Source of the DNA: Chelativorans salis
Lineage (GTDB): Bacteria > Pseudomonadota > Alphaproteobacteria > Rhizobiales > Rhizobiaceae
DNA length: 64,000 nucleotides
Direction: 5' to 3'
NCBI RefSeq assembly: GCF_025336525.1
Contig: NZ_JAOCZP010000001.1
Span: forward strand, 620,001-684,000
Shown: positions 1 to 64,000 of the stretch, piece after piece
Numbering within the stretch: position 1 is the stretch's first letter
How the letters are laid out: every line of letters begins with the position of its first letter
Translations under genes and position numbers: made by a program
The notes under the pieces: generated by a model
Told to the model about the DNA's origin: nothing
The model's database searches: none
What the model saw: only the letters and a program-made list of their open reading frames with translations

Positions 1-1425
1 CTGCCCATCCTCATCCATTCGGGCGACCGGCTGCACTATGCAAACCGGGAGTTTTTCACCTTCACCGGGTACGAGGATCTTGCCGCACTCGAGGCCGCCG
101 GTGGCATCGGTGCGCTGTTCGAGGAGCCGCAGGACGGCGCCGAGGAGGCGCCGAGCCGCGCCCTTCGGCTGACCACTGCACAAGGCACGGACGTGCCCGT
201 GGAGGCGCATCTGCAGTCGATGCCCTGGGAGAATGGAAAGGCGCTGATGCTGGCGCTGCGCCCGGCGCGGGAGGGCGTCGCGTCCCGAGCCGAGGATGCC
301 GACGAGGTCGAAGCACGCCTCATGGAGATGCGTGCCATCGTCGACACGGCAACGGACGGCATTGCAGTCATCGCCGACGACGGCACCATTCGCTCCATAA
401 ACCGGCCGGCGGAGGCATTGTTCGGCTTCGATGCCGAGCATGTGACGGGCAAGCCTTTCAGCTCGCTTTTCGCCATCGAGAGCCAACGCACGGTGCAGGA
501 CTATCTCACCGCCCTTGCAGATAACGGCGTGGCGAGCGTCTTGAATGACGGCCGGCAGGTGATCGGACGGGAGGCGCAGGGTCGCTTCATCCCGCTCTTC
601 ATCACCATCGGCCGCCTGCCGAACCAAAGCGGCTACTGCGCCGTCTTGCGCGACATCACCCATTGGAAGCGCGCCGAGGAGGAGCTGACCCAGGCGCGCG
701 CGCAGGCCGAACGCGCCTCTTCGCAGAAGAGCGAGTTTCTCGCCCGCGTCAGCCACGAAATACGCACGCCGCTCAACGCGATCATCGGCTTTTCCGAGCT
801 GATGATCGACGAGAAATTCGGCCCCATCGGCAATGAGCGCTACCGCGACTACCTGCGCGACATCAACCGTTCGGGCAACCACGTACTCGACCTCGTCAAC
901 GACCTACTGGATATCTCCAAGATAGAGGCCGGACAGCAGGAGATGCAGTACGAGGCGGTGCCGCTCAACGAGACGCTGGGCGAGGTGGTCGCCATGATGC
1001 AGCCGCAGGCCAACAGCGAGCGCGTCATCATCCGCTCCAGCTTCGCCTCGCGGCTGCCCGACGTCGTCGCCGACTTGAGAAGCGTGCGTCAGATCGCGCT
1101 CAATATTCTGTCGAACGCCGTGCGCTACACGCCGGCGGGCGGCCAGGTGATCGTTTCCACCGCCTACGACACGGACGGTTCTGTTGTCATGCGGGTGCGC
1201 GATACGGGCGTGGGCATGAGCTCCGCCGAGATCGATGAGGCGCTGAAACCCTTCAAGCAGATCAACACCTTGCGCCGCAAGCGCGGCGACGGCACTGGGC
1301 TTGGCCTGCCGCTGACGAGAGCCATGGTCGAAGCCAACAGGGCACAGTTCACCATTACCTCGAGGCCCGGCGAAGGCACGCTGGTGGAGATCACCTTCCC
1401 GCCCACGCGGGTGCTAGCGGATTGA
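1..1425 (+). CDS. PAS-domain sensor histidine kinase (5' end outside window)
   Basis: The frame is open from the first base, so the first ATG at 193 is internal and the true start lies upstream. About 474 codons are visible. A PAS domain covers roughly codons 112-222, followed by a short coiled linker. The HisKA dimerisation domain carries the phospho-accepting histidine in SHEIRTPLN (codon about 252), and the C terminus is an ATP-binding domain with DTGVGM and GTGLGL motifs. No receiver domain follows, so this is a classical kinase that would need a separate response regulator. The catalytic core resembles the PdhS/DivJ-like kinases of Rhizobiales that act in cell-cycle and polarity control, but that assignment is only by general resemblance. 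No transmembrane segment is visible in the part present. Confidence 0.9.
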   Translation: MPILIHSGDRLHYANREFFTFTGYEDLAALEAAGGIGALFEEPQDGAEEAPSRALRLTTAQGTDVPVEAHLQSMPWENGKALMLALRPAREGVASRAEDADEVEARLMEMRAIVDTATDGIAVIADDGTIRSINRPAEALFGFDAEHVTGKPFSSLFAIESQRTVQDYLTALADNGVASVLNDGRQVIGREAQGRFIPLFITIGRLPNQSGYCAVLRDITHWKRAEEELTQARAQAERASSQKSEFLARVSHEIRTPLNAIIGFSELMIDEKFGPIGNERYRDYLRDINRSGNHVLDLVNDLLDISKIEAGQQEMQYEAVPLNETLGEVVAMMQPQANSERVIIRSSFASRLPDVVADLRSVRQIALNILSNAVRYTPAGGQVIVSTAYDTDGSVVMRVRDTGVGMSSAEIDEALKPFKQINTLRRKRGDGTGLGLPLTRAMVEANRAQFTITSRPGEGTLVEITFPPTRVLAD

Positions 1426-1455
1426 CGTCGGCAGTCGATAACCTGACAATCGCAG

Positions 1456-1472
1456 TTTAGAATTATTCTAAA
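1456..1472. promoter_or_regulatory. Iron control element (Irr box) upstream of the iron-transport genes
   Basis: The site reads TTTAGAA-TTA-TTCTAAA, a perfect 17-bp match to the known Irr-binding ICE consensus TTTAGAA-N3-TTCTAAA, and the dyad extends two more bases on each side. It lies 23 bp upstream of a plausible -35 (TTGACC at 1496-1501), with a weak -10-like ATTAGA/TTAGAT around 1520-1526, and about 130 bp before the fbpA-like start. A site upstream of the -35 is compatible with activation by Irr in iron-poor cells, as known for rhizobial iron-uptake genes. The direction of regulation is inferred. Confidence 0.85.
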
Positions 1473-1603
1473 CTACTGATTTTGTTGCCTTTCCCTTGAC
1501 CCAAAAACGGGTTTCCCTCATTAGATGAGCTGCGGAGCGGTAGTCCCTCCGCACGGTTTGAAACCTCTTGCCGGGACCTTGTCTCCCGGTGTTCAGGAGA
1601 ACG

Positions 1604-2662
1604 ATGATGTTTGACACTTCCTCCAAGCTGAAAGCGGGTCTGGCGGCCCTCTCCGTCGCCGCTGGCGCTTCGCTGCTTCCGCTTACGGCACAGGCCGAAG
1701 GGACGGTGAATATCTATTCACAGCGTCAGCCCTTCCTGATCCAGCCGTTGCTGGATGCCTTCACGGAAGAAACCGGAATTGAGGCCGAGGTGCTTCACCT
1801 CGACGAGGGTCTGCCCGAGCGTATCGCCGCCGAGGGCGAGAACTCCCCCGCCGACGTCATCCTGACCGTCGATATCGGCCGGCTCGCCGCCGTGGTCGAT
1901 GCGGGCGTCACCCAGCCGGTCGAGAACGACGTCATCAACGAAGCCATTCCCGCCCAGTACCGGGACCCGGAGGGTCACTGGTTCGGCGTGACGACGCGCG
2001 GGCGCGTGATCTACGCTTCCAAGGATCGCGTCGAGCAGGACACGATCACCTATGAGGAGCTGGCTGATCCCAAGTGGAAGGGCAAGATCTGCATGCGCAG
2101 CGGCCAGCACCAGTACAACATTGCCCTGTTCGCCTCCATGATCGCCCATCACGGCGAGGCTGAAGCCGAAGAGTGGATGAAGGGCCTGAAGGAGAACCTG
2201 GCGCGCAAGCCCGGCGGCAACGACCGCGGCCAGGCGCAGGCCATCTATGCCGGTGAGTGCGATCTCGGCCTCGGCAACACCTACTATGTCGGCCTGATGA
2301 TGAACAACGACGAGGAGCCGGAGCAGAAGGAGTGGGCGGAAGCCATCAAGGTGCTGTTCCCCAACTCCCAGGATCGCGGCACCCACGTGAACATCTCCGG
2401 CATGGCGCTGGCCAAGAACGCGCCGAACAAGGATAACGCCATCAAGCTGATGGAATTCCTGACGAGCCCCGAGGCTCAGGCCATCTACGCCGAGAAGAAC
2501 TATGAGTACCCGGTTCTGCCGGACGCGGAGGTCTCCGAGACTGTGCAGTCATTCGGCGAGATCAAGCCAGACACGCTGCCGCTTGCAGACGTCGCCAAGC
2601 ACCGCAAGGCAGCCTCCGAGATGGTCGACCGTGTCGGCCTTGACGACGGCCCGGCCAGCTGA
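1604..2662 (+). CDS. Ferric iron ABC transporter, periplasmic binding protein (FbpA/FutA type)
   Basis: A 352-residue extracellular binding protein for iron import. The start at 1604 is preferred over ATG 1568: an AGGAG lies just upstream, and this start gives a clean signal peptide of about 31 residues (hydrophobic core LAALSVAAGASLLPLTAQA). The mature protein opens with VNIYSQRQPFLIQPLLDAF, the typical beginning of FbpA/FutA-class proteins. The family binds Fe3+ directly or with small anions and hands it to a two-domain permease, which is the next gene. The upstream Irr box supports iron as the substrate. A strong hairpin separates this gene from the permease gene, so more binding protein than permease is likely made. 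Substrate is inferred from family and regulation. Confidence 0.9.
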   Translation: MMFDTSSKLKAGLAALSVAAGASLLPLTAQAEGTVNIYSQRQPFLIQPLLDAFTEETGIEAEVLHLDEGLPERIAAEGENSPADVILTVDIGRLAAVVDAGVTQPVENDVINEAIPAQYRDPEGHWFGVTTRGRVIYASKDRVEQDTITYEELADPKWKGKICMRSGQHQYNIALFASMIAHHGEAEAEEWMKGLKENLARKPGGNDRGQAQAIYAGECDLGLGNTYYVGLMMNNDEEPEQKEWAEAIKVLFPNSQDRGTHVNISGMALAKNAPNKDNAIKLMEFLTSPEAQAIYAEKNYEYPVLPDAEVSETVQSFGEIKPDTLPLADVAKHRKAASEMVDRVGLDDGPAS

Positions 2663-2685
2663 GGCGGCGGCTGACTGCCAAAACA

Positions 2686-2718
2686 GAGAGCCGGACCGGG
2701 ACGACCGGTCCGGCTCTC
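2686..2718 (+). terminator. Intercistronic hairpin between binding protein and permease genes
   Basis: A perfect 14-bp stem (GAGAGCCGGACCGG paired with its complement) closes a five-base loop, 24 bp after the fbpA-like stop and 24 bp before the permease start. Only GCATTTAG follows, so a T-tract is weak or absent. A leaky terminator or an mRNA-stabilising hairpin that keeps binding protein in excess is likely. Confidence 0.75.
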
Positions 2719-2741
2719 GCATTTAGACCACTCGGCATCCG

Positions 2742-4442
2742 ATGAGCAGCTTCATCCTCAAGGCGCCGCTTTCCCCGCCCACCGCAGGCAAGGGCAAAAC
2801 ACGCCGGCAGCGCCATCCCGCGGCGCTTGTCGTGACCGCCCTTGTCGCCGCCGCCGTTCTCCTGCCGATCGTCGCCGTCATCGTCATGGCTTTCTCCGGC
2901 ACCGGTGCTGACTGGCCGCATCTGGCGCGCTACGTGCTACCGCAATCGGTGAGGACGACGTTCGTTCTACTCGCTCTGGTGGCGTTCGGCAGCAGTATCG
3001 TGGGCGTGGGCTGCGCATGGCTCGTGGTGGCCTACGAGTTTCCCTTTCGCCGCACCTTCGCATGGGCGCTGGTGCTGCCGCTCGCCGTGCCGCCCTATCT
3101 TGCCGCCTACGCTTTCGGCGAGTTCTTCCACTATGTGGGGCCGGTGCAGACGGCGATTAGGTCCCTATTCGGTTTCACTAGGCCCGGCGACTACTGGTTT
3201 CCCGATATCCGCACCACGGCGGGCGCGGCCATTGTCATGACCTCCGTCACCTTCCCCTACGTCTATCTGACGGCGCGGGTCGTCTTCGTCATGCAGGGGC
3301 GTAACATCGCCGATGTAGCGCGCACACTGGGGGCTGGGCCCGCTCGTGTCTTCTGGCGGGTGCTCTTGCCCGTCGCGCGGCCGGCTATCGTCGCCGGCGT
3401 TGCGTTGGTGCTGATGGAGACGGTCAACGATTTCGGCGCCGTGCAGTATCTGGGTGTGCGCACGCTGACGCTGGCGATCTATTCCACCTGGCTCAACCGG
3501 GGCAGCCTTGAGGGAGCGGCGCAAATCGCGGTCGTCATGCTGTTCCTCGTCTTCCTTCTGCTGACGGCCGAGCAGATGGCGCGCCGCAAGCAACGCTTTC
3601 ATTCGGCACGCGGAACGCAGATGAAGGTACGACCGCCGCGTATCGCGCTTTCCGGATGGCGGGCGAGTGGCGCCTTCGCTGTTGCGCTCGTTCCCATCCT
3701 CGCCGGATTCGGTATCCCACTCGCAGTCTTCGGGCGCTACGCGCTGAACCGGCTGCACCGGCTCGCTGAGCCAGCCCTGGCGGAAGCGCTGATAACCAGC
3801 ATCGGCACGGCACTCGCGACAGCTATCCTGGCCATCGCCGTCGCCCTCCTCCTGCTTTATGCGGCGCGGCTGGTGCGCACGCGCCGAATGATGCTCCTGG
3901 TGCGCTTCGCCACCATCGGCTACGCAATGCCTGGCACCATCCTGGCGCTCGGCTTGCTCATATCGCTGGCACGGTTCGATAATTTCATCGACGGGTTGGC
4001 GCGCGAATATCTGGGATTGTCCACCGGCCTGCTCCTTACAGGCTCGGCCGCGGCAGTGGTGCTTGCCTGCGCCATCCGCTTCCTGGCGCTTGCCGAAGGC
4101 GCCGTGCAGGCGGGGCTGGAGAAGCTTCCGCCGAATCTCGACGAGGCAGCACGCAGCCTCGGCCGCTCGGCGCTGGCCAGCGCGGCCACGATCCTGCTGC
4201 CGCTCTTGAAACCGGCCATCTTCACCGCCGGCATCCTCGTCTTTGTTGACACGGTGAAGGAGCTTTCGGCGACCATCCTCTTACGCCCCTTCGGGTTCAA
4301 CACGCTGGCGACTTACGTCTACGAAAATGCCTCGCGCGGCGCGGTGGAAGAAGGCGCCATGGCCGCTCTGCTTATCATCGCCACGGCCATAGTGCCGGTC
4401 ATCCTGCTTTCCGGCCCCTTGATGCGCGACCGGGATGCGTGA
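2742..4442 (+). CDS. Ferric iron ABC transporter permease, two-domain (FbpB type)
   Basis: A 566-residue inner-membrane permease with two fused permease halves, each of about six hydrophobic segments, as usual for FbpB/SfuB proteins. Each half carries an EAA-like loop for contact with the ATPase: around residues 190-215 (DVARTLGAGPARVFWRVLLP) and around 460-485 (DEAARSLGRSALASAATILL). No clear Shine-Dalgarno sequence precedes the ATG, which may reflect dependence on read-through from the binding-protein gene. No ATPase gene follows: the next gene is on the other strand. The transporter must borrow an ATPase from elsewhere, or its fbpC is unlinked. Confidence 0.9.
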   Translation: MSSFILKAPLSPPTAGKGKTRRQRHPAALVVTALVAAAVLLPIVAVIVMAFSGTGADWPHLARYVLPQSVRTTFVLLALVAFGSSIVGVGCAWLVVAYEFPFRRTFAWALVLPLAVPPYLAAYAFGEFFHYVGPVQTAIRSLFGFTRPGDYWFPDIRTTAGAAIVMTSVTFPYVYLTARVVFVMQGRNIADVARTLGAGPARVFWRVLLPVARPAIVAGVALVLMETVNDFGAVQYLGVRTLTLAIYSTWLNRGSLEGAAQIAVVMLFLVFLLLTAEQMARRKQRFHSARGTQMKVRPPRIALSGWRASGAFAVALVPILAGFGIPLAVFGRYALNRLHRLAEPALAEALITSIGTALATAILAIAVALLLLYAARLVRTRRMMLLVRFATIGYAMPGTILALGLLISLARFDNFIDGLAREYLGLSTGLLLTGSAAAVVLACAIRFLALAEGAVQAGLEKLPPNLDEAARSLGRSALASAATILLPLLKPAIFTAGILVFVDTVKELSATILLRPFGFNTLATYVYENASRGAVEEGAMAALLIIATAIVPVILLSGPLMRDRDA

Positions 4443-4461
4443 ACATGAAGGCCATAAAAGA

Positions 4462-4481
4462 AGCGCCCCAAAAGGGGCGCT
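4462..4481 (+). terminator. Hairpin after the iron-transport operon
   Basis: An 8-bp GC-rich stem AGCGCCCC with loop AAAA and its exact complement lies 20 bp after the permease stop. No T-run follows on the plus strand. It fits a terminator between this operon and the oppositely transcribed acetoacetyl-CoA synthetase gene. Confidence 0.6.
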
Positions 4482-4667
4482 GTAGAGTTGAATTGGGTGC
4501 TGTCAAAACAGGGCTTGGCAAACTCTCGGGCCGCACTGACACGGCTGGTCCGACAAGTTGCCCACGACTATTGGTATCATTCATTAACAAGACCTTACTG
4601 GTGCGCACGAAATTTTAACCGAGTGTACCAACCCTGAAATCTCGGTAAATTTCGTCGCAAGCATTCG

Positions 4668-6626
4668 TTAACCCTTGAGCGCCGGCAGATCGCGGAAAAG
4701 CTCCAGCGCTTCAGGGTTGGCCAACGCCTCCTTGTTCTTCACCTGGCGGCCATGCACCACATCGCGCACCGCGAGCTCAGTGATCTTGCCCGACTTGGTG
4801 CGCGGGATGTCCTTCACGGCGACGATCCTCGCCGGCACGTGGCGTGGACTGGCGCCGGTCCTGATCTTGTCGCGGATTGTCTTCTCGAGCGCCGCGTCGA
4901 GTGTCACCCCCTCGGCAAGCCGCACGAATAGCACCACCCGCACGTCGTCTTCCCACTCCTGACCGATGCAGAGCGCCTCCAGGATCTCCGGCAGCTGCTC
5001 GACCTGATTGTAGATCTCCGCTGTGCCGATGCGCACACCGCCGGGATTGAGCGTGGCGTCCGAGCGGCCGTGGATGACGATGCCCCCATGACCCGTCCAC
5101 TCGGCGAAATCGCCATGGCACCACACATTGTCGAAGCGGTCGAAATAGGCGCTGCGGTACTTCTCGCCATCCGGATCGTTCCAGAAGCCGATTGGCATGG
5201 AGGGAAACGCCTTAGTACACACGAGCTCACCCTTGCCGCTTTTGAGCGGGCGCCCTGCGTCATCCCACACGTCGACGGCCATGCCGAGGCCGGCCCCCTG
5301 AATCTCGCCCACCCAAACCGGCAGCAAGGGTACACCAAGCACGAAGCAGGAGACGATGTCGGTGCCGCCGGAAATGGACGCCAGATGCACGTCCTCCTTA
5401 ATTCCGCGGTAGACGAACTCGAAGTTCTCCGGCGCCAGGGGCGAGCCGGTCGACGAGAGGACGCGGACGCTTTCGAGGTCGTGCGACGTAGCCGGCTCCA
5501 GCCCCGCCTTGCGCACGGCGTCGATGAACTTCGCCGACGTGCCGAAATAGGTCATCTTCTCGGCCTCGGCGAAGTCGAACAACGTATTGCCGTCGGGATA
5601 GAACGGCGAGCCGTCGTAGAGGAGGAGTGTGGCGCCGGAGGCGAGCCCCGAGACTAGCCAGTTCCACATCATCCAGCCGCAGGTCGTGAAGTAAAAGAAG
5701 CGGTCGCCGTCCTCAAGGCCCGCATGCAGGCGCTGCTCCTTCAGGTGCTGGATCAGCGTGCCGCCGGCCGAATGGACGATACATTTCGGGACACCGGTCG
5801 TGCCGGAGGAAAATAGGATGTAGAGCGGATGCGCAAAGGGCAGCCGCTCGTAGGCGATCTCCGCCGGCTCATAGAGCGTAAGCGCGTCCCCCAGCACTTC
5901 AGCGTTCTCGATGCTCGCGGCCGCTTCACGCGCCTTGCCCAGATAGTCGACGATGAGCGCCTTCCTCACGCTGGGAAGTGCTGCGAGGATCTCTTTCGTC
6001 TTCTCCGCCACCTCCAAACGCTTGCCGCCGTACCAGTAGCCATCCGGCGCGATGAAGAACACCGGCTCGATCTGGCCGAAGCGGTCGAGCACACCGCGGG
6101 CCCCGAAATCGGGCGAGCAGGACGACCAGATAGCGCCCAGCGAGGCGGCGGCCAGCATCGCAGCGACCGTCTCCGGCATGTTCGGCATCATGGCGGCGAT
6201 GCGGTCGCCGGGTTTCACGCCCTCCGCCCTGAAAAGCTGCTGCAGGCGCGAGACGAGGGCGCGCAACTCGTCCCAGGAAAGGCGCCGCTCCACCTTGTCC
6301 TCTCCACGAAAGACAATGGCATCTCCCGCGCCGGTTCTCTTCATAAGGTTCTCGGCGAAATTGAGCTTCGCGTTGGGGAAGAAGGAGGCGCCCGGCATCT
6401 TTTCACCGTCGACCAGCACCCGCTCCCCTCGTTCGCCGACGATGCCGCAGAAGTCCCAAACCAGCGGCCAGAATGCCTCCCGCTCCTCCACGGACCAGCG
6501 GTGGAGCGAATCGAAATCAGCGATCGGTCGGCCCGACGCTCTCGCCGCCGCCTCCATGAAGATCGACATCGGCGCGCGCCGAAGCCGCTCGGCAGACGGT
6601 ATCCACAACGGCTTTTCTTGCTGCAT
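4668..6626 (-). CDS. aacS: Acetoacetyl-CoA synthetase
   Basis: A 652-residue enzyme that activates acetoacetate to acetoacetyl-CoA with ATP, in the cytoplasm. It belongs to the ANL adenylating superfamily and has the usual AacS length. The N terminus has the acetyl-CoA-synthetase-like cap ([13 protein letters not shown] near residue 85). The phosphate-binding loop [12 protein letters not shown] is near residue 270, and the C-terminal catalytic lysine lies in [10 protein letters not shown] near 612. Long similarity to AacS rather than acetyl-CoA synthetase is seen in VWDFCGI and [24 protein letters not shown]. In rhizobia the enzyme takes part in use of acetoacetate and poly-3-hydroxybutyrate breakdown. 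It stands alone, divergent from the AsmA-like gene. Confidence 0.93.
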
Positions 6627-6786
6627 GGCGATCCTCCTCGTTGTGCCGGTTATGCCCCTGGCTCACGGAAGGGGCAAGCACGTGACAGTTAAACCCAGTT
6701 ACAAAGGCTTGAAATAAAAGGCCCGTCGTTTAAACCCTCCTTGGGAAGCGGGGGCGGGACCGTTTCGGCTCACCTGACGAGGAAAT

Positions 6787-8625
6787 ATGCCGGTACCGTT
6801 GGCGAGAAAAGGCGTTTGGGCCGCCGGCGTTGTTGTGGTCCTGGTCACCCTCTTCGTGATCGGGCTGCCGCTTGTTGCCTCAACGCAGATCGTCCGCGAC
6901 GGCATCGCCTATCAGATGAGCGCGTGGAGTGGCTACCGCGTGCAGCTGGGCGACACGCCGGACATCCGCGTCTGGCCCTTCCGCGCCGTGCTCCATGAAG
7001 TGTCCCTTTCCGACTGGAGCGAAGCCAACCCGCAGCCGGTGCTCGAGGCAGAGCAGGTTCAGGTCGACCTGTCGGCGCTGGCAGCGCTCAGGGGCGAAAT
7101 CGTCTTCACGAAAATGCGGCTCATCCAACCCGTCCTGCGCCTGCGCGGACGGGAGGGCGCGTTGCGCCTGACGCCGCCGCAGAGCTGGGGCAGGCTCTCG
7201 CGTTCCGTGACTGCGGCGCGGGGGGTAGTCTCCGCTGCACCCACTGAGCCCGACACCAGCGCCCTGCCGTCCGACACCTTCGGCGAGGTGGAGTTCGTCG
7301 ACGCACGGATCACCACGCGCGTTGGCGGGCGCAGCCGGGACATCGTCACCAGCCTGGCGGGTGTATTCAACTGGCCGGCGCTGAACCGGCAAGCCTCGCT
7401 CTCAGCGAAGGGCATCTGGCGCGGCGAGAACGTCACACTGGAAGCGGCAAGCAGTCAACCGCTGGTACTCCTCGGCGGCGGCAGCGCGCCGGTCAACTTC
7501 TCACTGACGTCCACGCCGGCAACGGCCTCCTTCTCGGGCATTGCCAACTTTTCCGGAAAGAATTTCGTCGACGGTCAGCTTGATTTCTCCGCACCTTCGC
7601 TCAACCGTTTGGTGGAGTGGACGCATTCCGTCTCTCTGCCAGGAACCCGCGTCGGCCCAGTCACCGTCGCCGCCCGCGTGACGGGCGATATGAGCCGACT
7701 GAAGTTCGAGGATGCGACCCTTGGTCTCGATAACAGTACGGGCAAGGGTCTGCTGGACGTGAGCCTAGGGCCGGGGCGGCCGAGCGTTGTCGGTACGCTT
7801 GCCTTCGACACGCTTAACCTTCACGCGCTCTATGATACCTTCAGTCCGTTTTCCCCCGACACGCCGCCAGTGGGAGGGGCGCCGCCGTCAATGAACCCGA
7901 GGGGTTACGACTTCGACCTCCGCTTCTCCGCGGCAAACGCTCGTTTCAACGCTGCCAATCTCGCCGATGTCGCCGCCGCAGTGAAGGTAAAGGACGGTCT
8001 GTCAACTTTCGACATTTCAGACGCGACGGCCTTTGGCGGCACAATCCAGCTCGGTGTGCGAGCCGACCGGACCGGCGGGAGCGAAGTGGTCGAAATCCGC
8101 ATGCGTGGCGAAGAGGTCGACGTGGCCCAGCTTGCCCAGACGTTCGAGGTCAAGCAACTCGTTCCGCAGGCGCGTGGCACGCTCTCGGTGGTGCTGAAGG
8201 GCACCGGGAACAACCTCGACACCGTTTTGGAGACGGCGGAGGGGAGCGTTTCGGCGACTTTCGGCGCCGGCAGCGTCCCAGGCCTCAGCCTGGAAACTTT
8301 CCTCCAGCGCAGTGAGGAGGGCGATTTCTTCCCACTCGGGGCAATGGGCGAAGGTGCCCTGCCGATCAGCCGCGCCGAGATCAAGGCGACCCTTTCCAAG
8401 GGCGTTGCAAGGATCGACCAGGCGGAAGCATTTTCGGGGCAACACCGGATCGCGCTCGACGGCTTGGTACCCTTCGCCAGCCGCGGCCTGGCCCTCTACG
8501 GCACGCTCTCATCGCTCGATGGTGCAGATCCGCGGTTTGAGTCGCCACTGACGTTCTTCGTCGGCGGCTCCTGGAGCACGCCCTTCATTGCTTCGTTCCT
8601 TTCGCCCGCTAGGGAGGGGAGATGA
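6787..8625 (+). CDS. AsmA-family envelope protein
   Basis: A 612-residue protein anchored by one N-terminal membrane segment (about residues 10-33), with the rest predicted in the periplasm. The region after the anchor (YQMSAWSGYRVQLGDTPDIRVWPF) is the start of an AsmA domain, and the C-terminal half has the beta-rich AsmA_2-like pattern ending in LDGLVPFASRGLALYGTLS. AsmA-like proteins are linked to outer-membrane biogenesis and intermembrane lipid movement; the specific role here is unknown. A GAGGAAAT ribosome-binding site lies directly before the ATG. The gene is monocistronic, converging on the putrescine transporter operon. Confidence 0.85.
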   Translation: MPVPLARKGVWAAGVVVVLVTLFVIGLPLVASTQIVRDGIAYQMSAWSGYRVQLGDTPDIRVWPFRAVLHEVSLSDWSEANPQPVLEAEQVQVDLSALAALRGEIVFTKMRLIQPVLRLRGREGALRLTPPQSWGRLSRSVTAARGVVSAAPTEPDTSALPSDTFGEVEFVDARITTRVGGRSRDIVTSLAGVFNWPALNRQASLSAKGIWRGENVTLEAASSQPLVLLGGGSAPVNFSLTSTPATASFSGIANFSGKNFVDGQLDFSAPSLNRLVEWTHSVSLPGTRVGPVTVAARVTGDMSRLKFEDATLGLDNSTGKGLLDVSLGPGRPSVVGTLAFDTLNLHALYDTFSPFSPDTPPVGGAPPSMNPRGYDFDLRFSAANARFNAANLADVAAAVKVKDGLSTFDISDATAFGGTIQLGVRADRTGGSEVVEIRMRGEEVDVAQLAQTFEVKQLVPQARGTLSVVLKGTGNNLDTVLETAEGSVSATFGAGSVPGLSLETFLQRSEEGDFFPLGAMGEGALPISRAEIKATLSKGVARIDQAEAFSGQHRIALDGLVPFASRGLALYGTLSSLDGADPRFESPLTFFVGGSWSTPFIASFLSPAREGR

Positions 8626-8674
8626 GCAGGCAGTAAGGCAATGGGGGTCGGTCACATCGTCTTCCTGCTGTGCC

Positions 8675-9484
8675 CTACCCTATCTCTGCCTCCCTCTGCC
8701 GCAGCACCTCCTGCCGCTTGTTCACCAGCGAAGCCACAATGACGCCCACCGTTACGACGCCGATGAGAACGGTGCTGACGGCGTTGATTTCCGGTGTCAC
8801 GCCCAGTCGCACCTGGCTGTAGATTTTCATCGGCAGTGTCGTGGCACCCGGCCCCGAAGTGAAGCTGGCGATCACCAGGTCGTCGAGCGACAGCGTGAAA
8901 GCCAGCATCCAACCGGCGATGACGGCCGGCAGGATGACCGGCAGCGTGACCTGAAAGAACGCCTTGACCGGCGTTGCACCTAAATCCAGCGCTGCCTCTT
9001 CCAGTGACTTGTCGAAGGTGATGAGCCGCGATTGCACAACGACGGCGACGAAGCACATGGAGAAGGTGATGTGGGCAATGGTGACAGTGGCAAAGCCGCG
9101 GTCGAAGTTGATAGCCACAAAAAGGAGCAACAAGGATAGCCCGGTGATGACCTCCGGCATGACGAGAGGCGCAAAGACTATTCCGGAAAAGAGCAGCCGC
9201 CCGCGAAAGCGGGTGTAGCGGGTGAGTGCCACTGCTGCCATCGTGCCGAAGACGGTGGCGATGGTGGCCGAGAGGAAGGCGACGCGCGCCGTCACCCAGG
9301 CCGCGTCCATCAAACCGCGGTTGTTGAGCATGGCGACGTACCACTTGGTCGAGAAGCCAGCCCAGACGGTGACCAACCGCGACTCGTTGAAGGAGTAAAT
9401 TACGAGGAGGACGATGGGCAGATAGAGAAAGGCGAAGCCAAGAGCGAGGGCTACAACGTTGAAACGTCCCCAGGTGCCGGCCAT
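8675..9484 (-). CDS. potI: Putrescine ABC transporter permease (PotI type)
   Basis: A 269-residue inner-membrane permease, last gene of the potFGHI-like operon. It has six hydrophobic segments and the EAA loop LEEAALDLGATPVKAFFQVTLP near residues 160-180. A typical PotI/PotC region LDDLVIASFTSGPGATTLPMKIYS follows. It pairs with the neighbouring PotH-type permease, whose stop lies one base before this ATG, so translation is probably coupled. The PotI name reflects position and similarity; polyamine preference is inferred from the family and from the putrescine-degradation genes 8-18 kb away. Confidence 0.9.
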   Translation of the reverse strand: MAGTWGRFNVVALALGFAFLYLPIVLLVIYSFNESRLVTVWAGFSTKWYVAMLNNRGLMDAAWVTARVAFLSATIATVFGTMAAVALTRYTRFRGRLLFSGIVFAPLVMPEVITGLSLLLLFVAINFDRGFATVTIAHITFSMCFVAVVVQSRLITFDKSLEEAALDLGATPVKAFFQVTLPVILPAVIAGWMLAFTLSLDDLVIASFTSGPGATTLPMKIYSQVRLGVTPEINAVSTVLIGVVTVGVIVASLVNKRQEVLRQREAEIG

Positions 9485-9485
9485 G

Positions 9486-10397
9486 TCAGCTCTCCTGTTC
9501 CCGGGCGCGGGCCTGGGCGCGCTGGAAATACGCGATAGGCACGACGAGGATGAGGAGCAGGACCACGGCCACCGCGGAAGAGACCGGCCAGTCGCGATTG
9601 AAGAAGAACTCGTCCCACAGGGTCTTGCCGATCATCAGCGTGCGCGAGCCGCCAAGGAGATCGGGGATCACGAACTCACCGACGGCAGGGATGAAGACCA
9701 GCATGCAACCTGCGATGACACCGGGAGCCGAAAGCGGGAAGGTTATCTTCCAGAAAGCTGCCAGCGGCGGACAGCCGAGATCCTGCGCCGCCTCGATCAG
9801 GGAATAGTCCATCTTCTCGAGGGCCGCATAAAGAGGCAGAACCATGAAGGGGAGGTAGGAATAGACAATGCCGATATAGACCGCGCTCGTCGTGTTGAGG
9901 ATGATAAGCGGCTCGTCGATGACGCCAAGGGCGAAGAGAAACTGGTTGAGCAGCCCTTCCGGCTTCAGGATGCCGATCCACGCATAAACGCGGATCAGGA
10001 AACTCGTCCAGAAAGGCAGGATGATCAACATCAGAAGCAGCGGGCGGAGGGTGGCCGGTGCGCGCGCCATGCCGTAGGCGATCGGGTAGCCAACCAAAAG
10101 TGTAAGCAGTGTCGAGACGGCTGCGATGACGAGGCTCGACAGATAGGCGTTCACGTAGAGCGCGTCTTGAAAAAGCCACAGGTAGTTTTCGAAGGACAGG
10201 TCACGCAGGTTGCGGATGAAGCCGGAGATCCCCTCCTCCAAGCCAAATACCGGCAGATAAGGCGGCATGGCGATCGTCGTCTGCGACAGCGATATCTTGA
10301 AGACGATAAAGAAGGGAACGAGGAAGAAGACCAGAAGCCATAGATAGGGCACGGCGATGACGAGCCGGCTGCCGATCATGGAGAAAAGCCGGACCAT
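9486..10397 (-). CDS. potH: Putrescine ABC transporter permease (PotH type)
   Basis: A 303-residue inner-membrane permease with six membrane segments. Characteristic elements are the N-terminal WLLVFFLVPFFIVFKISLS, the PFWTSFLIRVYAWIGIL stretch typical of PotB/PotH, and the EAA loop LIEAAQDLGCPPLAAFWKIT near residues 195-215. GEFVIPDLLGGSRTLMIG near 240 is also diagnostic. It lies 9 bp after the ATPase gene and one base before potI. It forms the channel with PotI for polyamines delivered by the PotF-type protein. Confidence 0.92.
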   Translation of the reverse strand: MVRLFSMIGSRLVIAVPYLWLLVFFLVPFFIVFKISLSQTTIAMPPYLPVFGLEEGISGFIRNLRDLSFENYLWLFQDALYVNAYLSSLVIAAVSTLLTLLVGYPIAYGMARAPATLRPLLLMLIILPFWTSFLIRVYAWIGILKPEGLLNQFLFALGVIDEPLIILNTTSAVYIGIVYSYLPFMVLPLYAALEKMDYSLIEAAQDLGCPPLAAFWKITFPLSAPGVIAGCMLVFIPAVGEFVIPDLLGGSRTLMIGKTLWDEFFFNRDWPVSSAVAVVLLLILVVPIAYFQRAQARAREQES

Positions 10398-10406
10398 TGC
10401 CTTTTC

Positions 10407-11543
10407 CTACCGCGTCAAGACGACACCAGCATCGGCAGAGAAGGAGACCCAGGCGCGATCATGCCAGGTCAGCGCGTCCTCCAGCCGGCGGATGCTGTTG
10501 ATAGTGCTTGCCTTGACGATGCGGCCGTCGTCCAGCTTGACGTTGTAGACGGTCATGTCGCCAAGATAGGCGATATCCCATATCTCGCCGTCGAGCGCAT
10601 TTGCCGCGTCCGCCGGCCGCTCACGCGAAATACTGAGCTTTTCTGGCCGCACAGCGAGCCACACCGTGTCGCCGGCGGCAGCCTCGCCGGCATCCGCCAC
10701 GCGAAACTCCGTCCCGCTCCTGTCCCTGATGCGTGCGGCGCTGCCGGTCTTCGTCACCGAGCCCTCGAAGGTGTTGATCGAGCCAACGAAGTCGGCGACG
10801 AAGCGGCAGGATGGTGCCTCGTAGACTTCTGCCGGCGTCGCCACTTGCAGTACCTTGCCCTTGTCCATGATGGCGATGCGGTCGGCCATGGTCATCGCCT
10901 CCTCCTGGTCATGGGTGACGACGATGAAGGTGAGGCCAAGCTCGTACTGCAGGTCCACCAGCTCGAACTGCGTTTCCTCACGCAGCTTCTTGTCGAGGGC
11001 AGCCAACGGCTCGTCGAGCAGCAGCACCTTGGGCCGCTTGGCCAGCGAACGGGCGAGCGCCACGCGCTGGCGCTGTCCGCCGGAAAGCTGCTGCGGCTTG
11101 CGCTTGGCGAACTGCTCGAGCTTGACCAGCTTTAACATCTGGCCGACGCGCTCGGCGATCTGCGGCTTCGGCATGCCGTCCTGCTTCAGACCGAAGGCGA
11201 TGTTTGCTTCCACGGTCATGTGCGGGAAGAGAGCGTAGGATTGGAACATCATGTTGACGGGCCGGCGGTAGGGCGGGATACCCTTCATGTCCTGCCCGTC
11301 GAGGAAGATGCGGCCGGAGGTCGGCTGCTCAAAGCCGCCCAGCATGCGCAGAAGCGTGGTCTTACCGCAGCCGGAGGCGCCGAGGAGGGCAAAGAACTCG
11401 CGCTCGTAGATCGTCAGCGACAGATCGTCGACGGCGGTGAAGTCGCCGAAGCGCTTAGTTACGTTCTCGAAACGGATATAGGGCTTCGCCGCCGGATCAG
11501 CCCACGGAGCGAACGTCCTTCGCGTGCTGCCAAGCGATGCCAT
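10407..11543 (-). CDS. potG: Putrescine/spermidine ABC transporter ATPase (PotG type)
   Basis: A 378-residue ATPase that powers the PotH/PotI channel. The internal ATG at 11543 is preferred over 11591 because a GGCGGAAG-like site precedes it and homologues start near here. Walker A is GASGCGKTT, the signature is LSGGQRQRVALARSLA, and Walker B is VLLLDEPLAALD followed by the H-loop VVTHDQEEA. After about residue 265 comes a TOBE-type C-terminal domain typical of polyamine ATPases. No other complete ATPase of this class lies near the orphan iron permease at 2.7 kb, so sharing is conceivable but unsupported. Confidence 0.92.
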   Translation of the reverse strand: MASLGSTRRTFAPWADPAAKPYIRFENVTKRFGDFTAVDDLSLTIYEREFFALLGASGCGKTTLLRMLGGFEQPTSGRIFLDGQDMKGIPPYRRPVNMMFQSYALFPHMTVEANIAFGLKQDGMPKPQIAERVGQMLKLVKLEQFAKRKPQQLSGGQRQRVALARSLAKRPKVLLLDEPLAALDKKLREETQFELVDLQYELGLTFIVVTHDQEEAMTMADRIAIMDKGKVLQVATPAEVYEAPSCRFVADFVGSINTFEGSVTKTGSAARIRDRSGTEFRVADAGEAAAGDTVWLAVRPEKLSISRERPADAANALDGEIWDIAYLGDMTVYNVKLDDGRIVKASTINSIRRLEDALTWHDRAWVSFSADAGVVLTR

Positions 11544-11618
11544 CCCGCTTCCGCCTTCTGCCCGTCGAAAAAGCTGCGGCCGGCCCGGCATGTAGCGCCG
11601 GACCGGTGCTCGCCGAGG

Positions 11619-12716
11619 CTACTGTCCTGTGACAACCCTGGTCCACAGCCGCGTAACGAGGCGCTGTGTTCGCGGATCGTAGGGCAATGTCGTATAGAGC
11701 TTTTCGAGAACCGCTTCGTCCGGGTAGACGGCCGGATCGTCGATCACCTCTTCATCGAGCAGTTCCTGAGAGGCCTTGTTGCCGTTGGCGTAGAAGACAT
11801 AGTTCGACGCTTTGGCGATGACTTCGGGGCGCAGGATATAGTTTATGAACTCGTGCGCCTCCTCGAGGTGCTGCGCATCGGCGGGAATGGCCATCTGATC
11901 GAACCACATCTGCGCCCCCTCCTTCGGGATGGCGTAGGCGATCTCGACGCCTTGGCCGGCCTCGGCCGCGCGATCGCGCGCCTGGAAGACGTCGCCTGAC
12001 CAGCCGACAGCAAGGCAGATGTCACCGTTGGCGAGGGCATTGATATATTCGGAGGAATGGAATTTACGCACATACGGCCGCACGGCAAGCAGTAGTTCCT
12101 CCGCCTTCTCTAGATCGGCCGGATCGCGGCTATCGGGGTCGAGGCCGAGGTGATTCAATGCCGCACGCACCATCTCCGCTGGCGCGTTGAGCATATGGAT
12201 GCCGCAATCCGCCAGCTTGGAGATCATGTCAGGATTGAAGACTACCTCCCATGAATCGATCCTGTCGGTGCCGAGCGCTTCCTCAACCTTGGCCACGTTG
12301 TAGCCGATGCCGGTTGTGCCCCACATGTAATTGACCGAATAGGCATTTTCGGGATCGTACTTCTCCGTGCGCTCGGCAATCATGTCCCAGACATTGTCGA
12401 TGTTGGTGAGCTTGGATTTATCCAGTTTCTGAAATACGCCCGCTTGGATCTGCCGGCCAAGGAATTCGCCCGAGGGTACCACCACATCGTAGCCCGTGCC
12501 GCCGGCGAGCAGCTTTGTTTCCAGGATCTCGTTGGAATCGAAGACGTCATAGACGACCTCGATACCGGTCTCAGCGGTGAAGTCCTCGAGGATCGATTCG
12601 TCGATATAGTCGGACCAATTGTAGACGTTTACCACGCGGTCCTGCGCCGCGGCACTTGTCGCAAGCGCCGCCGCGGCGATGGTCACGGCGGAAAGCAGAG
12701 CGGCTTTGCGTATCAT
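11619..12716 (-). CDS. potF: Putrescine-binding periplasmic protein (PotF type)
   Basis: A 365-residue extracellular binding protein, first gene of the operon. The ATG at 12716 is chosen over upstream starts because GGGAG lies 8 bases before it and it begins a standard signal peptide (MIRKAALLSAVTIAAAALATSAAA). The mature part starts RVVNVYNWSDYIDESILEDF, the conserved opening of PotF/PotD proteins, and later contains AVGWSGDVFQAR and DQMAIPADA. The length matches the PotF family (about 370 residues). With puuA/puuB-like genes 8-10 kb away, import of putrescine is the best reading; the exact polyamine is not determined by sequence. Confidence 0.92.
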   Translation of the reverse strand: MIRKAALLSAVTIAAAALATSAAAQDRVVNVYNWSDYIDESILEDFTAETGIEVVYDVFDSNEILETKLLAGGTGYDVVVPSGEFLGRQIQAGVFQKLDKSKLTNIDNVWDMIAERTEKYDPENAYSVNYMWGTTGIGYNVAKVEEALGTDRIDSWEVVFNPDMISKLADCGIHMLNAPAEMVRAALNHLGLDPDSRDPADLEKAEELLLAVRPYVRKFHSSEYINALANGDICLAVGWSGDVFQARDRAAEAGQGVEIAYAIPKEGAQMWFDQMAIPADAQHLEEAHEFINYILRPEVIAKASNYVFYANGNKASQELLDEEVIDDPAVYPDEAVLEKLYTTLPYDPRTQRLVTRLWTRVVTGQ

Positions 12717-12957
12717 GAACAAGACTCCCATTTTCGGCTTCTTTCGGCCTGTCTTCCCGCCCGGGCCGACCGGCTTTTGTAACAAGCCTATTTTCGTTTT
12801 CGCAGTGCGACAAGCGTGAAAATTTCTCGACATGCCTCGGGGGAGCCGGCACTTAAAGCGGGTAACGATCCCTCCACCACCGCTGTCGATCCGCCGGCTC
12901 AGGCCTGTTCATCCCGCGCCAGTCTGCTACAAATTTCCGCGGCGGAGGAAATACACC

Positions 12958-13935
12958 ATGAAAGCAGCCTGGTATGAGAAGAACGGGCCGGCGCGCGCGG
13001 TGCTGGATGTGGGCGAGATGGCAACGCCCGAACCCGGCGCGGGCGAAGTGCGCGTGCGGCTCTATGCCTCCGGCGTCAACCCCTCGGACGTCAAGAGCCG
13101 CCGCGGCCGCGCGCTGATCGCCCCGCGCATCATTCCGCACAGCGACGGCGCCGGCGAGATCGATGCGGTCGGCCAAGGCGTGGCGCACGCACGGATCGGC
13201 GAGCGCGTGTGGGTGTGGAACGGGCAGTGGAAGCGCCCGTTTGGCACGGCGGCCGAGTTCATCTGTCTGCCCTCCGAGCAAGCCGTGCCTCTGCCGGAAG
13301 GCGTCGACTATGCCACCGGCGCCTGTTTCGGCATTCCGGCGCTGACGGCTGTCCAAGCCGTGCGGCTGCACGGGAACATCGGCGGCAGGACGCTGCTCAT
13401 CACCGGTGCCGGCTCCTCCGTCGCCTATTATGCGGTGCAGATGGCGAAGGCGGCCGGCGCGCGCGTGCTGGGTACGGCCTCGGCCGAGCGCGCCGCCCTT
13501 GCACGCGAGGCCGGGGCGGACTTCGTCATCGACTATAAGGCGAAGGACGTCGCCAAGGTGGCGAAGGACCTGACCGGCGGCAAGGGTGTTGACGGCGTGA
13601 TCGACATGGATCTCTCGTCTACCGTAGCGCTCGTCGCCGATGGTCTCGTGGCGCCGCATGGAAAGATTGTCTGCTATGGCTCGAACGTCGCCGGTGACAT
13701 TCCGCTGTCCTTCCCGACCATGCTGTGGAGCAGCCTCACGTTGCAGTTCTTCCTGGTCTACGAGCTCTTGCCCGAGGAGCGCGCCGAGGCCATCGCGCAA
13801 CTTACTGGGATGCTGCGGCAGGGTGCGCTTCGGCACATGACCGGCGCGCGCTTCCGGCTCGACCAGATTGCCGATGCCCACGAGGCCGTGGAAAGCGGCG
13901 ATGTCGTTGGCAATGTCGTCATCGATGTCGTCTGA
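12958..13935 (+). CDS. Zinc-independent quinone/NADPH oxidoreductase (MDR family)
   Basis: A 325-residue medium-chain dehydrogenase/reductase of the quinone oxidoreductase class. The start at 12958 has a GGAGGAAA site six bases upstream; longer upstream reading has no such site. The N-terminal GroES-like domain lacks the cysteines that bind catalytic zinc. The nucleotide-binding fold begins at TLLITGAGSSVAYYAVQMAKAAGARVLGT, where the usual GxGxVG is slightly changed to GAGSSV. The family reduces quinones or conjugated carbonyls with NADPH; the substrate is unknown. Its 3' end overlaps a small oppositely oriented ORF by 17 bases. Confidence 0.88.
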   Translation: MKAAWYEKNGPARAVLDVGEMATPEPGAGEVRVRLYASGVNPSDVKSRRGRALIAPRIIPHSDGAGEIDAVGQGVAHARIGERVWVWNGQWKRPFGTAAEFICLPSEQAVPLPEGVDYATGACFGIPALTAVQAVRLHGNIGGRTLLITGAGSSVAYYAVQMAKAAGARVLGTASAERAALAREAGADFVIDYKAKDVAKVAKDLTGGKGVDGVIDMDLSSTVALVADGLVAPHGKIVCYGSNVAGDIPLSFPTMLWSSLTLQFFLVYELLPEERAEAIAQLTGMLRQGALRHMTGARFRLDQIADAHEAVESGDVVGNVVIDVV

Positions 13936-14074
13936 TGAACCTGCCGAGACGCCGCGCGCCCTGCATCACCCGACTTGGCCTGTACTGGACGATATAGTCG
14001 TCATAGGACCGCCTCTCCAGCTGCTGCATCGCCCAAACGTGGTGGCTAAGAACCCATCCGCTCACATAATCCAT
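13919..14074 (-). CDS. Small basic protein, 51 residues, unknown function
   Basis: A short reading frame starts with ATG at 14074, preceded by a strong AGGAG eight bases upstream, and ends in TGA inside the 3' end of the oxidoreductase gene. The product begins MDYVSGWVLSHHVWAMQQLE and has an arginine-rich tail (about RRLGRFIRRHR). It is rich in Trp, Tyr and His in the first half. No known family is recognised; it superficially recalls short basic proteins of the DUF1127 kind but lacks their consensus. It is transcribed away from the LysR gene, so the two share an 89-bp divergent promoter region. The ribosome-binding site and intact frame are the only evidence. Confidence 0.5.
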   Translation of the reverse strand: MDYVSGWVLSHHVWAMQQLERRSYDDYIVQYRPSRVMQGARRLGRFIRRHR

Positions 14075-14163
14075 GGTGTTTTCTCCTGCTGTTTTTCATG
14101 AGCGGAGAATAAAGATGCCATTTCCCTTTATCAGGCTTCGATTCCGCACTATCTTTTTCAACC

Positions 14164-15039
14164 ATGAAAAGCCTGAGTTGGGACGACCTGCGCATTTTCA
14201 TCGGCGTGGCGCGTGGCGGCGGATTGTCGCCTGCGGCCGCTGAGGCGGGTTTGAGCCCGGCCACGGTAGGTCGACGCATGCTGGCGCTGGAGGAGGCGGC
14301 GGGAAGGCCGCTCTTCGTGCGCCGGCAGACGGGCTATGCGCTGACACCCGATGGGGAAGCGCTTTTTCAGCGTGCCCAGGCGATGGAAGCGAGTGCCCGG
14401 CCGATCGGCGAATGGCTCGCCGCCGAGGGCGCCCGGCCCGTCGTGCGTATCTCCGCCGGCACGTGGACAGCCAATTTCTTCGCCGCCAATTTCTCACGCC
14501 TGTGGACGCCGGACGACAATTTTCGCATTGCCTTCAAGACGACCGAAGCGAAGCTCGACATCGGCCACCGCGAGGTCGAGATCGGCATCAGGAACCATGC
14601 TCCCGAGAGCGCCAATCTGGCCGCGCGCAGAACGGGAGAGGTGGCGCAGGCGCCTTTCCGGGCGCGCAACCATCCGCGGCCGGGACGCGAAGACTGGGTG
14701 GCGATCGCGCCGGAGGACATCTCAACACGCTCGGCGCGGTGGGTTGCGGAGCAGAAGGGACTTTCAGTCGTCGCCTGGGCGAACACGCCGCGCACACTCT
14801 ATGACCTGATCCGCTCCGGCGTCGGCAAGGGCGTGCTTCCTTGCTTCGCAGGCGACCGTGACCCACTTCTGGAACGGGCGGGCGAGGAGATCGCCGACCT
14901 GCGCGAGGGCCAATGGGTCGTCATGCACAACGACGACCGGCACCGCCGCGAGGTACGCATCGTCATCGACCGCATCGTCGACCTTCTCACCAGCCATGCT
15001 CCGCTGTTTGCGGGAGAGCGGCCCTTGGGGACCGAGTGA
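14164..15039 (+). CDS. LysR-family transcriptional regulator
   Basis: A 291-residue DNA-binding regulator. The N-terminal winged helix-turn-helix covers about residues 5-64 (LRIFIGVARGGGLSPAAAEAGLSPATVGRRMLALEE), followed by a linker helix and a LysR substrate-binding domain of the short type. In contrast to canonical members the recognition helix reads SPATVGRRM. The effector is unknown. Regulators of this class usually act on a divergent neighbour, here the 51-residue ORF, and possibly on the oxidoreductase gene behind it. Confidence 0.88.
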   Translation: MKSLSWDDLRIFIGVARGGGLSPAAAEAGLSPATVGRRMLALEEAAGRPLFVRRQTGYALTPDGEALFQRAQAMEASARPIGEWLAAEGARPVVRISAGTWTANFFAANFSRLWTPDDNFRIAFKTTEAKLDIGHREVEIGIRNHAPESANLAARRTGEVAQAPFRARNHPRPGREDWVAIAPEDISTRSARWVAEQKGLSVVAWANTPRTLYDLIRSGVGKGVLPCFAGDRDPLLERAGEEIADLREGQWVVMHNDDRHRREVRIVIDRIVDLLTSHAPLFAGERPLGTE

Positions 15040-15067
15040 GGGATTCTATCCCTTAGTCACCGCCTTC

Positions 15068-16492
15068 TTACTGAAAATCAAACGCGCTCAGCCCCGTCAC
15101 CATCTCGTCCAGTCCCAGCGGCCTTGTCACCGGCGGTTCGGCCCGGGCGAGGCAGCCAGGGCGCTCACATAGCCTGCAGGCTGGGCCGACGGAGACCGGC
15201 GCCTCAACGGCGGAGGCCGGGAGGGATGCGCCGTAGACCAGTCGATCCCTGTAAGCAAGATCACAGGCAAGGAGGAGCGCGGTGCGGCGCGGGCGCTCGT
15301 TGAAGGCCGCCTGCGGCCCCTCCAGCGTGCGCGCCAGCGTCAGAAACATCTCGCCGTCTGGCATTGCCACCGCTTCCACCAGCACCTGCCCAGGCTGGGC
15401 GAAGGCCGCGTGATGGCCGAGCTTCGGGCATCCGCCACCGAACCGGCTTACGGGAAAGCCGCCCGCCCCGGCGCGGCGCAGGCGGTTGCCGGCATTATCC
15501 ACCTCCAGCATGAAGAAAGGCACACCCGCCGCGCCGTCCCGCGCAAGCGTGGTGAGCCGGCTGGCCGCCTGTTCAAACGACACATGGAAGCGGGCTGCCA
15601 GCACCTCGATGTCATAGCGTGTCCGCTCGGCGGCGGCGAGGAAAGCCTGGTAGGGCATCATCAGCGCATGCGCGGCATAGCGGCCGAGCTCAAAACGCGC
15701 CAGCCGCCGTGCCTCGTTGGAGCCAAGCTTGAACGCCTCGATCTCGGCTGCGATCGCCACCTGCATGCGGATGAGACAGGCCTCCACAGCGATCTCGTGC
15801 AACTGGTCGGCCGCGGACAGCCGCTCGGAGACAAAAAGCCGCTGCGAATGCCGGTCATAGCGCCGACGCCAGTTAGGCATGGTGTCAGCCGGCAGCACGC
15901 GCACGGCGATACCATGCTCGCTTCTGAGCCAGGCTTTCAAGGTACCCGCCAAATCGCCGCCAGCCTCCAGCACGCGGTGAAAAGCCCCTGCCTCCTCCTC
16001 CAGTGTCGGGAAATAATTGGCTCGGCGCTCGAGGGTCTCGCGCACCTCGTCGACCGGTAACCGGGTGGCGGAGATTGCCGTGGCCCGTCCCTCCCGCGCT
16101 AGCATTTCCGAAAGATCCGACAGCCTCGCGGCCTGTTCGCGGTAAGCGCGGTAGAGCTTGGCCAGCGCGGCGGCCGCGTTGGGTGCAGCCTCCACCACCT
16201 CAACCAGTTCGTGCTCGCCCGGCAGTTCGCCGGCAAGCAGCGGATCGGAGAATACTTCCTTCAACGCCGCCAGCGATGCTCCGCTTTCCCCTTGCAACTC
16301 TTCCGGGTCGACTTTGTAGACGGAGGCAAGTTTGAGGATGAGCTGCACGGTCAATGGCCGCTGGTTGCGCTCGATAAGGTTCAGATAAGACGGCGAGATT
16401 CCAAGCCCCTCAGCCATCGCCGTCTGGGTCAATCCCTTGGCGTTGCGGATGCGCCTGATGCGGGCGCCGGCGAAGATCTTCTGCGAGGCCAT
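15068..16492 (-). CDS. XRE-family short-chain fatty acid regulator (ScfR/RamB type)
   Basis: A 474-residue transcription factor. Residues about 8-62 are a Cro/C1-type helix-turn-helix ([37 protein letters not shown]). The centre (about 150-300) is an IrrE/ImmA-like domain; I do not see an intact HExxH zinc motif there (it reads [10 protein letters not shown]). The C-terminal part is the DUF2083-type domain with conserved cysteines (CRLCERPGC). Regulators of this type sense acyl-CoA or short-chain acids and control isocitrate lyase and related genes, as RamB does in actinobacteria and ScfR in alphaproteobacteria. Its divergent position next to aceA, with a palindrome between them, supports that role. 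Activator or repressor cannot be told from sequence. Confidence 0.9.
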
Positions 16493-16517
16493 AGCTTTCC
16501 ACGCCGTCTTTACAGCT

Positions 16518-16538
16518 CTTTACACAACAGGTGCAAAG
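16518..16538. promoter_or_regulatory. Candidate operator in the scfR-aceA divergent region
   Basis: An imperfect dyad CTTTACAC-N5-GTGCAAAG lies 26 bp before the scfR-like start and about 185 bp before aceA. The arms match at 7 of 8 positions and resemble the TTTGCAAA-rich sites known for RamB. A further CTTTACA precedes it at 16508-16514. It is a candidate only. Confidence 0.45.
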
Positions 16539-16721
16539 ACACCCCACAAGAGCCTTACTTCTTTTACAAATTTACCGAATCCGCCTGTGAAAGGCAACAC
16601 AGCTCCACCTGATTCCGCGGCTCTTGGGAGGAAAATCCCGTGCCTTTCTGTGCAGTGCAGCGTAAATCTTGTCACAGGAGTTGGCGTCAGCCACCCAGGA
16701 ACGGCACAACGGAGACACCAG

Positions 16722-18011
16722 ATGACGGATTTTTACAACCTCGTTCCCTCCGCACCCGAAGGCCGCTTCGACGGCATCGAACGACCCTATGGGGCCGAAG
16801 AGGTGCGCCGGCTGCGCGGCTCAGTGACCATCCGTCACACATTGGCGGAAGAGACCGCCAACCGGCTGTGGCAGCTCATCCGTGAAGAGGACTTCGTCAA
16901 TGCGCTGGGCGCGGTTACCGGCAACCAGGCTATGCAGATGGTGCGCGCGGGGCTGAAGGCCATCTACCTCTCCGGCTGGCAGGTGGCGGCGGATGCCAAC
17001 ACGGCATCATCCATGTATCCGGACCAGTCACTCTACCCCGCCAACGCGGGGCCGGAGCTTGCCCGACGCATCAATCGCGCGCTGCAGCGTGCCGATCAGA
17101 TCGAGACAGCGGAAGGCAAGGGCCTTTCCGTCGATACCTGGTTTGCACCGATTGTTGCAGACGCGGAAGCGGGCTTCGGCGGTCCGCTCAATGCGTTCGA
17201 GCTCATGAAAGCCTACATCGAAGCGGGCGTGGCGGGCGTGCATTTCGAAGATCAGTTGGCTTCGGAAAAGAAGTGCGGCCATCTGGGCGGCAAGGTGCTC
17301 ATCCCCACCGCTCAGCATATCCGCAACCTCACCGCCGCAAGGCTTGCCGCTGACGTGATGGGGGTGCCCACGCTCGTCATCTGCCGTACGGACGCGGAGG
17401 CCGCCAAGCTCGTTACCTCCGATATTGACGAGCGCGACCGGCCGTTCGTCGACTACGATGCCGGCCGCACCGTGGAAGGTTTCTACCGCGTGAAGAATGG
17501 GCTGGAGCCCTGCATCGCGCGCGCCATTGCCTACGCACCCTATTCCGATCTCATCTGGTGCGAGACATCGAAGCCGGACCTCGATCAGGCAAAGCAGTTT
17601 GCCGAGAGTGTGCACAGGCATCATCCGGGTAAACCGCTCGTCTACAACTGCTCGCCTTCCTTCAATTGGAAGAAGAATCTGGACGAGGCCACCATTGCCA
17701 AATTCCAGCGCGAGCTGGGCGCCATGGGCTACAAGTTTCAGTTCATAACGCTGGCCGGCTTCCATCAGCTCAACTACGGCATGTTCGAGCTGGCCCGCGG
17801 CTACAAGGAACGGCAGATGGCGGCCTACAGTGAGTTACAGCAGGCCGAGTTTACGGCTGAGGCGAACGGCTATACCGCCACTAAACACCAGCGTGAGGTT
17901 GGCACCGGCTACTTCGACGCCGTGTCCATGGCGATTTCCGGCGGCCAGTCCTCCACCACGGCCATGAGCGAATCCACCGAGCAGGACCAATTCCGCCCGG
18001 CGGCGGAATAA
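16722..18011 (+). CDS. aceA: Isocitrate lyase
   Basis: A 429-residue cytoplasmic enzyme that splits isocitrate into glyoxylate and succinate, the first step of the glyoxylate shunt needed for growth on acetate, fatty acids and acetoacetate. The start at 16722 has GGAG eight bases upstream and gives the normal length; upstream in-frame ATGs run through the promoter. The active-site signature [11 protein letters not shown] lies near residues 183-193, with the catalytic cysteine in KKCGH; other ICL stretches are [11 protein letters not shown]-like ([11 protein letters not shown]) and [11 protein letters not shown]. No malate synthase gene is in the window. The upstream regulator is the ScfR-type protein; a small conserved-looking gene follows 22 bp downstream. 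Confidence 0.95.
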
Positions 18012-18033
18012 TAACCAGTCGAGGAGAAACGAC

Positions 18034-18279
18034 ATGACACCGAACACCCGCGTCAAGGAACGCGCAGACGAGCAAGCCAGCGCCATGAACGGCGACCAGC
18101 AGGCGATCGTGCGTATGATTGCCAATGACCTGCACCGCCTCAACCAGTCGGTTATGACGGCGGTCGAAGCCGGCATCTCCGTGGAGCTGGTGCGTTCGGC
18201 ACGCCACCACGGCGGCGAAGGCAACTGGGGCGACCTGCTCGTGCCGGTTATCGTCACCAATCGCCTTGCGCGCGGCTAG
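18034..18279 (+). CDS. Small protein downstream of isocitrate lyase, unknown function
   Basis: An 81-residue cytoplasmic protein in the aceA transcription unit, 22 bp after aceA with a GAGGAGAAA site before its ATG. It has no membrane segment. The middle (QAIVRMIANDLHRLNQSVMTAVEAGISVELVRSARHH) is predicted helical, and the end reads GNWGDLLVPVIVTNR. Small proteins of this length beside aceA recur in Rhizobiales genomes from what I recall, but I cannot name a function. The strong ribosome-binding site and position support a real gene co-expressed with the glyoxylate shunt. Confidence 0.75.
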   Translation: MTPNTRVKERADEQASAMNGDQQAIVRMIANDLHRLNQSVMTAVEAGISVELVRSARHHGGEGNWGDLLVPVIVTNRLARG

Positions 18280-18480
18280 AGAAGCGATTGCTCGATATTC
18301 CTCCGCCCCTGCCCCGCATGGTTCGCCGTGCGGGGCGAACGCCGTCCGTAGGAGCGATAAACCTATCTTGAAGTGCACATATCCGAACCGTTATACGGGT
18401 TGACAAGGCAGCAGAGATGGCGAGTATGCCGCCCGCACACTCAACCGGGCATTGAACCCGGCTCCTAACGGTCGTATATC

Positions 18481-18936
18481 ATGAACAATCGGAATGCCGG
18501 ACGAGGCAGCGCCGGAGGCTTTGGCCGCAGCCCTTCGAACGACGATCACGGTCCGGACACGAATCGGGTTCTCATCGTCTCCGACTCGCCGATAAACCGT
18601 ATCGTCATCGCCCGCACCCTTGAGCGCATCTACCTGAAGCCTCAGGCCGTGGCCTCAAGCGCCGCTCTGAAGACACTGAACGACAGTCGTCCCATGATGG
18701 TCATCATAGACGGCCCGGCGCAGGGCGTAGCATTCGACCCGCTGCTGGCCGAACTGGCCAAGAAGCGGGGCTCCTCCCAGCGCAACCTTCCCCGCACCGT
18801 CCTGATCAACGGACCCGCGCAACAGAGCGATGTGCCGCCCGCAGAGCTCTTCGATGCCGTGGCTATCAAACCCATCACCCCGGATGTGCTGCAGCCCATC
18901 GTCGAGCGCCTTGTGAAGGATATCCGCAGCGCTTAG
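18481..18936 (+). CDS. Atypical response-regulator receiver-like protein
   Basis: A 151-residue protein with a poorly conserved, Gly/Ser-rich N-terminal tail of about 25 residues and a single receiver-like domain (VLIVSDSPINRIVIARTLE at about 29-47). The presumed phospho-acceptor aspartate is in MMVIIDGPAQG (near residue 77). Of the usual acidic pair only the D in VSDS remains. The conserved lysine is present in AIKPITPD, but the Thr/Ser position reads LINGP. No output domain follows. It may be a weakly phosphorylated or phosphorylation-independent receiver. No Shine-Dalgarno sequence is evident; a possible TTGACA at 18400-18405 lies 80 bp upstream. Its stop overlaps the last four bases of the convergent Lrp gene. 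Confidence 0.7.
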   Translation: MNNRNAGRGSAGGFGRSPSNDDHGPDTNRVLIVSDSPINRIVIARTLERIYLKPQAVASSAALKTLNDSRPMMVIIDGPAQGVAFDPLLAELAKKRGSSQRNLPRTVLINGPAQQSDVPPAELFDAVAIKPITPDVLQPIVERLVKDIRSA

Positions 18937-19424
18937 CGCGCCTCCGCCTCCAGATGATCGAGTGGCAGCGGCGCCCGGTCCTTGACCGTCTGGATGGCGA
19001 AATTGGAGCGAATGTCGCTGACGGCCGGCAGCTTCAGGAGCGTGCCGAGCAACAACTGCTCATAAGCGGTCAGATCCGGCACCACGACCTGAAGCAGGAA
19101 ATCCGCCTCACCGGAAACGAGATGGCACGAGACCACCTCCGGCAGTGCCTGCACCGCCTCACGGAAGGCGGTGGCCTCCTCTTCGTGATGGCGCTCCACC
19201 TTAACGCCGACGAAGATGGTCAGCCCGAGCCCCACCCCCGCGCGATCGAGCGCGGCGTGATAGCCGGTGATCATACCTGCCTCCTCCAGAAGGCGCACCC
19301 GGCGCAGGCAGGGTGACGGCGACAACCCTACCTCGTCGGCGAGTTCAACGTTGGAAAGCCGCCCGTTGCGCTGCAGCGCAGCCAGAATCTTTCGATCTAT
19401 CACGTCCAGGCTAATCTTTGGCAT
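18933..19424 (-). CDS. Lrp/AsnC-family transcriptional regulator
   Basis: A 163-residue feast/famine regulator. The start at 19424 gives the standard opening (ISLDVIDRKILAALQRNGRLSNVELADEVGLSPSPCLRRVRLLE), an AsnC-type helix-turn-helix in residues 4-60. It is followed by the RAM ligand-binding domain (about 65-150, with VSGEADFLLQVVVPDL). Upstream in-frame ATGs reach into the promoter. It is divergent from a LysE-family exporter gene, the classic arrangement in which the regulator senses an amino acid and turns on its efflux. The ligand is unknown. Confidence 0.9.
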   Translation of the reverse strand: MPKISLDVIDRKILAALQRNGRLSNVELADEVGLSPSPCLRRVRLLEEAGMITGYHAALDRAGVGLGLTIFVGVKVERHHEEEATAFREAVQALPEVVSCHLVSGEADFLLQVVVPDLTAYEQLLLGTLLKLPAVSDIRSNFAIQTVKDRAPLPLDHLEAEAR

Positions 19425-19450
19425 ATCCCATCTCATATACAGCACCTGTC

Positions 19451-19463
19451 GGCATATCATGCC
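19451..19463. promoter_or_regulatory. Candidate Lrp operator between the Lrp and LysE genes
   Basis: GGCAT-ATC-ATGCC is a perfect 5-bp dyad in the 133-bp divergent region. Further CATAT repeats lie at 19422-19427, 19434-19439 and near 19489, the kind of phased AT-rich repeats bound by Lrp-type regulators. Function is inferred from position. Confidence 0.35.
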
Positions 19464-19557
19464 ATAAGCGAGCCTTATTGAAAGCATATTTCGCAAGGAC
19501 ATGCGCTGCCGCGCATCGCTAGAATCGGCCCTCGACGATCAACCGACGGAGGCTCCG

Positions 19558-20193
19558 ATGCCCGAACTCACCCTCTTCGTCAGTGCATTGGCGATCGCCT
19601 ATCTGATACCCGGGCCGGACATGATCCTGCTCCTGCAGACCGGGGCGCTCGGCGGTCGCCGCCAGGCGCTTGCCACGACCGTGGGGCTTGCGGCGGCCAG
19701 GGCTGCACACGTAGCGCTCGCCGCTCTTGGGCTTGCGGCGCTCTTGAGGACTTCGCCGCTCGTCTTCGAAGCCGTGCGGCTTATCGGTGCGGCCTACCTC
19801 GCCTGGCTGGGCTACGGCATACTGCGCGCGCATTCGCTAGTGCCTGCGGGGAAAGCGGAAGCCGCACCCACCCCGGCAGACGGTATACGCCTGGCCGCTG
19901 TTCGCGGCTTCCTCACTAACCTCCTTAACCCCAAGGCGCTTATCTTCTGCTCGGTCCTCCTGCCACAGTTCCTGCGCCCCGACGGAGGACCGCTTTCGGC
20001 CCAGTTCCTCCTGCTCGGTACGGTGCTGGTGGCGACAGGCATCGCGTTCGACATCCAGTACGCGCTCGCCGGCGACCGCGTAGGCGCCTTTCTCGCCCGA
20101 CGGCCGCTATGGCAGCGTTTGCAGCGCTGGCTTTTCGGATCGCTCCTGATCGGCTTCGGGGTCAGGCTGGCGCTGGCGGAGCGGCCGGTGTGA
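19558..20193 (+). CDS. LysE-family amino-acid/metabolite exporter
   Basis: A 211-residue inner-membrane protein with five to six hydrophobic segments. The opening LTLFVSALAIAYLIPGPDMILLLQTGALGGRRQAL carries the LysE/RhtB hallmark PGPD, and GFLTNLLNPKALIFCSVLLPQF is the second conserved block. The ATG at 19558 follows a CGGAGG site; the earlier ATG at 19501 lies in the promoter. Family members export basic amino acids, homoserine lactones or other small metabolites. The divergent Lrp regulator suggests amino-acid-responsive efflux. Confidence 0.88.
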   Translation: MPELTLFVSALAIAYLIPGPDMILLLQTGALGGRRQALATTVGLAAARAAHVALAALGLAALLRTSPLVFEAVRLIGAAYLAWLGYGILRAHSLVPAGKAEAAPTPADGIRLAAVRGFLTNLLNPKALIFCSVLLPQFLRPDGGPLSAQFLLLGTVLVATGIAFDIQYALAGDRVGAFLARRPLWQRLQRWLFGSLLIGFGVRLALAERPV

Positions 20194-20297
20194 GTGGTGC
20201 AGCCTCCGAGTCTTCCCGCAACGCCCAAGGCCGCCCCCTTCCCTTCCCGATTGGCCGCCGTCTATACTCTCGCATCCGAAGCGACCGCTGGTGATTT

Positions 20298-21731
20298 ATG
20301 CTGGACAACAAGAAGGCAGGCCGCAGCGTCGGGCGAAGCGGACGGGTTCGCACGCCGGCGTTCTTGAAAAATCTGCGTGGGGTGAAGGGCTGGAAGGAAG
20401 CGACGGCCTGGCTGGAATGGCGCGGCATCGAAGATATCGAGTGCATCACGCCGGACCAGGCAGGCGTGGCGCGCGGCAAAATGATGCCGTCGAAGAAGTT
20501 CACCTCCAACACGTCGCTGGCGCTGCCGTCGGCCGTCTTCATGGCGACGATTTCCGGAGAGTATCCGCAAAGCGGCAACGGCTTCATCTATCCGGAGGAT
20601 GACGGCGACCTGAAGCTCGTGCCCGACCTTTCCACGCTTTCTGTAGTGCCGTGGGAGAGCGACCCGACGGCACAGGTGATCTGTGATTTGGTGCACCAGG
20701 ACGGGCGCGTGGTCGAGTTCAGCCCGCGCAACGTGTTGAAGCGGGTGATGGCGAAATACGCCGAGCACGGGCTGAAGCCGATCGTGGCTCCCGAGATCGA
20801 GTTCTACCTCGTGCACAAGAACCCGGACCCTGACTACCCGCTCACCCCGCCTGTCGGCCGTTCGGGAAGGCCCATCGGTGGTGGCCAGGGCTATTCGATC
20901 GCCGGTGTCAACGAGTTCGACGAGCTGATCGATGACATCTACCACTTCTCCGAGTCGCAAGGCCTGGAAATCGACACGCTGATCCACGAGGAAGGCGCGG
21001 GGCAGCTTGAGATCAATCTGCGCCACGGCGACCCGGTGGAACTCGCGGACCAGGTGTTTCTGTTCAAACGCACCATCCGCGAGGCCGCTCTCAAGCACGA
21101 TACCTACGCCACTTTCATGGCCAAGCCGATCCAGGACCAACCGGGCTCGGCCATGCACATCCACCAGTCGGTGGTGAAGGCGAAGGGTGGCCGCAACGTC
21201 TTTTCCGACGAAAAGGGCGAGGAAACCGATACCTTCCATCACTTCATCGGCGGGCTGCAGCACCACATCCCCAATGCACTCATCATGCTCGCTCCCTACG
21301 TGAATTCCTACCGGCGGCTGACCCAAGGCAGCGCCGTGCCCGTCAACACGCGCTGGGGCTACGACAACCGCACGACTGCCTTCCGCATACCGCGCTCGGA
21401 CCCGGCAGCCAGGCGTGTGGAAAATCGCATCCCCTCCTCCGATGCCAACCCCTACCTGGCGCTCGCCGCCTCGCTCGCCTGCGGGCTCGTCGGTATTCTG
21501 GAGAAGACGTCTTCCGACGCACCGGCTGGCTCGGCGGTAAACCAGGACGAGATTGAACTGCCGCGCGGGCTTTTGGAGGCAGTGGCGCTGTTCGAGGGCG
21601 ATACTGCGCTGCGCGACATCCTGGGCGAACCGTTCACCACCACCTACGCTGCGATCAAACGGGCCGAGTTCGAGACCTTCATGAAGGTCATCAGCCCTTG
21701 GGAGCGGGAGTATCTGCTTTTGAATGTCTGA
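20298..21731 (+). CDS. puuA: Glutamine synthetase-family ligase, likely gamma-glutamylputrescine synthetase
   Basis: A 477-residue cytoplasmic ligase of the glutamine synthetase superfamily. The catalytic core has the acidic metal ligands (PEIEFYL near 173, EEGAGQLEINL near 235), the ATP-binding histidine region GSAMHIHQSV near 280, and TRWGYDNRTTAFRIP near 350. It lacks the adenylylation-loop tyrosine context of GlnA. The next gene, overlapping by eight bases, is a DAO-type oxidase typical of PuuB, so the pair probably glutamylates putrescine and oxidises the product. A polyamine importer operon is 8 kb upstream. Other amines (e.g. ethanolamine, isopropylamine) are possible substrates for GlnA-like enzymes of this kind. 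Confidence 0.8.
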   Translation: MLDNKKAGRSVGRSGRVRTPAFLKNLRGVKGWKEATAWLEWRGIEDIECITPDQAGVARGKMMPSKKFTSNTSLALPSAVFMATISGEYPQSGNGFIYPEDDGDLKLVPDLSTLSVVPWESDPTAQVICDLVHQDGRVVEFSPRNVLKRVMAKYAEHGLKPIVAPEIEFYLVHKNPDPDYPLTPPVGRSGRPIGGGQGYSIAGVNEFDELIDDIYHFSESQGLEIDTLIHEEGAGQLEINLRHGDPVELADQVFLFKRTIREAALKHDTYATFMAKPIQDQPGSAMHIHQSVVKAKGGRNVFSDEKGEETDTFHHFIGGLQHHIPNALIMLAPYVNSYRRLTQGSAVPVNTRWGYDNRTTAFRIPRSDPAARRVENRIPSSDANPYLALAASLACGLVGILEKTSSDAPAGSAVNQDEIELPRGLLEAVALFEGDTALRDILGEPFTTTYAAIKRAEFETFMKVISPWEREYLLLNV

Positions 21732-23046
21732 GTTCTCGTTTCCTTCCGACCTTCAGTCCGGCGTCTATCAGTCTCCCATCTCTCCCGGATATTCCTGGTA
21801 CGAGGCGACAGTGGGCGAGCGGCCGGAATATGGGCCGTTCGAAGGCGACATCGGTGCCGACGTTGTCATCGTCGGCGGCGGCTTCACGGGATTGTCCGCG
21901 GCAGCACACCTTGCCAAAGCAGGCGTGAACGTCGTGCTCATCGAGGCGCACCGGTTCGGCGATGGCGCCTCGGGCCGTAACGGCGGCCAACTCGGCACCG
22001 GTCAGCGCGCCTGGGCGGAGGATATGGAGGCCGATCTCGGCTTCACACGCGCCAAGGCGCTGTTTGATATGGCGGAGGAGGCCAAGGCGCACCTTCTTGA
22101 TTTCGCAGCGGCAAACGGCATCGAGATCGACTACGTGCCGGGCCAGATGTCGGTCGCTCACAAGGAGCGCTATCTCGACGAATATCGGGCGCATGCGGAG
22201 GTCATGGGCGAACGCTTCGGCTATCCGCATATCACCTTCATGGGCCGTGAGGAGACGGCAGCGCGACTGGGCTCAGCGCGCTACTTCGGCGGCACGCGCG
22301 ATACCGGCACCGGCCATATCCACCCCCTCAAGCTGTTGGTCGGCACGGCGCGAGTGGCGGCTTCGGTGGGCGCGAAGCTTTTCGAGCGAACGAAGGCAGA
22401 GGGCATAACGGCCGAGGCCGGAAAAGTACGTGTAGCCACACCACGCGGCACGATCACCGCTGAAAAATGCCTGGTGGCGACCAACGCCTATGGCGGCGAC
22501 CTCGATCCGGCGACGGCAGCGCATCTCATGCCCATCGGCTCCTTCATCGGAGCGACCGTTCCGCTCGGATCCGACAGTCCGGTGCTGCCCGGCGGCGAGA
22601 GCGTCGACGACTCACGCTTCGTGGTGCGCTACTTCCGCAAGACGAAGGACGGGCGGCTTCTGTTCGGTGGCCGCGAGATCTATTCCAGGGGCGATCCGAA
22701 GGATATCCCCTTGCAAATCCGCCGCCAGATCGCCGAAGTCTATCCGTCCCTTGAGGATATCGAGATCACCCACGCCTGGGGCGGCTACGTGGGCATCACC
22801 ATGCCGCGCCGGCCCTTCGTGCGCGAGGTGATGTCGGGCGTAATCTCGGTCGGCGGCTATTCCGGCCACGGCGTTATGCTGGCCAATTTCATGGGCAGAC
22901 TTTACGCCGAGACGGTTGCGGGAAACCGTGACCAGCTGAAGCTTTTCGAGGAGTTGAACGTCCCGCCCTTCCCCGGCGGCCAGCGCCTGCGCCCGGCGCT
23001 CCTCTTCCTGGCGCTCAACTGGTATGCGCTGCGGGACAGGATCTAG
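21724..23046 (+). CDS. puuB: FAD-dependent amine oxidase, likely gamma-glutamylputrescine oxidase
   Basis: A 440-residue flavoprotein of the DAO family. The N-terminal dinucleotide-binding motif is DVVIVGGGFTGLSAAAHLAKAGVNVVLIE (about residues 42-70), followed by GDGASGRNGGQ, which is diagnostic of PuuB/OrdL-type oxidases. The substrate domain ends with VGGYSGHGVMLANFMGRLYAE. The reaction would oxidise gamma-glutamylputrescine to the aminoaldehyde plus H2O2 and ammonia. It overlaps the upstream ligase gene by eight bases, so the two are translationally coupled. The aldehyde dehydrogenase at 25.7-27.1 kb could take the next step. Confidence 0.85.
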   Translation: MSEFSFPSDLQSGVYQSPISPGYSWYEATVGERPEYGPFEGDIGADVVIVGGGFTGLSAAAHLAKAGVNVVLIEAHRFGDGASGRNGGQLGTGQRAWAEDMEADLGFTRAKALFDMAEEAKAHLLDFAAANGIEIDYVPGQMSVAHKERYLDEYRAHAEVMGERFGYPHITFMGREETAARLGSARYFGGTRDTGTGHIHPLKLLVGTARVAASVGAKLFERTKAEGITAEAGKVRVATPRGTITAEKCLVATNAYGGDLDPATAAHLMPIGSFIGATVPLGSDSPVLPGGESVDDSRFVVRYFRKTKDGRLLFGGREIYSRGDPKDIPLQIRRQIAEVYPSLEDIEITHAWGGYVGITMPRRPFVREVMSGVISVGGYSGHGVMLANFMGRLYAETVAGNRDQLKLFEELNVPPFPGGQRLRPALLFLALNWYALRDRI

Positions 23047-24815
23047 AGCGGCCAGAAGAACAGAATCGCCGGCACGCCGATGGCGATGATGATGATCTCC
23101 AGCGGCAGGCCCATGCGCCAATAGTCGCCGAAGCGGTAGCCGCCGGGGCCCATGATGATGGTGTTGTTCTTGTGACCGATGGGAGTGAGGAAGGCGCAGG
23201 AAGCGGCAACCGCCACCCCCATCAGGAATGGGTCGGGCGAGACCTCAAGCGCTCGGGCGACGGACAAGCCGACCGGGGCGGCGATCAGCGCGGTCGCCAC
23301 ATTGTTCAAGAAATCGGACAGTGTCATGGTGACGATCATGAGGATGGCGAGGATTGCCCAGGCGGGGAGCGCACCGGCCTGCGCGACGATCGCCTCCGCA
23401 ATGAGGCGAGTGCCGCCGGACTCCTCCAATGCCAGGCCGAGAGGGATAAGCGAGCCGAGGAGGATGATCACCGGCCATTCGACCGCTTCGTAGACCTCGC
23501 GTCCGCCGATGATGTTGAACAGTGCATAGATGGTGACTGCACCGGCAAGGCCCACAGACAGCGGGACGTATCCCATGACTGCAGCGGTAACGGCCAAGGC
23601 GAATACGGCAATGGTGAACACTGCCTTGCTGCGCTGGGTAACAGTGTGGCTCTTCTCTGCCAGCGGCAGCACACCCAGCCACTCCGCAGCGTCGGTGACA
23701 CGGCTTTCGGGCCCCAGAAGAAGCACCACATCACCGGGTTTGATAGCAAGGTCGCGCACGCGATCGCGGAAGCGCTTTCCTTGGCGCGAGACACCCAGCA
23801 GCGTCACACCGCGGCGGTATAGCAGTTTCAGATCGAGCGCCGTACGACCGACCATGCGCGCGTTGTCGGGCACGATGGCCTCCACCAGCGTCAGCGACTT
23901 ACCGGTCAGGCCGCCATGCTTATCGGCGCCGGCCGGTGTGAGATCCGCGCCACCGATGAACGACTCGATGGATTTCGGATCGCCTTCGAGAACCAGATGA
24001 TCGTTCTTGCGGATTTCCTCGCCTGCCGCGAAGCCGGGCAGCCGCTTACCTCGGCGCACCAGCCCGAGAATGGACACGTCGCATTCATCGGCAAGGGGGT
24101 AAAGGGCGGATGGCGACTGCCCTATGGCTTTTGAATCTTCCTTCGCACTGGCCTCGGCGACGAACAGTCCGGTGTCACGGCCCTCACCCACCGCGGCGCG
24201 CTGGCCCGTATCCGGGATGAGGCGCCAGCCGACGGTGGTGACGAAGGCAATTCCCACCAGTGCACAGACCAGGCCGACAGGAGAGAAGTCGAACATGGAA
24301 AACGGCGCGCCCAGCGCCCGGTCGCGGAACTGGGCAACGACGATGTTTGGCGGCGTGCCGATCTGCGTGATCATGCCGCCAAGGATGGTGGCGAAGGAAA
24401 GCGGCATGAGCGATTGCGCAACCGGCCGCTTCGCCTTCTCCGCCGCTTCCATGTCGAGCGTCATCAGCATGACAAGGGCGGCGACATTGTTGATGACGGC
24501 CGAAAGAGCCGCACCCACGACCGACATGATGCCGATATGGGTGGACAGCGAACGCCCCGCCGACAACACGAAGCGGGCGACAACCTCGACGGCGCCGGCA
24601 TTCACCATGGCACGCGAGACGATGAGAACGAGCGCGATGATGATGACTGCCTCATGACCAAAGCCCGCAAATGCCCGCTCCGCGGGCACCACCCCGCCGA
24701 TGACCGCGACGACGAGGGCGGCGAAAGCCACGAGGTCATAGCGCACGCGCCCCCAGACCAGAAAAGCGAAGACGAGGCCGAGCAGGCTGAAAAGAAAAAT
24801 CTGGTCGTAGGTCAT
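23043..24815 (-). CDS. SLC13-family anion transporter with two RCK_C (TrkA-C) domains
   Basis: A 590-residue inner-membrane carrier. The start at 24815 begins just before the first membrane helix (MTYDQIFLFSLLGLVFAFLVWG); longer in-frame starts run into the upstream SDR gene. Two transmembrane blocks carry the family motifs INNVAAL (near 105) and GTPPNIVV (near 150) in the first half, and FLNNVATALIAAP in the second. Between them, about residues 190-390, lie two RCK_C domains (GLVRRGKRLPGFAAGEEIRK and GVSRQGKRFRDRVRDLAIKP). The family moves sulfate, tungstate or di/tricarboxylates with sodium. The substrate here is not known. Its 3' end overlaps the convergent puuB by four bases. Confidence 0.87.
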   Translation of the reverse strand: MTYDQIFLFSLLGLVFAFLVWGRVRYDLVAFAALVVAVIGGVVPAERAFAGFGHEAVIIIALVLIVSRAMVNAGAVEVVARFVLSAGRSLSTHIGIMSVVGAALSAVINNVAALVMLMTLDMEAAEKAKRPVAQSLMPLSFATILGGMITQIGTPPNIVVAQFRDRALGAPFSMFDFSPVGLVCALVGIAFVTTVGWRLIPDTGQRAAVGEGRDTGLFVAEASAKEDSKAIGQSPSALYPLADECDVSILGLVRRGKRLPGFAAGEEIRKNDHLVLEGDPKSIESFIGGADLTPAGADKHGGLTGKSLTLVEAIVPDNARMVGRTALDLKLLYRRGVTLLGVSRQGKRFRDRVRDLAIKPGDVVLLLGPESRVTDAAEWLGVLPLAEKSHTVTQRSKAVFTIAVFALAVTAAVMGYVPLSVGLAGAVTIYALFNIIGGREVYEAVEWPVIILLGSLIPLGLALEESGGTRLIAEAIVAQAGALPAWAILAILMIVTMTLSDFLNNVATALIAAPVGLSVARALEVSPDPFLMGVAVAASCAFLTPIGHKNNTIIMGPGGYRFGDYWRMGLPLEIIIIAIGVPAILFFWPL

Positions 24816-24861
24816 GGAGAGCGGAGACTTGGGATGATGGGAGGTGGGGATGCCCTGCCTA

Positions 24862-25608
24862 TCAGATGCATCGCCCGCCATCCACCTCCAGCGCCACACC
24901 GGTGATGAAGGCGGCCTCATCGGAGGCAAGCCACAGCGCAGCGTTGGCGATGTCTAGCGGTGTCGACAGGCGTCCGAGTGGGACGGTCGAGCGGAACAGG
25001 GCGCGTTTTTCCGGTGTGTCCTCACCCATGAACTGGGCAAGCATGCCTGTCTCGCCCGCCACGGGACACAGGCAGTTGACGCGGATATTCTTCGGCGCCA
25101 GCTCTACCGCCATCGATTTCGTGGCGGCGATCGCCCAACCCTTGGAGGCGTTATACCATGTGAGTCCGGGCCGGGGGCGGAGACCGGCGGTGGAGGCGGT
25201 GGTGATGATAGAACCGACGCCCTGGCTTTCCATGATCGGCACTACGGCGAGTGCGGCGTAGTAGATCGCCTTCATGTTGACGGCAGTGATGAGATCGAAG
25301 GACTGTTCGTCCACCTGCAGCAAGTCGCCGTTCTTGTGCGTGAATCCGGCATTGTTGACCATGATATCGATGCGGTCATGGGCATCCATCGCCGCCCTCA
25401 CCATCGCCTCGATATCGGACTTGATCGAAACGTCGGCGGCGACGGGCATGGCGGCCCCGCCAATCTCGCCGGCGACGCGCTCCGCGCCCTTGCCGTTGAG
25501 ATCTGCGACGACGACCTTCGCGCCCTCCTCGGCAAAGCGCTTGGCCATACCCTCGCCGAAGCCGGAAGCCGCGCCGGTTATGATCGCTACCTTATCTTTC
25601 AGTCGCAC
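24862..25608 (-). CDS. Short-chain dehydrogenase/reductase, FabG-like
   Basis: A 248-residue classical SDR. The NAD(P) motif is ITGAASGFGEGMA at residues 10-22, NNAG is near 86-89, and the catalytic Ser-Tyr-Lys is seen as TTAST and WYNASKG (Tyr near 152). The aspartate after the second beta strand (VVVADLN) suggests NAD(H) preference. The C terminus FITGVALEVDGGRCI is typical. It is 47 bp downstream of the aldehyde dehydrogenase gene on the same strand, and the SLC13 gene follows, so the three may be one unit. The substrate is unknown. Confidence 0.88.
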   Translation of the reverse strand: MRLKDKVAIITGAASGFGEGMAKRFAEEGAKVVVADLNGKGAERVAGEIGGAAMPVAADVSIKSDIEAMVRAAMDAHDRIDIMVNNAGFTHKNGDLLQVDEQSFDLITAVNMKAIYYAALAVVPIMESQGVGSIITTASTAGLRPRPGLTWYNASKGWAIAATKSMAVELAPKNIRVNCLCPVAGETGMLAQFMGEDTPEKRALFRSTVPLGRLSTPLDIANAALWLASDEAAFITGVALEVDGGRCI

Positions 25609-25655
25609 TTAAACTTTCCTTCTATTCGGGTGGCGCGAAGGGCGTCCACATCCAG

Positions 25656-27131
25656 CTATCCGTGGTTAAACACGATCGTCTTGGTCGCCGACATATCGTA
25701 CAGCGCTTCAAAGCCCTTCTCGCGGCCGTGGCCGGATTTCTTGAAGCCACCGAACGGCAATTCGATACCGCCGCCAGCGCCGTAACCGTTGACATAGACC
25801 TGTCCCGCCCGCACCCGCTTCGCCACCCGGTGCTGGCGAGCGCCGTCATGCGTCCACACCCCGGCCACCAGGCCGAATTCGGTGCTGTTGGCAAGGCGCA
25901 CCGCGTCGGCTTCGTCTTCGAATGGGAAGAGCGAAAGGACTGGTCCGAACACCTCCTCCTGTGCCAAGGCCGAGGCAGGATCCACCGCGCCGAACAGAAC
26001 GGGCGGGAAATAGAAACCTTCTTGCGGCGCCCCTTCGTGAATGCGCCCGCGCGCCAGAACCTGCGTACCCGCCTCCTCCGCCGCGCGCACGAAACCCTCC
26101 ACCCGTGCTTTCTGTGCTGGGTTGATGAGCGCGCCGATGTCGAGGTCGGCGTCGTGAGGGCCGGCGACGAGGGCGGAGAAACGTTCGGCAAGGGCGGCGG
26201 CGACCTCTTGGTAGATGGATTTCTCTATTAGGATGCGACTGCCGGCGGAGCAGGTCTGGCCGCCGTTCTGGATGATGGCGTTGACGAGCACGGGCAAAGC
26301 CGCCTCGACGTCAGCATCAGCGAATACAATCTGCGGCGACTTGCCACCGAGCTCCATGGTCACACCACGGTTGTTCAAGGCCGCAGCCTGCTGGATGGCA
26401 GTGCCGGTCGCAGGCGAACCGGTGAAGGTGACGTAATCGATTTGGCTGTGGGCGGAAAGCGCCGCCCCTGCCTCGTGCCCATAGCCCGTGACGACGTTGA
26501 AGACGCCTACGGGAATGCCCGCCTCCAGCGCCAACTCGGCGATGCGGATGGCCGTCAGCGAGGCGTCCTCGGCGGGCTTGGCCACCAGCGTATTGCCCAT
26601 CGCAAGCGCGGCACCGACTACGCGGGCGAGGATCTGCAGCGGATAGTTCCACGGGACGATGCCGGCAACGACGCCGTGCGGCTCGCGCAGAGTGAGTGCC
26701 GTGTAGCCTTCGAGGAAGGGGATGGTGTCGCCGTGGATCTTGTCGGCGGCGGCGCCGTAGAATTCGTAATAACGAGCGGCGGCGGTCACATCGGCTTTGC
26801 CCTGGCGGAGCGGCTTTCCGGTGTCGCGCGATTCGAGCGCGGCCAATTCTTCCGCATTCTCCGCCACCAATTGCCCGAGCCGCGTCAGGCAGCGCCCGCG
26901 CTCCACAGCGGGCATGCGGCCCCACGGCCCCTCGTCGAAGGCGCGGCGGGCAGCCTGGACGGCCTTGTCCACGTCCGCTTCACCCGAGGCGGGAATGGAG
27001 GCGAAGACTTTTCCATCGGAGGGGCAGACGACGTCAATACGCCGGCCCGAGAGCGCATCGGCGGACCCGCCGTCGATCACCTGCATGAACGCGTGCGCTT
27101 CCGCGGCCGTTTTCGTTATGTGGCTGCCCAT
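25656..27131 (-). CDS. NAD(P)-dependent aldehyde dehydrogenase (PuuC/betaine-aldehyde-like)
   Basis: A 491-residue aldehyde dehydrogenase. It has the cofactor region PWNYPLQILARVVGAALAMGN, the general base in MELGGKSPQIVF (Glu near 260) and the catalytic cysteine in GGQTCSAGSR (near 294). GGAG precedes the ATG at about ten bases. Its position near puuA/puuB-like genes makes gamma-glutamyl-aminobutyraldehyde the favoured substrate, which would make it PuuC-like. Family members also oxidise betaine aldehyde or other aminoaldehydes, so no symbol is given. Confidence 0.88.
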   Translation of the reverse strand: MGSHITKTAAEAHAFMQVIDGGSADALSGRRIDVVCPSDGKVFASIPASGEADVDKAVQAARRAFDEGPWGRMPAVERGRCLTRLGQLVAENAEELAALESRDTGKPLRQGKADVTAAARYYEFYGAAADKIHGDTIPFLEGYTALTLREPHGVVAGIVPWNYPLQILARVVGAALAMGNTLVAKPAEDASLTAIRIAELALEAGIPVGVFNVVTGYGHEAGAALSAHSQIDYVTFTGSPATGTAIQQAAALNNRGVTMELGGKSPQIVFADADVEAALPVLVNAIIQNGGQTCSAGSRILIEKSIYQEVAAALAERFSALVAGPHDADLDIGALINPAQKARVEGFVRAAEEAGTQVLARGRIHEGAPQEGFYFPPVLFGAVDPASALAQEEVFGPVLSLFPFEDEADAVRLANSTEFGLVAGVWTHDGARQHRVAKRVRAGQVYVNGYGAGGGIELPFGGFKKSGHGREKGFEALYDMSATKTIVFNHG

Positions 27132-27261
27132 CCGTGTTTCTCCAGCTTGTATTGTGGCTATGGGGGCCTATCCTGCCTAACGCAAGTCCGCCTGGAAAGC
27201 CTGCCGCCTCAATGTCCTTAGTTAAGGCACAGGGCAAGGATGCAAGTGCGGGCTGGCATTC

Positions 27262-27275
27262 TTAAATCGATTAGA
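27262..27275. promoter_or_regulatory. Candidate operator upstream of zwf
   Basis: TTAAATC-GATTAGA forms a dyad with central CG and 5 of 7 paired arm positions, 45 bp before the zwf start. LacI-type regulators that control Entner-Doudoroff genes bind CG-centred palindromes, so this is a weak candidate. Confidence 0.25.
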
Positions 27276-27319
27276 CTATGAGCCCTTCTCGACAGCGATC
27301 AAGCGCAGGCGGAACAGCA

Positions 27320-28792
27320 ATGACGAGCCAGACGATACCAGTCGAGCCTTTCGATCTCGTGGTCTTCGGCGCCACCGGTGACCTGTCGGAGCGCAAACTC
27401 CTGCCGGCGCTCTATCAGCGCCAGCGCGCCGGACAGTTCTCTGGGCCGACGAGAATTATCGGTTCCTCGCGCTCCGAGCTCAGCGACGACCAGTTTCGCG
27501 CTTTCGCCAAGGAAGCGATCGACACGCATGTGGCGAAGGAGCATATCGACGAGGACGACCTCGCCCATTTTCTGGAGCGGCTTTTCTATGTGCCGTCCGA
27601 CGCCAAGTCGGGCAAGGGCTATGACAACCTCAAGAGGAAGATCGGCGATGGGGCAGAGGTGCGTGCCTTCTATCTCGCGGTGGCGCCGGGCATCTTCGGC
27701 GACATCGTCGACAAGATCGACCGGCACGGCCTCGCCACGCCGACCTCACGCATCATCGTGGAGAAGCCGATCGGCCGCAGCCTTGAGACGGCGCGAGAGG
27801 TGAACGAGACGATCGGCCGCGTCTTCGACGAGACGCGGGTGTTCCGCATCGACCACTATCTGGGCAAGGAGACGGTGCAGAACCTGATGGCGCTGCGCTT
27901 CGCCAACGCACTCTACGAGCCGTTGTGGAATTCCGCCCATATCGACCACGTGCAGATCACCGTGGCTGAATCGGTGGGGCTGGAGGGCCGTGCGGAGTAT
28001 TACGACAAGGCCGGTGCGCTGCGTGACATGGTGCAGAACCACATCCTGCAGCTCCTTTGCCTGATGGCGATGGAAGCGCCTGCTTCCATGGATGCGGATG
28101 CCGTGCGTGACGAGAAGCTGAAGGTGTTGAGGGCGCTCAAGCCGATCCATCCGTTCAACGCCGAGAAGCTGACCGTGCGCGGGCAGTATCGCTCCGGCGC
28201 CTCCGCGGGCGGGGCGGTGAAGGGGTATACGGACGAGCTGGCGAGCGGGGTGAGCAATACGGAGACGTTTGTCGCCGTCAAGGCCGAGATCGAGAACTGG
28301 CGCTGGGCGGGCGTTCCCTTCTATCTGCGTACGGGCAAGCGGCTGGCGGCGCGGGTCTCCGAGATCGTTATCGAGTTCAAGCCGATCCCGCACTCGATCT
28401 TCGGTGAGCAGGCTGGCCGCGTCTTTGCCAACCAGCTCGTCATCCGTCTGCAGCCGGACGAAGGCGTGAAGCAGTGGCTCATGATCAAGGATCCGGGGCC
28501 CGGCGGCATGCGGCTTAGGCATGTGCCGCTCGACATGAGTTTTGCCCAGGCCTTCGACGTGCGCAACCCGGATGCATATGAGCGGCTGATCATGGACGTG
28601 ATCCGCGGCAACCAGACGCTGTTCATGCGCCGCGACGAGGTGGAGGAGGCGTGGCGCTGGATCGATCCGATCGTGGCGGCCTGGGAGGAGCGCAGCCAGA
28701 ACGTCCAGGGGTATACCGCGGGAACGTGGGGACCGTCGGCGGCGATTGCGCTGATCGAGCGGGATGGCCGGACCTGGCACGAGAGCGTGTGA
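27320..28792 (+). CDS. zwf: Glucose-6-phosphate 1-dehydrogenase
   Basis: A 490-residue cytoplasmic enzyme that oxidises glucose 6-phosphate to 6-phosphogluconolactone with NAD(P)+. The start at 27320 has GGCGGA upstream and fits the family N terminus; ATG 27278 would add 14 atypical residues. The cofactor motif [16 protein letters not shown] is at residues 16-31 and the active-site signature RIDHYLGKE is near 180-188. It is the first gene of a zwf-pgl-edd operon, the usual Entner-Doudoroff arrangement in rhizobia. The pgl start is three bases beyond its stop. Confidence 0.96.
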
Positions 28793-28795
28793 GCC

Positions 28796-29512
28796 ATGAA
28801 GGCTGAATGGCAGGAGTTCGCTTCCGGGCAGAAGCTGGCCGACGCGCTGGCCGACACCGTGGCGGAACGTCTCGAAGGGGCGATCGCCGCGCGCGGCACG
28901 GCGGTGATCGCCGTTTCGGGCGGCAGCACGCCGCCGCCTTTCTTCAAGGCTCTGTCGCGCAGGAAGCTCAACTGGGCCAGGGTGACGGTGACGCTGGCGG
29001 ACGAACGGTTCGTGCCGTCACAATCCGGCCGCTCCAACGCGCGGCTGGTCACCCAGAACCTGTTGCAGAACGACGCGGCGCGGGCTGGCTTCATCGGCCT
29101 GTACCACAACCGCGAGGATGTCGAGGCGGCGGCCGAGATGGCCGACCGGGCGGTGGGAGCGCTTCCGCTGCCACTCGATGTCGCCGTGCTCGGCATGGGA
29201 ACGGACGGGCACACCGCCTCCTTCTTTCCCGATGCGGAGAACCTCGACGAGCTGCTCGACCCTGCGGGCGACCGCCATGTGCTGCCGGTGCACGCGCCGA
29301 GCGCGGTGGAGCCGCGGCTGACGCTTTCCATGCCGCTCATCTGCAATGCGCGGCTGGTGGCACTACATATCGAGGGTGCAGACAAGAGGAAGGTGCTGGA
29401 GGCAGCGCTTGCCCAGGATGAGGGGCCGATGCCGCCAATCCGCACCGTGCTGGAGAACGCCGTTTCGCCCGCGCACATCTACTGGGCCCCCAAAAAGGAC
29501 GCCAAGCCATGA
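28796..29512 (+). CDS. pgl: 6-phosphogluconolactonase
   Basis: A 238-residue cytoplasmic hydrolase of the DevB/SOL type that opens 6-phosphogluconolactone. Typical blocks are [17 protein letters not shown] (residues about 38-54), [10 protein letters not shown] (about 64-73), and [17 protein letters not shown] (about 136-152). The C terminus HIYWAP is also a family trait. It sits three bases after zwf and overlaps edd by four bases (ATGA), so the three steps are translated together. Confidence 0.95.
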
Positions 29513-31326
29513 CCGCAAGACGAGAGATCGAAGCCGTCACAGCGCGCATCCGCGAGCGCTCGCGCGAGACCCGAGAGGCCTATCTCGCGCGGGTGGACGA
29601 GGCGGCGGCGAAGGGGCCGCACCGCACGGTGCTTTCCTGCGGGAACCTGGCGCATGGCTTTGCCGCCTGCGGACCGCAGGACAAGGCCGCCCTTGCCGGC
29701 GACGTGGTGCCCAATCTCGGCATCATCACCGCCTATAACGACATGCTGTCGGCGCATCAGCCCTATGAGCCCTATCCGCGGCTCATCAAGGAGGCCGCGC
29801 ACGAGGCGGGCGGCGTGGCGCAGGTGGCCGGCGGCGTACCGGCCATGTGCGACGGGGTCACCCAGGGGCAGCCGGGCATGGAGCTTTCGCTGTTCTCGCG
29901 CGATGTGATCGCGCTGGCGGCGGCCGTCGGCCTGTCGCACAACATGTTCGACGCCGCCGTCTTCCTCGGCATCTGCGACAAGATCGTGCCGGGGCTGGTG
30001 ACGGCCGCGCTCAGCTTCGGGCACCTGCCGGCGGTCTTCATTCCCGCCGGGCCGATGACCACCGGCCTGCCCAACGACGAGAAATCGAAGGTGCGGCAGC
30101 TCTTCGCTGAGGGTAAGGTGGGGCGCGAGGCGCTGCTGGAGGCGGAGGCCAAGTCCTATCACGGGCCGGGCACCTGCACCTTCTACGGCACGGCTAACTC
30201 CAACCAGATGCTGATGGAGATCATGGGCCTGCACACGCCTGGCTCCTCCTTCGTCAACCCGAACACGCCGTTGCGCGATGCGCTGACGAAGGAAGCGGCG
30301 CAGCGGGCGCTGGCGATAACCGCGCTCGGCAACGAGTTCACGCCCGCCGGCCGCATGATCGACGAGCGCTCCATCGTCAACGGCGTGGTGGGGCTCAATG
30401 CCACGGGCGGCTCCACCAACCACACGATCCACCTCATCGCCATCGCGGCGGCCGCCGGCATCAAGCTCACCTGGGCCGACATCGCCGAGATCTCGGCCAA
30501 TGTGCCGCTTCTGGCTCGCGTCTATCCGAACGGGCTTGCCGATGTGAACCACTTCCACGCCGCCGGCGGCATGGGCTTCCTGGTGCGCGAGCTGCTCGAT
30601 GCGGGGCTCCTCCACGAGGACGTGCAGACGATCTGGGGGCCGGGGCTGCGGCCCTATGCCGTCGAGGCGAAGCTTGGCGAGGACGGCACGGTGGCGCGCG
30701 AGCCGGCGCCGGCCAGAAGCGGCAACGAGAAGGTGCTGGCGCCGGTCGCCAAGGCCTTCCAGCCGACGGGCGGCATCCGCGTTCTCACAGGCAATCTCGG
30801 CCAGGCCATCATCAAGACCTCCGCCGTCAAGCCCGAGCACCGGGTGGTGGAGGCGCCGGCGATCGTGTTCACCGCGCAGGAGGAGCTGCAGGCGGCCTTC
30901 AAGGCGGGCGAGCTCGACGACCGCGACTTCATCGCCGTCATCCGCTACCAGGGGCCGAAGGCGAACGGCATGCCGGAACTGCACAAACTGACGCCTCTGC
31001 TCGGCGTGCTGCAGGACCGGGGCCGCCGCGTGGCACTGGTGACCGACGGGCGCATGTCTGGCGCCTCCGGCAAGGTGCCGGCGGCCATCCACGTGACGCC
31101 CGAGGCGCTCGACGGCGGGGCGATCGGCAAGGTGCGCGACGGCGACATGGTGCGGCTTGACGCCGAGGCGGGCACGCTGGAGATCCTGGTGGAGGCGGAG
31201 GAGCTTGCAGGGCGGGAGATCGAGCCGGTGGACCTTACCCACCGTCATTACGGCATGGGCCGCGAGCTCTTCGCCGGCTTTCGCGCGCTTGCCTCGCGGG
31301 CCGACCAGGGGGCGGCGGTTTTTTAA
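29509..31326 (+). CDS. edd: 6-phosphogluconate dehydratase
   Basis: A 605-residue iron-sulfur dehydratase of the IlvD/Edd family that turns 6-phosphogluconate into KDPG, the key Entner-Doudoroff step. Cluster-binding and family motifs include the Cys in [32 protein letters not shown] and [31 protein letters not shown] lies near the C terminus, as in all IlvD/Edd proteins. The aldolase gene eda is not in this window. The operon appears to end here; a long gene-free palindromic region follows. Confidence 0.95.
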
Positions 31327-32434
31327 AGAACCGCGTCGCCGCCGGCGGGACAGTGAGCTGAGCCCACGCGTCTTCGTTGCCGCGCTTCCTTTTCGAAGCC
31401 GGGCTATGTCAAAGAACGTGGGAAGCGGGGCGCGTTGTCCGAGCCACTCAGTTTATTTTTTAAGGCGCGTCCAACGCGCCCCGCCGGAGTCTGTCCCGAC
31501 GGTCGGCCGGTCACTCGGCCTCCCCGCCCTTCCCGGCTGCACCCAATTGGGGGCTTAGCCGGGCCGGACGAGAAGCCCTGGCGGCTTCTCCGCAATGCCA
31601 GCAACGCTGTCACCCAGCGCTCCCGGCACCGCCGGCCTGTCGCGGGCCCTCAGGCCTCCGGGTACCGAGCCCGAAGGGGGAGGTTTCCGCCGCTCTCCCT
31701 GATCCCCGGTCCGGACCCGGTTCCCGCGAGAGCGATGGGGAGGATTGTAAGGGGCGTTCGGGCAGGGGGGAGTATTTTCCTGCGAGAAAAGTTGGAGAAA
31801 TTATTCGGAAGCCAGGGAAAACAATGGGTTGGTGGGGAAGAAAGATTTTTTGTCGCCACATTTTATCCCCGCGCAGGCGAGGCATCGCCGGCTGAGGTGA
31901 AGGGCGCCCGCCGCCTTTCCAACGCGCGTCATCCCACCCGCGCGCGGTGGGGTGGGGGATGACGCCCTGAGGGGGCGCCACGACCCGTCCACTGAAACCG
32001 AAGGGCGAGGGTGGAGCGAGGTGGGTTGGCGGATTCTGACCGTCGGATTTATCCCCCGTTTGGAGATTGGCGCCGGTTCTCCCTCACCGACCCCGCTGCG
32101 CGGCCCACCTCTCCCCCATCGAAGATAGGGGAGCGGAGTGGCGCTCGGCATCGCGGCCGGCGAGTCCTCGCCCCCACAAGGTGGGGGAGAGGTGGGCCGC
32201 GAAGCGGGTCGGTGAAGGGATAGTGGCGCTGGCCGTGAGGACGGGCGCTGCGCCTGTGCGGGCGTATGGGGTTAGTTGGCGCCGCGTTGGACGATCAGGC
32301 CTGCCGTGTTCTGGCCGAAGCGCTTGACATGCGGCGCGCGGGGCGCAAGAAATTATACATGGGGATCGCGATCTCCCCACGAGGCGCCAGCCCAAGAATC
32401 GCGTCCACGAACCCGTTAAACGGAAGGACGCGTC
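31327..32434. other. Gene-free, palindrome-rich intergenic region
   Basis: About 1.1 kb with no frame that has a ribosome-binding site or a recognisable product; the ORFs here are GC-rich shadows of repeats. An 11-bp inverted repeat GGGGCGCGTTG (31427-31437 and 31472-31482) encloses TTTATTTTTT, which could terminate the edd operon. Further on lies a large inverted repeat, listed separately. The stretch 31800-31870 is notably A/T-rich compared with its surroundings. The rest resembles the mosaic intergenic palindromes of rhizobia. Confidence 0.6.
32081..32219. repeat. Long inverted repeat, about 37-bp arms (intergenic mosaic element)
   Basis: The left arm 32081-32117 and right arm 32183-32219 are inverted copies with a few mismatches (core GCGGCCCACCTCTCCCCC on the left, its complement on the right). 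They enclose about 65 bp that holds the inner hairpin CCCCCACAAGGTGGGGG. The layout matches RIME-type intergenic mosaic elements of rhizobia. A shorter motif, CTCCCCCACAAGG, recurs in the element at 37.6 kb. Confidence 0.75.
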
Positions 32435-33259
32435 ATGCCCTCTCCTACCACTATCTCCATCGACAAACTTTCCCGCCTGATCGGCACGCCCAACTGCCCT
32501 GCCCTGATCGATGTCCGCAACGAGGAAGACTTTTCCGGCGACCCGCGGCTGATACCCGGCTCGGTCCGCCGGCCGCATGAGGAGGCGCGCGACTGGGGCC
32601 CTGCGGTCGAAGGGCGCTCCGCGGTCGTCATCTGCCACAGCGGCAAGAAGCTCAGCGAGGGGGCGGCCGCCTGGCTTCGCCATCAGGGGATCGCCGCCGA
32701 ATCGCTGGAGGGCGGCTTCGAGGCCTGGCTGGATGCAGGGTTGCCGGCTGTGCCGGCGGAGCGACTGCCAGGGGAGTTCGCCGGGGGCGGAACGGTCTGG
32801 GTCACCCGGGCGCGGCCCAAGATCGACCGCATCGCCTGTCCCTGGCTTATCCGGCGCTTCGTCGACCCTCAAGCCGTCTTCCTGTTCGTCGCCCCGCAGG
32901 AGGTGATTGCCGTGGGCGAGCGGTTCGATGCCGTTCCCTTCGATGTCGAGGACGTTTTCTGGAGCCACCGCGGGGAGCTTTGCACCTTCGACGTCATGGT
33001 CGAGGAGTTCGGCCTGACGACGGAACCGCTACTGAGGCTCGCGGCGATTATCCGCGGCGCCGACACAGCACGGCTCGACCTCGCCCCGGAAGCCCCCGGT
33101 CTGCTCGCCGCCTCACTTGGGCTGTCGCGCATGTTCGCCGACGATCTGCAACAGCTCGAAGCCGGCATGGTGCTCTACGATGCCTTTTACCGCTGGTGCC
33201 GCGATGCCACGGACGAAACCCACAACTGGCCCTCGGCCAAACCCAGGCAAACGAGATGA
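32435..33259 (+). CDS. Rhodanese-ChrB fusion, chromate resistance
   Basis: A 274-residue cytoplasmic protein. Residues about 5-105 are a rhodanese-like domain with the active-site loop CHSGKK (Cys near 70). Residues about 120-265 match the ChrB C-terminal domain (VTRARPKIDRIACPWLIRRFVDP, then MFADDLQQLEAGMVLYDAFYRWCRDATDETHNW). ChrB proteins regulate or assist chromate resistance; here the usual N-terminal domain is replaced by rhodanese. The stop overlaps the ATG of chrA (ATGA), so the two are coupled. A degraded relative of the ChrB part lies at 63 kb. Confidence 0.85.
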   Translation: MPSPTTISIDKLSRLIGTPNCPALIDVRNEEDFSGDPRLIPGSVRRPHEEARDWGPAVEGRSAVVICHSGKKLSEGAAAWLRHQGIAAESLEGGFEAWLDAGLPAVPAERLPGEFAGGGTVWVTRARPKIDRIACPWLIRRFVDPQAVFLFVAPQEVIAVGERFDAVPFDVEDVFWSHRGELCTFDVMVEEFGLTTEPLLRLAAIIRGADTARLDLAPEAPGLLAASLGLSRMFADDLQQLEAGMVLYDAFYRWCRDATDETHNWPSAKPRQTR

Positions 33260-34659
33260 ACGAACAGCTTTCCGATGTCCCCGCATATCGGAACATGCCG
33301 GCAGACGGGCACGGCATCCCGTTTGCAGAAGGATTGAAAGTCTGGCTGCGAGTGGCGGCTCTAAGCTTCGGCGGGCCTGCTGGGCAGATCGCGGTCATGC
33401 ACCGGATCATCGTCGAGGAGAAACGCTGGATCGGCGAGAACCGCTTTCTCCACGCGCTCAACTACTGCATGCTGCTTCCTGGGCCAGAGGCGCAGCAGCT
33501 CGCCATCTATATCGGCTGGCTGCTACACCGGACGGCAGGTGGCGTCATCGCCGGCACGCTCTTCGTGCTCCCGGGTTTCCTGTCCATCCTAGCGCTCAGT
33601 TACATCTACGCAGCCTTCGGCAATATTCGTATCGTTGAGGGCCTGTTCTTCGGGCTCAAGGCAGCGGTGCTCGCCATCGTACTCCACGCCGTGGTGCGTA
33701 TCGGCAGGCGGGCGCTGAAGAACCGAGCAATGATCGCTATTGCGGTCGCCGCCTTCATTGCCATCTTTTTCTTCGATGTGCCGTTTCCGCTCATTATCCT
33801 GTCCGCCGCGCTGATCGGCTTTTTTGGGGGGCGGATGGGCTCGCCACGGTTCCAGATCGGCGGCGGCCACGGTAAGACATCAAAAGATGTCCTATCCGAT
33901 GCGGATTCTGCGCTGGGCAAGGGGGTGCCAGCCCACGCGCGACCCAATGTCGCCTGGTCGCTCCAGGTCTCGGCTATCCTCCTTGCCCTGTGGCTGGTGC
34001 CGGTGACGACCATCATCGCCGTGCTCGGCATGGGCAACGTGTTCAGCCAGATTGCTCTTTTCTTCAGTCAGATGGCCGTGGTGACTTTCGGCGGCGCCTA
34101 TGCGGTGCTCGCTTATGTGGCGCAGGAGGCTGTGCAGCACTATGGCTGGCTTCAGCCCGGCGAGATGCTGGATGGCCTTGGCATGGCGGAAACGACGCCG
34201 GGGCCGCTCATCCAGGTCGTCCAGTTCGTCGGCTTCATTGGTGCCTATCGCGACCCCGGCGCGCTCAACCCCATGATGGCGGCCACCCTTGCAGCGGTTC
34301 TCACGACCTGGGTGACCTTCGTGCCGTGTTTTCTGTGGATCTTTCTCGGCGCGCCCTTCATCGAGACGCTGCGCGACAATCGGGCCATGACGGGTGCCAT
34401 GTCGGCCATCACGGCCGCCGTCGTGGGCGTCGTCATGAACCTTGCCGTCTGGTTCGCACTCCATGCGATCTTTCGCGACGTGTCGCCCTGGAGCGGCTAC
34501 GGGCTGGTGGTGGAGGTGCCGGTCTGGTCGAGCGTGAGCCTTCCCGCGCTGGTGCTCACGACGGCCGCCGTTTTTGCCATCTTCCGGCTCGGCGTTCCCT
34601 TGATCGCGGTGCTGCTCCTGTCGGCGCTCGCCGGACTTGTCTGGACGGCTATGGCGTGA
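33256..34659 (+). CDS. chrA: Chromate transporter, long-chain type
   Basis: A 467-residue inner-membrane efflux protein with two homologous CHR domains. The first begins FGGPAGQIAVMHRIIVEEKRW (near residue 37) with LLPGPEAQQLAIY. The second begins VTFGGAYAVLAYVAQEAV with MAETTPGPLIQVVQFVGFIGA. The start at 33256 overlaps the stop of the ChrB-fusion gene; the longer frame from 32980 reads through that gene and is rejected. ChrA expels chromate using the proton-motive force. The C-terminal half carries five or six further membrane helices. Confidence 0.92.
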   Translation: MNEQLSDVPAYRNMPADGHGIPFAEGLKVWLRVAALSFGGPAGQIAVMHRIIVEEKRWIGENRFLHALNYCMLLPGPEAQQLAIYIGWLLHRTAGGVIAGTLFVLPGFLSILALSYIYAAFGNIRIVEGLFFGLKAAVLAIVLHAVVRIGRRALKNRAMIAIAVAAFIAIFFFDVPFPLIILSAALIGFFGGRMGSPRFQIGGGHGKTSKDVLSDADSALGKGVPAHARPNVAWSLQVSAILLALWLVPVTTIIAVLGMGNVFSQIALFFSQMAVVTFGGAYAVLAYVAQEAVQHYGWLQPGEMLDGLGMAETTPGPLIQVVQFVGFIGAYRDPGALNPMMAATLAAVLTTWVTFVPCFLWIFLGAPFIETLRDNRAMTGAMSAITAAVVGVVMNLAVWFALHAIFRDVSPWSGYGLVVEVPVWSSVSLPALVLTTAAVFAIFRLGVPLIAVLLLSALAGLVWTAMA

Positions 34660-34666
34660 GGGCGCC

Positions 34667-35629
34667 TCAATACGTCGTCCGTCTCTCGTCGCTCGGGGGC
34701 CTGCCGAATTGCAGGCGGTAGCTTTGGGCGAAGTAGGAGTGGGAGGTGAAGCCGGTGGCGATGGCGACGTCTAGGATGGACATGTTGGTCTGACGCAGGA
34801 GCTCGCGGGCGCGCTCCAGGCGCAGGCGCATGTAGTAGCGGCCGGGGGTCTGGCCCAGGTGGCGCAGGAAGAGGCGCTCGACCTGGCGGACGGAGAGGCC
34901 GGCGGACTGGGCGAGCTCCACGGCCGAATAGGGCTCGTCGAGGCTCTCGGCCATCAGGGCGACGATCTTCTGCAGCTTTTCGGACTTGCCGGCGAGGTCG
35001 CGCTCGGGGCCGATACGCTGGCGGTCGATGGGGGAGCGGATGCGCTCGTGCTGGAACTGGTTGGCGACCTCGTTGACGACGCCGTTGCCGAAATCGGCGC
35101 GGACGATCTCCAGCATCAGGTCTATGGAGGTGGTGACGCCGGCGCAGGTGTAGCGCTTGCGGTCGATCTCGTAGACGTTGCCGGTGCACTCGATCTCGGG
35201 GAAGCGCTCCTTGAAGCCGGCGCGATTTTCCCAGTGGATGGTGCAGCGGTGGCCTTCGAGCTGGCCGGCCTCGGCGAGGAGAAGCGAGCCGGCAGCGATG
35301 GCGCCCAGTGCCCGGCCCTGGCGGCCCCAGGCGCGCAGTGCCGCCAGAACCTTGCTCTTGCCGGGAAACTCGGTGGCGAGGCCAACGCAGACGAAGAGGA
35401 TGTCGGCTTTCGGCAGGTCGGCAATGGCGTAGTCGACCTTGATGGGCAGGCCGTTGGAGGCCATGACTGCATCGCCGTCGGCCGAGACGGTGATCCAGCG
35501 ATAGAAATCGCGGTCGAGCAGGCGATTGGCCGAGCGGAAGGTATCGATCGCCGCGGCGAGCGAAAACATGGAGAACCTGTCGACCAGCAGGAATGCGAAC
35601 TGCCGGCCCTCCGCCGTGCCCTCGGTCAT
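34667..35629 (-). CDS. GlxA-family AraC-type transcriptional regulator
   Basis: A 320-residue regulator from the internal ATG at 35629; a 334-residue version from 35671 is possible, and neither has a strong ribosome-binding site. Residues about 10-185 form a DJ-1/PfpI-like sensing domain, with CAGVTTSIDLMLEIV in the usual place. The C terminus has two AraC helix-turn-helix motifs (SAVELAQSAGLSVRQVERLF and ILDVAIATGFTSHSYFAQSYRLQFG). Members of this family control use of choline, carnitine, glycine betaine or arginine. The ligand here is unknown. The gene converges on chrA and is followed upstream by folD on the same strand. Confidence 0.88.
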   Translation of the reverse strand: MTEGTAEGRQFAFLLVDRFSMFSLAAAIDTFRSANRLLDRDFYRWITVSADGDAVMASNGLPIKVDYAIADLPKADILFVCVGLATEFPGKSKVLAALRAWGRQGRALGAIAAGSLLLAEAGQLEGHRCTIHWENRAGFKERFPEIECTGNVYEIDRKRYTCAGVTTSIDLMLEIVRADFGNGVVNEVANQFQHERIRSPIDRQRIGPERDLAGKSEKLQKIVALMAESLDEPYSAVELAQSAGLSVRQVERLFLRHLGQTPGRYYMRLRLERARELLRQTNMSILDVAIATGFTSHSYFAQSYRLQFGRPPSDERRTTY

Positions 35630-35687
35630 GGCCGGGCTTTCTACAGGATATGACGGAGTGCGGAAAGCCATGCCGGGGGATGGGCGG

Positions 35688-36584
35688 TCAGAAGACGGGC
35701 GGCTTGTGCCCGGCTGCGCGGCAGGCGGAGACGAGCGTATTGGCCATCAGCATGGCGATGGTCATGGGGCCGACGCCGCCAGGGACCGGGGTGATGGCGC
35801 CGGCCACCTTTTCCGCCTCCTCGAAGGCGACGTCGCCGACGAGGCGCGTCTTGCCCTCGCCGCGCTCCGGGGCGGGGATGCGGTTGATGCCGACGTCGAT
35901 GACGGTGGCGCCGGGCTTGACCCAGTCGCCCTTGACCATCCCGGGCCGGCCGACGGCGGCGACGAGGATGTCTGCCGTGCGGGCGAGCGCGGGGAGGTCT
36001 TTCGTGCGGCTGTGGGCGATGGTGACGGTGGCGTTGGCGGCCAGAAGCAGGTTGGCCATCGGCTTGCCGACGATGTTTGAGCGGCCGACGACGACGGCGG
36101 AAAGGCCGGACAGGTCCTTGCCGCGCAGGCGCTCGAGGAGGAGCATGGAGCCGGCGGGGGTGCAGGGGACGAAGGCGGTGGCGAGTTCGCCGGTGCCGAG
36201 CTTGCCGACGTTTATGAAGTGGAAGCCGTCGACGTCCTTTTCGGGGGCGATGGTCTGGATGATGCGGCCGGCGTCGACGTGGTCCGGCAGGGGGAGCTGG
36301 ACCAGGATGCCGTGGATTGAGGGATCGTTGTTGAGCGCCTCGACGAGGGCGACTAGATCTTGCGGTGGCGTGTCGGCGGGGAGCGTGTGCTGGACGGAAT
36401 GGAAGCCGCACTCCTTGGCCTTCTTCGACTTGGAGGCGACATAGACCTGGCTTGCCGGATCCTCGCCGACGATGACGACGGCGAGGCCCGGCGTCGTGCC
36501 GGCGGCGATGAGTTCGGCCGCCTCTGCCGTCACCTTCTCCACCACCTCGGCGGCCACCGCCTTGCCGTCGATTATCTCTGCCAT
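35688..36584 (-). CDS. folD: Bifunctional methylenetetrahydrofolate dehydrogenase/cyclohydrolase
   Basis: A 298-residue cytoplasmic enzyme of one-carbon metabolism that interconverts 5,10-methylene-THF and 10-formyl-THF. The start at 36584 follows GGGAGGG and gives the family's normal length. Signatures are [14 protein letters not shown] (catalytic lysine near residue 55), [12 protein letters not shown], the NADP-binding [14 protein letters not shown] near 165, and the C-terminal [15 protein letters not shown]. It appears monocistronic, divergent from proC. Confidence 0.95.
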
Positions 36585-36757
36585 GAAACACCCTCCCGGT
36601 TCCGGTTTTGCCGATCTCCCGCATATGCGGCAATGGCGGCGCGCGCAATCCCGCACATGCGCCGCCTTTTGACGCAATCGCGAATGCTGGCGGGCTGACG
36701 GCGGTTGCGCCCAACGGCTGCGAGCGCGTATTGCTGGAGCGAGAATAGGAGGCGTTC

Positions 36758-37558
36758 ATGGGCAGGAAGGTTGTTCTCGTCGGCTGCGGCAATATGGGCT
36801 ACGCCATGCTGAAAGGGTGGCTGTCGGCCGGCAAGCTGGCGGCGGGCGATGTCACGGTGGTGGAGCCGAATGAGGGGCTGCGGGCGCGGGCGGCCGCGCA
36901 TGGCGTGGTGGTGACGGCGGATGCGGGGGAGCTTGCGGCGGCCGATCTCGTGGTCTTCGCGGTGAAGCCGCAGGTGATCCGCGACGTGGTGCCGGCGTAT
37001 CGGAGGCTCGAGGACGCGACCTATCTGAGCGTTGCCGCAGGGACGGGCGTGGCCACTTTCGAGGAACTGCTTGGCCGCGAGGCGGCGGTCATGCGCTGCA
37101 TGCCCAACACGCCGGCGGCCATCGGCAAGGGCATGATGGTGGTCTTCGCCAACCGCAATGTGGGCGCTGAGACGAAGGCGTTCGTGGAGGGGCTTTTGGC
37201 GGCCAGCGGCGCCGTCGCGACGATTGACGACGAGGCGCTGATGGACGCGGTGACGGCGGTCTCGGGCTCGGGGCCGGCCTATGTGTTCCACTTCATCGAA
37301 TGCCTGGCGGCGGCGGGCGAGAAGGCAGGGCTGCCGGCCGAAACCGCCAAGCTGCTTGCCATGCAGACGGTCTACGGGGCGGCGTGCCTTGCCAAGGAAA
37401 GCGGCGAGGAGCCGGGGACGCTGCGCGAGCAGGTGACGAGCCCGGGCGGGACGACGGCGGCAGCACTCGGCGTGCTGATGGGGGAGGAGCGGCTGGCGGA
37501 GCTGGTGGGGGAAGCGGTGGAGGCGGCGAAGCGGCGGTCGGTAGAATTGGGGGAGTGA
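36758..37558 (+). CDS. proC: Pyrroline-5-carboxylate reductase
   Basis: A 266-residue cytoplasmic enzyme that reduces pyrroline-5-carboxylate to proline with NAD(P)H. The N-terminal cofactor motif is VLVGCGNMGYAMLKGWL, the middle has MRCMPNTPAAIGKGM, and the C-terminal signature LREQVTSPGGTTAAALGVL is diagnostic. A good TAGGAGG site precedes the ATG. It is monocistronic; a palindromic mosaic element follows at once and could act as terminator. Confidence 0.95.
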   Translation: MGRKVVLVGCGNMGYAMLKGWLSAGKLAAGDVTVVEPNEGLRARAAAHGVVVTADAGELAAADLVVFAVKPQVIRDVVPAYRRLEDATYLSVAAGTGVATFEELLGREAAVMRCMPNTPAAIGKGMMVVFANRNVGAETKAFVEGLLAASGAVATIDDEALMDAVTAVSGSGPAYVFHFIECLAAAGEKAGLPAETAKLLAMQTVYGAACLAKESGEEPGTLREQVTSPGGTTAAALGVLMGEERLAELVGEAVEAAKRRSVELGE

Positions 37559-37614
37559 AGCGTCTCGGCTGGTGCTGGAGTGTTGCTCCGCGTGGAGGTC
37601 AGGGCCGGTGCCCT

Positions 37615-37794
37615 TTCACGCCCCCCTCTGTCCTGCCGAACATCTCCCCCACAAGGGGGGATTGCGCGCTGGCCGCTTGATCCGGCGCTTTTCCTGCGAT
37701 GTGCAAGACTGGCGAAAATCATCGTGGCGGCCAATCTCCCCCGTGTGGGGGGTGTCCGACCCTTCGACAAGCTCAGGGCCAGAGGGGGCGTGAA
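37615..37794. repeat. Palindromic intergenic mosaic element between proC and the SAF oxidoreductase gene
   Basis: The outer ends, near TTCACGCCCCCCTCTG (37615-37630) and its inverted form at 37780-37794, bracket two inner hairpins built on CTCCCCCACAAGGGGGG and CTCCCCCGTGTGGGGGG. The right part holds CCTTCGACAAGCTCAGGGCC, itself a near-palindrome. The element shares the CTCCCCCACAAGG core with the one at 32.1-32.2 kb. It lies between two converging genes. Confidence 0.7.
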
Positions 37795-37822
37795 GGAGTG
37801 CCGGCGTTTTCAAACCGATTCC

Positions 37823-39142
37823 CTACCCCTCGCCGGTCACCATCTCGTCCTGCAATCGCCGCAGCTCCATCAGCTTTGTGCCCGGTATGGGCGCGGCGTT
37901 GTCGTGGGTGATGAGCGCGCCCTTCTTCACCGGGGCGGTGACCGTGCCGCCTTCGAGCAGGCCGCAGGGGACGGCGCCGGCGGCGCGGGCGTCCTCGGCC
38001 GTCATGATCCACGAGCGGTAGGTGTATTCGCCGATGGCGTCGAGCTTTTCGCCGGGGGCGAGGTCGCGCTTGGCGACCGCGCAGACCTCGGCCACCGGCT
38101 TGTCGAGCGGCACCATGTCGGCCTTGCCGTAAAGGACGGCGCGGGCGCAGGTGAGCGGCACTTCGAGGCTTGTCAGGTGGTGCGGGCGGTAGAAGGTGAA
38201 GTAAGGCCCCTCCCCCAGCTTCAGGTCGGCCATGCGCTCGTGCAGGCGCGGGTGGGCCATGTCGGCGACGACGAAGACACCGGGGGCGACGCCCTTGCCG
38301 ATCGTGAAATCCACGCACCCCTTCTTAGACAGTACGCCGCCGTCGGCCGCAGGGCAGAGCACGCGCGGCAGGTCTTCGAGGGTGGCGGCGGGGCCGTGCA
38401 TGCCGGGCTTGTCCGGGACGAGGCCGGTGGCGTTGGCAATCGCGGCCATCTCCACCATCGTCTTGGAGCCGTCGACGAACTCGACCAGCATGCGCGGGTT
38501 CATGTTGCGGCGCTCGGCCTCTTCGCGATAGTCGTCCGGCGTGGCGTCGTGGTTGAGCGGGTTATTCTTGCCCTTGCCGGCGGCGACCACGTCGTGCCCC
38601 ATGGCGGTGACGAACTCGATCAGCTCCATGCAGGAAGACGGCTCGTCGCCCGCACCCAGCGAATAGACGACGCCGCGCCTGTCGGCCTGGCGCCGCAGAT
38701 AGGCGCCGATGGTGACGTCGGCCTCGACATTCATCATGACGAGATGCTTGCCCGCCTCGATTGCGGCGAGGCCGTATTCAGCGCCGGCGGTAGGCTTGCC
38801 CGTTGCATCGACGATGACGTCGACATGTTCGCTCTCCATGAGATGCATGGCATCGCCGACGATGGCCGTGCGGCCCGAGCGGATGGCATCGGCCATGGCG
38901 CCGACGGACGCGGCGCGTATAGCACTTTCACGCGGCCGGCCGGCGATGCGGACGGCGGCCTCGGCATTCACGTAGCGCCGGTCGGCAATCGCCGCGACCT
39001 CGATGCCACGCATGAGGGCGACCTGGGTGACGATGTCGGTGCCCATCTCGCCGCAGCCGATGACGCCGATGCGCACGGGCCGCCCCTCCTCGGCGCGGCG
39101 AGCGAGATCGCGGGCAAGGCCAGTCAGGGCGACATTGGTCAT
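37823..39142 (-). CDS. NAD(P)-dependent oxidoreductase with C-terminal SAF domain, substrate unknown
   Basis: A 439-residue enzyme. The start at 39142 begins MTNVALTGLARDLARRAEEG; a much longer open frame to 40399 runs antisense through the neighbouring transporter gene and is rejected. The Rossmann domain opens with VRIGVIGCGEMGTDIVTQVALM (about residues 23-44) and resembles homoserine dehydrogenase/DapB-like folds (DVIVDATGKPTAGAEYG). The C-terminal 90 residues have an SAF domain (KRDLAPGEKLDAIGEYTY). Such proteins occur in sugar-acid or sugar-alcohol catabolic loci of Rhizobiales, but I cannot assign the reaction. It is divergent from an ABC transporter operon that may bring in its substrate. 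Confidence 0.7.
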   Translation of the reverse strand: MTNVALTGLARDLARRAEEGRPVRIGVIGCGEMGTDIVTQVALMRGIEVAAIADRRYVNAEAAVRIAGRPRESAIRAASVGAMADAIRSGRTAIVGDAMHLMESEHVDVIVDATGKPTAGAEYGLAAIEAGKHLVMMNVEADVTIGAYLRRQADRRGVVYSLGAGDEPSSCMELIEFVTAMGHDVVAAGKGKNNPLNHDATPDDYREEAERRNMNPRMLVEFVDGSKTMVEMAAIANATGLVPDKPGMHGPAATLEDLPRVLCPAADGGVLSKKGCVDFTIGKGVAPGVFVVADMAHPRLHERMADLKLGEGPYFTFYRPHHLTSLEVPLTCARAVLYGKADMVPLDKPVAEVCAVAKRDLAPGEKLDAIGEYTYRSWIMTAEDARAAGAVPCGLLEGGTVTAPVKKGALITHDNAAPIPGTKLMELRRLQDEMVTGEG

Positions 39143-39310
39143 CGGTGGTTTCCCAGCGTGAGAGATGGCCGGAGATAGAGGGCCGGCGCGGCGCTTTGTC
39201 AACCGGGGCCGGCCGGCGGGCCGAGAAACCGGCTTTTTCCCTTGCCCGTGCGGGAGCGCTGTGCGAGGAGCCGGGGCATATAGATCAGAACGTGACCAAG
39301 GGAGGAGCTT

Positions 39311-40333
39311 ATGTTCACGGTTACACGCAGGTCGTTCGTGGTGGCGACGCTTGCCGGGGCGGTTGGCCTTGCGGCCACCGGCGCCCAGGCCGCCGATAAG
39401 ATCAATGTCGGCATCATCCCCTCGCTCACCTCGCATTCGCCGAGCATCATCGCCGAGGCCAGGGGCTATTTCGCCGATGAGGACCTCGAGGTGGAGTTCG
39501 TCAGCTTTCAGTCGGCGCAGCCGATGGCGGTGGCGATCGCCTCGGGCGACGTCGATTTCGGCATGACGGCGATCTCCGGCGGGCTCATCAGCCTGGCTGA
39601 CAAGGGCGTGATCAAGGTGATCGGCGGGGCGCTGCAGGAGGACCCGGAGATCGAGGGACAGAAGATCCTCGTCTCCAAGGCCGCCCACGATGCCGGCGTG
39701 AGAAGCCCGGCGGACCTGAAGGGACACAGCTTCGGCATCACCACCACCGGCTCCTCCTTCCATTACATGGCGCACAAGATCGCCGACGGGGAAGGCTTCC
39801 CGCGCTCGGAGATCAGCCTCAGGCCGTTGCAGAAGGTGCCTGCCGTGATCGCCGCGCTGAAGAGCGGGCAGATCGACGCCTGGTCCATCGTGCCCAATAT
39901 CGCCGGCAGCCTGACGGCGAGTGGCGACGTGGTCGAGATCGGCAAGGTCTCGGACTATATCGAAAACTATCAGGTGACCACCGTCTTCACCTCGACGGCC
40001 AATACGGAAGAAAAGCCGGACCTCGTGAAGCGCTTCCTGGCGGCCCTTTCCAAGGGAATGGACGACTACAACGCCGCCCTGGTGGACAAGACGATGGGCG
40101 AAGAGGAGACGGTGGAGATCGTCGAGGCGATCCACGAATACATCTACGCCGACCAGCCGCTCGACAAGGCCGCCCCGCGCATCCGCGCCGGCGCCATGCG
40201 CATGAGCCCCGATGCGGCGATGAACCTCGCCAGCATCGAAGACCAACTCGAATGGTTCAAGTCGGAGGGGCTGGTGCCGGAGGGCGTGAGCATGGAGAAG
40301 CTGGTCGACGCGAGCTTCGTGGAGACCTATTGA
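39311..40333 (+). CDS. NitT/TauT-type ABC transporter binding protein
   Basis: A 340-residue periplasmic binding protein of the SsuA/TauA/THI5-like class. The N terminus MFTVTRRSFVVATLAGAVG contains a twin-arginine motif and the signal ends around AAD (residue 28). The mature part has IIPSLTSHSPSIIAEARGYFADEDLEVEFV, and later SGDVDFGMTAISGG, both usual for this family. The class takes up nitrate, sulfonates, thiamine precursors, riboflavin-like compounds or aromatic acids. The substrate cannot be read from sequence. GGAG lies eight bases before the ATG. Confidence 0.87.
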   Translation: MFTVTRRSFVVATLAGAVGLAATGAQAADKINVGIIPSLTSHSPSIIAEARGYFADEDLEVEFVSFQSAQPMAVAIASGDVDFGMTAISGGLISLADKGVIKVIGGALQEDPEIEGQKILVSKAAHDAGVRSPADLKGHSFGITTTGSSFHYMAHKIADGEGFPRSEISLRPLQKVPAVIAALKSGQIDAWSIVPNIAGSLTASGDVVEIGKVSDYIENYQVTTVFTSTANTEEKPDLVKRFLAALSKGMDDYNAALVDKTMGEEETVEIVEAIHEYIYADQPLDKAAPRIRAGAMRMSPDAAMNLASIEDQLEWFKSEGLVPEGVSMEKLVDASFVETY

Positions 40334-40388
40334 GGCGCGAGCCGCCCCGCCTGCGGGGCGGCTGCCCGAGCAGAAGCGCGACCGGCCT

Positions 40389-41159
40389 ATGCAGCTCATC
40401 CTTCAAGGCATCAGCCACCGCTACGGCGGCACGAACGTTCTGGAGGACATCTCGTTTGCCGTCGGCGACGGTGAGATCGTCTGTATCGTCGGGCCCTCGG
40501 GCTGCGGTAAGTCGACGCTGCTTCGGATCGCCGGCGGGCTGGAGCGGCCGGGCGAGGGCGAGGCGCTGATCGCCGGCAAGGCGCCGGAGGGCTCCCTCAA
40601 CCCGCTCACTTATATCTTCCAGGACTTTGCGCTTCTGCCCTGGCGCACGGTGGCGGGTAATGTCAGCCTGGTTCTTGAGGACCATGGCATCGAGACAAAA
40701 AGGCGGCGTGCCATCATCGACGACGTGCTTTCGCGCACCAATCTCTCCGACTTCGCGCATGCCCTGCCACGCCAGCTCTCCGGCGGCATGAAGCAGCGCG
40801 TGGCGATCGCCCGGGCGCTGGCCGTCAAGCCGGCGATCATGCTGATGGACGAGCCCCTGTCGGCACTCGACAGTCAGACGCGTGAATTGCTCATGGACGA
40901 CCTCGTGGCGCTATGGCAGCGCGAGCGCTTCTCCGCCTGCTATGTCACGCACAATCTGGCTGAAGCCGTGCGGCTCGGCCGGCGCATCGTCGTGCTCTCG
41001 CGGCGGCCGGGGCGCATCCGCGAGGTGGTGGATATCGACATGCCGCTTGCCGAGCGGCCGGAGCGGCTGGTCGAACTGGAAAAGCTGCAGCGGCGGGTGT
41101 GGGAGATCATGCGCGAGGAAGCGCGCGAAGCCGACAGGGAGATTTCCGATGTCGCATGA
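40389..41159 (+). CDS. NitT/TauT-type ABC transporter ATPase
   Basis: A 256-residue ATPase. Walker A is GPSGCGKST near residue 37, the Q-loop is IFQDFALLPW, and the signature is LSGGMKQRVAIARALA. Walker B is IMLMDEPLSALDSQT, followed by YVTHNLAEAVRLG. Length and C terminus (RPGRIREVVDIDMP) are typical of SsuB/TauB proteins. Its last 11 bases overlap the permease gene, so they are coupled. Confidence 0.93.
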   Translation: MQLILQGISHRYGGTNVLEDISFAVGDGEIVCIVGPSGCGKSTLLRIAGGLERPGEGEALIAGKAPEGSLNPLTYIFQDFALLPWRTVAGNVSLVLEDHGIETKRRRAIIDDVLSRTNLSDFAHALPRQLSGGMKQRVAIARALAVKPAIMLMDEPLSALDSQTRELLMDDLVALWQRERFSACYVTHNLAEAVRLGRRIVVLSRRPGRIREVVDIDMPLAERPERLVELEKLQRRVWEIMREEAREADREISDVA

Positions 41160-41997
41160 AGCGGCGTCGACCCAGGGCGCGGGGCGCGAAGAGGACACCG
41201 CGGCGCCCGAGGCAGCACGTCCGGTGCCCTTCCGCGGCGGCGGCTTCACGCACCGGCGGCTGGGGCCGGTGGCGCCGATTGTCTTTCTTGCCATCATCGC
41301 CCTGTGGGAGGCCGGCTCGCGCGCGGGCATCATCAGCCCCATCGCCCTGCCCGCCCCATCGGAAGCGCTTGGCGCGCTGGGCGACCTCGTTACCACCGGC
41401 ATGCTATGGAAGCACCTGGGCGCAAGCATCTACCGGCTTGGGCTCGGCTGGGTGCTGGGCAGCCTTGTGGGCATTTCTGTCGGCCTCATGGTCGGCCTCT
41501 TCTCGCTCGCCCGCGCCGGACTCCTGCCACTGGTCTCGGCCCTCTTTCCCATCCCGAAGATTGCGCTTCTGCCGCTCTTCATCATCTGGTTCGGCATCGG
41601 CGAGGGCTCAAAGGTGGCGACCATCCTTTTCGGCACCTTCTTTCCCACGGTGATCGCCACCTATGGCGGCGTCGACAATGTCGACCGGAACCTCATCCGC
41701 ATGGGTCAGTCCTTCGGCCTTTCGTGGCTGTCGATCGTGCGCAAGATCATCATCCCCGGCGCCATGCCGGCGATCCTGTCGGGCTTCCGCATCTCCGCCT
41801 CCATCGCCATCGTGCTTCTGGTGGCGGCGGAGATGATCGGCGCGGAAACGGGCATCGGCGCCTATATCCTGATGGCTGGCGCGCTTTTCGCGCTCGACCA
41901 ACTGATCGCCGGCGTGGCGCTTTTATCGATGCTCGGCCTTGCCATCGCTTGGCTGATCGGCCGCGCCGAACGGGCGCTTCTTTCCTGGCGAGCATGA
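41149..41997 (+). CDS. NitT/TauT-type ABC transporter permease
   Basis: A 282-residue inner-membrane permease. The start at 41149 overlaps the ATPase gene; the longer frame from 40882 reads antisense-like through that gene and is rejected. A charged N-terminal tail of about 35 residues precedes six membrane helices. The EAA-type loop lies in DRNLIRMGQSFGLSWLSIVRKIIIP (about 180-205), followed by PAILSGFRISASIAIVLLVAAEMIGA, highly typical of SsuC/TauC. This is the last gene before tRNA-Phe. Confidence 0.92.
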   Translation: MSHEAASTQGAGREEDTAAPEAARPVPFRGGGFTHRRLGPVAPIVFLAIIALWEAGSRAGIISPIALPAPSEALGALGDLVTTGMLWKHLGASIYRLGLGWVLGSLVGISVGLMVGLFSLARAGLLPLVSALFPIPKIALLPLFIIWFGIGEGSKVATILFGTFFPTVIATYGGVDNVDRNLIRMGQSFGLSWLSIVRKIIIPGAMPAILSGFRISASIAIVLLVAAEMIGAETGIGAYILMAGALFALDQLIAGVALLSMLGLAIAWLIGRAERALLSWRA

Positions 41998-42181
41998 GCC
42001 AACACCGCACCGCGCTCGACGACCGGCCGCCGCTTCGGGCGACTGGAAAAAACTCTCGCCAATTCCCTACCCAGGGCGCTGGACAGGGCAAAATCTCATG
42101 CTATAACCCACGCGCCTTCGGCGGAGCACCAACCCCGCCGGCCGGACGAGAGCGGGCTCACGCCCAACGGCAAAACGGCGC

Positions 42182-42257
<76 letters not shown>

Positions 42258-42352
42258 GCAACCCCAGGTTGCAGGACTGAAATCATAACTTACTGATTTT
42301 ATTTCCTTTATTTCTTTATACAACCGGAAATTCTGGTGCAAGGATGCTAATT

Positions 42353-42394
42353 TGACGGTATTTTTGACGGTCTCGTCCGCTTGGGTGACGGTAT
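42353..42394 (+). repeat. Repeated TGACGGTAT motifs inside the left end of the element
   Basis: TGACGGTAT at 42353-42361, TGACGGTCT at 42365-42373 and TGACGGTAT at 42386-42394 are direct repeats about 95-135 bp from the left att site. They match motifs near the right end, and the first two have the same 12-bp period as the right-end pair. The arrangement is like the arm-type binding sites of tyrosine integrases. Confidence 0.6.
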
Positions 42395-42563
42395 CGACCA
42401 ATTCGGTTGAATTTAGCTAAAGCCCTAATTGTGTTGAGTTTTTTTTTGCAATTTCAAGGGGTTCGGGTTCCCTACTTCGATTCCGGCGTGCGGAATCGAA
42501 CCGCCGCCAGGCGGGAAAGCGCGTGCTAGAATCGACCATGCTCTGATATGTATTTGACTGTGC

Positions 42564-42639
42564 TGAACCGCGCCGGGATTTCCCGGAGGCTGCTACTTCC
42601 ACAAGAGTTGGAGCCTCCGGCAAATCCCGGCGCGGTTCA
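42564..42639. other. Large stem-loop downstream of the SIR2/P-loop gene
   Basis: TGAACCGCGCCGGGATTT begins a left arm (to about 42591), and the right arm (about 42610-42639) is its inverted copy with a few mismatches. The loop is about 18 bases. It starts 27 bp after the stop of the SIR2/P-loop gene on the minus strand. It could be a terminator without a T-run, a palindromic repeat unit, or a folded element that matters for mobility. Confidence 0.65.
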
Positions 42640-42666
42640 ATGACGGACGTTGCCGCAGTTGAGCTG

Positions 42667-45144
42667 TTAATTCTCTTCAAGATACCCCGGTCCGTACGAC
42701 TCCTTCCAACTGCCGGTCGTTGCGAGGCTCATTACGTTGCTCACTGCCTCTTGGAGACGAGCGTTGACATGCTTCTTGCGCGCGACGAGCAGTTCGTTGG
42801 CATATTGCTGTGCGATAGTCTGGGTGCCTTCAACGCCGAAGAACTTCAGCATGACTGAGATGTGTCCCTCGGCTAGCGTCACGATGGGATATGTGTCTGT
42901 TGCATCGGCGACACGGTTTAGTGCGCGGAGCGCCTCTATCGCTTCATTGAGTAGCGGCTGCGCGTCGTCCCAGCTCAGAGACATCGAGGCGATGATCATC
43001 AGCTGCTGGGCATAGGCGTGTTCGATTTGCGGGGAAGTGTAAGCTTCGCGTGCGGTCTTTAACTTTTCGAGCGCTTCCGTTTGCTTGTTGAAGTCGCGCA
43101 GCGCAAGGCCATATTGGAGCCAGTAAAGTCCATCGATATGAAATTTTGTCTCAAATGCCTCATAAATAGATCGGACTTTGTCCTCATCATTACGCATCAT
43201 CTCCTTGATGAAACGATGATTTATGATTGACTTGAAAACGACACTGTCAGCCTTTCCGACATGCTTGATTACCGGGGCCTCATAGTCAGAGAACGCTTCT
43301 AAAACAGCGATAAGGCAATCCCTGATAATCGTCGTCGGCACAATTTTTTCAAAAAGTTCGCGGACATAAACTGGGTGTCGCGCAGAATACTTCTTACCGT
43401 CGGTCACGATAATGCCCTCGGTCTCACGCGATAAGATGTTGACGTCTTCTGCGATGCCTAGGTTTGAAAGAGCCGCCCCCACAATGTGGGAACTTAGCGT
43501 CGATCTATGAATGCTCGCAAGTCCGACAATAGTAAGAAACTTTTTGTGTTGGTCATCACCTGCATTTTTGAAGTCGTTGTCGATGATTTGCGTGAATCCG
43601 AAGCCGGTCGTCGCTTCCATCAAGCCTATGAGCAATTGCCGATCTGCTCTGCTGTATATTTCAGCGACGCGCTGCTCCTGCCTCATCTGTTGCAAGCGCG
43701 TCCAAGGCCCGAACTTCTCCAGCTTTTCTAGTATTCTTCCGGGATCGGCCTTGCGAATCTTCTCGACCTTAAACACCTTGGAAATGACAGGTTCTACGGC
43801 CGCTTTCACACGTCTGTTCCAGATGTTGAGCCTCTCCGAAGCGACAATGCAAACATGCCTTGTCTGCGGGCCCTCCAGCAGTTCTGCCACCTCGTTATGC
43901 ATCGCCTCCATCTTGTCGATGAACAAGTAGAACCTCGAAGAGTTGATCTGCTCCAGCGCAACGACGACCTCCTTAAGCTCGCTGACTGCCTCCCTCAGAA
44001 AATAGATGGGTGTGTTCGAGACCTTGCTAAGGTGCAGTGCGGTGATCATCAGCGCAGTACTTTTGCCAGAGCCCGCAGGCCCCACCAGGGCTATACACTT
44101 TCTACCTTCGTACCCTTCCTCAACGAGTTTTGAGAAATCCTTGATGAAAGCAAGGTCAGCTGGAACGCCGTCGAGTATGTCAACCCAGCGCGGCTTATAT
44201 CCCTTGTAAAACTCCCGAATTGCTCCAAGGGTGTGGTCCGAGCCGGAGTGCGGAAGGATATCTGCGCTTACGAGCGTGACACTGTTTAGTGCGCGCTTTT
44301 GTGGTTCGGTGAGCGCTCGATTGATGTTACGCAACTCTGGACGTCGTGCGGTAGCAAGATCCCATCCAGTTGGACGTTGTGGCATTTCGCGGCTGAGCCA
44401 CTCCGCGAAATCTTTCAGTGTGCCGGGCACGTGAACAAGGTTGAGGCTACTGAGATGATGTTTGTCGATCTCACTTGCGGATGGAGTTATTACGTATCCT
44501 TGAAGCGGCGCTCTTTTCACGATCGAACGCATCTCTGCCATGGCATGTTGAAAGAGCGGCTCGTTCAGCTTGCTGCCAACGAAAACAAAGGCGTAGTTGC
44601 TGTGGTTCTGGCCCAATTCACGGTACCAGATGGGAAGGCGATTTGAGCCCTCACCATACTCTTGAGGCGAAAATATAAAGCCGTCTTCCGGTCGATCAGC
44701 TGAGCCATTCAACTTAACGAGCTGCACATATTTGAATATCGGATCGATTTCTTCGAGCGGTGAATTTCGCGCAGAGATCTGAACATTCTGCGTTCTCGCC
44801 TTCCGTAGCGCTGTTTCGGTGCAGTCATCGATGTTCAGGGTGAAGATACGCAACCACGGAAAGGACGCGAGTGTTTGAAGTTCCGGCGATGGCCTTGTGT
44901 TGGTTAATCGCCTTCTTAGGAACGAGTGGAGTCGCGCAGAGTCGGTTGCGTCGATTGCGGAGTAGACGGTACTGAGCGCCTCGCCTTGATAGGACCACCC
45001 CATCAGTGCAGCGAGTTCTTTGGCAAGGTCGTCGCCCATGGGTATGTCAAGATTTTCAGAGTCGCGCGATCCAGAGGAGGCGCCGGCGCCGAGGAGAAGC
45101 ATCAGCCGGCCACTCAGATAGGCGTTCTTTATTTCAGGCAACAT
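42667..45144 (-). CDS. SIR2-like domain / P-loop NTPase protein, probable STAND-type anti-phage protein
   Basis: An 825-residue protein from ATG 45144, with GGAG seven bases upstream; an in-frame GTG at 45156 is possible. Residues about 1-265 are a SIR2-like domain with LLLGAGASSG (17-26), TLNIDD (102-107) and VKLNGS (143-148). SIR2 proteins normally have His at the Asn of KLNGS. Residues about 310-560 are a P-loop NTPase: GPAGSGKST at 355-363 and hydrophobic Walker B FYLFID near 405-410. The rest is helical and TPR-like. SIR2-NTPase-repeat proteins (Avs5 and other STAND families) sense phage proteins and deplete NAD+. That role is inferred from architecture and location on an att-flanked element. 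No partner gene is present, so it may act alone. Confidence 0.8.
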   Translation of the reverse strand: MLPEIKNAYLSGRLMLLLGAGASSGSRDSENLDIPMGDDLAKELAALMGWSYQGEALSTVYSAIDATDSARLHSFLRRRLTNTRPSPELQTLASFPWLRIFTLNIDDCTETALRKARTQNVQISARNSPLEEIDPIFKYVQLVKLNGSADRPEDGFIFSPQEYGEGSNRLPIWYRELGQNHSNYAFVFVGSKLNEPLFQHAMAEMRSIVKRAPLQGYVITPSASEIDKHHLSSLNLVHVPGTLKDFAEWLSREMPQRPTGWDLATARRPELRNINRALTEPQKRALNSVTLVSADILPHSGSDHTLGAIREFYKGYKPRWVDILDGVPADLAFIKDFSKLVEEGYEGRKCIALVGPAGSGKSTALMITALHLSKVSNTPIYFLREAVSELKEVVVALEQINSSRFYLFIDKMEAMHNEVAELLEGPQTRHVCIVASERLNIWNRRVKAAVEPVISKVFKVEKIRKADPGRILEKLEKFGPWTRLQQMRQEQRVAEIYSRADRQLLIGLMEATTGFGFTQIIDNDFKNAGDDQHKKFLTIVGLASIHRSTLSSHIVGAALSNLGIAEDVNILSRETEGIIVTDGKKYSARHPVYVRELFEKIVPTTIIRDCLIAVLEAFSDYEAPVIKHVGKADSVVFKSIINHRFIKEMMRNDEDKVRSIYEAFETKFHIDGLYWLQYGLALRDFNKQTEALEKLKTAREAYTSPQIEHAYAQQLMIIASMSLSWDDAQPLLNEAIEALRALNRVADATDTYPIVTLAEGHISVMLKFFGVEGTQTIAQQYANELLVARKKHVNARLQEAVSNVMSLATTGSWKESYGPGYLEEN

Positions 45145-45420
45145 TGGATGCTCCACGTCGTTGCGCCGCGACAGAGGTATTTCAATTTTCGCCAGAATAG
45201 TTCCCTCAAGCGCAGCCTATCGGAAATCGCGCATTGTGCGAAGGAATTGATGTGCGGGATCGGATATGATGGCGAGCCGCACAAGCTAATGAATGATTGT
45301 CCTAAGGGTGGCGAAGTTCAGTTTTCTAGTGAGTGGTAGTGTCGGTACTTTTGACGGTATCGGCGCTCGCCTCTATCAAAAAGGTATTTTTAAACAATAA
45401 GTTAGAACTCATGTGGGGTG
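45145..45420. other. Right end of the tRNA-Phe element, promoter side of the SIR2/P-loop gene
   Basis: No credible gene. It should carry the minus-strand promoter of the SIR2/P-loop gene, but no convincing -35/-10 pair stands out. TGTCGGTAC (45340-45348) and TGACGGTAT (45352-45360) lie about 60-80 bp from the right att site, in the same orientation and spacing as the left-end motifs. The end is A/T-rich (45380-45410). Confidence 0.55.
45340..45360 (+). repeat. Repeated TGACGGTAT-type motifs inside the right end of the element
   Basis: TGTCGGTAC and TGACGGTAT are 12 bp apart, matching the left-end pair at 42353 and 42365. Paired motifs at both ends suggest integrase arm sites. Confidence 0.55.
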
Positions 45421-45436
45421 CCGCCCCTGGGCACCA
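45421..45436 (+). repeat. Right attachment site (copy of tRNA-Phe 3' end)
   Basis: An exact 16-bp copy of the tRNA-Phe 3' end (CCGCCCCTGGGCACCA). Bases on either side do not match the tRNA, so only the crossover core is duplicated. Confidence 0.9.
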
Positions 45437-45866
45437 TCCCCTCTTCTCCCGACATCCTCTTTCGCCGAAGCTTCTACGCAGAAATCTCAGCAAGTATCTG
45501 AACTTACTTGCCTTTCATGTTCAGGCAGTTCAGCATAAGGAAGTGCTTGAGTCTTCCGCTCTGCGCCACAATCTGCGGTCCGGAAAACAAGACTTTGATG
45601 AACGAGCGGATAAGGGCGGAATTGCTCGCCTTCGAGAAGGTCCGCTAATGGCTCCGGGATTCAGAGGTGCTAACGTCCGAGATGGCGACTTCCGCCATTG
45701 CTGCCTCACTGCACCAACGTCAGCTTATCCGTTTTCTCGGCCAAAACCGGACAGGCAGCTTTCGGCCCTCAGTGGTCGTTGAGCTTTTTCATCTCAAGGA
45801 TCTACACCGCAAATTCTATGGGGGGTATAAAAACGCCTATGGTGCTAGGTGGTAGTGCCGGGCTAT
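45437..45866. other. Gene-free stretch right of the element
   Basis: No frame with a ribosome-binding site or recognisable product. The plus-strand frames of 60-150 codons here have broken composition and may be gene debris, but I cannot name a source. No clear terminator or repeat is seen. Confidence 0.4.
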
Positions 45867-46256
45867 CTAGCCGAGGTCGGTCTGGATCCAACGCGGCGAA
45901 TGGTGGACGTCTATCGTCTGTAAGCGCCCTGGTCCCAGATTTTCGAACCGGTGCGGGATGCCGGCCGGGCCAAACACAACCTGACCGGCAGTCGCGTCGA
46001 GAACTGTGTCTCCAACGAAAAAGCGGGCCCGACCCTCGGTCACGACAAACACCTCGTCATAGGGATGCACGTGAAGACGTGGGCCTTCGCCAGTGCGGTC
46101 GGTGCCGTAAGCGAGCACGGTCACCGGTGCTCCGAGCGCTTCACCCGGCAAAGAGCCACGCCAGGGACCTTCAGCACCTGGATCGAAAAGCGTTGCCTGA
46201 GCAGGCGCGCTTCCGCTTGGCTTGACCGAATTGACGTCGAAATCATTGCGCGTCAT
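45867..46256 (-). CDS. Cupin-domain protein
   Basis: A 129-residue single-domain cupin, probably cytoplasmic. The metal-binding motif 1 is seen as LHVHPYDEVFVVTEGRARF (His-x-His...Glu, about residues 61-79), and motif 2 as GQVVFGPAGIPHRFENLG with its His. Small cupins of this type may be isomerases, dioxygenases or sugar/metabolite sensors; none can be chosen. Its ATG is one base after the stop of a 56-codon ORF, which in turn overlaps the VOC gene, so the three are probably one operon. Confidence 0.82.
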   Translation of the reverse strand: MTRNDFDVNSVKPSGSAPAQATLFDPGAEGPWRGSLPGEALGAPVTVLAYGTDRTGEGPRLHVHPYDEVFVVTEGRARFFVGDTVLDATAGQVVFGPAGIPHRFENLGPGRLQTIDVHHSPRWIQTDLG

Positions 46257-46257
46257 G

Positions 46258-46428
46258 TCATCTCTCGCGAATGGTCCATCTCTCTATTTCGCAGTTCAGT
46301 ATGAAGCCCGCCGGCGTATCCAGGGCCGCGACCCGAATTGCCCTGCATCGCAGTTCCAATCTCTGGATATCTGGCGCGGCAAAGTGCGCTGTCTGGTCGT
46401 CCCTTCCTTGCGTCGGCGAAACGCTCAT
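46258..46428 (-). CDS. Small ORF of 56 residues between VOC and cupin genes
   Basis: The ATG at 46428 overlaps the TGA of the VOC gene (ATGA), and the TGA is one base before the cupin ATG. This perfect fit suggests translational coupling and a real gene. The product starts MSVSPTQGRDDQTAHFAAPD and continues with a beta-like segment (LELRCRAIRVAAL), then GFILNCEIERWTIRER. It has two cysteines and no signal or membrane segment. No family is recognised. It may instead be a decayed remnant that keeps reading frame by chance, but the two tight junctions argue for function. Confidence 0.5.
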   Translation of the reverse strand: MSVSPTQGRDDQTAHFAAPDIQRLELRCRAIRVAALDTPAGFILNCEIERWTIRER

Positions 46429-46808
46429 GCGCTGTTCAGATGGAGGATGTTGCCGTCAGGGTCCTTGAACCAGACCATCTTGAACCCGTTCGCGTCGTGG
46501 ACCCCGTCCTTGTATGACACGCCCTCCATCTCATAGCGCTCGAACGTCACACCCTTGGCACCCAGGTCGGCAACGATGGCGTCGATATCTGGTCCGCAGT
46601 CCCACACCACGGCATTGGCCTCGTTGGTGCCGGCGAATTCCGAAGGGTAGACGACCAGATACGTCGCACCCGTCTTGTAGACCAGCGCGCCTTCCATGCC
46701 TTCGTCGTTGAGTTCCAGCCCCAGTATATCGCTGTAGAAACGCCTCGCCCGATCGATGTCGCTCACCGCGACAATGGCCGAGGAAGACTTGTCGTTGAGT
46801 GCATTCAT
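46425..46808 (-). CDS. VOC-superfamily (glyoxalase/bleomycin-resistance type) protein
   Basis: A 127-residue protein starting at 46808, with AAGGAGA seven bases upstream. The single VOC fold has two beta-alpha-beta-beta-beta units (AIVAVSDIDRARRFYSDILGLELNDEG and DIDAIVADLGAKGVTFERYE). It ends MVWFKDPDGNILHLNSA, the usual C-terminal metal-site region. Members are glyoxalase-like lyases, dioxygenases or binding proteins, usually dimeric. It is the first gene of the VOC-small ORF-cupin unit. Confidence 0.85.
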   Translation of the reverse strand: MNALNDKSSSAIVAVSDIDRARRFYSDILGLELNDEGMEGALVYKTGATYLVVYPSEFAGTNEANAVVWDCGPDIDAIVADLGAKGVTFERYEMEGVSYKDGVHDANGFKMVWFKDPDGNILHLNSA

Positions 46809-47219
46809 GGAATGTCTCCTTGATTGACATTCAAAGGACGAATGAGCTGCTTCGGTTCCGACACCCAAGAGGGAGGTCTCGGCAAATATGCAGAAAGTGA
46901 CACAAACAAACGAGGCTGCATCGGAGATGCCAAATGTCCGCTATTCGCCTCCCGGCCCCGAAAGCTGACGGTCAACTTACGGTCCCCAAAAAGCATCCGT
47001 CAGAGCCGTCCGTTTCGCGCCTCAATGTCGGCCGTTGAGGCAAACCTTTGCCTCCGCCCGCAAGCGACCATGCTGGAGTTCGTGGTTGTGCCAAGAACAG
47101 CCATTCAAACGCCGCTGCAGCAGTGACTGTTATGAAGGGACGGCAGCCTTCCTCAACCCGGTAGAGTAAAGGTCGAGCTCGCCAGAGTCCCCACGGACGG
47201 GCCGGACTTAGTGGCTCAC
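46809..47219. other. Gene-free stretch between the VOC and sulfatase genes
   Basis: No frame with a plausible start, ribosome-binding site or family match. The region should hold the promoter of the minus-strand VOC operon and the end of the sulfatase transcript, but no clear hairpin with T-run is seen. Confidence 0.4.
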
Positions 47220-48779
47220 CTATGCGAGGCGCGTCGCTCGCGGACTTTCCTCCATGTTGCGGATCATCTCGTGTACAAGGCGATCCGTGAGTTCAGCGCG
47301 GATGTGCCGATGCGCCTTATCATCCCATAGGTTCCGCGTCTCGCCCGGGTCGGCCTTGCGATCGTAGAGTTCGCCCCAGTCTTCGTCCTTAAACACCGTC
47401 ATGCGCCAGCGGTCGGTGAGAAGGCAGCGCGCACGGGCTGGCTTGTCGAATCCCATGCGTGGGCCGCCGTCATGGTGTTCGATAAGCATAGCGTCGCGAA
47501 CGGGGCGGCCGTCCTGGATGTTTGGAAGCAGGCTCTTCCCCTGCATGCCCCAATAGGGAGCAACGCCCGCGCGGTCGAGGATTGTCGCCGATATGTCGAT
47601 CGTCGAAGCGAGTGTACGCGAGGTGCACGCCCTCCGGTCGGAGGGATCCGCCCAGATGAAAGGCGTGCGTGTGATGGCGCGCGTCGGCAGCGGTCCCTTC
47701 AGCAGCAGGTTGTAGTCGCCGAGATAGTCACCATGGTCCGAGGTAAAGATGACGATCGTATCCTCAGCCTGCCCGGATTCCTCCAGCGCGGTCAGCACCT
47801 GGCCGATTCTGTCGTCGATCATGGTGATCATGCCGGCGGTGAGCGCCATCGCCTCGCGCAAGGCTTGATCATCCGCATAGAACGCCGCCTGGGATATGGC
47901 TTCGCGTTCGCCCTGCTCCCAGCGTTTGCGCAGATATCGCAGCGGTGGCGGCGGGTTTTCATGTGCCGAATACGGCAAGCCGATCTCGAACTGCTCGGGC
48001 TGGTACATTGACCAGTACTTGCCGGGCGGGTTGAAGGGATGGTGCGGGTCGGGAAACGATACAAAGGCGAAGAACGGGGCGTCGCTACCCGCCTGCTCGC
48101 GGATCCAGGCGGCCGCGCGGTCGGCGATCCAGGCGGTGGGATAGGACTCCTCGGGAACGGGTGTCCGATAGGCCTGAGGACAGCTGTAATTGTGCGGCAA
48201 CTCGTTGGCGGGGTCATACAGTTCCCGCCAGTTCGGATGCGTCCGGCGGAACCACTGCCCGTAATGGCCGCCGCATTTGTCGCCGTGATCCGTGACCATC
48301 TCGACGTGCTGGTAGCCGTAGTAAGGCGTGCGGACCGTATAGACCTCCTCGCCGGCATAGCTGCCGGGTTGCTCCTCCTCATAGGGCACGACATCGGGCT
48401 TCCAGGCCTCGGCGATCGGCCCGGTCTCAGGGACTGGCCCGCCCTTCGGTCTGTTCGACGAAAACGGCTGCAAGTGGCTCTTGCCGATCGTGGCAGTCCG
48501 ATATCCATCGGCGGCAAGCACCTCGACAAAGGTGTTGGTGCGCTCCGATAGCACACAGCCGTTGTGACGCAGTCCGTGCACAGAAGGATAGCGTCCGGTC
48601 AGTAGCGACGCCCTGTTGGGCATACAAACGGGCAGGGCTACGTGAAAATCGTCGAAGCGTGTGCCGCGTGCCGCCAGCGAATCGATATTCGGGGTTCGCA
48701 CAACCGTGTGACCGTAGCAGCCGAGCCAATCTGCCCGATGCTGATCCGTGATGAACAGCAGGAAGTTCGGTTTGCGCAT
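47220..48779 (-). CDS. Sulfatase (type I, cysteine formylglycine-dependent)
   Basis: A 519-residue sulfatase. The N terminus NFLLFITDQHRADWLGCYG supplies the metal aspartates. The activating signature CMPNRASLLTGR fits C-x-P-x-R-x3-L-T-G-R, with the formylglycine cysteine at residue 52. Further metal ligands appear in FTSDHGDYLGDYNLL. No signal peptide is visible, so it is likely cytoplasmic. It is 12 bp downstream of a GntR gene on the same strand, and across the divergent promoter lies a TRAP importer. It may remove sulfate from an organosulfate or phosphonate/choline-type ester that the importer brings in. A maturation enzyme is not in the window. Confidence 0.88.
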   Translation of the reverse strand: MRKPNFLLFITDQHRADWLGCYGHTVVRTPNIDSLAARGTRFDDFHVALPVCMPNRASLLTGRYPSVHGLRHNGCVLSERTNTFVEVLAADGYRTATIGKSHLQPFSSNRPKGGPVPETGPIAEAWKPDVVPYEEEQPGSYAGEEVYTVRTPYYGYQHVEMVTDHGDKCGGHYGQWFRRTHPNWRELYDPANELPHNYSCPQAYRTPVPEESYPTAWIADRAAAWIREQAGSDAPFFAFVSFPDPHHPFNPPGKYWSMYQPEQFEIGLPYSAHENPPPPLRYLRKRWEQGEREAISQAAFYADDQALREAMALTAGMITMIDDRIGQVLTALEESGQAEDTIVIFTSDHGDYLGDYNLLLKGPLPTRAITRTPFIWADPSDRRACTSRTLASTIDISATILDRAGVAPYWGMQGKSLLPNIQDGRPVRDAMLIEHHDGGPRMGFDKPARARCLLTDRWRMTVFKDEDWGELYDRKADPGETRNLWDDKAHRHIRAELTDRLVHEMIRNMEESPRATRLA

Positions 48780-48791
48780 CTGCCCCCCAAA

Positions 48792-49514
48792 TCAGCTCGC
48801 TTCATCCGTGCGCTGATTGGCTGCGTTTTTGTTGATGTTGGTGAAGAGTTGGTCCGCCCTCTGTAGGGGCAATAGTCCATGTTCGCGCATAAGAAACTCG
48901 GCACGCGTTCCTTCGCCTTTTCGAATGGCGTCCACGAGCCGGATGTGGTCGCGCTGGGCGTCGATCAGGGCGGCGCGTCCTTCCTCATCGGGCAGGAAAT
49001 GCAAAAGCGGCGCGGAGCGAAACGGATTGCGCACCATCAGCCGTTGCAGCGCGGTATTGCCAGCAAATGCCGCGATCGAGGTGTGAAAGCGGTCATTGAT
49101 CCGGGCAAATTCACGAAACGTCTCGGGGTCATGGCGCTTTGACGCGATAAGCTCCGCAATCCCATTGAGGCATTCCTGCAACGTAGCATTCTGATCGGGT
49201 TCGAGACCCTTTTCCGCAAGCAGGCGTGCCGCCATTCCTTCGAGCACGGCGCGCACCTCCATGATCTCGCGCATGTCCTCGATGGAGAAACGCCGAACGC
49301 GAAAGCCGCGATTTGGCGCCCCTTCCACGAGGTCTTCCCTTTCCAGCGTGGCCAGCGCCAACCGGACCGGCGTTCGCGAAACAGCCAACCGTGCTGCCAA
49401 TCCGGTCTCCGTCAGCCGCTCACCCTGAACAAGCGTTCCGTTCATAATGAGCTCACGCAGCTTGCTGGTCACCTCCTCGGTGCTGTTGATCCCGCCCCTG
49501 AGTTCAGAATGCAT
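48792..49514 (-). CDS. GntR-family transcriptional regulator, FadR subfamily (FCD domain)
   Basis: A 240-residue regulator from ATG 49514; upstream in-frame starts would run into the divergent promoter. The winged helix-turn-helix is at about residues 12-75 (LRELIMNGTLVQGERLTETGLAARLAVSRTPVRLALATLE). The C-terminal FCD domain has the expected metal and ligand residues (Asp/His in FARINDRFHTSIAAFAGN and His in AQRDHIRLVDAI). It forms an operon with the sulfatase gene. A palindrome overlaps its own start, so it is probably autoregulated. Confidence 0.9.
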   Translation of the reverse strand: MHSELRGGINSTEEVTSKLRELIMNGTLVQGERLTETGLAARLAVSRTPVRLALATLEREDLVEGAPNRGFRVRRFSIEDMREIMEVRAVLEGMAARLLAEKGLEPDQNATLQECLNGIAELIASKRHDPETFREFARINDRFHTSIAAFAGNTALQRLMVRNPFRSAPLLHFLPDEEGRAALIDAQRDHIRLVDAIRKGEGTRAEFLMREHGLLPLQRADQLFTNINKNAANQRTDEAS

Positions 49515-49520
49515 GCAATT
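49508..49520. promoter_or_regulatory. Candidate GntR operator overlapping the gntR start
   Basis: AATGCATGCAATT contains the dyad core TGCATGCA around the ATG of the GntR gene. It is nearly the same as the site 84 bp away. A repressor bound here would block its own gene. Confidence 0.5.
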
Positions 49521-49591
49521 TATCCACTCGCTGTTTTTGAACTTCCCTAATTCTCCCTTATGTCGATAAAATGCAACCCCTCTCTTGTTGA

Positions 49592-49603
49592 ATTGCATGC
49601 AAT
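49592..49603. promoter_or_regulatory. Candidate GntR operator upstream of the TRAP genes
   Basis: ATTGCATGCAAT is a perfect 12-bp palindrome, 68 bp before the TRAP binding-protein start, sharing the TGCATGCAAT sequence with the site over the gntR start. GntR/FCD proteins bind short palindromes of this kind. Confidence 0.55.
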
Positions 49604-49671
49604 CTTGTGTAATCGTTTCGCCAGAGGATGTGCTGGCGGAAGCCGCGCCGTCCCAAAATGGGAGGAAACCT

Positions 49672-50694
49672 ATGAGACACACTACGCGTAAAGTGGCGGG
49701 TGCTATTGCCGCTGTTAGCCTGTCGCTCTGCGCCACCGCCGCTGGGGCGGAGACCGTCAGGATCGAGACAGGCACGTCGGCCGGCCTGACGACGCTGATC
49801 CCACAGCTCCTGGCCAAGTCGCTTTCCAACGAAGGCGTGGATTTCCGCATCAATGCGGATCAGACGTTGACCCGATCGGCCCTCAGTCTCGGCGTCGGCC
49901 GCATCGACGCGGCCATCGTCCCGCCGCCGGCCTTCAACGCAATGTCGCGCGGCGTCGGTCCCTACAAGGATAGCGCGGATCAGGCCAAGGCGACCGCGGC
50001 GGAGCTGCGTAGCCTGTTCCCCTTCGCGGGAGGCGTCTTCCATCCCATCGTCTGGGCCGATTCCGGCATCGAAACCTGGGAAGACATGAGGGGCAAGCGC
50101 ATCTTCATTGGCCCGCCGGCCGGCGCGGCCAATCAGCAGATTACGACCCTCATCAGGTTGGCGAGCGGGGGCTTCGAGCCAGACAAGGACTATACGCCCG
50201 TGCGGCTCGGCTGGGGCGCGGCCATACCTTCCTTCCAGGATGGTCAGTTTGATGTGCTCGTTATGTCGTCGCCGGCCGGCGGCGCCGCAATCGAACAGAT
50301 CGGCCTGCAGCGCAAAATTCGGCTGATCGGTGTTCCCGCCGAGGTCCTCAAGACCGAGGAGTGGGCCGAGCAGTTGGAGGTCACGGGCGAGACGAATGCA
50401 GTCATCGCGCCGGGAACATATTCGGGTCAGGATAACAGCGATGAGGAGATCGCCGTTCCTGCCTATGCCATGGTCTTCGCTGTGAACAGGAAGATGGACG
50501 ACGATCTCGCCTACATCATCACGAAGACCTACTGGGAGAACATCGACGAATACAAGAAATCGGTCGCGGAACTGGCGCAACTCCCTACAAGCGAGCCCTT
50601 GGCCGGCAACAACATTCCATTACATCCGGGCGCCGTACGCTACTATGAGGAGGAGGGGATGGCCATTCCCGACCGGCTGATGGCGAACCAGTAG
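49672..50694 (+). CDS. TAXI-family TRAP transporter solute-binding protein
   Basis: A 340-residue periplasmic binding protein. The start at 49672 follows GGGAGGAAA, and the signal peptide is MRHTTRKVAGAIAAVSLSLCATAAGA. The mature protein begins ETVRIETGTSAGLTTLIPQLLAK and continues with VGRIDAAIVPPPAFNAM and KRIFIGPPAGAANQQITTLI, the TAXI pattern. TAXI proteins feed a fused TRAP permease, which is the next gene. Ligands of the class are mostly unknown; some bind glutamate or other organic acids. The GntR-sulfatase neighbours hint at a sulfated or sulfonated organic ligand. Confidence 0.88.
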   Translation: MRHTTRKVAGAIAAVSLSLCATAAGAETVRIETGTSAGLTTLIPQLLAKSLSNEGVDFRINADQTLTRSALSLGVGRIDAAIVPPPAFNAMSRGVGPYKDSADQAKATAAELRSLFPFAGGVFHPIVWADSGIETWEDMRGKRIFIGPPAGAANQQITTLIRLASGGFEPDKDYTPVRLGWGAAIPSFQDGQFDVLVMSSPAGGAAIEQIGLQRKIRLIGVPAEVLKTEEWAEQLEVTGETNAVIAPGTYSGQDNSDEEIAVPAYAMVFAVNRKMDDDLAYIITKTYWENIDEYKKSVAELAQLPTSEPLAGNNIPLHPGAVRYYEEEGMAIPDRLMANQ

Positions 50695-50737
50695 TCCCGA
50701 ACCCGGTACCGGCACCATCCGCTGAAGAGCCATTCAT

Positions 50738-52663
50738 ATGGAAGACGTCAAACCCGGGACGCCTCGCTTCGACGTCCGCATGCGGGTCGTCCTCACCTTG
50801 TCGTTCCTGATGGCGCTCATACCGCTGGCGCACAAGATGCCCTCGTTCGGCCCCCTTCCCAGTCTCGGGCCGTTCGAGGCGGAACCGTTCCGAAGCAGCG
50901 TCATGGCGTTTTGCCTGCTGATCTGCGTCGTACTCCATCCGTTCGGAATCAATCGCGAGGGAAAACCGCGGCCGCTCGGCCTCCTCGTTGATGCAACACT
51001 GCTCGCCGTTGGCCTCTGGGCGTGCTGGCGCTTCTATGTCGACGTGACGGCGATGCACACCAGTATCGTCTTCTTCGAGGAGTGGCAGGCGTGGACGGCG
51101 CTGGGCGTGTGCGTCGTGCTGATCATCATGACATGGCGCATCTGGGGAGCGGCGCTCGCAATCGTCTCATCGGTCGCGCTCGCCTGGTTCCTGTGGAGCT
51201 TCCGTGACGACTGGGTGCAGGCAGCCACGGAAAACCTGTGGCTCGTGCTCGACGACGGCGTGCTTGGCAATGTCACCGACGTCGTCCTCAGCACGGTCTT
51301 TCCGTTCATCGTCCTGGGCGCGATGTTGGAGGGCACGGGCGCCGGCGGGTCGATGATCCGCATTTCCTACCACCTCATGCGTCGGTTCAGGGGCGGACCG
51401 GCGCATGCCGCCATTCTGGCGTCCGCCTTCTTTGGGGCGATCTCCGGCTCGGCAGTCGCCAATGTAGTCGGAACCGGAGTGATCACCATCCCCTTGATCA
51501 AGCGAAGGAAGTTTTCTCCCGAGTTCGCCGGCGGTGTGGAAGCAGCCGCCTCCACCGGAGGACAGGTGATGCCGCCGATCATGGGTGCCGCCGCGCTCGT
51601 GATGGCGGACCTGGTGGGGCTCAATTACCTCCTGATCATTACCGCCGCGCTGATCCCGGCGCTCGCCTATTACGGAGCGCTTTTTGCCTCTGTCGTCTTC
51701 GAATGCCGGCGCCTCAACGTCGAGGTGGCGGAGACTGTCGAAGCTGATTTGGCCGTCACCCCGCAGGATTGGCTCAATCTCATCCTCGTCGCCGCTCCGC
51801 TGCTGGCCATTGTCACCTGCCTGATCATCGGACTGTCGCCGACAGGTGCGGCGCTGACTGCGCTTGCCCTTCTGATACCCTTGAGCTTTCTCAACCCGGC
51901 GGTGCGCCGGCGGCCCTTCGCTCTCGTCGAAGCGTTCGCGCATGGCGGGCTGAGCTTTGCAAGGCTGATGATGGCGGTCGGCGCGATCGGGATCGTGATC
52001 GCGTCAATGTCGTCGACCGGGCTGCCGACCATGTTCGCGCTCCAACTCGACGCGTTCTCGGCCCACAGCCTCCTGATCACGCTAATCGTCGCCGCCATCG
52101 GCTGCATCATGCTGGGCATGGGCATGCCGACGCTGCCCGCCTATCTGACGATCATCATCATTAGCGGCAGTTCGATGATGGCGCTCGGCCTCGCACCGTT
52201 GACCGCTCACTTCTTTGTCTTTTACTTCGGTGTCGCGTCCGCAATCACGCCGCCGGTGGCCATCGCAGCATATGCGGCGGCCGCAATATCCGGCGGCAAT
52301 CCCATCCGCACCGGCGTGGCAGCGGTCCGAATCGGCGGAGCGATCTTTGCCATCCCGTTCATGTTCGTCTTCAATCCCGAGATGCTCGTCGTCAGCCAGG
52401 CTGCCGCCGACGCCGGGCCGGCGTCCGTGCTCCTTGTCATCCTCCGCACCGGCCTGATGGTTTGGATGATGACGTCGGCAGCTAACCGGTACGATGCGAG
52501 ACGGCTGCATCCGTGGGAGATCGTTTTGCGCCTGACGCTGGCTGCCGCTCTGATCGTTCCGGCCCCGCCGATTCATTGGGCTGCGATTGCTGTGGCGCTT
52601 GGCTCAGTCGTCTGGCATCGCTACTCGCCAAAAGTTGCCTCCGCTCGCGAAACGTCTTCCTGA
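50738..52663 (+). CDS. TRAP transporter fused permease (4TM/12TM type)
   Basis: A 641-residue inner-membrane permease in which the small DctQ-like and large DctM-like subunits are fused, as is usual with TAXI binding proteins. About four helices precede residue 200. The DctM part starts near GNVTDVVLSTVFPFIVLGAMLEGTGAG and carries SAVANVVGTGVITIPLI, GGQVMPPIMGAAALVMAD, and GMGMPTLPAYLTIIIISGSSMM. It lies 43 bp after the binding-protein gene. Transport uses an ion gradient rather than ATP. A damaged dnaE2 fragment follows. Confidence 0.92.
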   Translation: MEDVKPGTPRFDVRMRVVLTLSFLMALIPLAHKMPSFGPLPSLGPFEAEPFRSSVMAFCLLICVVLHPFGINREGKPRPLGLLVDATLLAVGLWACWRFYVDVTAMHTSIVFFEEWQAWTALGVCVVLIIMTWRIWGAALAIVSSVALAWFLWSFRDDWVQAATENLWLVLDDGVLGNVTDVVLSTVFPFIVLGAMLEGTGAGGSMIRISYHLMRRFRGGPAHAAILASAFFGAISGSAVANVVGTGVITIPLIKRRKFSPEFAGGVEAAASTGGQVMPPIMGAAALVMADLVGLNYLLIITAALIPALAYYGALFASVVFECRRLNVEVAETVEADLAVTPQDWLNLILVAAPLLAIVTCLIIGLSPTGAALTALALLIPLSFLNPAVRRRPFALVEAFAHGGLSFARLMMAVGAIGIVIASMSSTGLPTMFALQLDAFSAHSLLITLIVAAIGCIMLGMGMPTLPAYLTIIIISGSSMMALGLAPLTAHFFVFYFGVASAITPPVAIAAYAAAAISGGNPIRTGVAAVRIGGAIFAIPFMFVFNPEMLVVSQAAADAGPASVLLVILRTGLMVWMMTSAANRYDARRLHPWEIVLRLTLAAALIVPAPPIHWAAIAVALGSVVWHRYSPKVASARETSS

Positions 52664-52690
52664 AGTAACCGCGTGACCGGACAAGGCCGC

Positions 52691-52830
52691 ATCGTCTGGA
52701 CCAAGGTCTAAGAAAAGTACCGGCGTGTCGTGCTCGGATCCGGCATGAGGGTCGCATCCAGCGCGAAGGCGATGTGGTGCACATCGTGGCGCACGAACTC
52801 ACCGATCTCTCTGCCGAGCTGACCAGCGCT
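52691..52830 (+). pseudogene. Remnant of error-prone DNA polymerase C terminus (DnaE2/ImuC)
   Basis: The plus strand reads IVWTKV-stop-EKYRRVVLGS in one frame and then ARIRHEGRIQREGDVVHIVAH, followed by ELTDLSAEL, in another. This matches the OB-fold end of DnaE2 (the family reads about VWPKVFEKYRRVVLGARL, then GRIQREGDVVHVVA and LTDLSAELAS). An in-frame TAA replaces a Phe codon and one frameshift is needed. Nothing of the upstream polymerase domains is present. It is a dead end fragment, presumably left by recombination. Confidence 0.8.
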
Positions 52831-53093
52831 ATCGCTGAACTGGGTCGAATATCCCGACTCTCGTCCGTTCCTTACGCCGGCACTAACCGGACCAAGTTCG
52901 AAGGATCGGACCGAACTCCTCTCAGCGTATACGAACGCGCCGCGGAACGCGCGCGAGTCAGCGCCGCCCGCAAAGCTCTTCAAGCCGGACAAGCTCTTTG
53001 CCCGGACCGCCCATTCCGGGGCGGGTAAAAAGGCTGGCGCAGCCGACGCGCACAATGCTATTTGCGAGCTCAAAAGGTTGGAGATGATTTCAG

Positions 53094-54206
53094 ATGCTGA
53101 CACGGCGCCAGCTGATGCTTGGACTGACCAGCGTCGGGGCCAGCGCATGCGTGCCGGATAAGATGGCTCTGGAGAACGTGATCTCACCGGATCGTACACC
53201 GTCATCTCCTTCCCTCAAGGTTCTGGGAGCTAGGCGAGGCCTGGAAATCGGCTCTGCATTCAATGGCAATGGCGATCCCAAATATCGACGGCTGCTCGCA
53301 AAACACTGCGGACTGATCGTCCCCGAATGGCAGCTCAAGCCGCGTTTCCTGAGACCCAACCACTCATCGTCCTATCGCTTCGGTCCCTGCGACAAGATCG
53401 CGGCTTTTGCCGCCTCCAACCGAATGGATTTTCACGGGCATACGCTCTTCTGGCATGAAGAGCCGATCCGCTGGGTAGAGAGCAACGACTTCGCGGAGGT
53501 CAAGAGGGGCTATGGCGGCTTCATCCGCGACGTCGTCGCCCATTACCCGCGCGCCGTCTCGTGGGACGTATTCAACGAGATCATCGGCGACCGGCATAAG
53601 TATCGCAACGAGTTTCTGATCCGCAAGTTCGGCCCGAAATTCATCGACTTCGCCCTGAGAACCACGCATGAGGTGGCACCCCGAGCACGGCTGTCCATCA
53701 ATGAATACAACCTGGAATGCGGTGCCAGTTGGTGCCGATCGAAGCAGGACAGCATGCTGGCGCTGTTGAAGGAACTCAAACGCCAGAAGACGCCCATCCA
53801 TGCCGTTGGCATCCAGGGCCATCTTTCCTCTATTCATCCGGCTTCCCCGTCGGCCACCCTCTCTTTCATCGATCGGGTGGCCGATCTCGGCTTGGATGTC
53901 TACATCTCGGAACTGGACGTGAACGATTCCACCATGCCGAAGGATATCGCGACGCGAGACCGGATGGTGGCCGACTATTATGAGGAGTTCCTCACTGCGG
54001 TGCTACGCCGACCGGCCGTGAAACGGCTCGTATTCTGGGGCATCTCCGACTTCGACAACTGGATTGTCAGACGATACACCCAGGAGAAACGGCCATTGGG
54101 CGCAGGCGACGCAAGACCCGCCCTCTTCGACAGCAACAACGAGCCGAAGCCGGCCTTCGACGCCGTCGTCCGCGCTCTCGGCGGCACCTCGTCGCGGACG
54201 GCTTAG
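53094..54206 (+). CDS. GH10 glycoside hydrolase (endo-1,4-beta-xylanase-like), exported
   Basis: A 370-residue hydrolase. The N terminus MLTRRQLMLGLTSVGASAC combines a twin-arginine-like start with a hydrophobic stretch, so it is probably exported; the cysteine at 19 could be lipidated, but the lipobox is poor. The GH10 barrel shows MDFHGHTLFWHEE (111-123), the acid/base Glu at 162 in SWDVFNEI, and the nucleophile Glu at 273 in ISELD. VGIQGHLS lies between. Family members cut beta-1,4-xylan or related glycans. It sits in an exopolysaccharide locus beside a UDP-xylose-synthase-like gene, so it may trim or release a self-made xylose-containing polymer rather than feed on plant xylan. It converges on the UDP-sugar dehydrogenase gene, 15 bp away. 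Confidence 0.87.
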   Translation: MLTRRQLMLGLTSVGASACVPDKMALENVISPDRTPSSPSLKVLGARRGLEIGSAFNGNGDPKYRRLLAKHCGLIVPEWQLKPRFLRPNHSSSYRFGPCDKIAAFAASNRMDFHGHTLFWHEEPIRWVESNDFAEVKRGYGGFIRDVVAHYPRAVSWDVFNEIIGDRHKYRNEFLIRKFGPKFIDFALRTTHEVAPRARLSINEYNLECGASWCRSKQDSMLALLKELKRQKTPIHAVGIQGHLSSIHPASPSATLSFIDRVADLGLDVYISELDVNDSTMPKDIATRDRMVADYYEEFLTAVLRRPAVKRLVFWGISDFDNWIVRRYTQEKRPLGAGDARPALFDSNNEPKPAFDAVVRALGGTSSRTA

Positions 54207-54221
54207 GCCGCCCGCGCAGCG

Positions 54222-55568
54222 CTATGCCTTGATCACCCGCCCGCAGACGATCCCCTTGCGCTGCATGACATTGCGTGTATCGACAATCAGCCTCGCGTGA
54301 TTGGCCACCAGACCGTAATCAACCTGGTCGTGGTCGGTGATGATTACAACGGCGTCATAAGCAGCAATCGAATCCCGGTTCAACCGAATGTAGTCCTTGC
54401 CGGCAAGCGTCGGGTGCTTTCGCGTCTTGGGTATCTTTGCCACATGCGGATCGTGATAGGCGATATCAGCCACTTTGCTCGCCAAAAGCTCGATCAGCTT
54501 CAACGCCGGGCTCTCACGCACATCGGACACGTTCTTCTTGTACGCAACGCCGAGGATCAGCACGGAGGCCTGACTAAGCGGCAGGCCGAGATTCTTGTCC
54601 AGCGCGTCGATCAGTTTCTCCATAACATAGTACGGCATCATCAGGTTGATCTCGCCGGCGAGTTCGATGAAGCGGGTGGGAACGTCGAACTCCCGCGACT
54701 TCCAGGTGAGGTAGAACGGATCGATGGGAATGCAGTGCCCGCCCAGCCCGGGCCCCGGATAGAAGGGCATATAGCCGAAGGGCTTGGTCTTGGCCGCCTC
54801 GATCACCTCCCAGACGTCGATCCCCATCGCCGCGTAGATCACCTTCAGTTCGTTTACCAGGGCGATGTTGACGGCACGGAAGATATTCTCCGTGAGTTTG
54901 ACGACCTCGGCCACCTTGATGCTGGAAACCGGAACGATTTCCTGCACGAACGCGCCATAAAACTTGGCAACCAAATTGGCTGCGGCGGGGCCGTCGCCAG
55001 CCACCACTTTGGGGATCGTCGCCGTTTCGAAGCCGGCGCTGCCCGGATCCTCGCGCTCGGGAGAGTATCCGAGGAAGAAGTCGCGGCCGGAGCGGAGCCC
55101 GCTCTGCTCCAAGATCGGCTTCATGAGCTCATCGGTCGTGCCGGGATAGGTCGTGGACTCAAGCACGATGAGCTGGTCCCGCCGCAGGTGCCGCGCAATC
55201 TCCCGCGTCGTCTGCTCAACAAATGAAAGGTCTGGCTCCCGTTGCTTCGTAAGCGGCGTGGGAATGCATATGGAGATGACATCGCATTCGGCGAGCAGCC
55301 TTCCATCGGTGGTGGCGCTGAAGCGCCCAGCGTCGATCTGCGCCTGCAGGTCCTTGTCGGCCACGGCATCTATGTAGGACCGACCTGCCAAGAGCTTGTC
55401 GATCTTGGATGGGTCGACATCGAAACCGATGACCTTGAAACCCGCCTTTGCAGCTGCAGCCGCGAGCGGCAGGCCGACATATCCAAGTCCGACCACGCCG
55501 ACTGTAGCGGCTCGCGTTTCGAGGTTGAAGAGAAGAGTGGCACCTCTGGCCGGGGCGATGATGTTCAT
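54222..55568 (-). CDS. UDP-sugar 6-dehydrogenase (UDP-N-acetylhexosamine/UDP-glucose class)
   Basis: A 448-residue cytoplasmic enzyme. The start at 55568 has AGGAG seven bases upstream. The NAD motif is VGVVGLGYVGLPLA (23-36). The catalytic cysteine is in GLGGHCIPIDPFYL (Cys 279), a form seen in WbpA/WecC/TviB-type UDP-HexNAc dehydrogenases rather than in classic UDP-glucose dehydrogenases (GGSCFPKD). The C-terminal domain has GVAYKKNVSDVRESPAL. It would make a UDP-uronic acid for polysaccharide synthesis. If it accepts UDP-glucose, its product would feed the UDP-xylose-synthase-like enzyme across the divergent promoter. Confidence 0.87.
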   Translation of the reverse strand: MNIIAPARGATLLFNLETRAATVGVVGLGYVGLPLAAAAAKAGFKVIGFDVDPSKIDKLLAGRSYIDAVADKDLQAQIDAGRFSATTDGRLLAECDVISICIPTPLTKQREPDLSFVEQTTREIARHLRRDQLIVLESTTYPGTTDELMKPILEQSGLRSGRDFFLGYSPEREDPGSAGFETATIPKVVAGDGPAAANLVAKFYGAFVQEIVPVSSIKVAEVVKLTENIFRAVNIALVNELKVIYAAMGIDVWEVIEAAKTKPFGYMPFYPGPGLGGHCIPIDPFYLTWKSREFDVPTRFIELAGEINLMMPYYVMEKLIDALDKNLGLPLSQASVLILGVAYKKNVSDVRESPALKLIELLASKVADIAYHDPHVAKIPKTRKHPTLAGKDYIRLNRDSIAAYDAVVIITDHDQVDYGLVANHARLIVDTRNVMQRKGIVCGRVIKA

Positions 55569-56001
55569 GCGGTACTCCTGACACAGACCTGAAGGCACAC
55601 CTTCAGGTGCAAAAAACCATCTGGGCCGCGAGAAAACTTCTGGATTGTCTATTTTCAGGACGGAAGTTTTTCCGTGGGCGCACCAAGAGCTCCGCAAATA
55701 TTGTGCCAAGGAATATTTGAGGGGCCATCGCTACTGGCAAGTGCATGAAATGGAAGGGAATCAAGGCCGGCGCGGAGTGCCAAGAGTCAATCTGTCAAGA
55801 TGGAGCGCCTGTATTATTATGATATACACTCGTGCCAAAATGATACATAGTCAAATTTCTTCATAAATCACAGTATCTTGTCTTGATTTTCCAATTAACT
55901 ATTCAGTAATATTGCGATTGCTTTTCCTGTGGATATCGAGTTTTTGATACGGGGAAGCGTCGCCGTGGATATTTCACGGCCAGTTGTTCGGGGAGCGATC
56001 G
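55569..56001. other. AT-rich divergent promoter region of the exopolysaccharide locus
   Basis: A 433-bp gap with no credible gene. The part 55800-55950 is far richer in A/T than the window as a whole, with runs such as TATTATTATGATATA and TTCAGTAATATTG. Such regions are typical targets of MucR/Ros-type silencers of rhizobial exopolysaccharide genes; no specific operator can be named. A 73-codon frame from 55645 begins with TTG and lacks a good ribosome-binding site, so it is not called. Confidence 0.5.
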
Positions 56002-57087
56002 ATGCGTAAGCCAACCCAAAACGACAGATGCCTTGTAGCAGGCGGTGCCGGATTTATCGGAAGTAATCTTTGTCGTCATCTTCTGAAGGACGGAATTTCT
56101 GTCGATGTAGTCGATGACCTTTCGACCGGCCGGATGGAGAATATTGCCGAGCTTCGTCAAAATCCTTCTTTCCGTTTCATCAAGGGCGATGTTGCCGATG
56201 AGAATATCTGTCAGCGTCTTCCACATCGACGTTACTCACAGGTCTATCATCTGGCCTGCCCCACGGGCGTACCGAACATCGAACTGCTTGGCGAGAAGAT
56301 GCTCCTGGCCTCCTCGGCCGGCACACTGAACCTTCTGAAAGTTGCGCAACGTTCGCGCGCGAAGTTCCTCTTTGCCAGCACTGCCGAAGCCTATGGCGAT
56401 CCGCAGGTATTTCCCCAGCCGGAAACCTATGCCGGCAATGTCGACCCCATCGGTCCGCGAAGCCCCTATGAAGAGGGCAAGCGCTTTGGTGAGGCACTGA
56501 CACGGTATTTCGGGCAAAAGCACGGAATCGACACTTACATCGTGCGCATCTTCAACACCTACGGCCCAGGCATGTCGCCGACCGACCAGCGCGTCATCCC
56601 TCAGATGCTTGCGCGGCTGATCCAGAAAAAGCCCGTCGTCATCTATGGCGACGGCTCGCAGACGCGGACCTTCCTGTACGTCGACGATCTTCTGGCGGGT
56701 TTCCGCCTCGTGATCGAGCGCGGGGAGCCCGGCGCCGCCTACAACATCGGCGGATCGGATCCGGTGACGATTCGCGATCTCCTCGAAACGGTCAAAAAGG
56801 CGTCCGGCCTTACCGGGCGCGGCGTCCATAAACAGCACTTCATCGAGGACCATCGCGGTCGCTGGCCGGATACGGCAAAGGTCCGGGCGCTGGGCTGGCG
56901 GCCGAAGGTCTCCCTGGAACAGGGAATCCGGCGCATCCACCAGGACTTTTGCGAAGAGGTGGGACTGCACACGTCCACATCGCGCAGCAAGACGGAGGCA
57001 CCTTTCATGTCCACGTCGGAGCTGCCGCGCGCCACCTTCTCCGCGCAAGAGCGCCGGAGCCTCTATGACCAATTTCACCGCGTCTGA
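56002..57087 (+). CDS. NAD-dependent sugar-nucleotide epimerase/decarboxylase, UDP-xylose-synthase-like
   Basis: A 361-residue cytoplasmic SDR of the extended type. GGGGAG before the ATG at 56002 decides this start over 55984. The NAD motif is AGGAGFIGSNL (13-23), and the catalytic Tyr-x3-Lys is SPYEEGKRFGE (Tyr 156, Lys 160). VYHLACPTG and YGDPQVFPQPETYAGNVDPIGPRSPY follow the pattern of UDP-glucuronate decarboxylase (UXS), where the family usually reads HLACPASP. It would turn UDP-glucuronate into UDP-xylose; an epimerase role cannot be excluded. A C-terminal tail of about 40 residues is unusual and overlaps the glycosyltransferase gene by 23 bases. Confidence 0.83.
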   Translation: MRKPTQNDRCLVAGGAGFIGSNLCRHLLKDGISVDVVDDLSTGRMENIAELRQNPSFRFIKGDVADENICQRLPHRRYSQVYHLACPTGVPNIELLGEKMLLASSAGTLNLLKVAQRSRAKFLFASTAEAYGDPQVFPQPETYAGNVDPIGPRSPYEEGKRFGEALTRYFGQKHGIDTYIVRIFNTYGPGMSPTDQRVIPQMLARLIQKKPVVIYGDGSQTRTFLYVDDLLAGFRLVIERGEPGAAYNIGGSDPVTIRDLLETVKKASGLTGRGVHKQHFIEDHRGRWPDTAKVRALGWRPKVSLEQGIRRIHQDFCEEVGLHTSTSRSKTEAPFMSTSELPRATFSAQERRSLYDQFHRV

Positions 57088-58369
57088 TCTGGCATTGATG
57101 ATGCTCAGCGCATCGCTGGGCATCAACATCGCGTTCTGGAGCGTCATGGGGGCCTTGCGCTTTGCCGGCACGCTCGTGCCCGGGCGGCCGAAACGCGGGG
57201 TGCCAGCCCTGAGTGTGGCCGATGTGGCGGTGGTCATTCCGGCACATAATGAGGAGATCGGCCTGCCGAAGTGTCTTCGCGCACTTACCGCCATCGTCCC
57301 GCCAAAGCAGATTTTCGTGGCCAGCGACGGCTCGCGCGACGCCACAGTCGCCATTGCCAGGGCGGCGGGCTGTCGCGCACTTGACATCCAACCGAACGGC
57401 GGCAAGGCGAAGGCTCTGGCGCGCGCCATCCGGCATTACCGGCTTTGCGACCGCTTCAAGGCTGTGCTGATTCAGGATGCGGACTCGGAGATGGATCCGC
57501 ACTACCTCGAACACGCGTTGCCACTTTTCGACGATCCCGAAGTGGTCGCGGTAGCCGGTCACGTATTGTCCCGCTGGCGACCGCATGTGTGGCCGCGTGC
57601 CGACATGGTCTATGCCGCCTATCGCACGCGGCTTTACCGGCTCCTGCAGATGACTTTTCAATACGGCCAGTCCTGGAGGTGGGCCAATGTAAGCTACATC
57701 GCACCGGGCTTTGCCAGCATGTATCGCACCCGGGCACTGCGCGAGATCGATATCACGGCACCCGGCCTGGTGATCGAGGACTTCAACATGACCTTCGAGG
57801 TGCAGCGCAAGCGTCTCGGTCGTATCGCCTACACGCCGATGGCCCGTTGTTCGTCCGAGGACCCTTTCACCCTCAAGGACTACCGCAAGCAGGTGCAACG
57901 CTGGTATCTCGGCTTTTGGCAGACGGTGCGGCGCCACGGCATCTGGCCGAGCAGGTTCTGGATTGCGCTCGGCATGCTGCTTTTCGAACTCATCCTCATT
58001 TCGCTCTTCGTGCTCGCCCTGCCCTTCCTCGCCCTCGGTGCGTTGCTCGCCGGAGGGCTGCAGGTTCCGGCCCTGTCCTTGTTCGACCCCGGCCTTCACT
58101 CCGTCTCAGTGCTCGATCTGATCGTCCTGTTCCTGGCGGTCGACTATGCGATCACCGTGATCGCCGCCGTCATCGACCGCCGGCCGGCCCTGCTCCTTTA
58201 CGGCGTTCTGTTCCCCCTCATCAGGCTTCTGGATGCCGCGCTTTTCCTGCGCGCGCTGGGCCAGTCCTTCACTGCGCAGTCGGACGGCCGCTGGGCCAGT
58301 CCCGAAAGGTTCGCCACACCGGCCTTGGCTCTTAGCAAACGGAACTTTCACGCGGAGGTAACAACATGA
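57065..58369 (+). CDS. Processive family 2 glycosyltransferase, membrane-bound
   Basis: A 434-residue inner-membrane enzyme. One helix lies at about 10-35; the catalytic domain has VVIPAHNEE (56-64), SDGS (87-90), the DxD in QDADSEMDP (137-145), ED at 238-239 and QVQRW (276-280), the Q-x-x-R-W signature of processive enzymes such as cellulose, hyaluronan or PNAG synthases. Three to four C-terminal helices (about 300-400) would form the channel. It overlaps genes on both sides (23 bases upstream, ATGA downstream), so it is co-translated with the UXS-like enzyme and the exported DUF3131 protein. The polymer is unknown; UDP-xylose, UDP-GlcNAc or UDP-uronates are candidate donors. Confidence 0.88.
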   Translation: MTNFTASDLALMMLSASLGINIAFWSVMGALRFAGTLVPGRPKRGVPALSVADVAVVIPAHNEEIGLPKCLRALTAIVPPKQIFVASDGSRDATVAIARAAGCRALDIQPNGGKAKALARAIRHYRLCDRFKAVLIQDADSEMDPHYLEHALPLFDDPEVVAVAGHVLSRWRPHVWPRADMVYAAYRTRLYRLLQMTFQYGQSWRWANVSYIAPGFASMYRTRALREIDITAPGLVIEDFNMTFEVQRKRLGRIAYTPMARCSSEDPFTLKDYRKQVQRWYLGFWQTVRRHGIWPSRFWIALGMLLFELILISLFVLALPFLALGALLAGGLQVPALSLFDPGLHSVSVLDLIVLFLAVDYAITVIAAVIDRRPALLLYGVLFPLIRLLDAALFLRALGQSFTAQSDGRWASPERFATPALALSKRNFHAEVTT

Positions 58370-61194
58370 GTATAACCCGTCGTGGATTTCTCCTCGCAGG
58401 AGCGGCAGCTCCCATTATGCTGGCGGCAGGCCGCAACACATCGTTCGCTGCATCATCCGCCACACTACCTAACCCGCTCATCCTCTCGGTGAGCGGCGTC
58501 GACGGAGCGTCCGATCCCGCCAGGCTGGCGCGGCTCATCGATCCGATCATCGCGAGCGGCATTCCGCTTCTGCTCACCGTTTCTCCCTTCGATACGGAAG
58601 GTCATCCGCTCGACTACAATTCGGCGATGGCAGCGTGGCTGCGCCGGCGCATCGACGACAGTTTCGATGCGTTGGAGATCGGCCTCCACGTCGAAACCAT
58701 CGAGGCCGACGCCCCCTACTTCCAGCTTCGCCTTGCCAGCCAGGCGCAGGCGGTGTTCGCCAAGGCACTCAACGACTACACGCGCTATCGCACCAAAGCC
58801 CTTGTCGAAGCACGGACGCTCACCACCACGTCTCCCGCGCGCGCCTGGCAGGACTGCGCCGCCATGCGCGCGGCCGGCATCCATTCCGTCATCCACCTGC
58901 CCAGTGGTCGACCCGATAAGGCGGGACTCCAGCCGGTTGATGGCGGTTACTGGATGGCGGAGACCGGGCTCATGAACATCTTCGCCGCGCCCCAGAGCTC
59001 GATCCGCCCGTCGGGCCGCAGCCAAGCCCCGCTCGGCATGCCCGACCTCGTGAACGGCGTAAAGTCGCTCTCAAAGGGTAACGAGCCCATCGTCATCGAC
59101 ATTCCGCTTCAAAGCTTAGCGGGGATGAGCGCGGCCGACCTTGAAGACTATGGTAAAGCGCTGGCGCAGATTGCGCACAGGCTGAACGCCACAGGTGTGG
59201 TCCGCCAAATCCTGCCCCGCACGCTTTATCGGCAAAGCCACCACACACACCGCTTCGTGATCATACGCATCGACGACCTGCGTCTCACACAGGCCGGGGA
59301 CATGGAGCACATGGCCTTTACCCGCAGTCTTCTCGAGGCCGGCTATCCTGTCACGGAGGCAATCATACCGTCGCCGCCGCACGGGCCGGTCTCGAAGGAC
59401 GAAGCCTCGCGGGCCTACATCGAAGCGATGTTCGCCAAGAAGGGCTATGATGTCGCCACCCATGGCTGGCAGCACACATTTCAGGAGATGCTCGGAAAAT
59501 CGCCGGAGGCAAACCTGAAGCTCGTGCGGGATGGCGCTTCGGAACTCTTCAAGACCACCGGCCGGGTTCCGACATGCTATGTCCCGCCAAACAATGCCTT
59601 TGACGAAAACACGCTCGATGCTCTGGCACGCACCGGCGCCTCGACCATGGCGGCCGACAAGAGCGAGGACCTAGCCTGGTTCCGGGGCATGGACAGGAGA
59701 GGGCTGCTGCATGTCTCCGAAACGGTTATGTTCGAGCAGGAATGGAGCGGAGACATTCCCTATCGCGAGACCGACGAGGTCCTGGATCGCCTTGGCGAGG
59801 ACAATGATGCCGTCTTCAGCATCCACCCGTTGACGGCAAACACGCCAGAAAAGAAGCGACAGATCATGGAGGTGCTCGAGACCCTGACGAAGCAAAGCGG
59901 CACCAGGCTCGCGAACTTCTCGGAGTATTACGAAGCCGTGGTACCGCTCATGCCGACGGTCGAGCGCATTCGCCAGGCCCGCGCCGACGTGATGATCCGC
60001 GACTGGCGCCCCGACGCCATCTCTGCTGCGACGGACGCCGCGCTGAAAGAGGACGCGGCTTTCGCCTGGCGCTATTTCGAATGGGGTGCCAAGAACTTCG
60101 GCGGCATGGTTCCAGCTACCGCCTGGCCGGAGGGCCGCACCCGACAAGGCTATCCCTACGCCACCATGTGGGACGTAGGAAGCTATATCATGGCCGCCAT
60201 ATCGGCGCACCGCATTGACCTGGTCGATGACACGACCTTCGAGACAACCGCCAGCCGAATCCTGTCCTTCCTCGCCGAGGAATCTTACCTCTACAAGGGC
60301 AGCAAACTGCCGCCCACCGAAAGGTCTTTAGAAAACGGCGGCAAGGAACGGAAAGGCTTCGATTCAGCCGACACCGGACGCCTGCTCATCGCATTGAAGA
60401 TCCTCGACCGCTACACCAACGGGGAACTGCCGGTCGCGCGGCTTGTGGCGGGCTGGGATTTCGACAACGTCCTGCGCGGTGGCAAGATGCACATCGTCAA
60501 GAATGGCCGGCTCGTCCCCGTCCATGACAATAGCTACGCCAATTATGTCAGCCGCGGCTACAGGCTCTGGAACCACCCGCTGAACCCGGTCTTCGATGTC
60601 GAACGTCCCGACACCGATATGGACGATGCCGTCCGCGCCTTTTCCGAGATCGCGCGGCGCGGCCGGCTCGCCACCGAACCGCACCTGACTGAAGAGATCG
60701 AGCTAGGCGGCTCGCCGCATGGGCGGCTCATGTCCGATATCCTCTATTCGGCGCAGATGAAACGCTATTCGGAGACAGGAGTTCTCACCTGCGTTTCCGA
60801 GGGCCCCGTCAGAGGGCGGCCCTTCTTCGTCTATCAGGGCTACCAGATCAACGAGGACGGCGGAGGGACTTTCGTTGTCGACGCGCCGAAGGATTCCGAT
60901 ATCGCCTATACCGCGCGCAAAGAAGAAGCGTTGCGGGCGGTCAGCACCAAGGGATCCTATCTCTGGCACGCAGCCCGCCCCGGCGCTTATTCGAGCAAGC
61001 TCATGGAGTTCGTCCGCAAAGAAGCCCGAATTCCCGGGATAGGCTTTGCGACGGCCATCAGCGAAGCCACGGGAAAGCGCTTCGAGGTCTGCGACGTCAA
61101 CACCAACGGCATCATCCTCGAAGCAGCGGCCCACGTTCTCGGCGGCCGCAAGCCCTTCCTGCAGGAGCCGTCAGGAACCGCGAGAGGTTTCTGA
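58366..61194 (+). CDS. Tat-exported polysaccharide deacetylase-like / DUF3131 protein
   Basis: A 942-residue exported protein. The N terminus MSITRRGFLLAGAAAPIML is a Tat signal. Residues about 35-285 look like a degenerate NodB-fold domain lacking the metal motif. Residues about 295-540 are a second deacetylase-like (DUF2334-type) domain with RIDDL (301-305) and HGWQH (366-370), fitting the Asp-Asp and His-x3-His metal sites. Residues about 555-930 are a DUF3131 domain (TMWDVGSYIMA, FDSADTGRLLIAL, VCDVNTNGIILEA), which resembles alpha/alpha-toroid glycosidases. The design parallels PgaB and PelA, periplasmic deacetylase-hydrolase proteins of synthase-dependent exopolysaccharide systems. Function is inferred. 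Confidence 0.78.
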   Translation: MSITRRGFLLAGAAAPIMLAAGRNTSFAASSATLPNPLILSVSGVDGASDPARLARLIDPIIASGIPLLLTVSPFDTEGHPLDYNSAMAAWLRRRIDDSFDALEIGLHVETIEADAPYFQLRLASQAQAVFAKALNDYTRYRTKALVEARTLTTTSPARAWQDCAAMRAAGIHSVIHLPSGRPDKAGLQPVDGGYWMAETGLMNIFAAPQSSIRPSGRSQAPLGMPDLVNGVKSLSKGNEPIVIDIPLQSLAGMSAADLEDYGKALAQIAHRLNATGVVRQILPRTLYRQSHHTHRFVIIRIDDLRLTQAGDMEHMAFTRSLLEAGYPVTEAIIPSPPHGPVSKDEASRAYIEAMFAKKGYDVATHGWQHTFQEMLGKSPEANLKLVRDGASELFKTTGRVPTCYVPPNNAFDENTLDALARTGASTMAADKSEDLAWFRGMDRRGLLHVSETVMFEQEWSGDIPYRETDEVLDRLGEDNDAVFSIHPLTANTPEKKRQIMEVLETLTKQSGTRLANFSEYYEAVVPLMPTVERIRQARADVMIRDWRPDAISAATDAALKEDAAFAWRYFEWGAKNFGGMVPATAWPEGRTRQGYPYATMWDVGSYIMAAISAHRIDLVDDTTFETTASRILSFLAEESYLYKGSKLPPTERSLENGGKERKGFDSADTGRLLIALKILDRYTNGELPVARLVAGWDFDNVLRGGKMHIVKNGRLVPVHDNSYANYVSRGYRLWNHPLNPVFDVERPDTDMDDAVRAFSEIARRGRLATEPHLTEEIELGGSPHGRLMSDILYSAQMKRYSETGVLTCVSEGPVRGRPFFVYQGYQINEDGGGTFVVDAPKDSDIAYTARKEEALRAVSTKGSYLWHAARPGAYSSKLMEFVRKEARIPGIGFATAISEATGKRFEVCDVNTNGIILEAAAHVLGGRKPFLQEPSGTARGF

Positions 61195-61424
61195 CGGTGG
61201 CTCGAACAGGCGCTTAAGGTAGGTGTGGGCCAGCAAGAATCTGCGGTGGCGTTGAGGCGAAAACCAGGAAGCTGGGACGTATCGCCGATCACAGCGTGGG
61301 AGCTGTTGATCGCCGCGCGAAAGAGATCCACCCAACCTGGGCGACAGCTCGCCTGCGCGCTCGTTCTCCGCCGCGGTTGCGGCCACGGCGGCAAAGATTA
61401 TCCCGATCAAACAAGGGATCGCCA

Positions 61425-61655
61425 TACCGGCGCGGCGATGCGTGGGCGAAGTCAATCTCGAATATGAGGATGTACGCCGCTTCTTCGAGATGAGAGCGGC
61501 GACGAACTGCTGGTGCGCGAGGATGCGGGGGCGCTGGTCCATAACTTGCGGGCCATGCCGTCGCTGCCAGCCGACGCAGCATGGGCCAACTTCATCCACA
61601 ATCACGACGAGTGGTCGCTCGACAAGCTCGGAGAGGCAGGCCGACCTGCGCCGCG
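61425..61655 (+). pseudogene. GH13 (alpha-amylase/trehalose synthase-like) remnant
   Basis: The plus strand reads RRGDA, then GEVNLEYEDVRRFFE in frame 2, then in frame 1 GDELLVREDAGALVHNLRAM and PADAAWANFIHNHDEWSLDK. GH13 amylases and trehalose synthases have the same order (GEVN...RRFF, GDEL..., WANF-RNHDE-x-LDKL), with the catalytic Asp region NHDE. At least two frameshifts and one internal deletion of about 20 codons separate the blocks. The gene was once complete elsewhere and is now dead. Confidence 0.7.
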
Positions 61656-61673
61656 CCGGGCGCATCCGGTATC

Positions 61674-61775
61674 TCATTGCGACGAGCGGCGGGCATCCAT
61701 GAGGCCGGCCTTCTCGTAGTGGCGCAGCATGCGCCCCGTGATCCCAAGCCTTTCGGCCGCTTCCTTGATCTGCAT
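61674..61775 (-). pseudogene. Truncated MerR-family regulator
   Basis: Only the first 33 codons remain: MQIKEAAERLGITGRMLRHY followed by EKAGLMDARRSSQ and a stop. This is the start of a MerR helix-turn-helix, including the RHYEKAGL recognition/wing region. The rest of the DNA-binding domain and the sensor are missing, and the break lies close to the GH13 remnant, so a rearrangement probably joined the two. A MerR-like dyad lies 33 bp upstream. Confidence 0.7.
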
Positions 61776-61807
61776 TTCGACCCTTTTTCCACGCTGCCCC
61801 CAACACC

Positions 61808-61823
61808 CTGACATTAGTGTCAG
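61808..61823. promoter_or_regulatory. MerR-like operator copy 1, upstream of truncated merR
   Basis: CTGACA-TTAG-TGTCAG, perfect 6-bp arms with a four-base centre. It differs from copy 2 (62694-62709) only in the outermost bases. Confidence 0.5.
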
Positions 61824-61867
61824 GCTCGAGCCCGGCGTGCAAGAAAGTGACCCCGAATGGGCGGTGT

Positions 61868-62631
61868 CTAGGCCCGCAACGACCACCCGCCATCCACTGT
61901 GAGAACCTGGCCAGTGAGCCATTCATTGGCGGAACTGCCGAGCCGCAATATCCAGGTACGAGATCAGCCGTTGCCCCGCGTCGTCCCAAGGGGACTTGTA
62001 CCGTCTCGGTCTCCTCGACGGATTGCGCGACCTCACGGGACAGCCCCATCATGCCGGTCAAAGCGCCGCTCTTGACAGGACCCGGAGCTATTGCATTCAC
62101 CCGGATTCCGTCGCCTGCAAGCTCTACTGCCCAGGAGCGTGTCAAATGTTCAAGCGCCGCCTTGGTGGCAGCATAATGCGCCAACCCCGGTGCGGCATTT
62201 TGAGAAACGGCTGTTCCGATATTGACGATCGCGCCTTTCGTTTCCCGCAGAGCCGCCCGTGCCTCCTTTACGAGAAGCGACGGCGCGACGATGTTCACTG
62301 CACAGATTTCGGAGATTGCATGAGCATCATAGGAGTCGATGGCCAGCGGTTTGCCTGCTCCGGCATTGTTGACAATCAAATCCAGTCGCTTCCATCGATC
62401 CAACGCCGCCTCGACAACGCGCCTGGTGCTGACTGGGTCGGCGCTGTCGGCTTGAACGGCCTCGATCGCCGAACTCTCGGCAGCAACGCTTGAGAGCTTC
62501 GTCCTATCGCGGCCCGTGATGACCACATTCGCTCCGCGCTCTGCCAGCGTCCGCGCGGTTGCTTCCCCAATGCCGGAACTGCCACCGGTGATAATGGCAA
62601 CCCTGCCCTGCCAGATTTTCTCTTCAAACAT
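61868..62631 (-). pseudogene. Short-chain dehydrogenase/reductase with a 3' frameshift
   Basis: The first 225 or so codons are a sound SDR: IITGGSSGIGEATA (residues 13-26), NNAG near 87, and the catalytic YAATKAALEH near 152. After ATADLVP the frame slips. One base inserted at about 61954-61956 would restore WILRLGSSANEW and GQVLTVDGGWSLRA with a stop at 61868, the normal SDR end. Without it the frame reads on to 61171, a nonsense tail of about 250 residues. It is either a recent pseudogene or a sequencing error. A MerR-like dyad lies 63 bp upstream. Confidence 0.75.
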
Positions 62632-62693
62632 CTCGGTCTGCTTCCCTGATCTTGAATGTGCGGTGCATGCACGTCGATGTCGGCACTAGCGGA

Positions 62694-62709
62694 TTGACAT
62701 TAGTGTCAA
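62694..62709. promoter_or_regulatory. MerR-like operator copy 2, upstream of the SDR gene
   Basis: TTGACA-TTAG-TGTCAA, perfect 6-bp arms and the same centre as copy 1. On the minus strand it directly follows CTTGACC, which could serve as a -35 with the dyad in the spacer, as in MerR-type promoters. The -10 is unclear (GCTAGT at about 62685-62690). Confidence 0.5.
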
Positions 62710-62974
62710 GGTCAAGCCCGAATTCCGACAAACCGCTCTGGCTGAGACTGGATCCAATACGTCGCGGCCTTTGCCGGCAGAGACCAAAGTTTGCAGGAAA
62801 GCAGAATCAAGGTCCGAGGTCGTTCCTCCAACCCAACAGCCAGCGGAGCGAACCGCGCCGCCCAGGAGGTCGGGATCACGCTGGGCTCGATGCCTTGCCA
62901 CCAATGGAACAAGCGGAAAATTGTGGCCGTACTCGATCAGCGGAACTTGCCACTCGAATACAACCGCTCACCGA
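62710..62974. other. Stretch between the SDR promoter and the ChrB remnant, nothing recognised
   Basis: A plus-strand frame from 62791 runs into the ChrB remnant but lacks a ribosome-binding site, and its first 60 codons match no family I know. No repeat or RNA is apparent. Confidence 0.35.
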
Positions 62975-63170
62975 ACTTGTGCGGCATCGCCGGCAAATCG
63001 TTGTCGGCTCGCACCGGCAGGCTGCAGGTGGGGCCGTTGGCCGGACTGGCGGCCACCACCGCGATGGCGCGCCAATATGCCGACGATCTCAAAAAGCTCG
63101 GCGCCGGAATCCTCCTCTACGATACCTTCTATCGCTGGTGCTGAGATGCGACCGGTGAAACGGATAAATA
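62975..63170 (+). pseudogene. ChrB C-terminal remnant
   Basis: The plus strand reads ARTGRLQVGPLAGLAATTAM, then YADDLKKLGAGILLYDTFYR, WC, a TGA stop, and DATGETDK. This matches the end of the intact ChrB fusion at 32.4 kb (FADDLQQLEAGMVLYDAFYR, WCRDATDETHNW). The TGA stands where that gene has an arginine codon. No rhodanese domain or chrA follows. The 5' part upstream to 62790 is open but unrecognisable. Confidence 0.75.
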
Positions 63171-63204
63171 AACTGGCCGCACAAGAGGCCTGTGGGCGCG
63201 CGAC

Positions 63205-63642
63205 ATGGATCAGATTGCCTTCTCAGCCCCTCTATCAAGTCAAGACGAACGACCGCTTACGGCACGCAGGATCAAACGCGCGCACGATCGATATCAGGCG
63301 CGTTGCCGCCGAAGCTCGTTGGTGACGGCGGAATGGCTGAAGAACGATCTGCCGCCTGTAGCTCTGTTGGCTATTCAGGCACACGACCACAGAACAGGCA
63401 TTGTTTCGGAGACCAATCTGGCGGACGCTCTCAAGCTTGCAGATGCAATAGCCATCGGCGAAATCACTGCTGGTCGCCAAGCGATGGTCTCAGCCCTGGC
63501 TAAGCCGGACAACGGTGCCGCCATGAGGTCAGCCCTCACAGAGAGGCCTTATCTGCCACGCATCATCCTGAATCTCTCGCAGAACCACGGAATATCTCTC
63601 GCCGCGATGGCTGATGTCTGTAGCGCCGCTCCGCCGCAATGA
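63205..63642 (+). CDS. Possible HD-domain protein fragment, 145 residues
   Basis: The frame is intact but has no ribosome-binding site before its ATG. The middle reads LPPVALLAIQAHDHRTGIVS followed by ETNLADALKLADAIAIGEIT, which loosely resembles the second half of HD-type phosphohydrolase domains (His-Asp followed by a helix with LADA). The N-terminal half of such a domain is missing, and the surroundings are full of gene debris, so this is likely a truncated gene. I cannot name a function with confidence. Confidence 0.35.
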   Translation: MDQIAFSAPLSSQDERPLTARRIKRAHDRYQARCRRSSLVTAEWLKNDLPPVALLAIQAHDHRTGIVSETNLADALKLADAIAIGEITAGRQAMVSALAKPDNGAAMRSALTERPYLPRIILNLSQNHGISLAAMADVCSAAPPQ

Positions 63643-63760
63643 CCCCTTCTTGCCTCTGCAATTGCAGGCAACGAGCAACACGTACGCCTCGATTGAGCCC
63701 GTCTTGGACCTTCGGCACGAGAGCTTCTATGGTGATCTGAGGTCTGATCAGGAAGGCAGG

Positions 63761-64000
63761 ATGACCGAAATTCACGGCAGCAGGGATTGCGGGAACTCTC
63801 CCAAGAACAAGTTCGTGCAGGATATTGCGATCGCGTTGGAAACTGGCGAAGCCACGCCGCAAGACTTCAGCGAGGATGTCGTCTGGGAAGGTGCCTCGGA
63901 GGAGCCGATCAACGGAAGAAGCGCGTTGTTTCAGGAACTCGCCGATCGGACGACACCAATTGCCATTACCGTCGAGCACGCGATTTCTCACGGGAAAGTA
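63761..64000 (+). CDS. NTF2-like (SnoaL-type) protein, 3' end outside window
   Basis: The ATG at 63761 follows GGAAGGCAGG, and 80 codons are open to the end of the window. The start MTEIHGSRDCGNSPKNKFVQ and later AIALETGEATPQDFSED, INGRSALFQEL and ITVEHAISHGK follow the pattern of small nuclear-transport-factor-2-like proteins, which form cone-shaped dimers and act as binding proteins or isomerases/cyclases. Such genes often lie near MerR regulators and SDRs in Rhizobiales. The frame is healthy, unlike the debris to its left. Confidence 0.7.
   Translation, partial: MTEIHGSRDCGNSPKNKFVQDIAIALETGEATPQDFSEDVVWEGASEEPINGRSALFQELADRTTPIAITVEHAISHGKV

Follow-up and report, generated by a model that had tools for sequence, protein, structure and literature searches.

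The question raised by this locus is how a single immunity-like gene came to lie between two copies of a tRNA end, and which enzyme could have placed it there. The DNA analysed, hereafter the window, is a 64-kb stretch of the Chelativorans salis genome in which a tRNA-Phe (GAA) gene, the insertion target, occupies positions 42182..42257 (+). The last 16 bp of this gene (42242-42257), CCGCCCCTGGGCACCA, form the left core and are repeated exactly at 45421-45436 (+), the right (distal) core, which bounds a unit of 3,179 bp as the first-pass annotation had proposed. With up to two mismatches allowed, CCGCCCCTGGGCACCA occurs at those two places only in the window, where 0.11 matches would be expected, and the 5.66-Mb, 19-contig genome contains just these two exact copies; the recurrence at unlinked sites that was envisaged as a counter-argument is absent. 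The DNA between the cores (42258-45420) has a GC content of 51.4%, versus 62.7% for the window, in agreement with the lower GC noticed at first sight. Among 16 genomes of the genus, the exact 25-bp tRNA end is found in one copy in 10, in two copies in 2 and not at all in 4, the ten including the present genome (G000), whose distal copy is 16 bp long, and likewise G002. When the 16-mer was counted in five genomes of the genus, G007 had one copy, G000 and G002 two, and G003 and G005 none.

The element carries five predicted integrase arm-type sites, all on the plus strand. Three lie at the left end, TGACGGTATT at 42353..42362, TGACGGTCTC at 42365..42374 and TGACGGTATC at 42386..42395 (96, 108 and 129 bp past the left core), and two at the right end, TGTCGGTACT at 45340..45349 and a second TGACGGTATC at 45352..45361 (81 and 69 bp ahead of the right core); some positions differ by one base between two scans, and those of the later scan are given. 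Two of the five deviate from the consensus, one at a single base and the other at 2. Within the outer 200 bp at the two ends there are four matches to TGACGGTATC with at most two mismatches (500 shuffles averaged 0.23 and never gave more than 3), and arm pairs with a 12-bp spacing number 2 in the window versus 0.09 expected; the interior 2.8 kb of the element also has three sites with at most two mismatches. A further motif seen by eye, CAATAAGTTAG at 45395..45405 (+), may be compared with CAATATCTTAG in G048 and CAATGAGTTAG in G119, near their right cores. The element is a site-specific insertion at the tRNA-Phe 3' end, as first proposed: its cores are identical and arm-type sites are present at both ends, attL and attR both being kept. 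Such ends would be usable by a foreign integrase, as had also been suggested, and the joined attachment site has a predicted length of about 235 bp.

Other islands of the family, at tRNA-Phe and at guaA, show this predicted layout again. The right arm pair stands at -81/-69 in the element, and at -80/-68 in G048, a genome of another genus; five of the six guaA ends have it at -82/-70 or -83/-71, and G002 and G050 have single right arm sites, at -82 and -83. Spacings within the left triple are 12 and 21 in the element; in G079, whose left end bears an integrase, they are 12 and 18. Among the closest described systems is that of ICEMlSymR7A, whose attP, according to two reports (PMC11963761, PMC5882170), contains five IntS sites of consensus TGKTGGTATC, all of them needed, and suffices together with intS for integration at phe-tRNA; the same sources describe a mini-element assay for IntS of Mesorhizobium R7A, which of the integrases studied is the nearest. 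The two share the phe-tRNA target and a core made of the tRNA 3' end, 16 bp long in the element and 17 bp in ICEMlSymR7A, and the five predicted arm sites of the element are similar to those of IntS. In contrast, ICEMlSymR7A is a 502-kb conjugative element with intS and rdfS (PMC4334631), and its arm consensus is TGKTGGTATC rather than TGACGGTATC: every 10-mer of the element has at least two mismatches to the former, and the five sites of the element are related to the latter.

The sole long open reading frame of the element (42667..45156, minus strand) comprises 829 codons from a GTG, or 825 from an ATG four codons in. It is intact, and its product scores above the Pfam cut-offs for SIR2_2 (35.1 bits, cut-off 24.5) and nSTAND_NTPase5 (77.5 bits, cut-off 34) and has helical repeats at its C-terminus; the annotation had named an 825-residue protein with SIR2, P-loop and helical-repeat parts. 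The best Foldseek match of the structure model (pLDDT 73, pTM 0.46) is EfAvs5 (9jap; E 3.9e-22, TM 0.40). VIA gave a Z of 18.5 over 730 residues, but at an rmsd of 24 Å, and the SIR2 domains of ThsA and KomC gave a Z of 19.6 at 3-4 Å. The model predicts a SIR2-STAND fold along the whole gene product, as in Avs5. Avs5 (AVAST type 5; PaAvs5-1, EfAvs5; PMC12931631) shares with the product the order SIR2, STAND, repeats, together with GAGXS, TxNxD, NG replacing HG and a conserved Glu. In each of two alignments the SIR2 motif residues N108, D110, G151 and E199 were found in 7/7 sequences and N150 in 6/7, the remaining one having H (an NG or HG motif). The product differs from Avs5 in scoring 18.7 bits on the NCBIfam Avs5 model, below its cut-off of 1000. 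From sequence and model together, the product is classed as an Avs5-like SIR2-STAND protein with a predicted anti-phage role. A dN/dS of 0.089 between the gene and its relative in G011 indicates that it is under purifying selection. That relative, 90% identical, adjoins an integrase in a 19.7-kb island; other relatives are found in prophages, and the gene and the left end gave no match to phage records. By analogy with Avs5, the C-terminal repeats would bind a phage protein, the STAND ATPase would then permit assembly of the protein, and the SIR2 domain would consume NAD+, so that infection fails.

No integrase was found in the element, as the annotation had held. Phage_integrase (PF00589) matches 13 places in the genome, none in or near the element, and PF13356 (Arm-DNA-bind_3) two, neither family having a match within the element; an integrase profile built here matched none of the 44 ORFs of at least 40 codons in 42200-45500. 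By these tyrosine-type profiles, and with a single long ORF, the element has no integration gene, and it carries no intS. PICI-type phage satellites have their own integrase and regulation or packaging genes; the element has one long gene. The absence of an integrase had been called unusual, a view that is weakened here: it is not in itself rare, because four of the seven att-bounded tRNA-Phe islands examined lack one. The count of seven required two exact cores on one contig, and eight genomes with copies on different contigs (G012, G036, G046, G050, G095, G103, G209 and G307) were left out. Absence was judged from PF00589, PF13356, two integrase tblastn queries (not applied in that form to G000 or G048), an ORF motif scan and the profile built here, whose controls were drawn from its training sequences. 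The integrase of G116 was missed by the genome-wide PF00589 search and found by PF13356, scoring 39.4 bits with Pfam on the translated ORF.

A cognate enzyme was sought more widely. This genome yielded no integrase accompanied by matching arm sites. For C14, its only complete P4-type integrase, ARAGORN gives no tRNA closer than 14 kb and the start lacks a TGNYGGTA site; a single exact TGACGGTATC is located about 4.5 kb past C14. A tRNA end with TGACGGTA 82-112 bp further on was found in 8 of 397 genomes of the order (2 control hits). Besides the present genome, six of these hits have no nearby tRNA, and one, G584, starts at a tRNA-Leu end with TGACGGTATC about 105 bp on and shows no integrase in the 3 kb examined (L067). 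At the family level the figure is 6 of 394 genomes (4 control hits), with tRNA sites in G000 and G048 only. In neither set, 397 genomes of the order and 394 of the family, was an integrase with these arms found at tRNA-Phe. The arm pair, with up to two mismatches, is present at 14 places in 12 of 297 family genomes (6 control hits); of the seven places read closely, six are followed by a repeat of the 3' end of guaA, while L201, L207, L210, L211 and L212 were recorded as matches only. A motif scan detected no integrase in the guaA stretches, most of them partial, and the 8.7-kb guaA island of G034, seen whole, gave no profile match among 119 ORFs. A scan of contigs for the core followed by GCAACC returned at least 118 stretches, with a tRNA-Phe site in none of the 80 loci motif-checked. 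Viral contigs yielded no joined attP; two matches of core plus arm among them lack a tRNA.

Two relatives, G011 and G048, bear on how the element arose. The G011 island, in the same genus and at the same tRNA-Phe, contains the same gene at 90% protein identity, likewise adjoining the distal core and reading in the same direction, and its tRNA end is present a second time as a 47-bp copy, so that the same gene without a second repeat, which would have spoken against the annotation, is not seen. It differs in having a P4-type integrase immediately after the 3' end of the gene, a 47-bp repeat, other end sequences and about 16 kb of extra cargo. The element was rejected as a simple deletion of this island, its ends being of another type. 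The gene is common to both at 86% DNA identity and the ends are not, which implies that the gene itself moved between backgrounds. This could be taken to mean that a chance repeat lies beside a gene that ordinary homologous recombination brought in, without any site-specific step; the repeat, arm sites and junction exceed chance in the controls run, and such an origin is scarcely credible. Identity with G011 stops at a 76-bp palindrome (42564..42639, strand not assigned), MITE-like and built of IS3-family ends, and the G011 integrase sits at that very point. The palindrome is a possible breakpoint, and its place leans to deletion. It could alternatively have inserted independently; full-length copies resembling it exist on Agrobacterium and Paracoccus plasmids. 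As an RNA family the hairpin was set aside, matching microRNA models only, all below threshold. The annotation's alternative of a stripped relic fits slightly better because the MITE occupies the place of the integrase in G011; the parent that such a relic presupposes was not found, the ends of G011 being of another type.

The 1.9-kb G048 element shares the cores and the GCAACC start, bears TGACGGTATC-type sites at either end and yielded no integrase; it differs in its cargo, a Gp49/HigB-like toxin and an HTH_37 (HigA-like) antitoxin. As a sister element it leans towards a living lineage of integrase-free satellites moved in trans by ICE-type integrases at tRNA-Phe. The distal core is exact in both, and neither of the two tRNA-Phe sites with such ends among 394 family genomes has an integrase. 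However, there are two examples only, the left end of G048 shows less regularity, with one site oriented alike and another inverted, the searches at tRNA-Phe gave no integrase with such arms, viral contigs lack a joined attP and the MITE suggests rearrangement, so that such a lineage is a minority possibility. The right flank invites another reading, in which the unit is part of a larger composite island moved whole by a distant integrase, the inner core being an internal scar. GC to the right is 0.54-0.62 for some kilobases versus 0.65-0.69 in the left flank, and the right junction resembles the left end of another island, sharing 47 of 57 bp with G079 and 43 and 41 with two G050 junctions. 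Since these are integrase-leading tRNA-Phe junctions of two other genera, the element probably precedes the stump of an older IntS-type island (45437..45508, +). Yet the genome has no further core copy and none of the 270 ORFs in 45437-64000 matches the integrase profile, which makes the composite island very improbable. The possibility that the window retains part of the G079 integrase was also set aside, tblastn giving no match.

The favoured explanation, held with reasonable though incomplete confidence, is a cis-mobilizable (CIME-type) mini-element, in which a P4/IntS-type attachment site split over the two ends encloses one immunity gene. Behind it stand the insertion at the tRNA-Phe 3' end, at a junction similar to the left ends of islands that bear an integrase, the recurring arrangement of five arm-type sites and the single long gene without an integrase. 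The element resembles a CIME, as defined in PMC5704250, in being att-bounded, without integration genes and arranged in tandem with what is probably a second decayed element; it differs in its single immunity gene, its recurring five-arm layout and the lack, in the searches made, of a parent island. An IntS-type tyrosine recombinase, its own or another element's, would have mediated entry. If its own was once present, it may have been deleted, leaving the IS3-type MITE at the breakpoint. The mini-element appears movable in trans in principle, no helper having been found in this genome: excision or re-integration could still occur if an IntS-type enzyme entered the cell, and meanwhile the immunity gene would help to retain the stranded element in the population.

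Among the titles and opening lines of abstracts surveyed, no report was found of such a tRNA-Phe element with a lone immunity gene. The 3.2-kb unit offers a very small natural test of whether an immunity gene can travel on attachment sites alone, a point that seldom lends itself to testing. Should the unit prove mobile in trans, defence genes flanked by nothing more than att sites would have to be reckoned as mobile, and island finders seeded on integrases would miss such elements. For the Rhizobiaceae, it is conceivable, if rather doubtful, that a lineage of integrase-free elements exists, each a split five-arm site with an immunity or toxin-antitoxin cassette, that spreads across genera through borrowed ICE-type tyrosine recombinases at tRNA-Phe; with the same reserve, such a lineage might be the integrative-element counterpart of a MITE or of an integrase-less cassette array.

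The 3.2-kb element is most likely a cis-mobilizable element of the CIME type in miniature: it is bounded by att sites on either side, carries a single immunity gene and lacks mobility enzymes. Its tRNA-Phe target and two exact 16-bp cores, at 42242-42257 (the tRNA-Phe 3' end) and 45421-45436, were confirmed, and recurrence of the 16-mer by chance, the concern left by the first-pass annotation, was checked: just two copies occur in the whole 5.66-Mb genome. The lower GC content likewise held (51.4%), as did the single long gene, one ORF of 829 codons, and the absence of an integrase from the element (integrase searches of the genome and a profile run on the ORFs). On the left, the flanking DNA (41000-42257) shares 90-91% identity with two genomes of the same genus, G002 and G015, and therefore belongs to the shared chromosome. 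The exact 25-bp tRNA end is found once in 10 of the 16 genomes of the genus, including that of the window, and twice in two; it is absent from four. Within the left end, 42490-42514 resembles, in inverted orientation, the tRNA-Phe T-arm region (25 bp at 88%).

Past the right core, the window continues with TCCCCTCTTCTCCCGACA. This sequence is similar to that directly following tRNA-Phe in the comparison genomes G079 (47/57 bp) and G050 (41/57 bp), and that following a distal core of G050 (43/57 bp); over the first 41 bp, the best other match in the comparison loci, sampled every 7 bases, was 26. A P4-type integrase begins about 200 bp beyond the similar junction of G079, and at 213 bp in G050 an ORF begins that, by its translation, closely resembles it. 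No trace of a G079-type integrase remnant was detected in the window by similarity search or by a profile on the ORFs. Read from these alignments, the G079 and G050 junctions are the site without the 3.2-kb element, which probably sits in front of another island's stump.

Putative integrase arm-type sites lie inside both ends: three of TGACGGTATC form 96, 108 and 129 bp in from the left core, and two at -81 and -69 relative to the right core, each differing from TGNYGGTATC at 0 to 2 positions. Four matches to TGACGGTATC (2 mismatches or fewer) lie in the outer 200 bp of the two ends (500 shuffles: mean 0.23, maximum 3), and three more in the 2.8-kb interior; the window has two instances of the pair spaced 12 bp apart, against 0.09 expected. 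By sequence, this layout recurs at other islands. The right pair stands at -80/-68 in G048 and at -82/-70 or -83/-71 in five of six guaA ends, a single TGTTGGTATT site is found at -82 in G002 and -83 in G050, and three sites lie in the integrase-bearing left end of G079 at spacings of 12 and 18 bp, as against 12 and 21 bp in the element. The attP of ICEMlSymR7A spans 283 bp and contains five IntS arm sites, all required, with the consensus TGKTGGTATC (PMC5882170); its arms would also be split three and two, judging from the portion of the text that places P3 at the intS-side end. Six islands at the guaA 3' end (L203, L204, L205, L206, L208 and L214; guaA itself being Pfam-confirmed for G034 only) share the arm motif TGACGGTATTTTTGACGGTATC with the tRNA-Phe mini-elements. 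The guaA and tRNA-Phe islands look as if one arm-binding specificity had been joined to two core specificities. A TGACGGTATC site also lies about 105 bp past a tRNA-Leu end in G584 (L067), with no integrase seen within 3 kb.

The first-pass annotation considered the lack of an integrase unusual. Seven tRNA-Phe islands have two exact cores on one contig; a tyrosine recombinase was found in three (G011, G116 and G137) and not in the other four (the window's own, G002, G048 and G119), so such absence is common at this site. Two tiny elements stand at the extreme. The second of these, in G048, a genome of another genus of the same family, is 1.9 kb long between two exact cores, shares the GCAACC start seen in the window, and carries TGACGGTATC-type sites at both sides. 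By Pfam, one of its ORFs is a Gp49/HigB-like toxin (74.9 bits) and another an antitoxin of the HTH_37 type (64.9 bits); a further two have no Pfam match. Its right flank resembles the sequence following tRNA-Phe in G007, G009 and G013, and its left end is present in one of four genomes of that genus. The G002 island (L058-L059) spans 26 kb, none of its 402 ORFs matches the integrase profile, and both of its cores lead into similar sequence, tandem-like. An 8.7-kb guaA island of G034 (L227), with a peptidase and caspase-like and WD40-like proteins named by eye, is similar in this respect: the integrase profile matches none of its 119 ORFs.

The encoded protein combines SIR2_2 and nSTAND_NTPase5 (Pfam); PADLOC gave weak ThsA-type matches only (best 29.6 bits). 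Its predicted structure (pLDDT 73, pTM 0.46) has as top Foldseek matches EfAvs5 (9jap, E 3.9e-22, TM 0.40) and an AVAST5 filament (9nc9). In a second structural comparison Avs5 aligned over 670-730 residues, but at an rmsd of 22-24 Å, while ThsA and KomC scored equally high with their SIR2 domains alone, at 3-4 Å. The motifs GAGAS, N108, D110, N150-G151 and E199 correspond to motifs described for PaAvs5-1, including its unusual NG replacing HG (PMC12931631). Since the NCBIfam Avs5 model gives 18.7 bits, below its cut-off of 1000, I label the protein Avs5-like rather than Avs5. It would presumably deplete NAD+ upon phage sensing.

Judged by its matches, the immunity gene is carried by elements of several kinds. 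Its closest relative (90% protein, 86% DNA identity, dN/dS 0.089) lies in a 19.7-kb tRNA-Phe island of G011, where it has the same orientation and a P4-type integrase directly follows it. Further genes of that island (L056-L057), read by eye as ThiF-like, ATPase, HSP90-like and ImmA-like, make it possibly a small defence island. A 51% relative lies near a Mu-type transposase in G002; viral contigs hold relatives at 79%, 40%, 37% (n = 3) and 30%, among capsid, tail-tube and baseplate genes in the two contigs opened (L258 and L259). Matches at E ≤1e-20 were found in 9 of 394 family genomes, a sample without G011.

The G011 island is not simply the element's parent, because its ends are of another type. 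DNA identity with it stops at 42640, at a 76-bp MITE-like palindrome of IS3-family ends (42564-42639), of which full-length 73-75-bp copies exist in Agrobacterium and Paracoccus plasmids. Whole or half-palindrome-like sequence occurs at 210 places in 169 plasmid records, beside an annotated IS3-family transposase at three of the seven opened. No target duplication is visible at the window's copy. That identity ends there hints at a deletion, short of proof, and the MITE leans towards a relic that could be rescued. The G048 sister leans the other way. From the CIME-type cases known to me the element differs in size and in having both a recurring five-arm layout and a sister in another genus, and that sister favours a lineage that may live on borrowed integrases.
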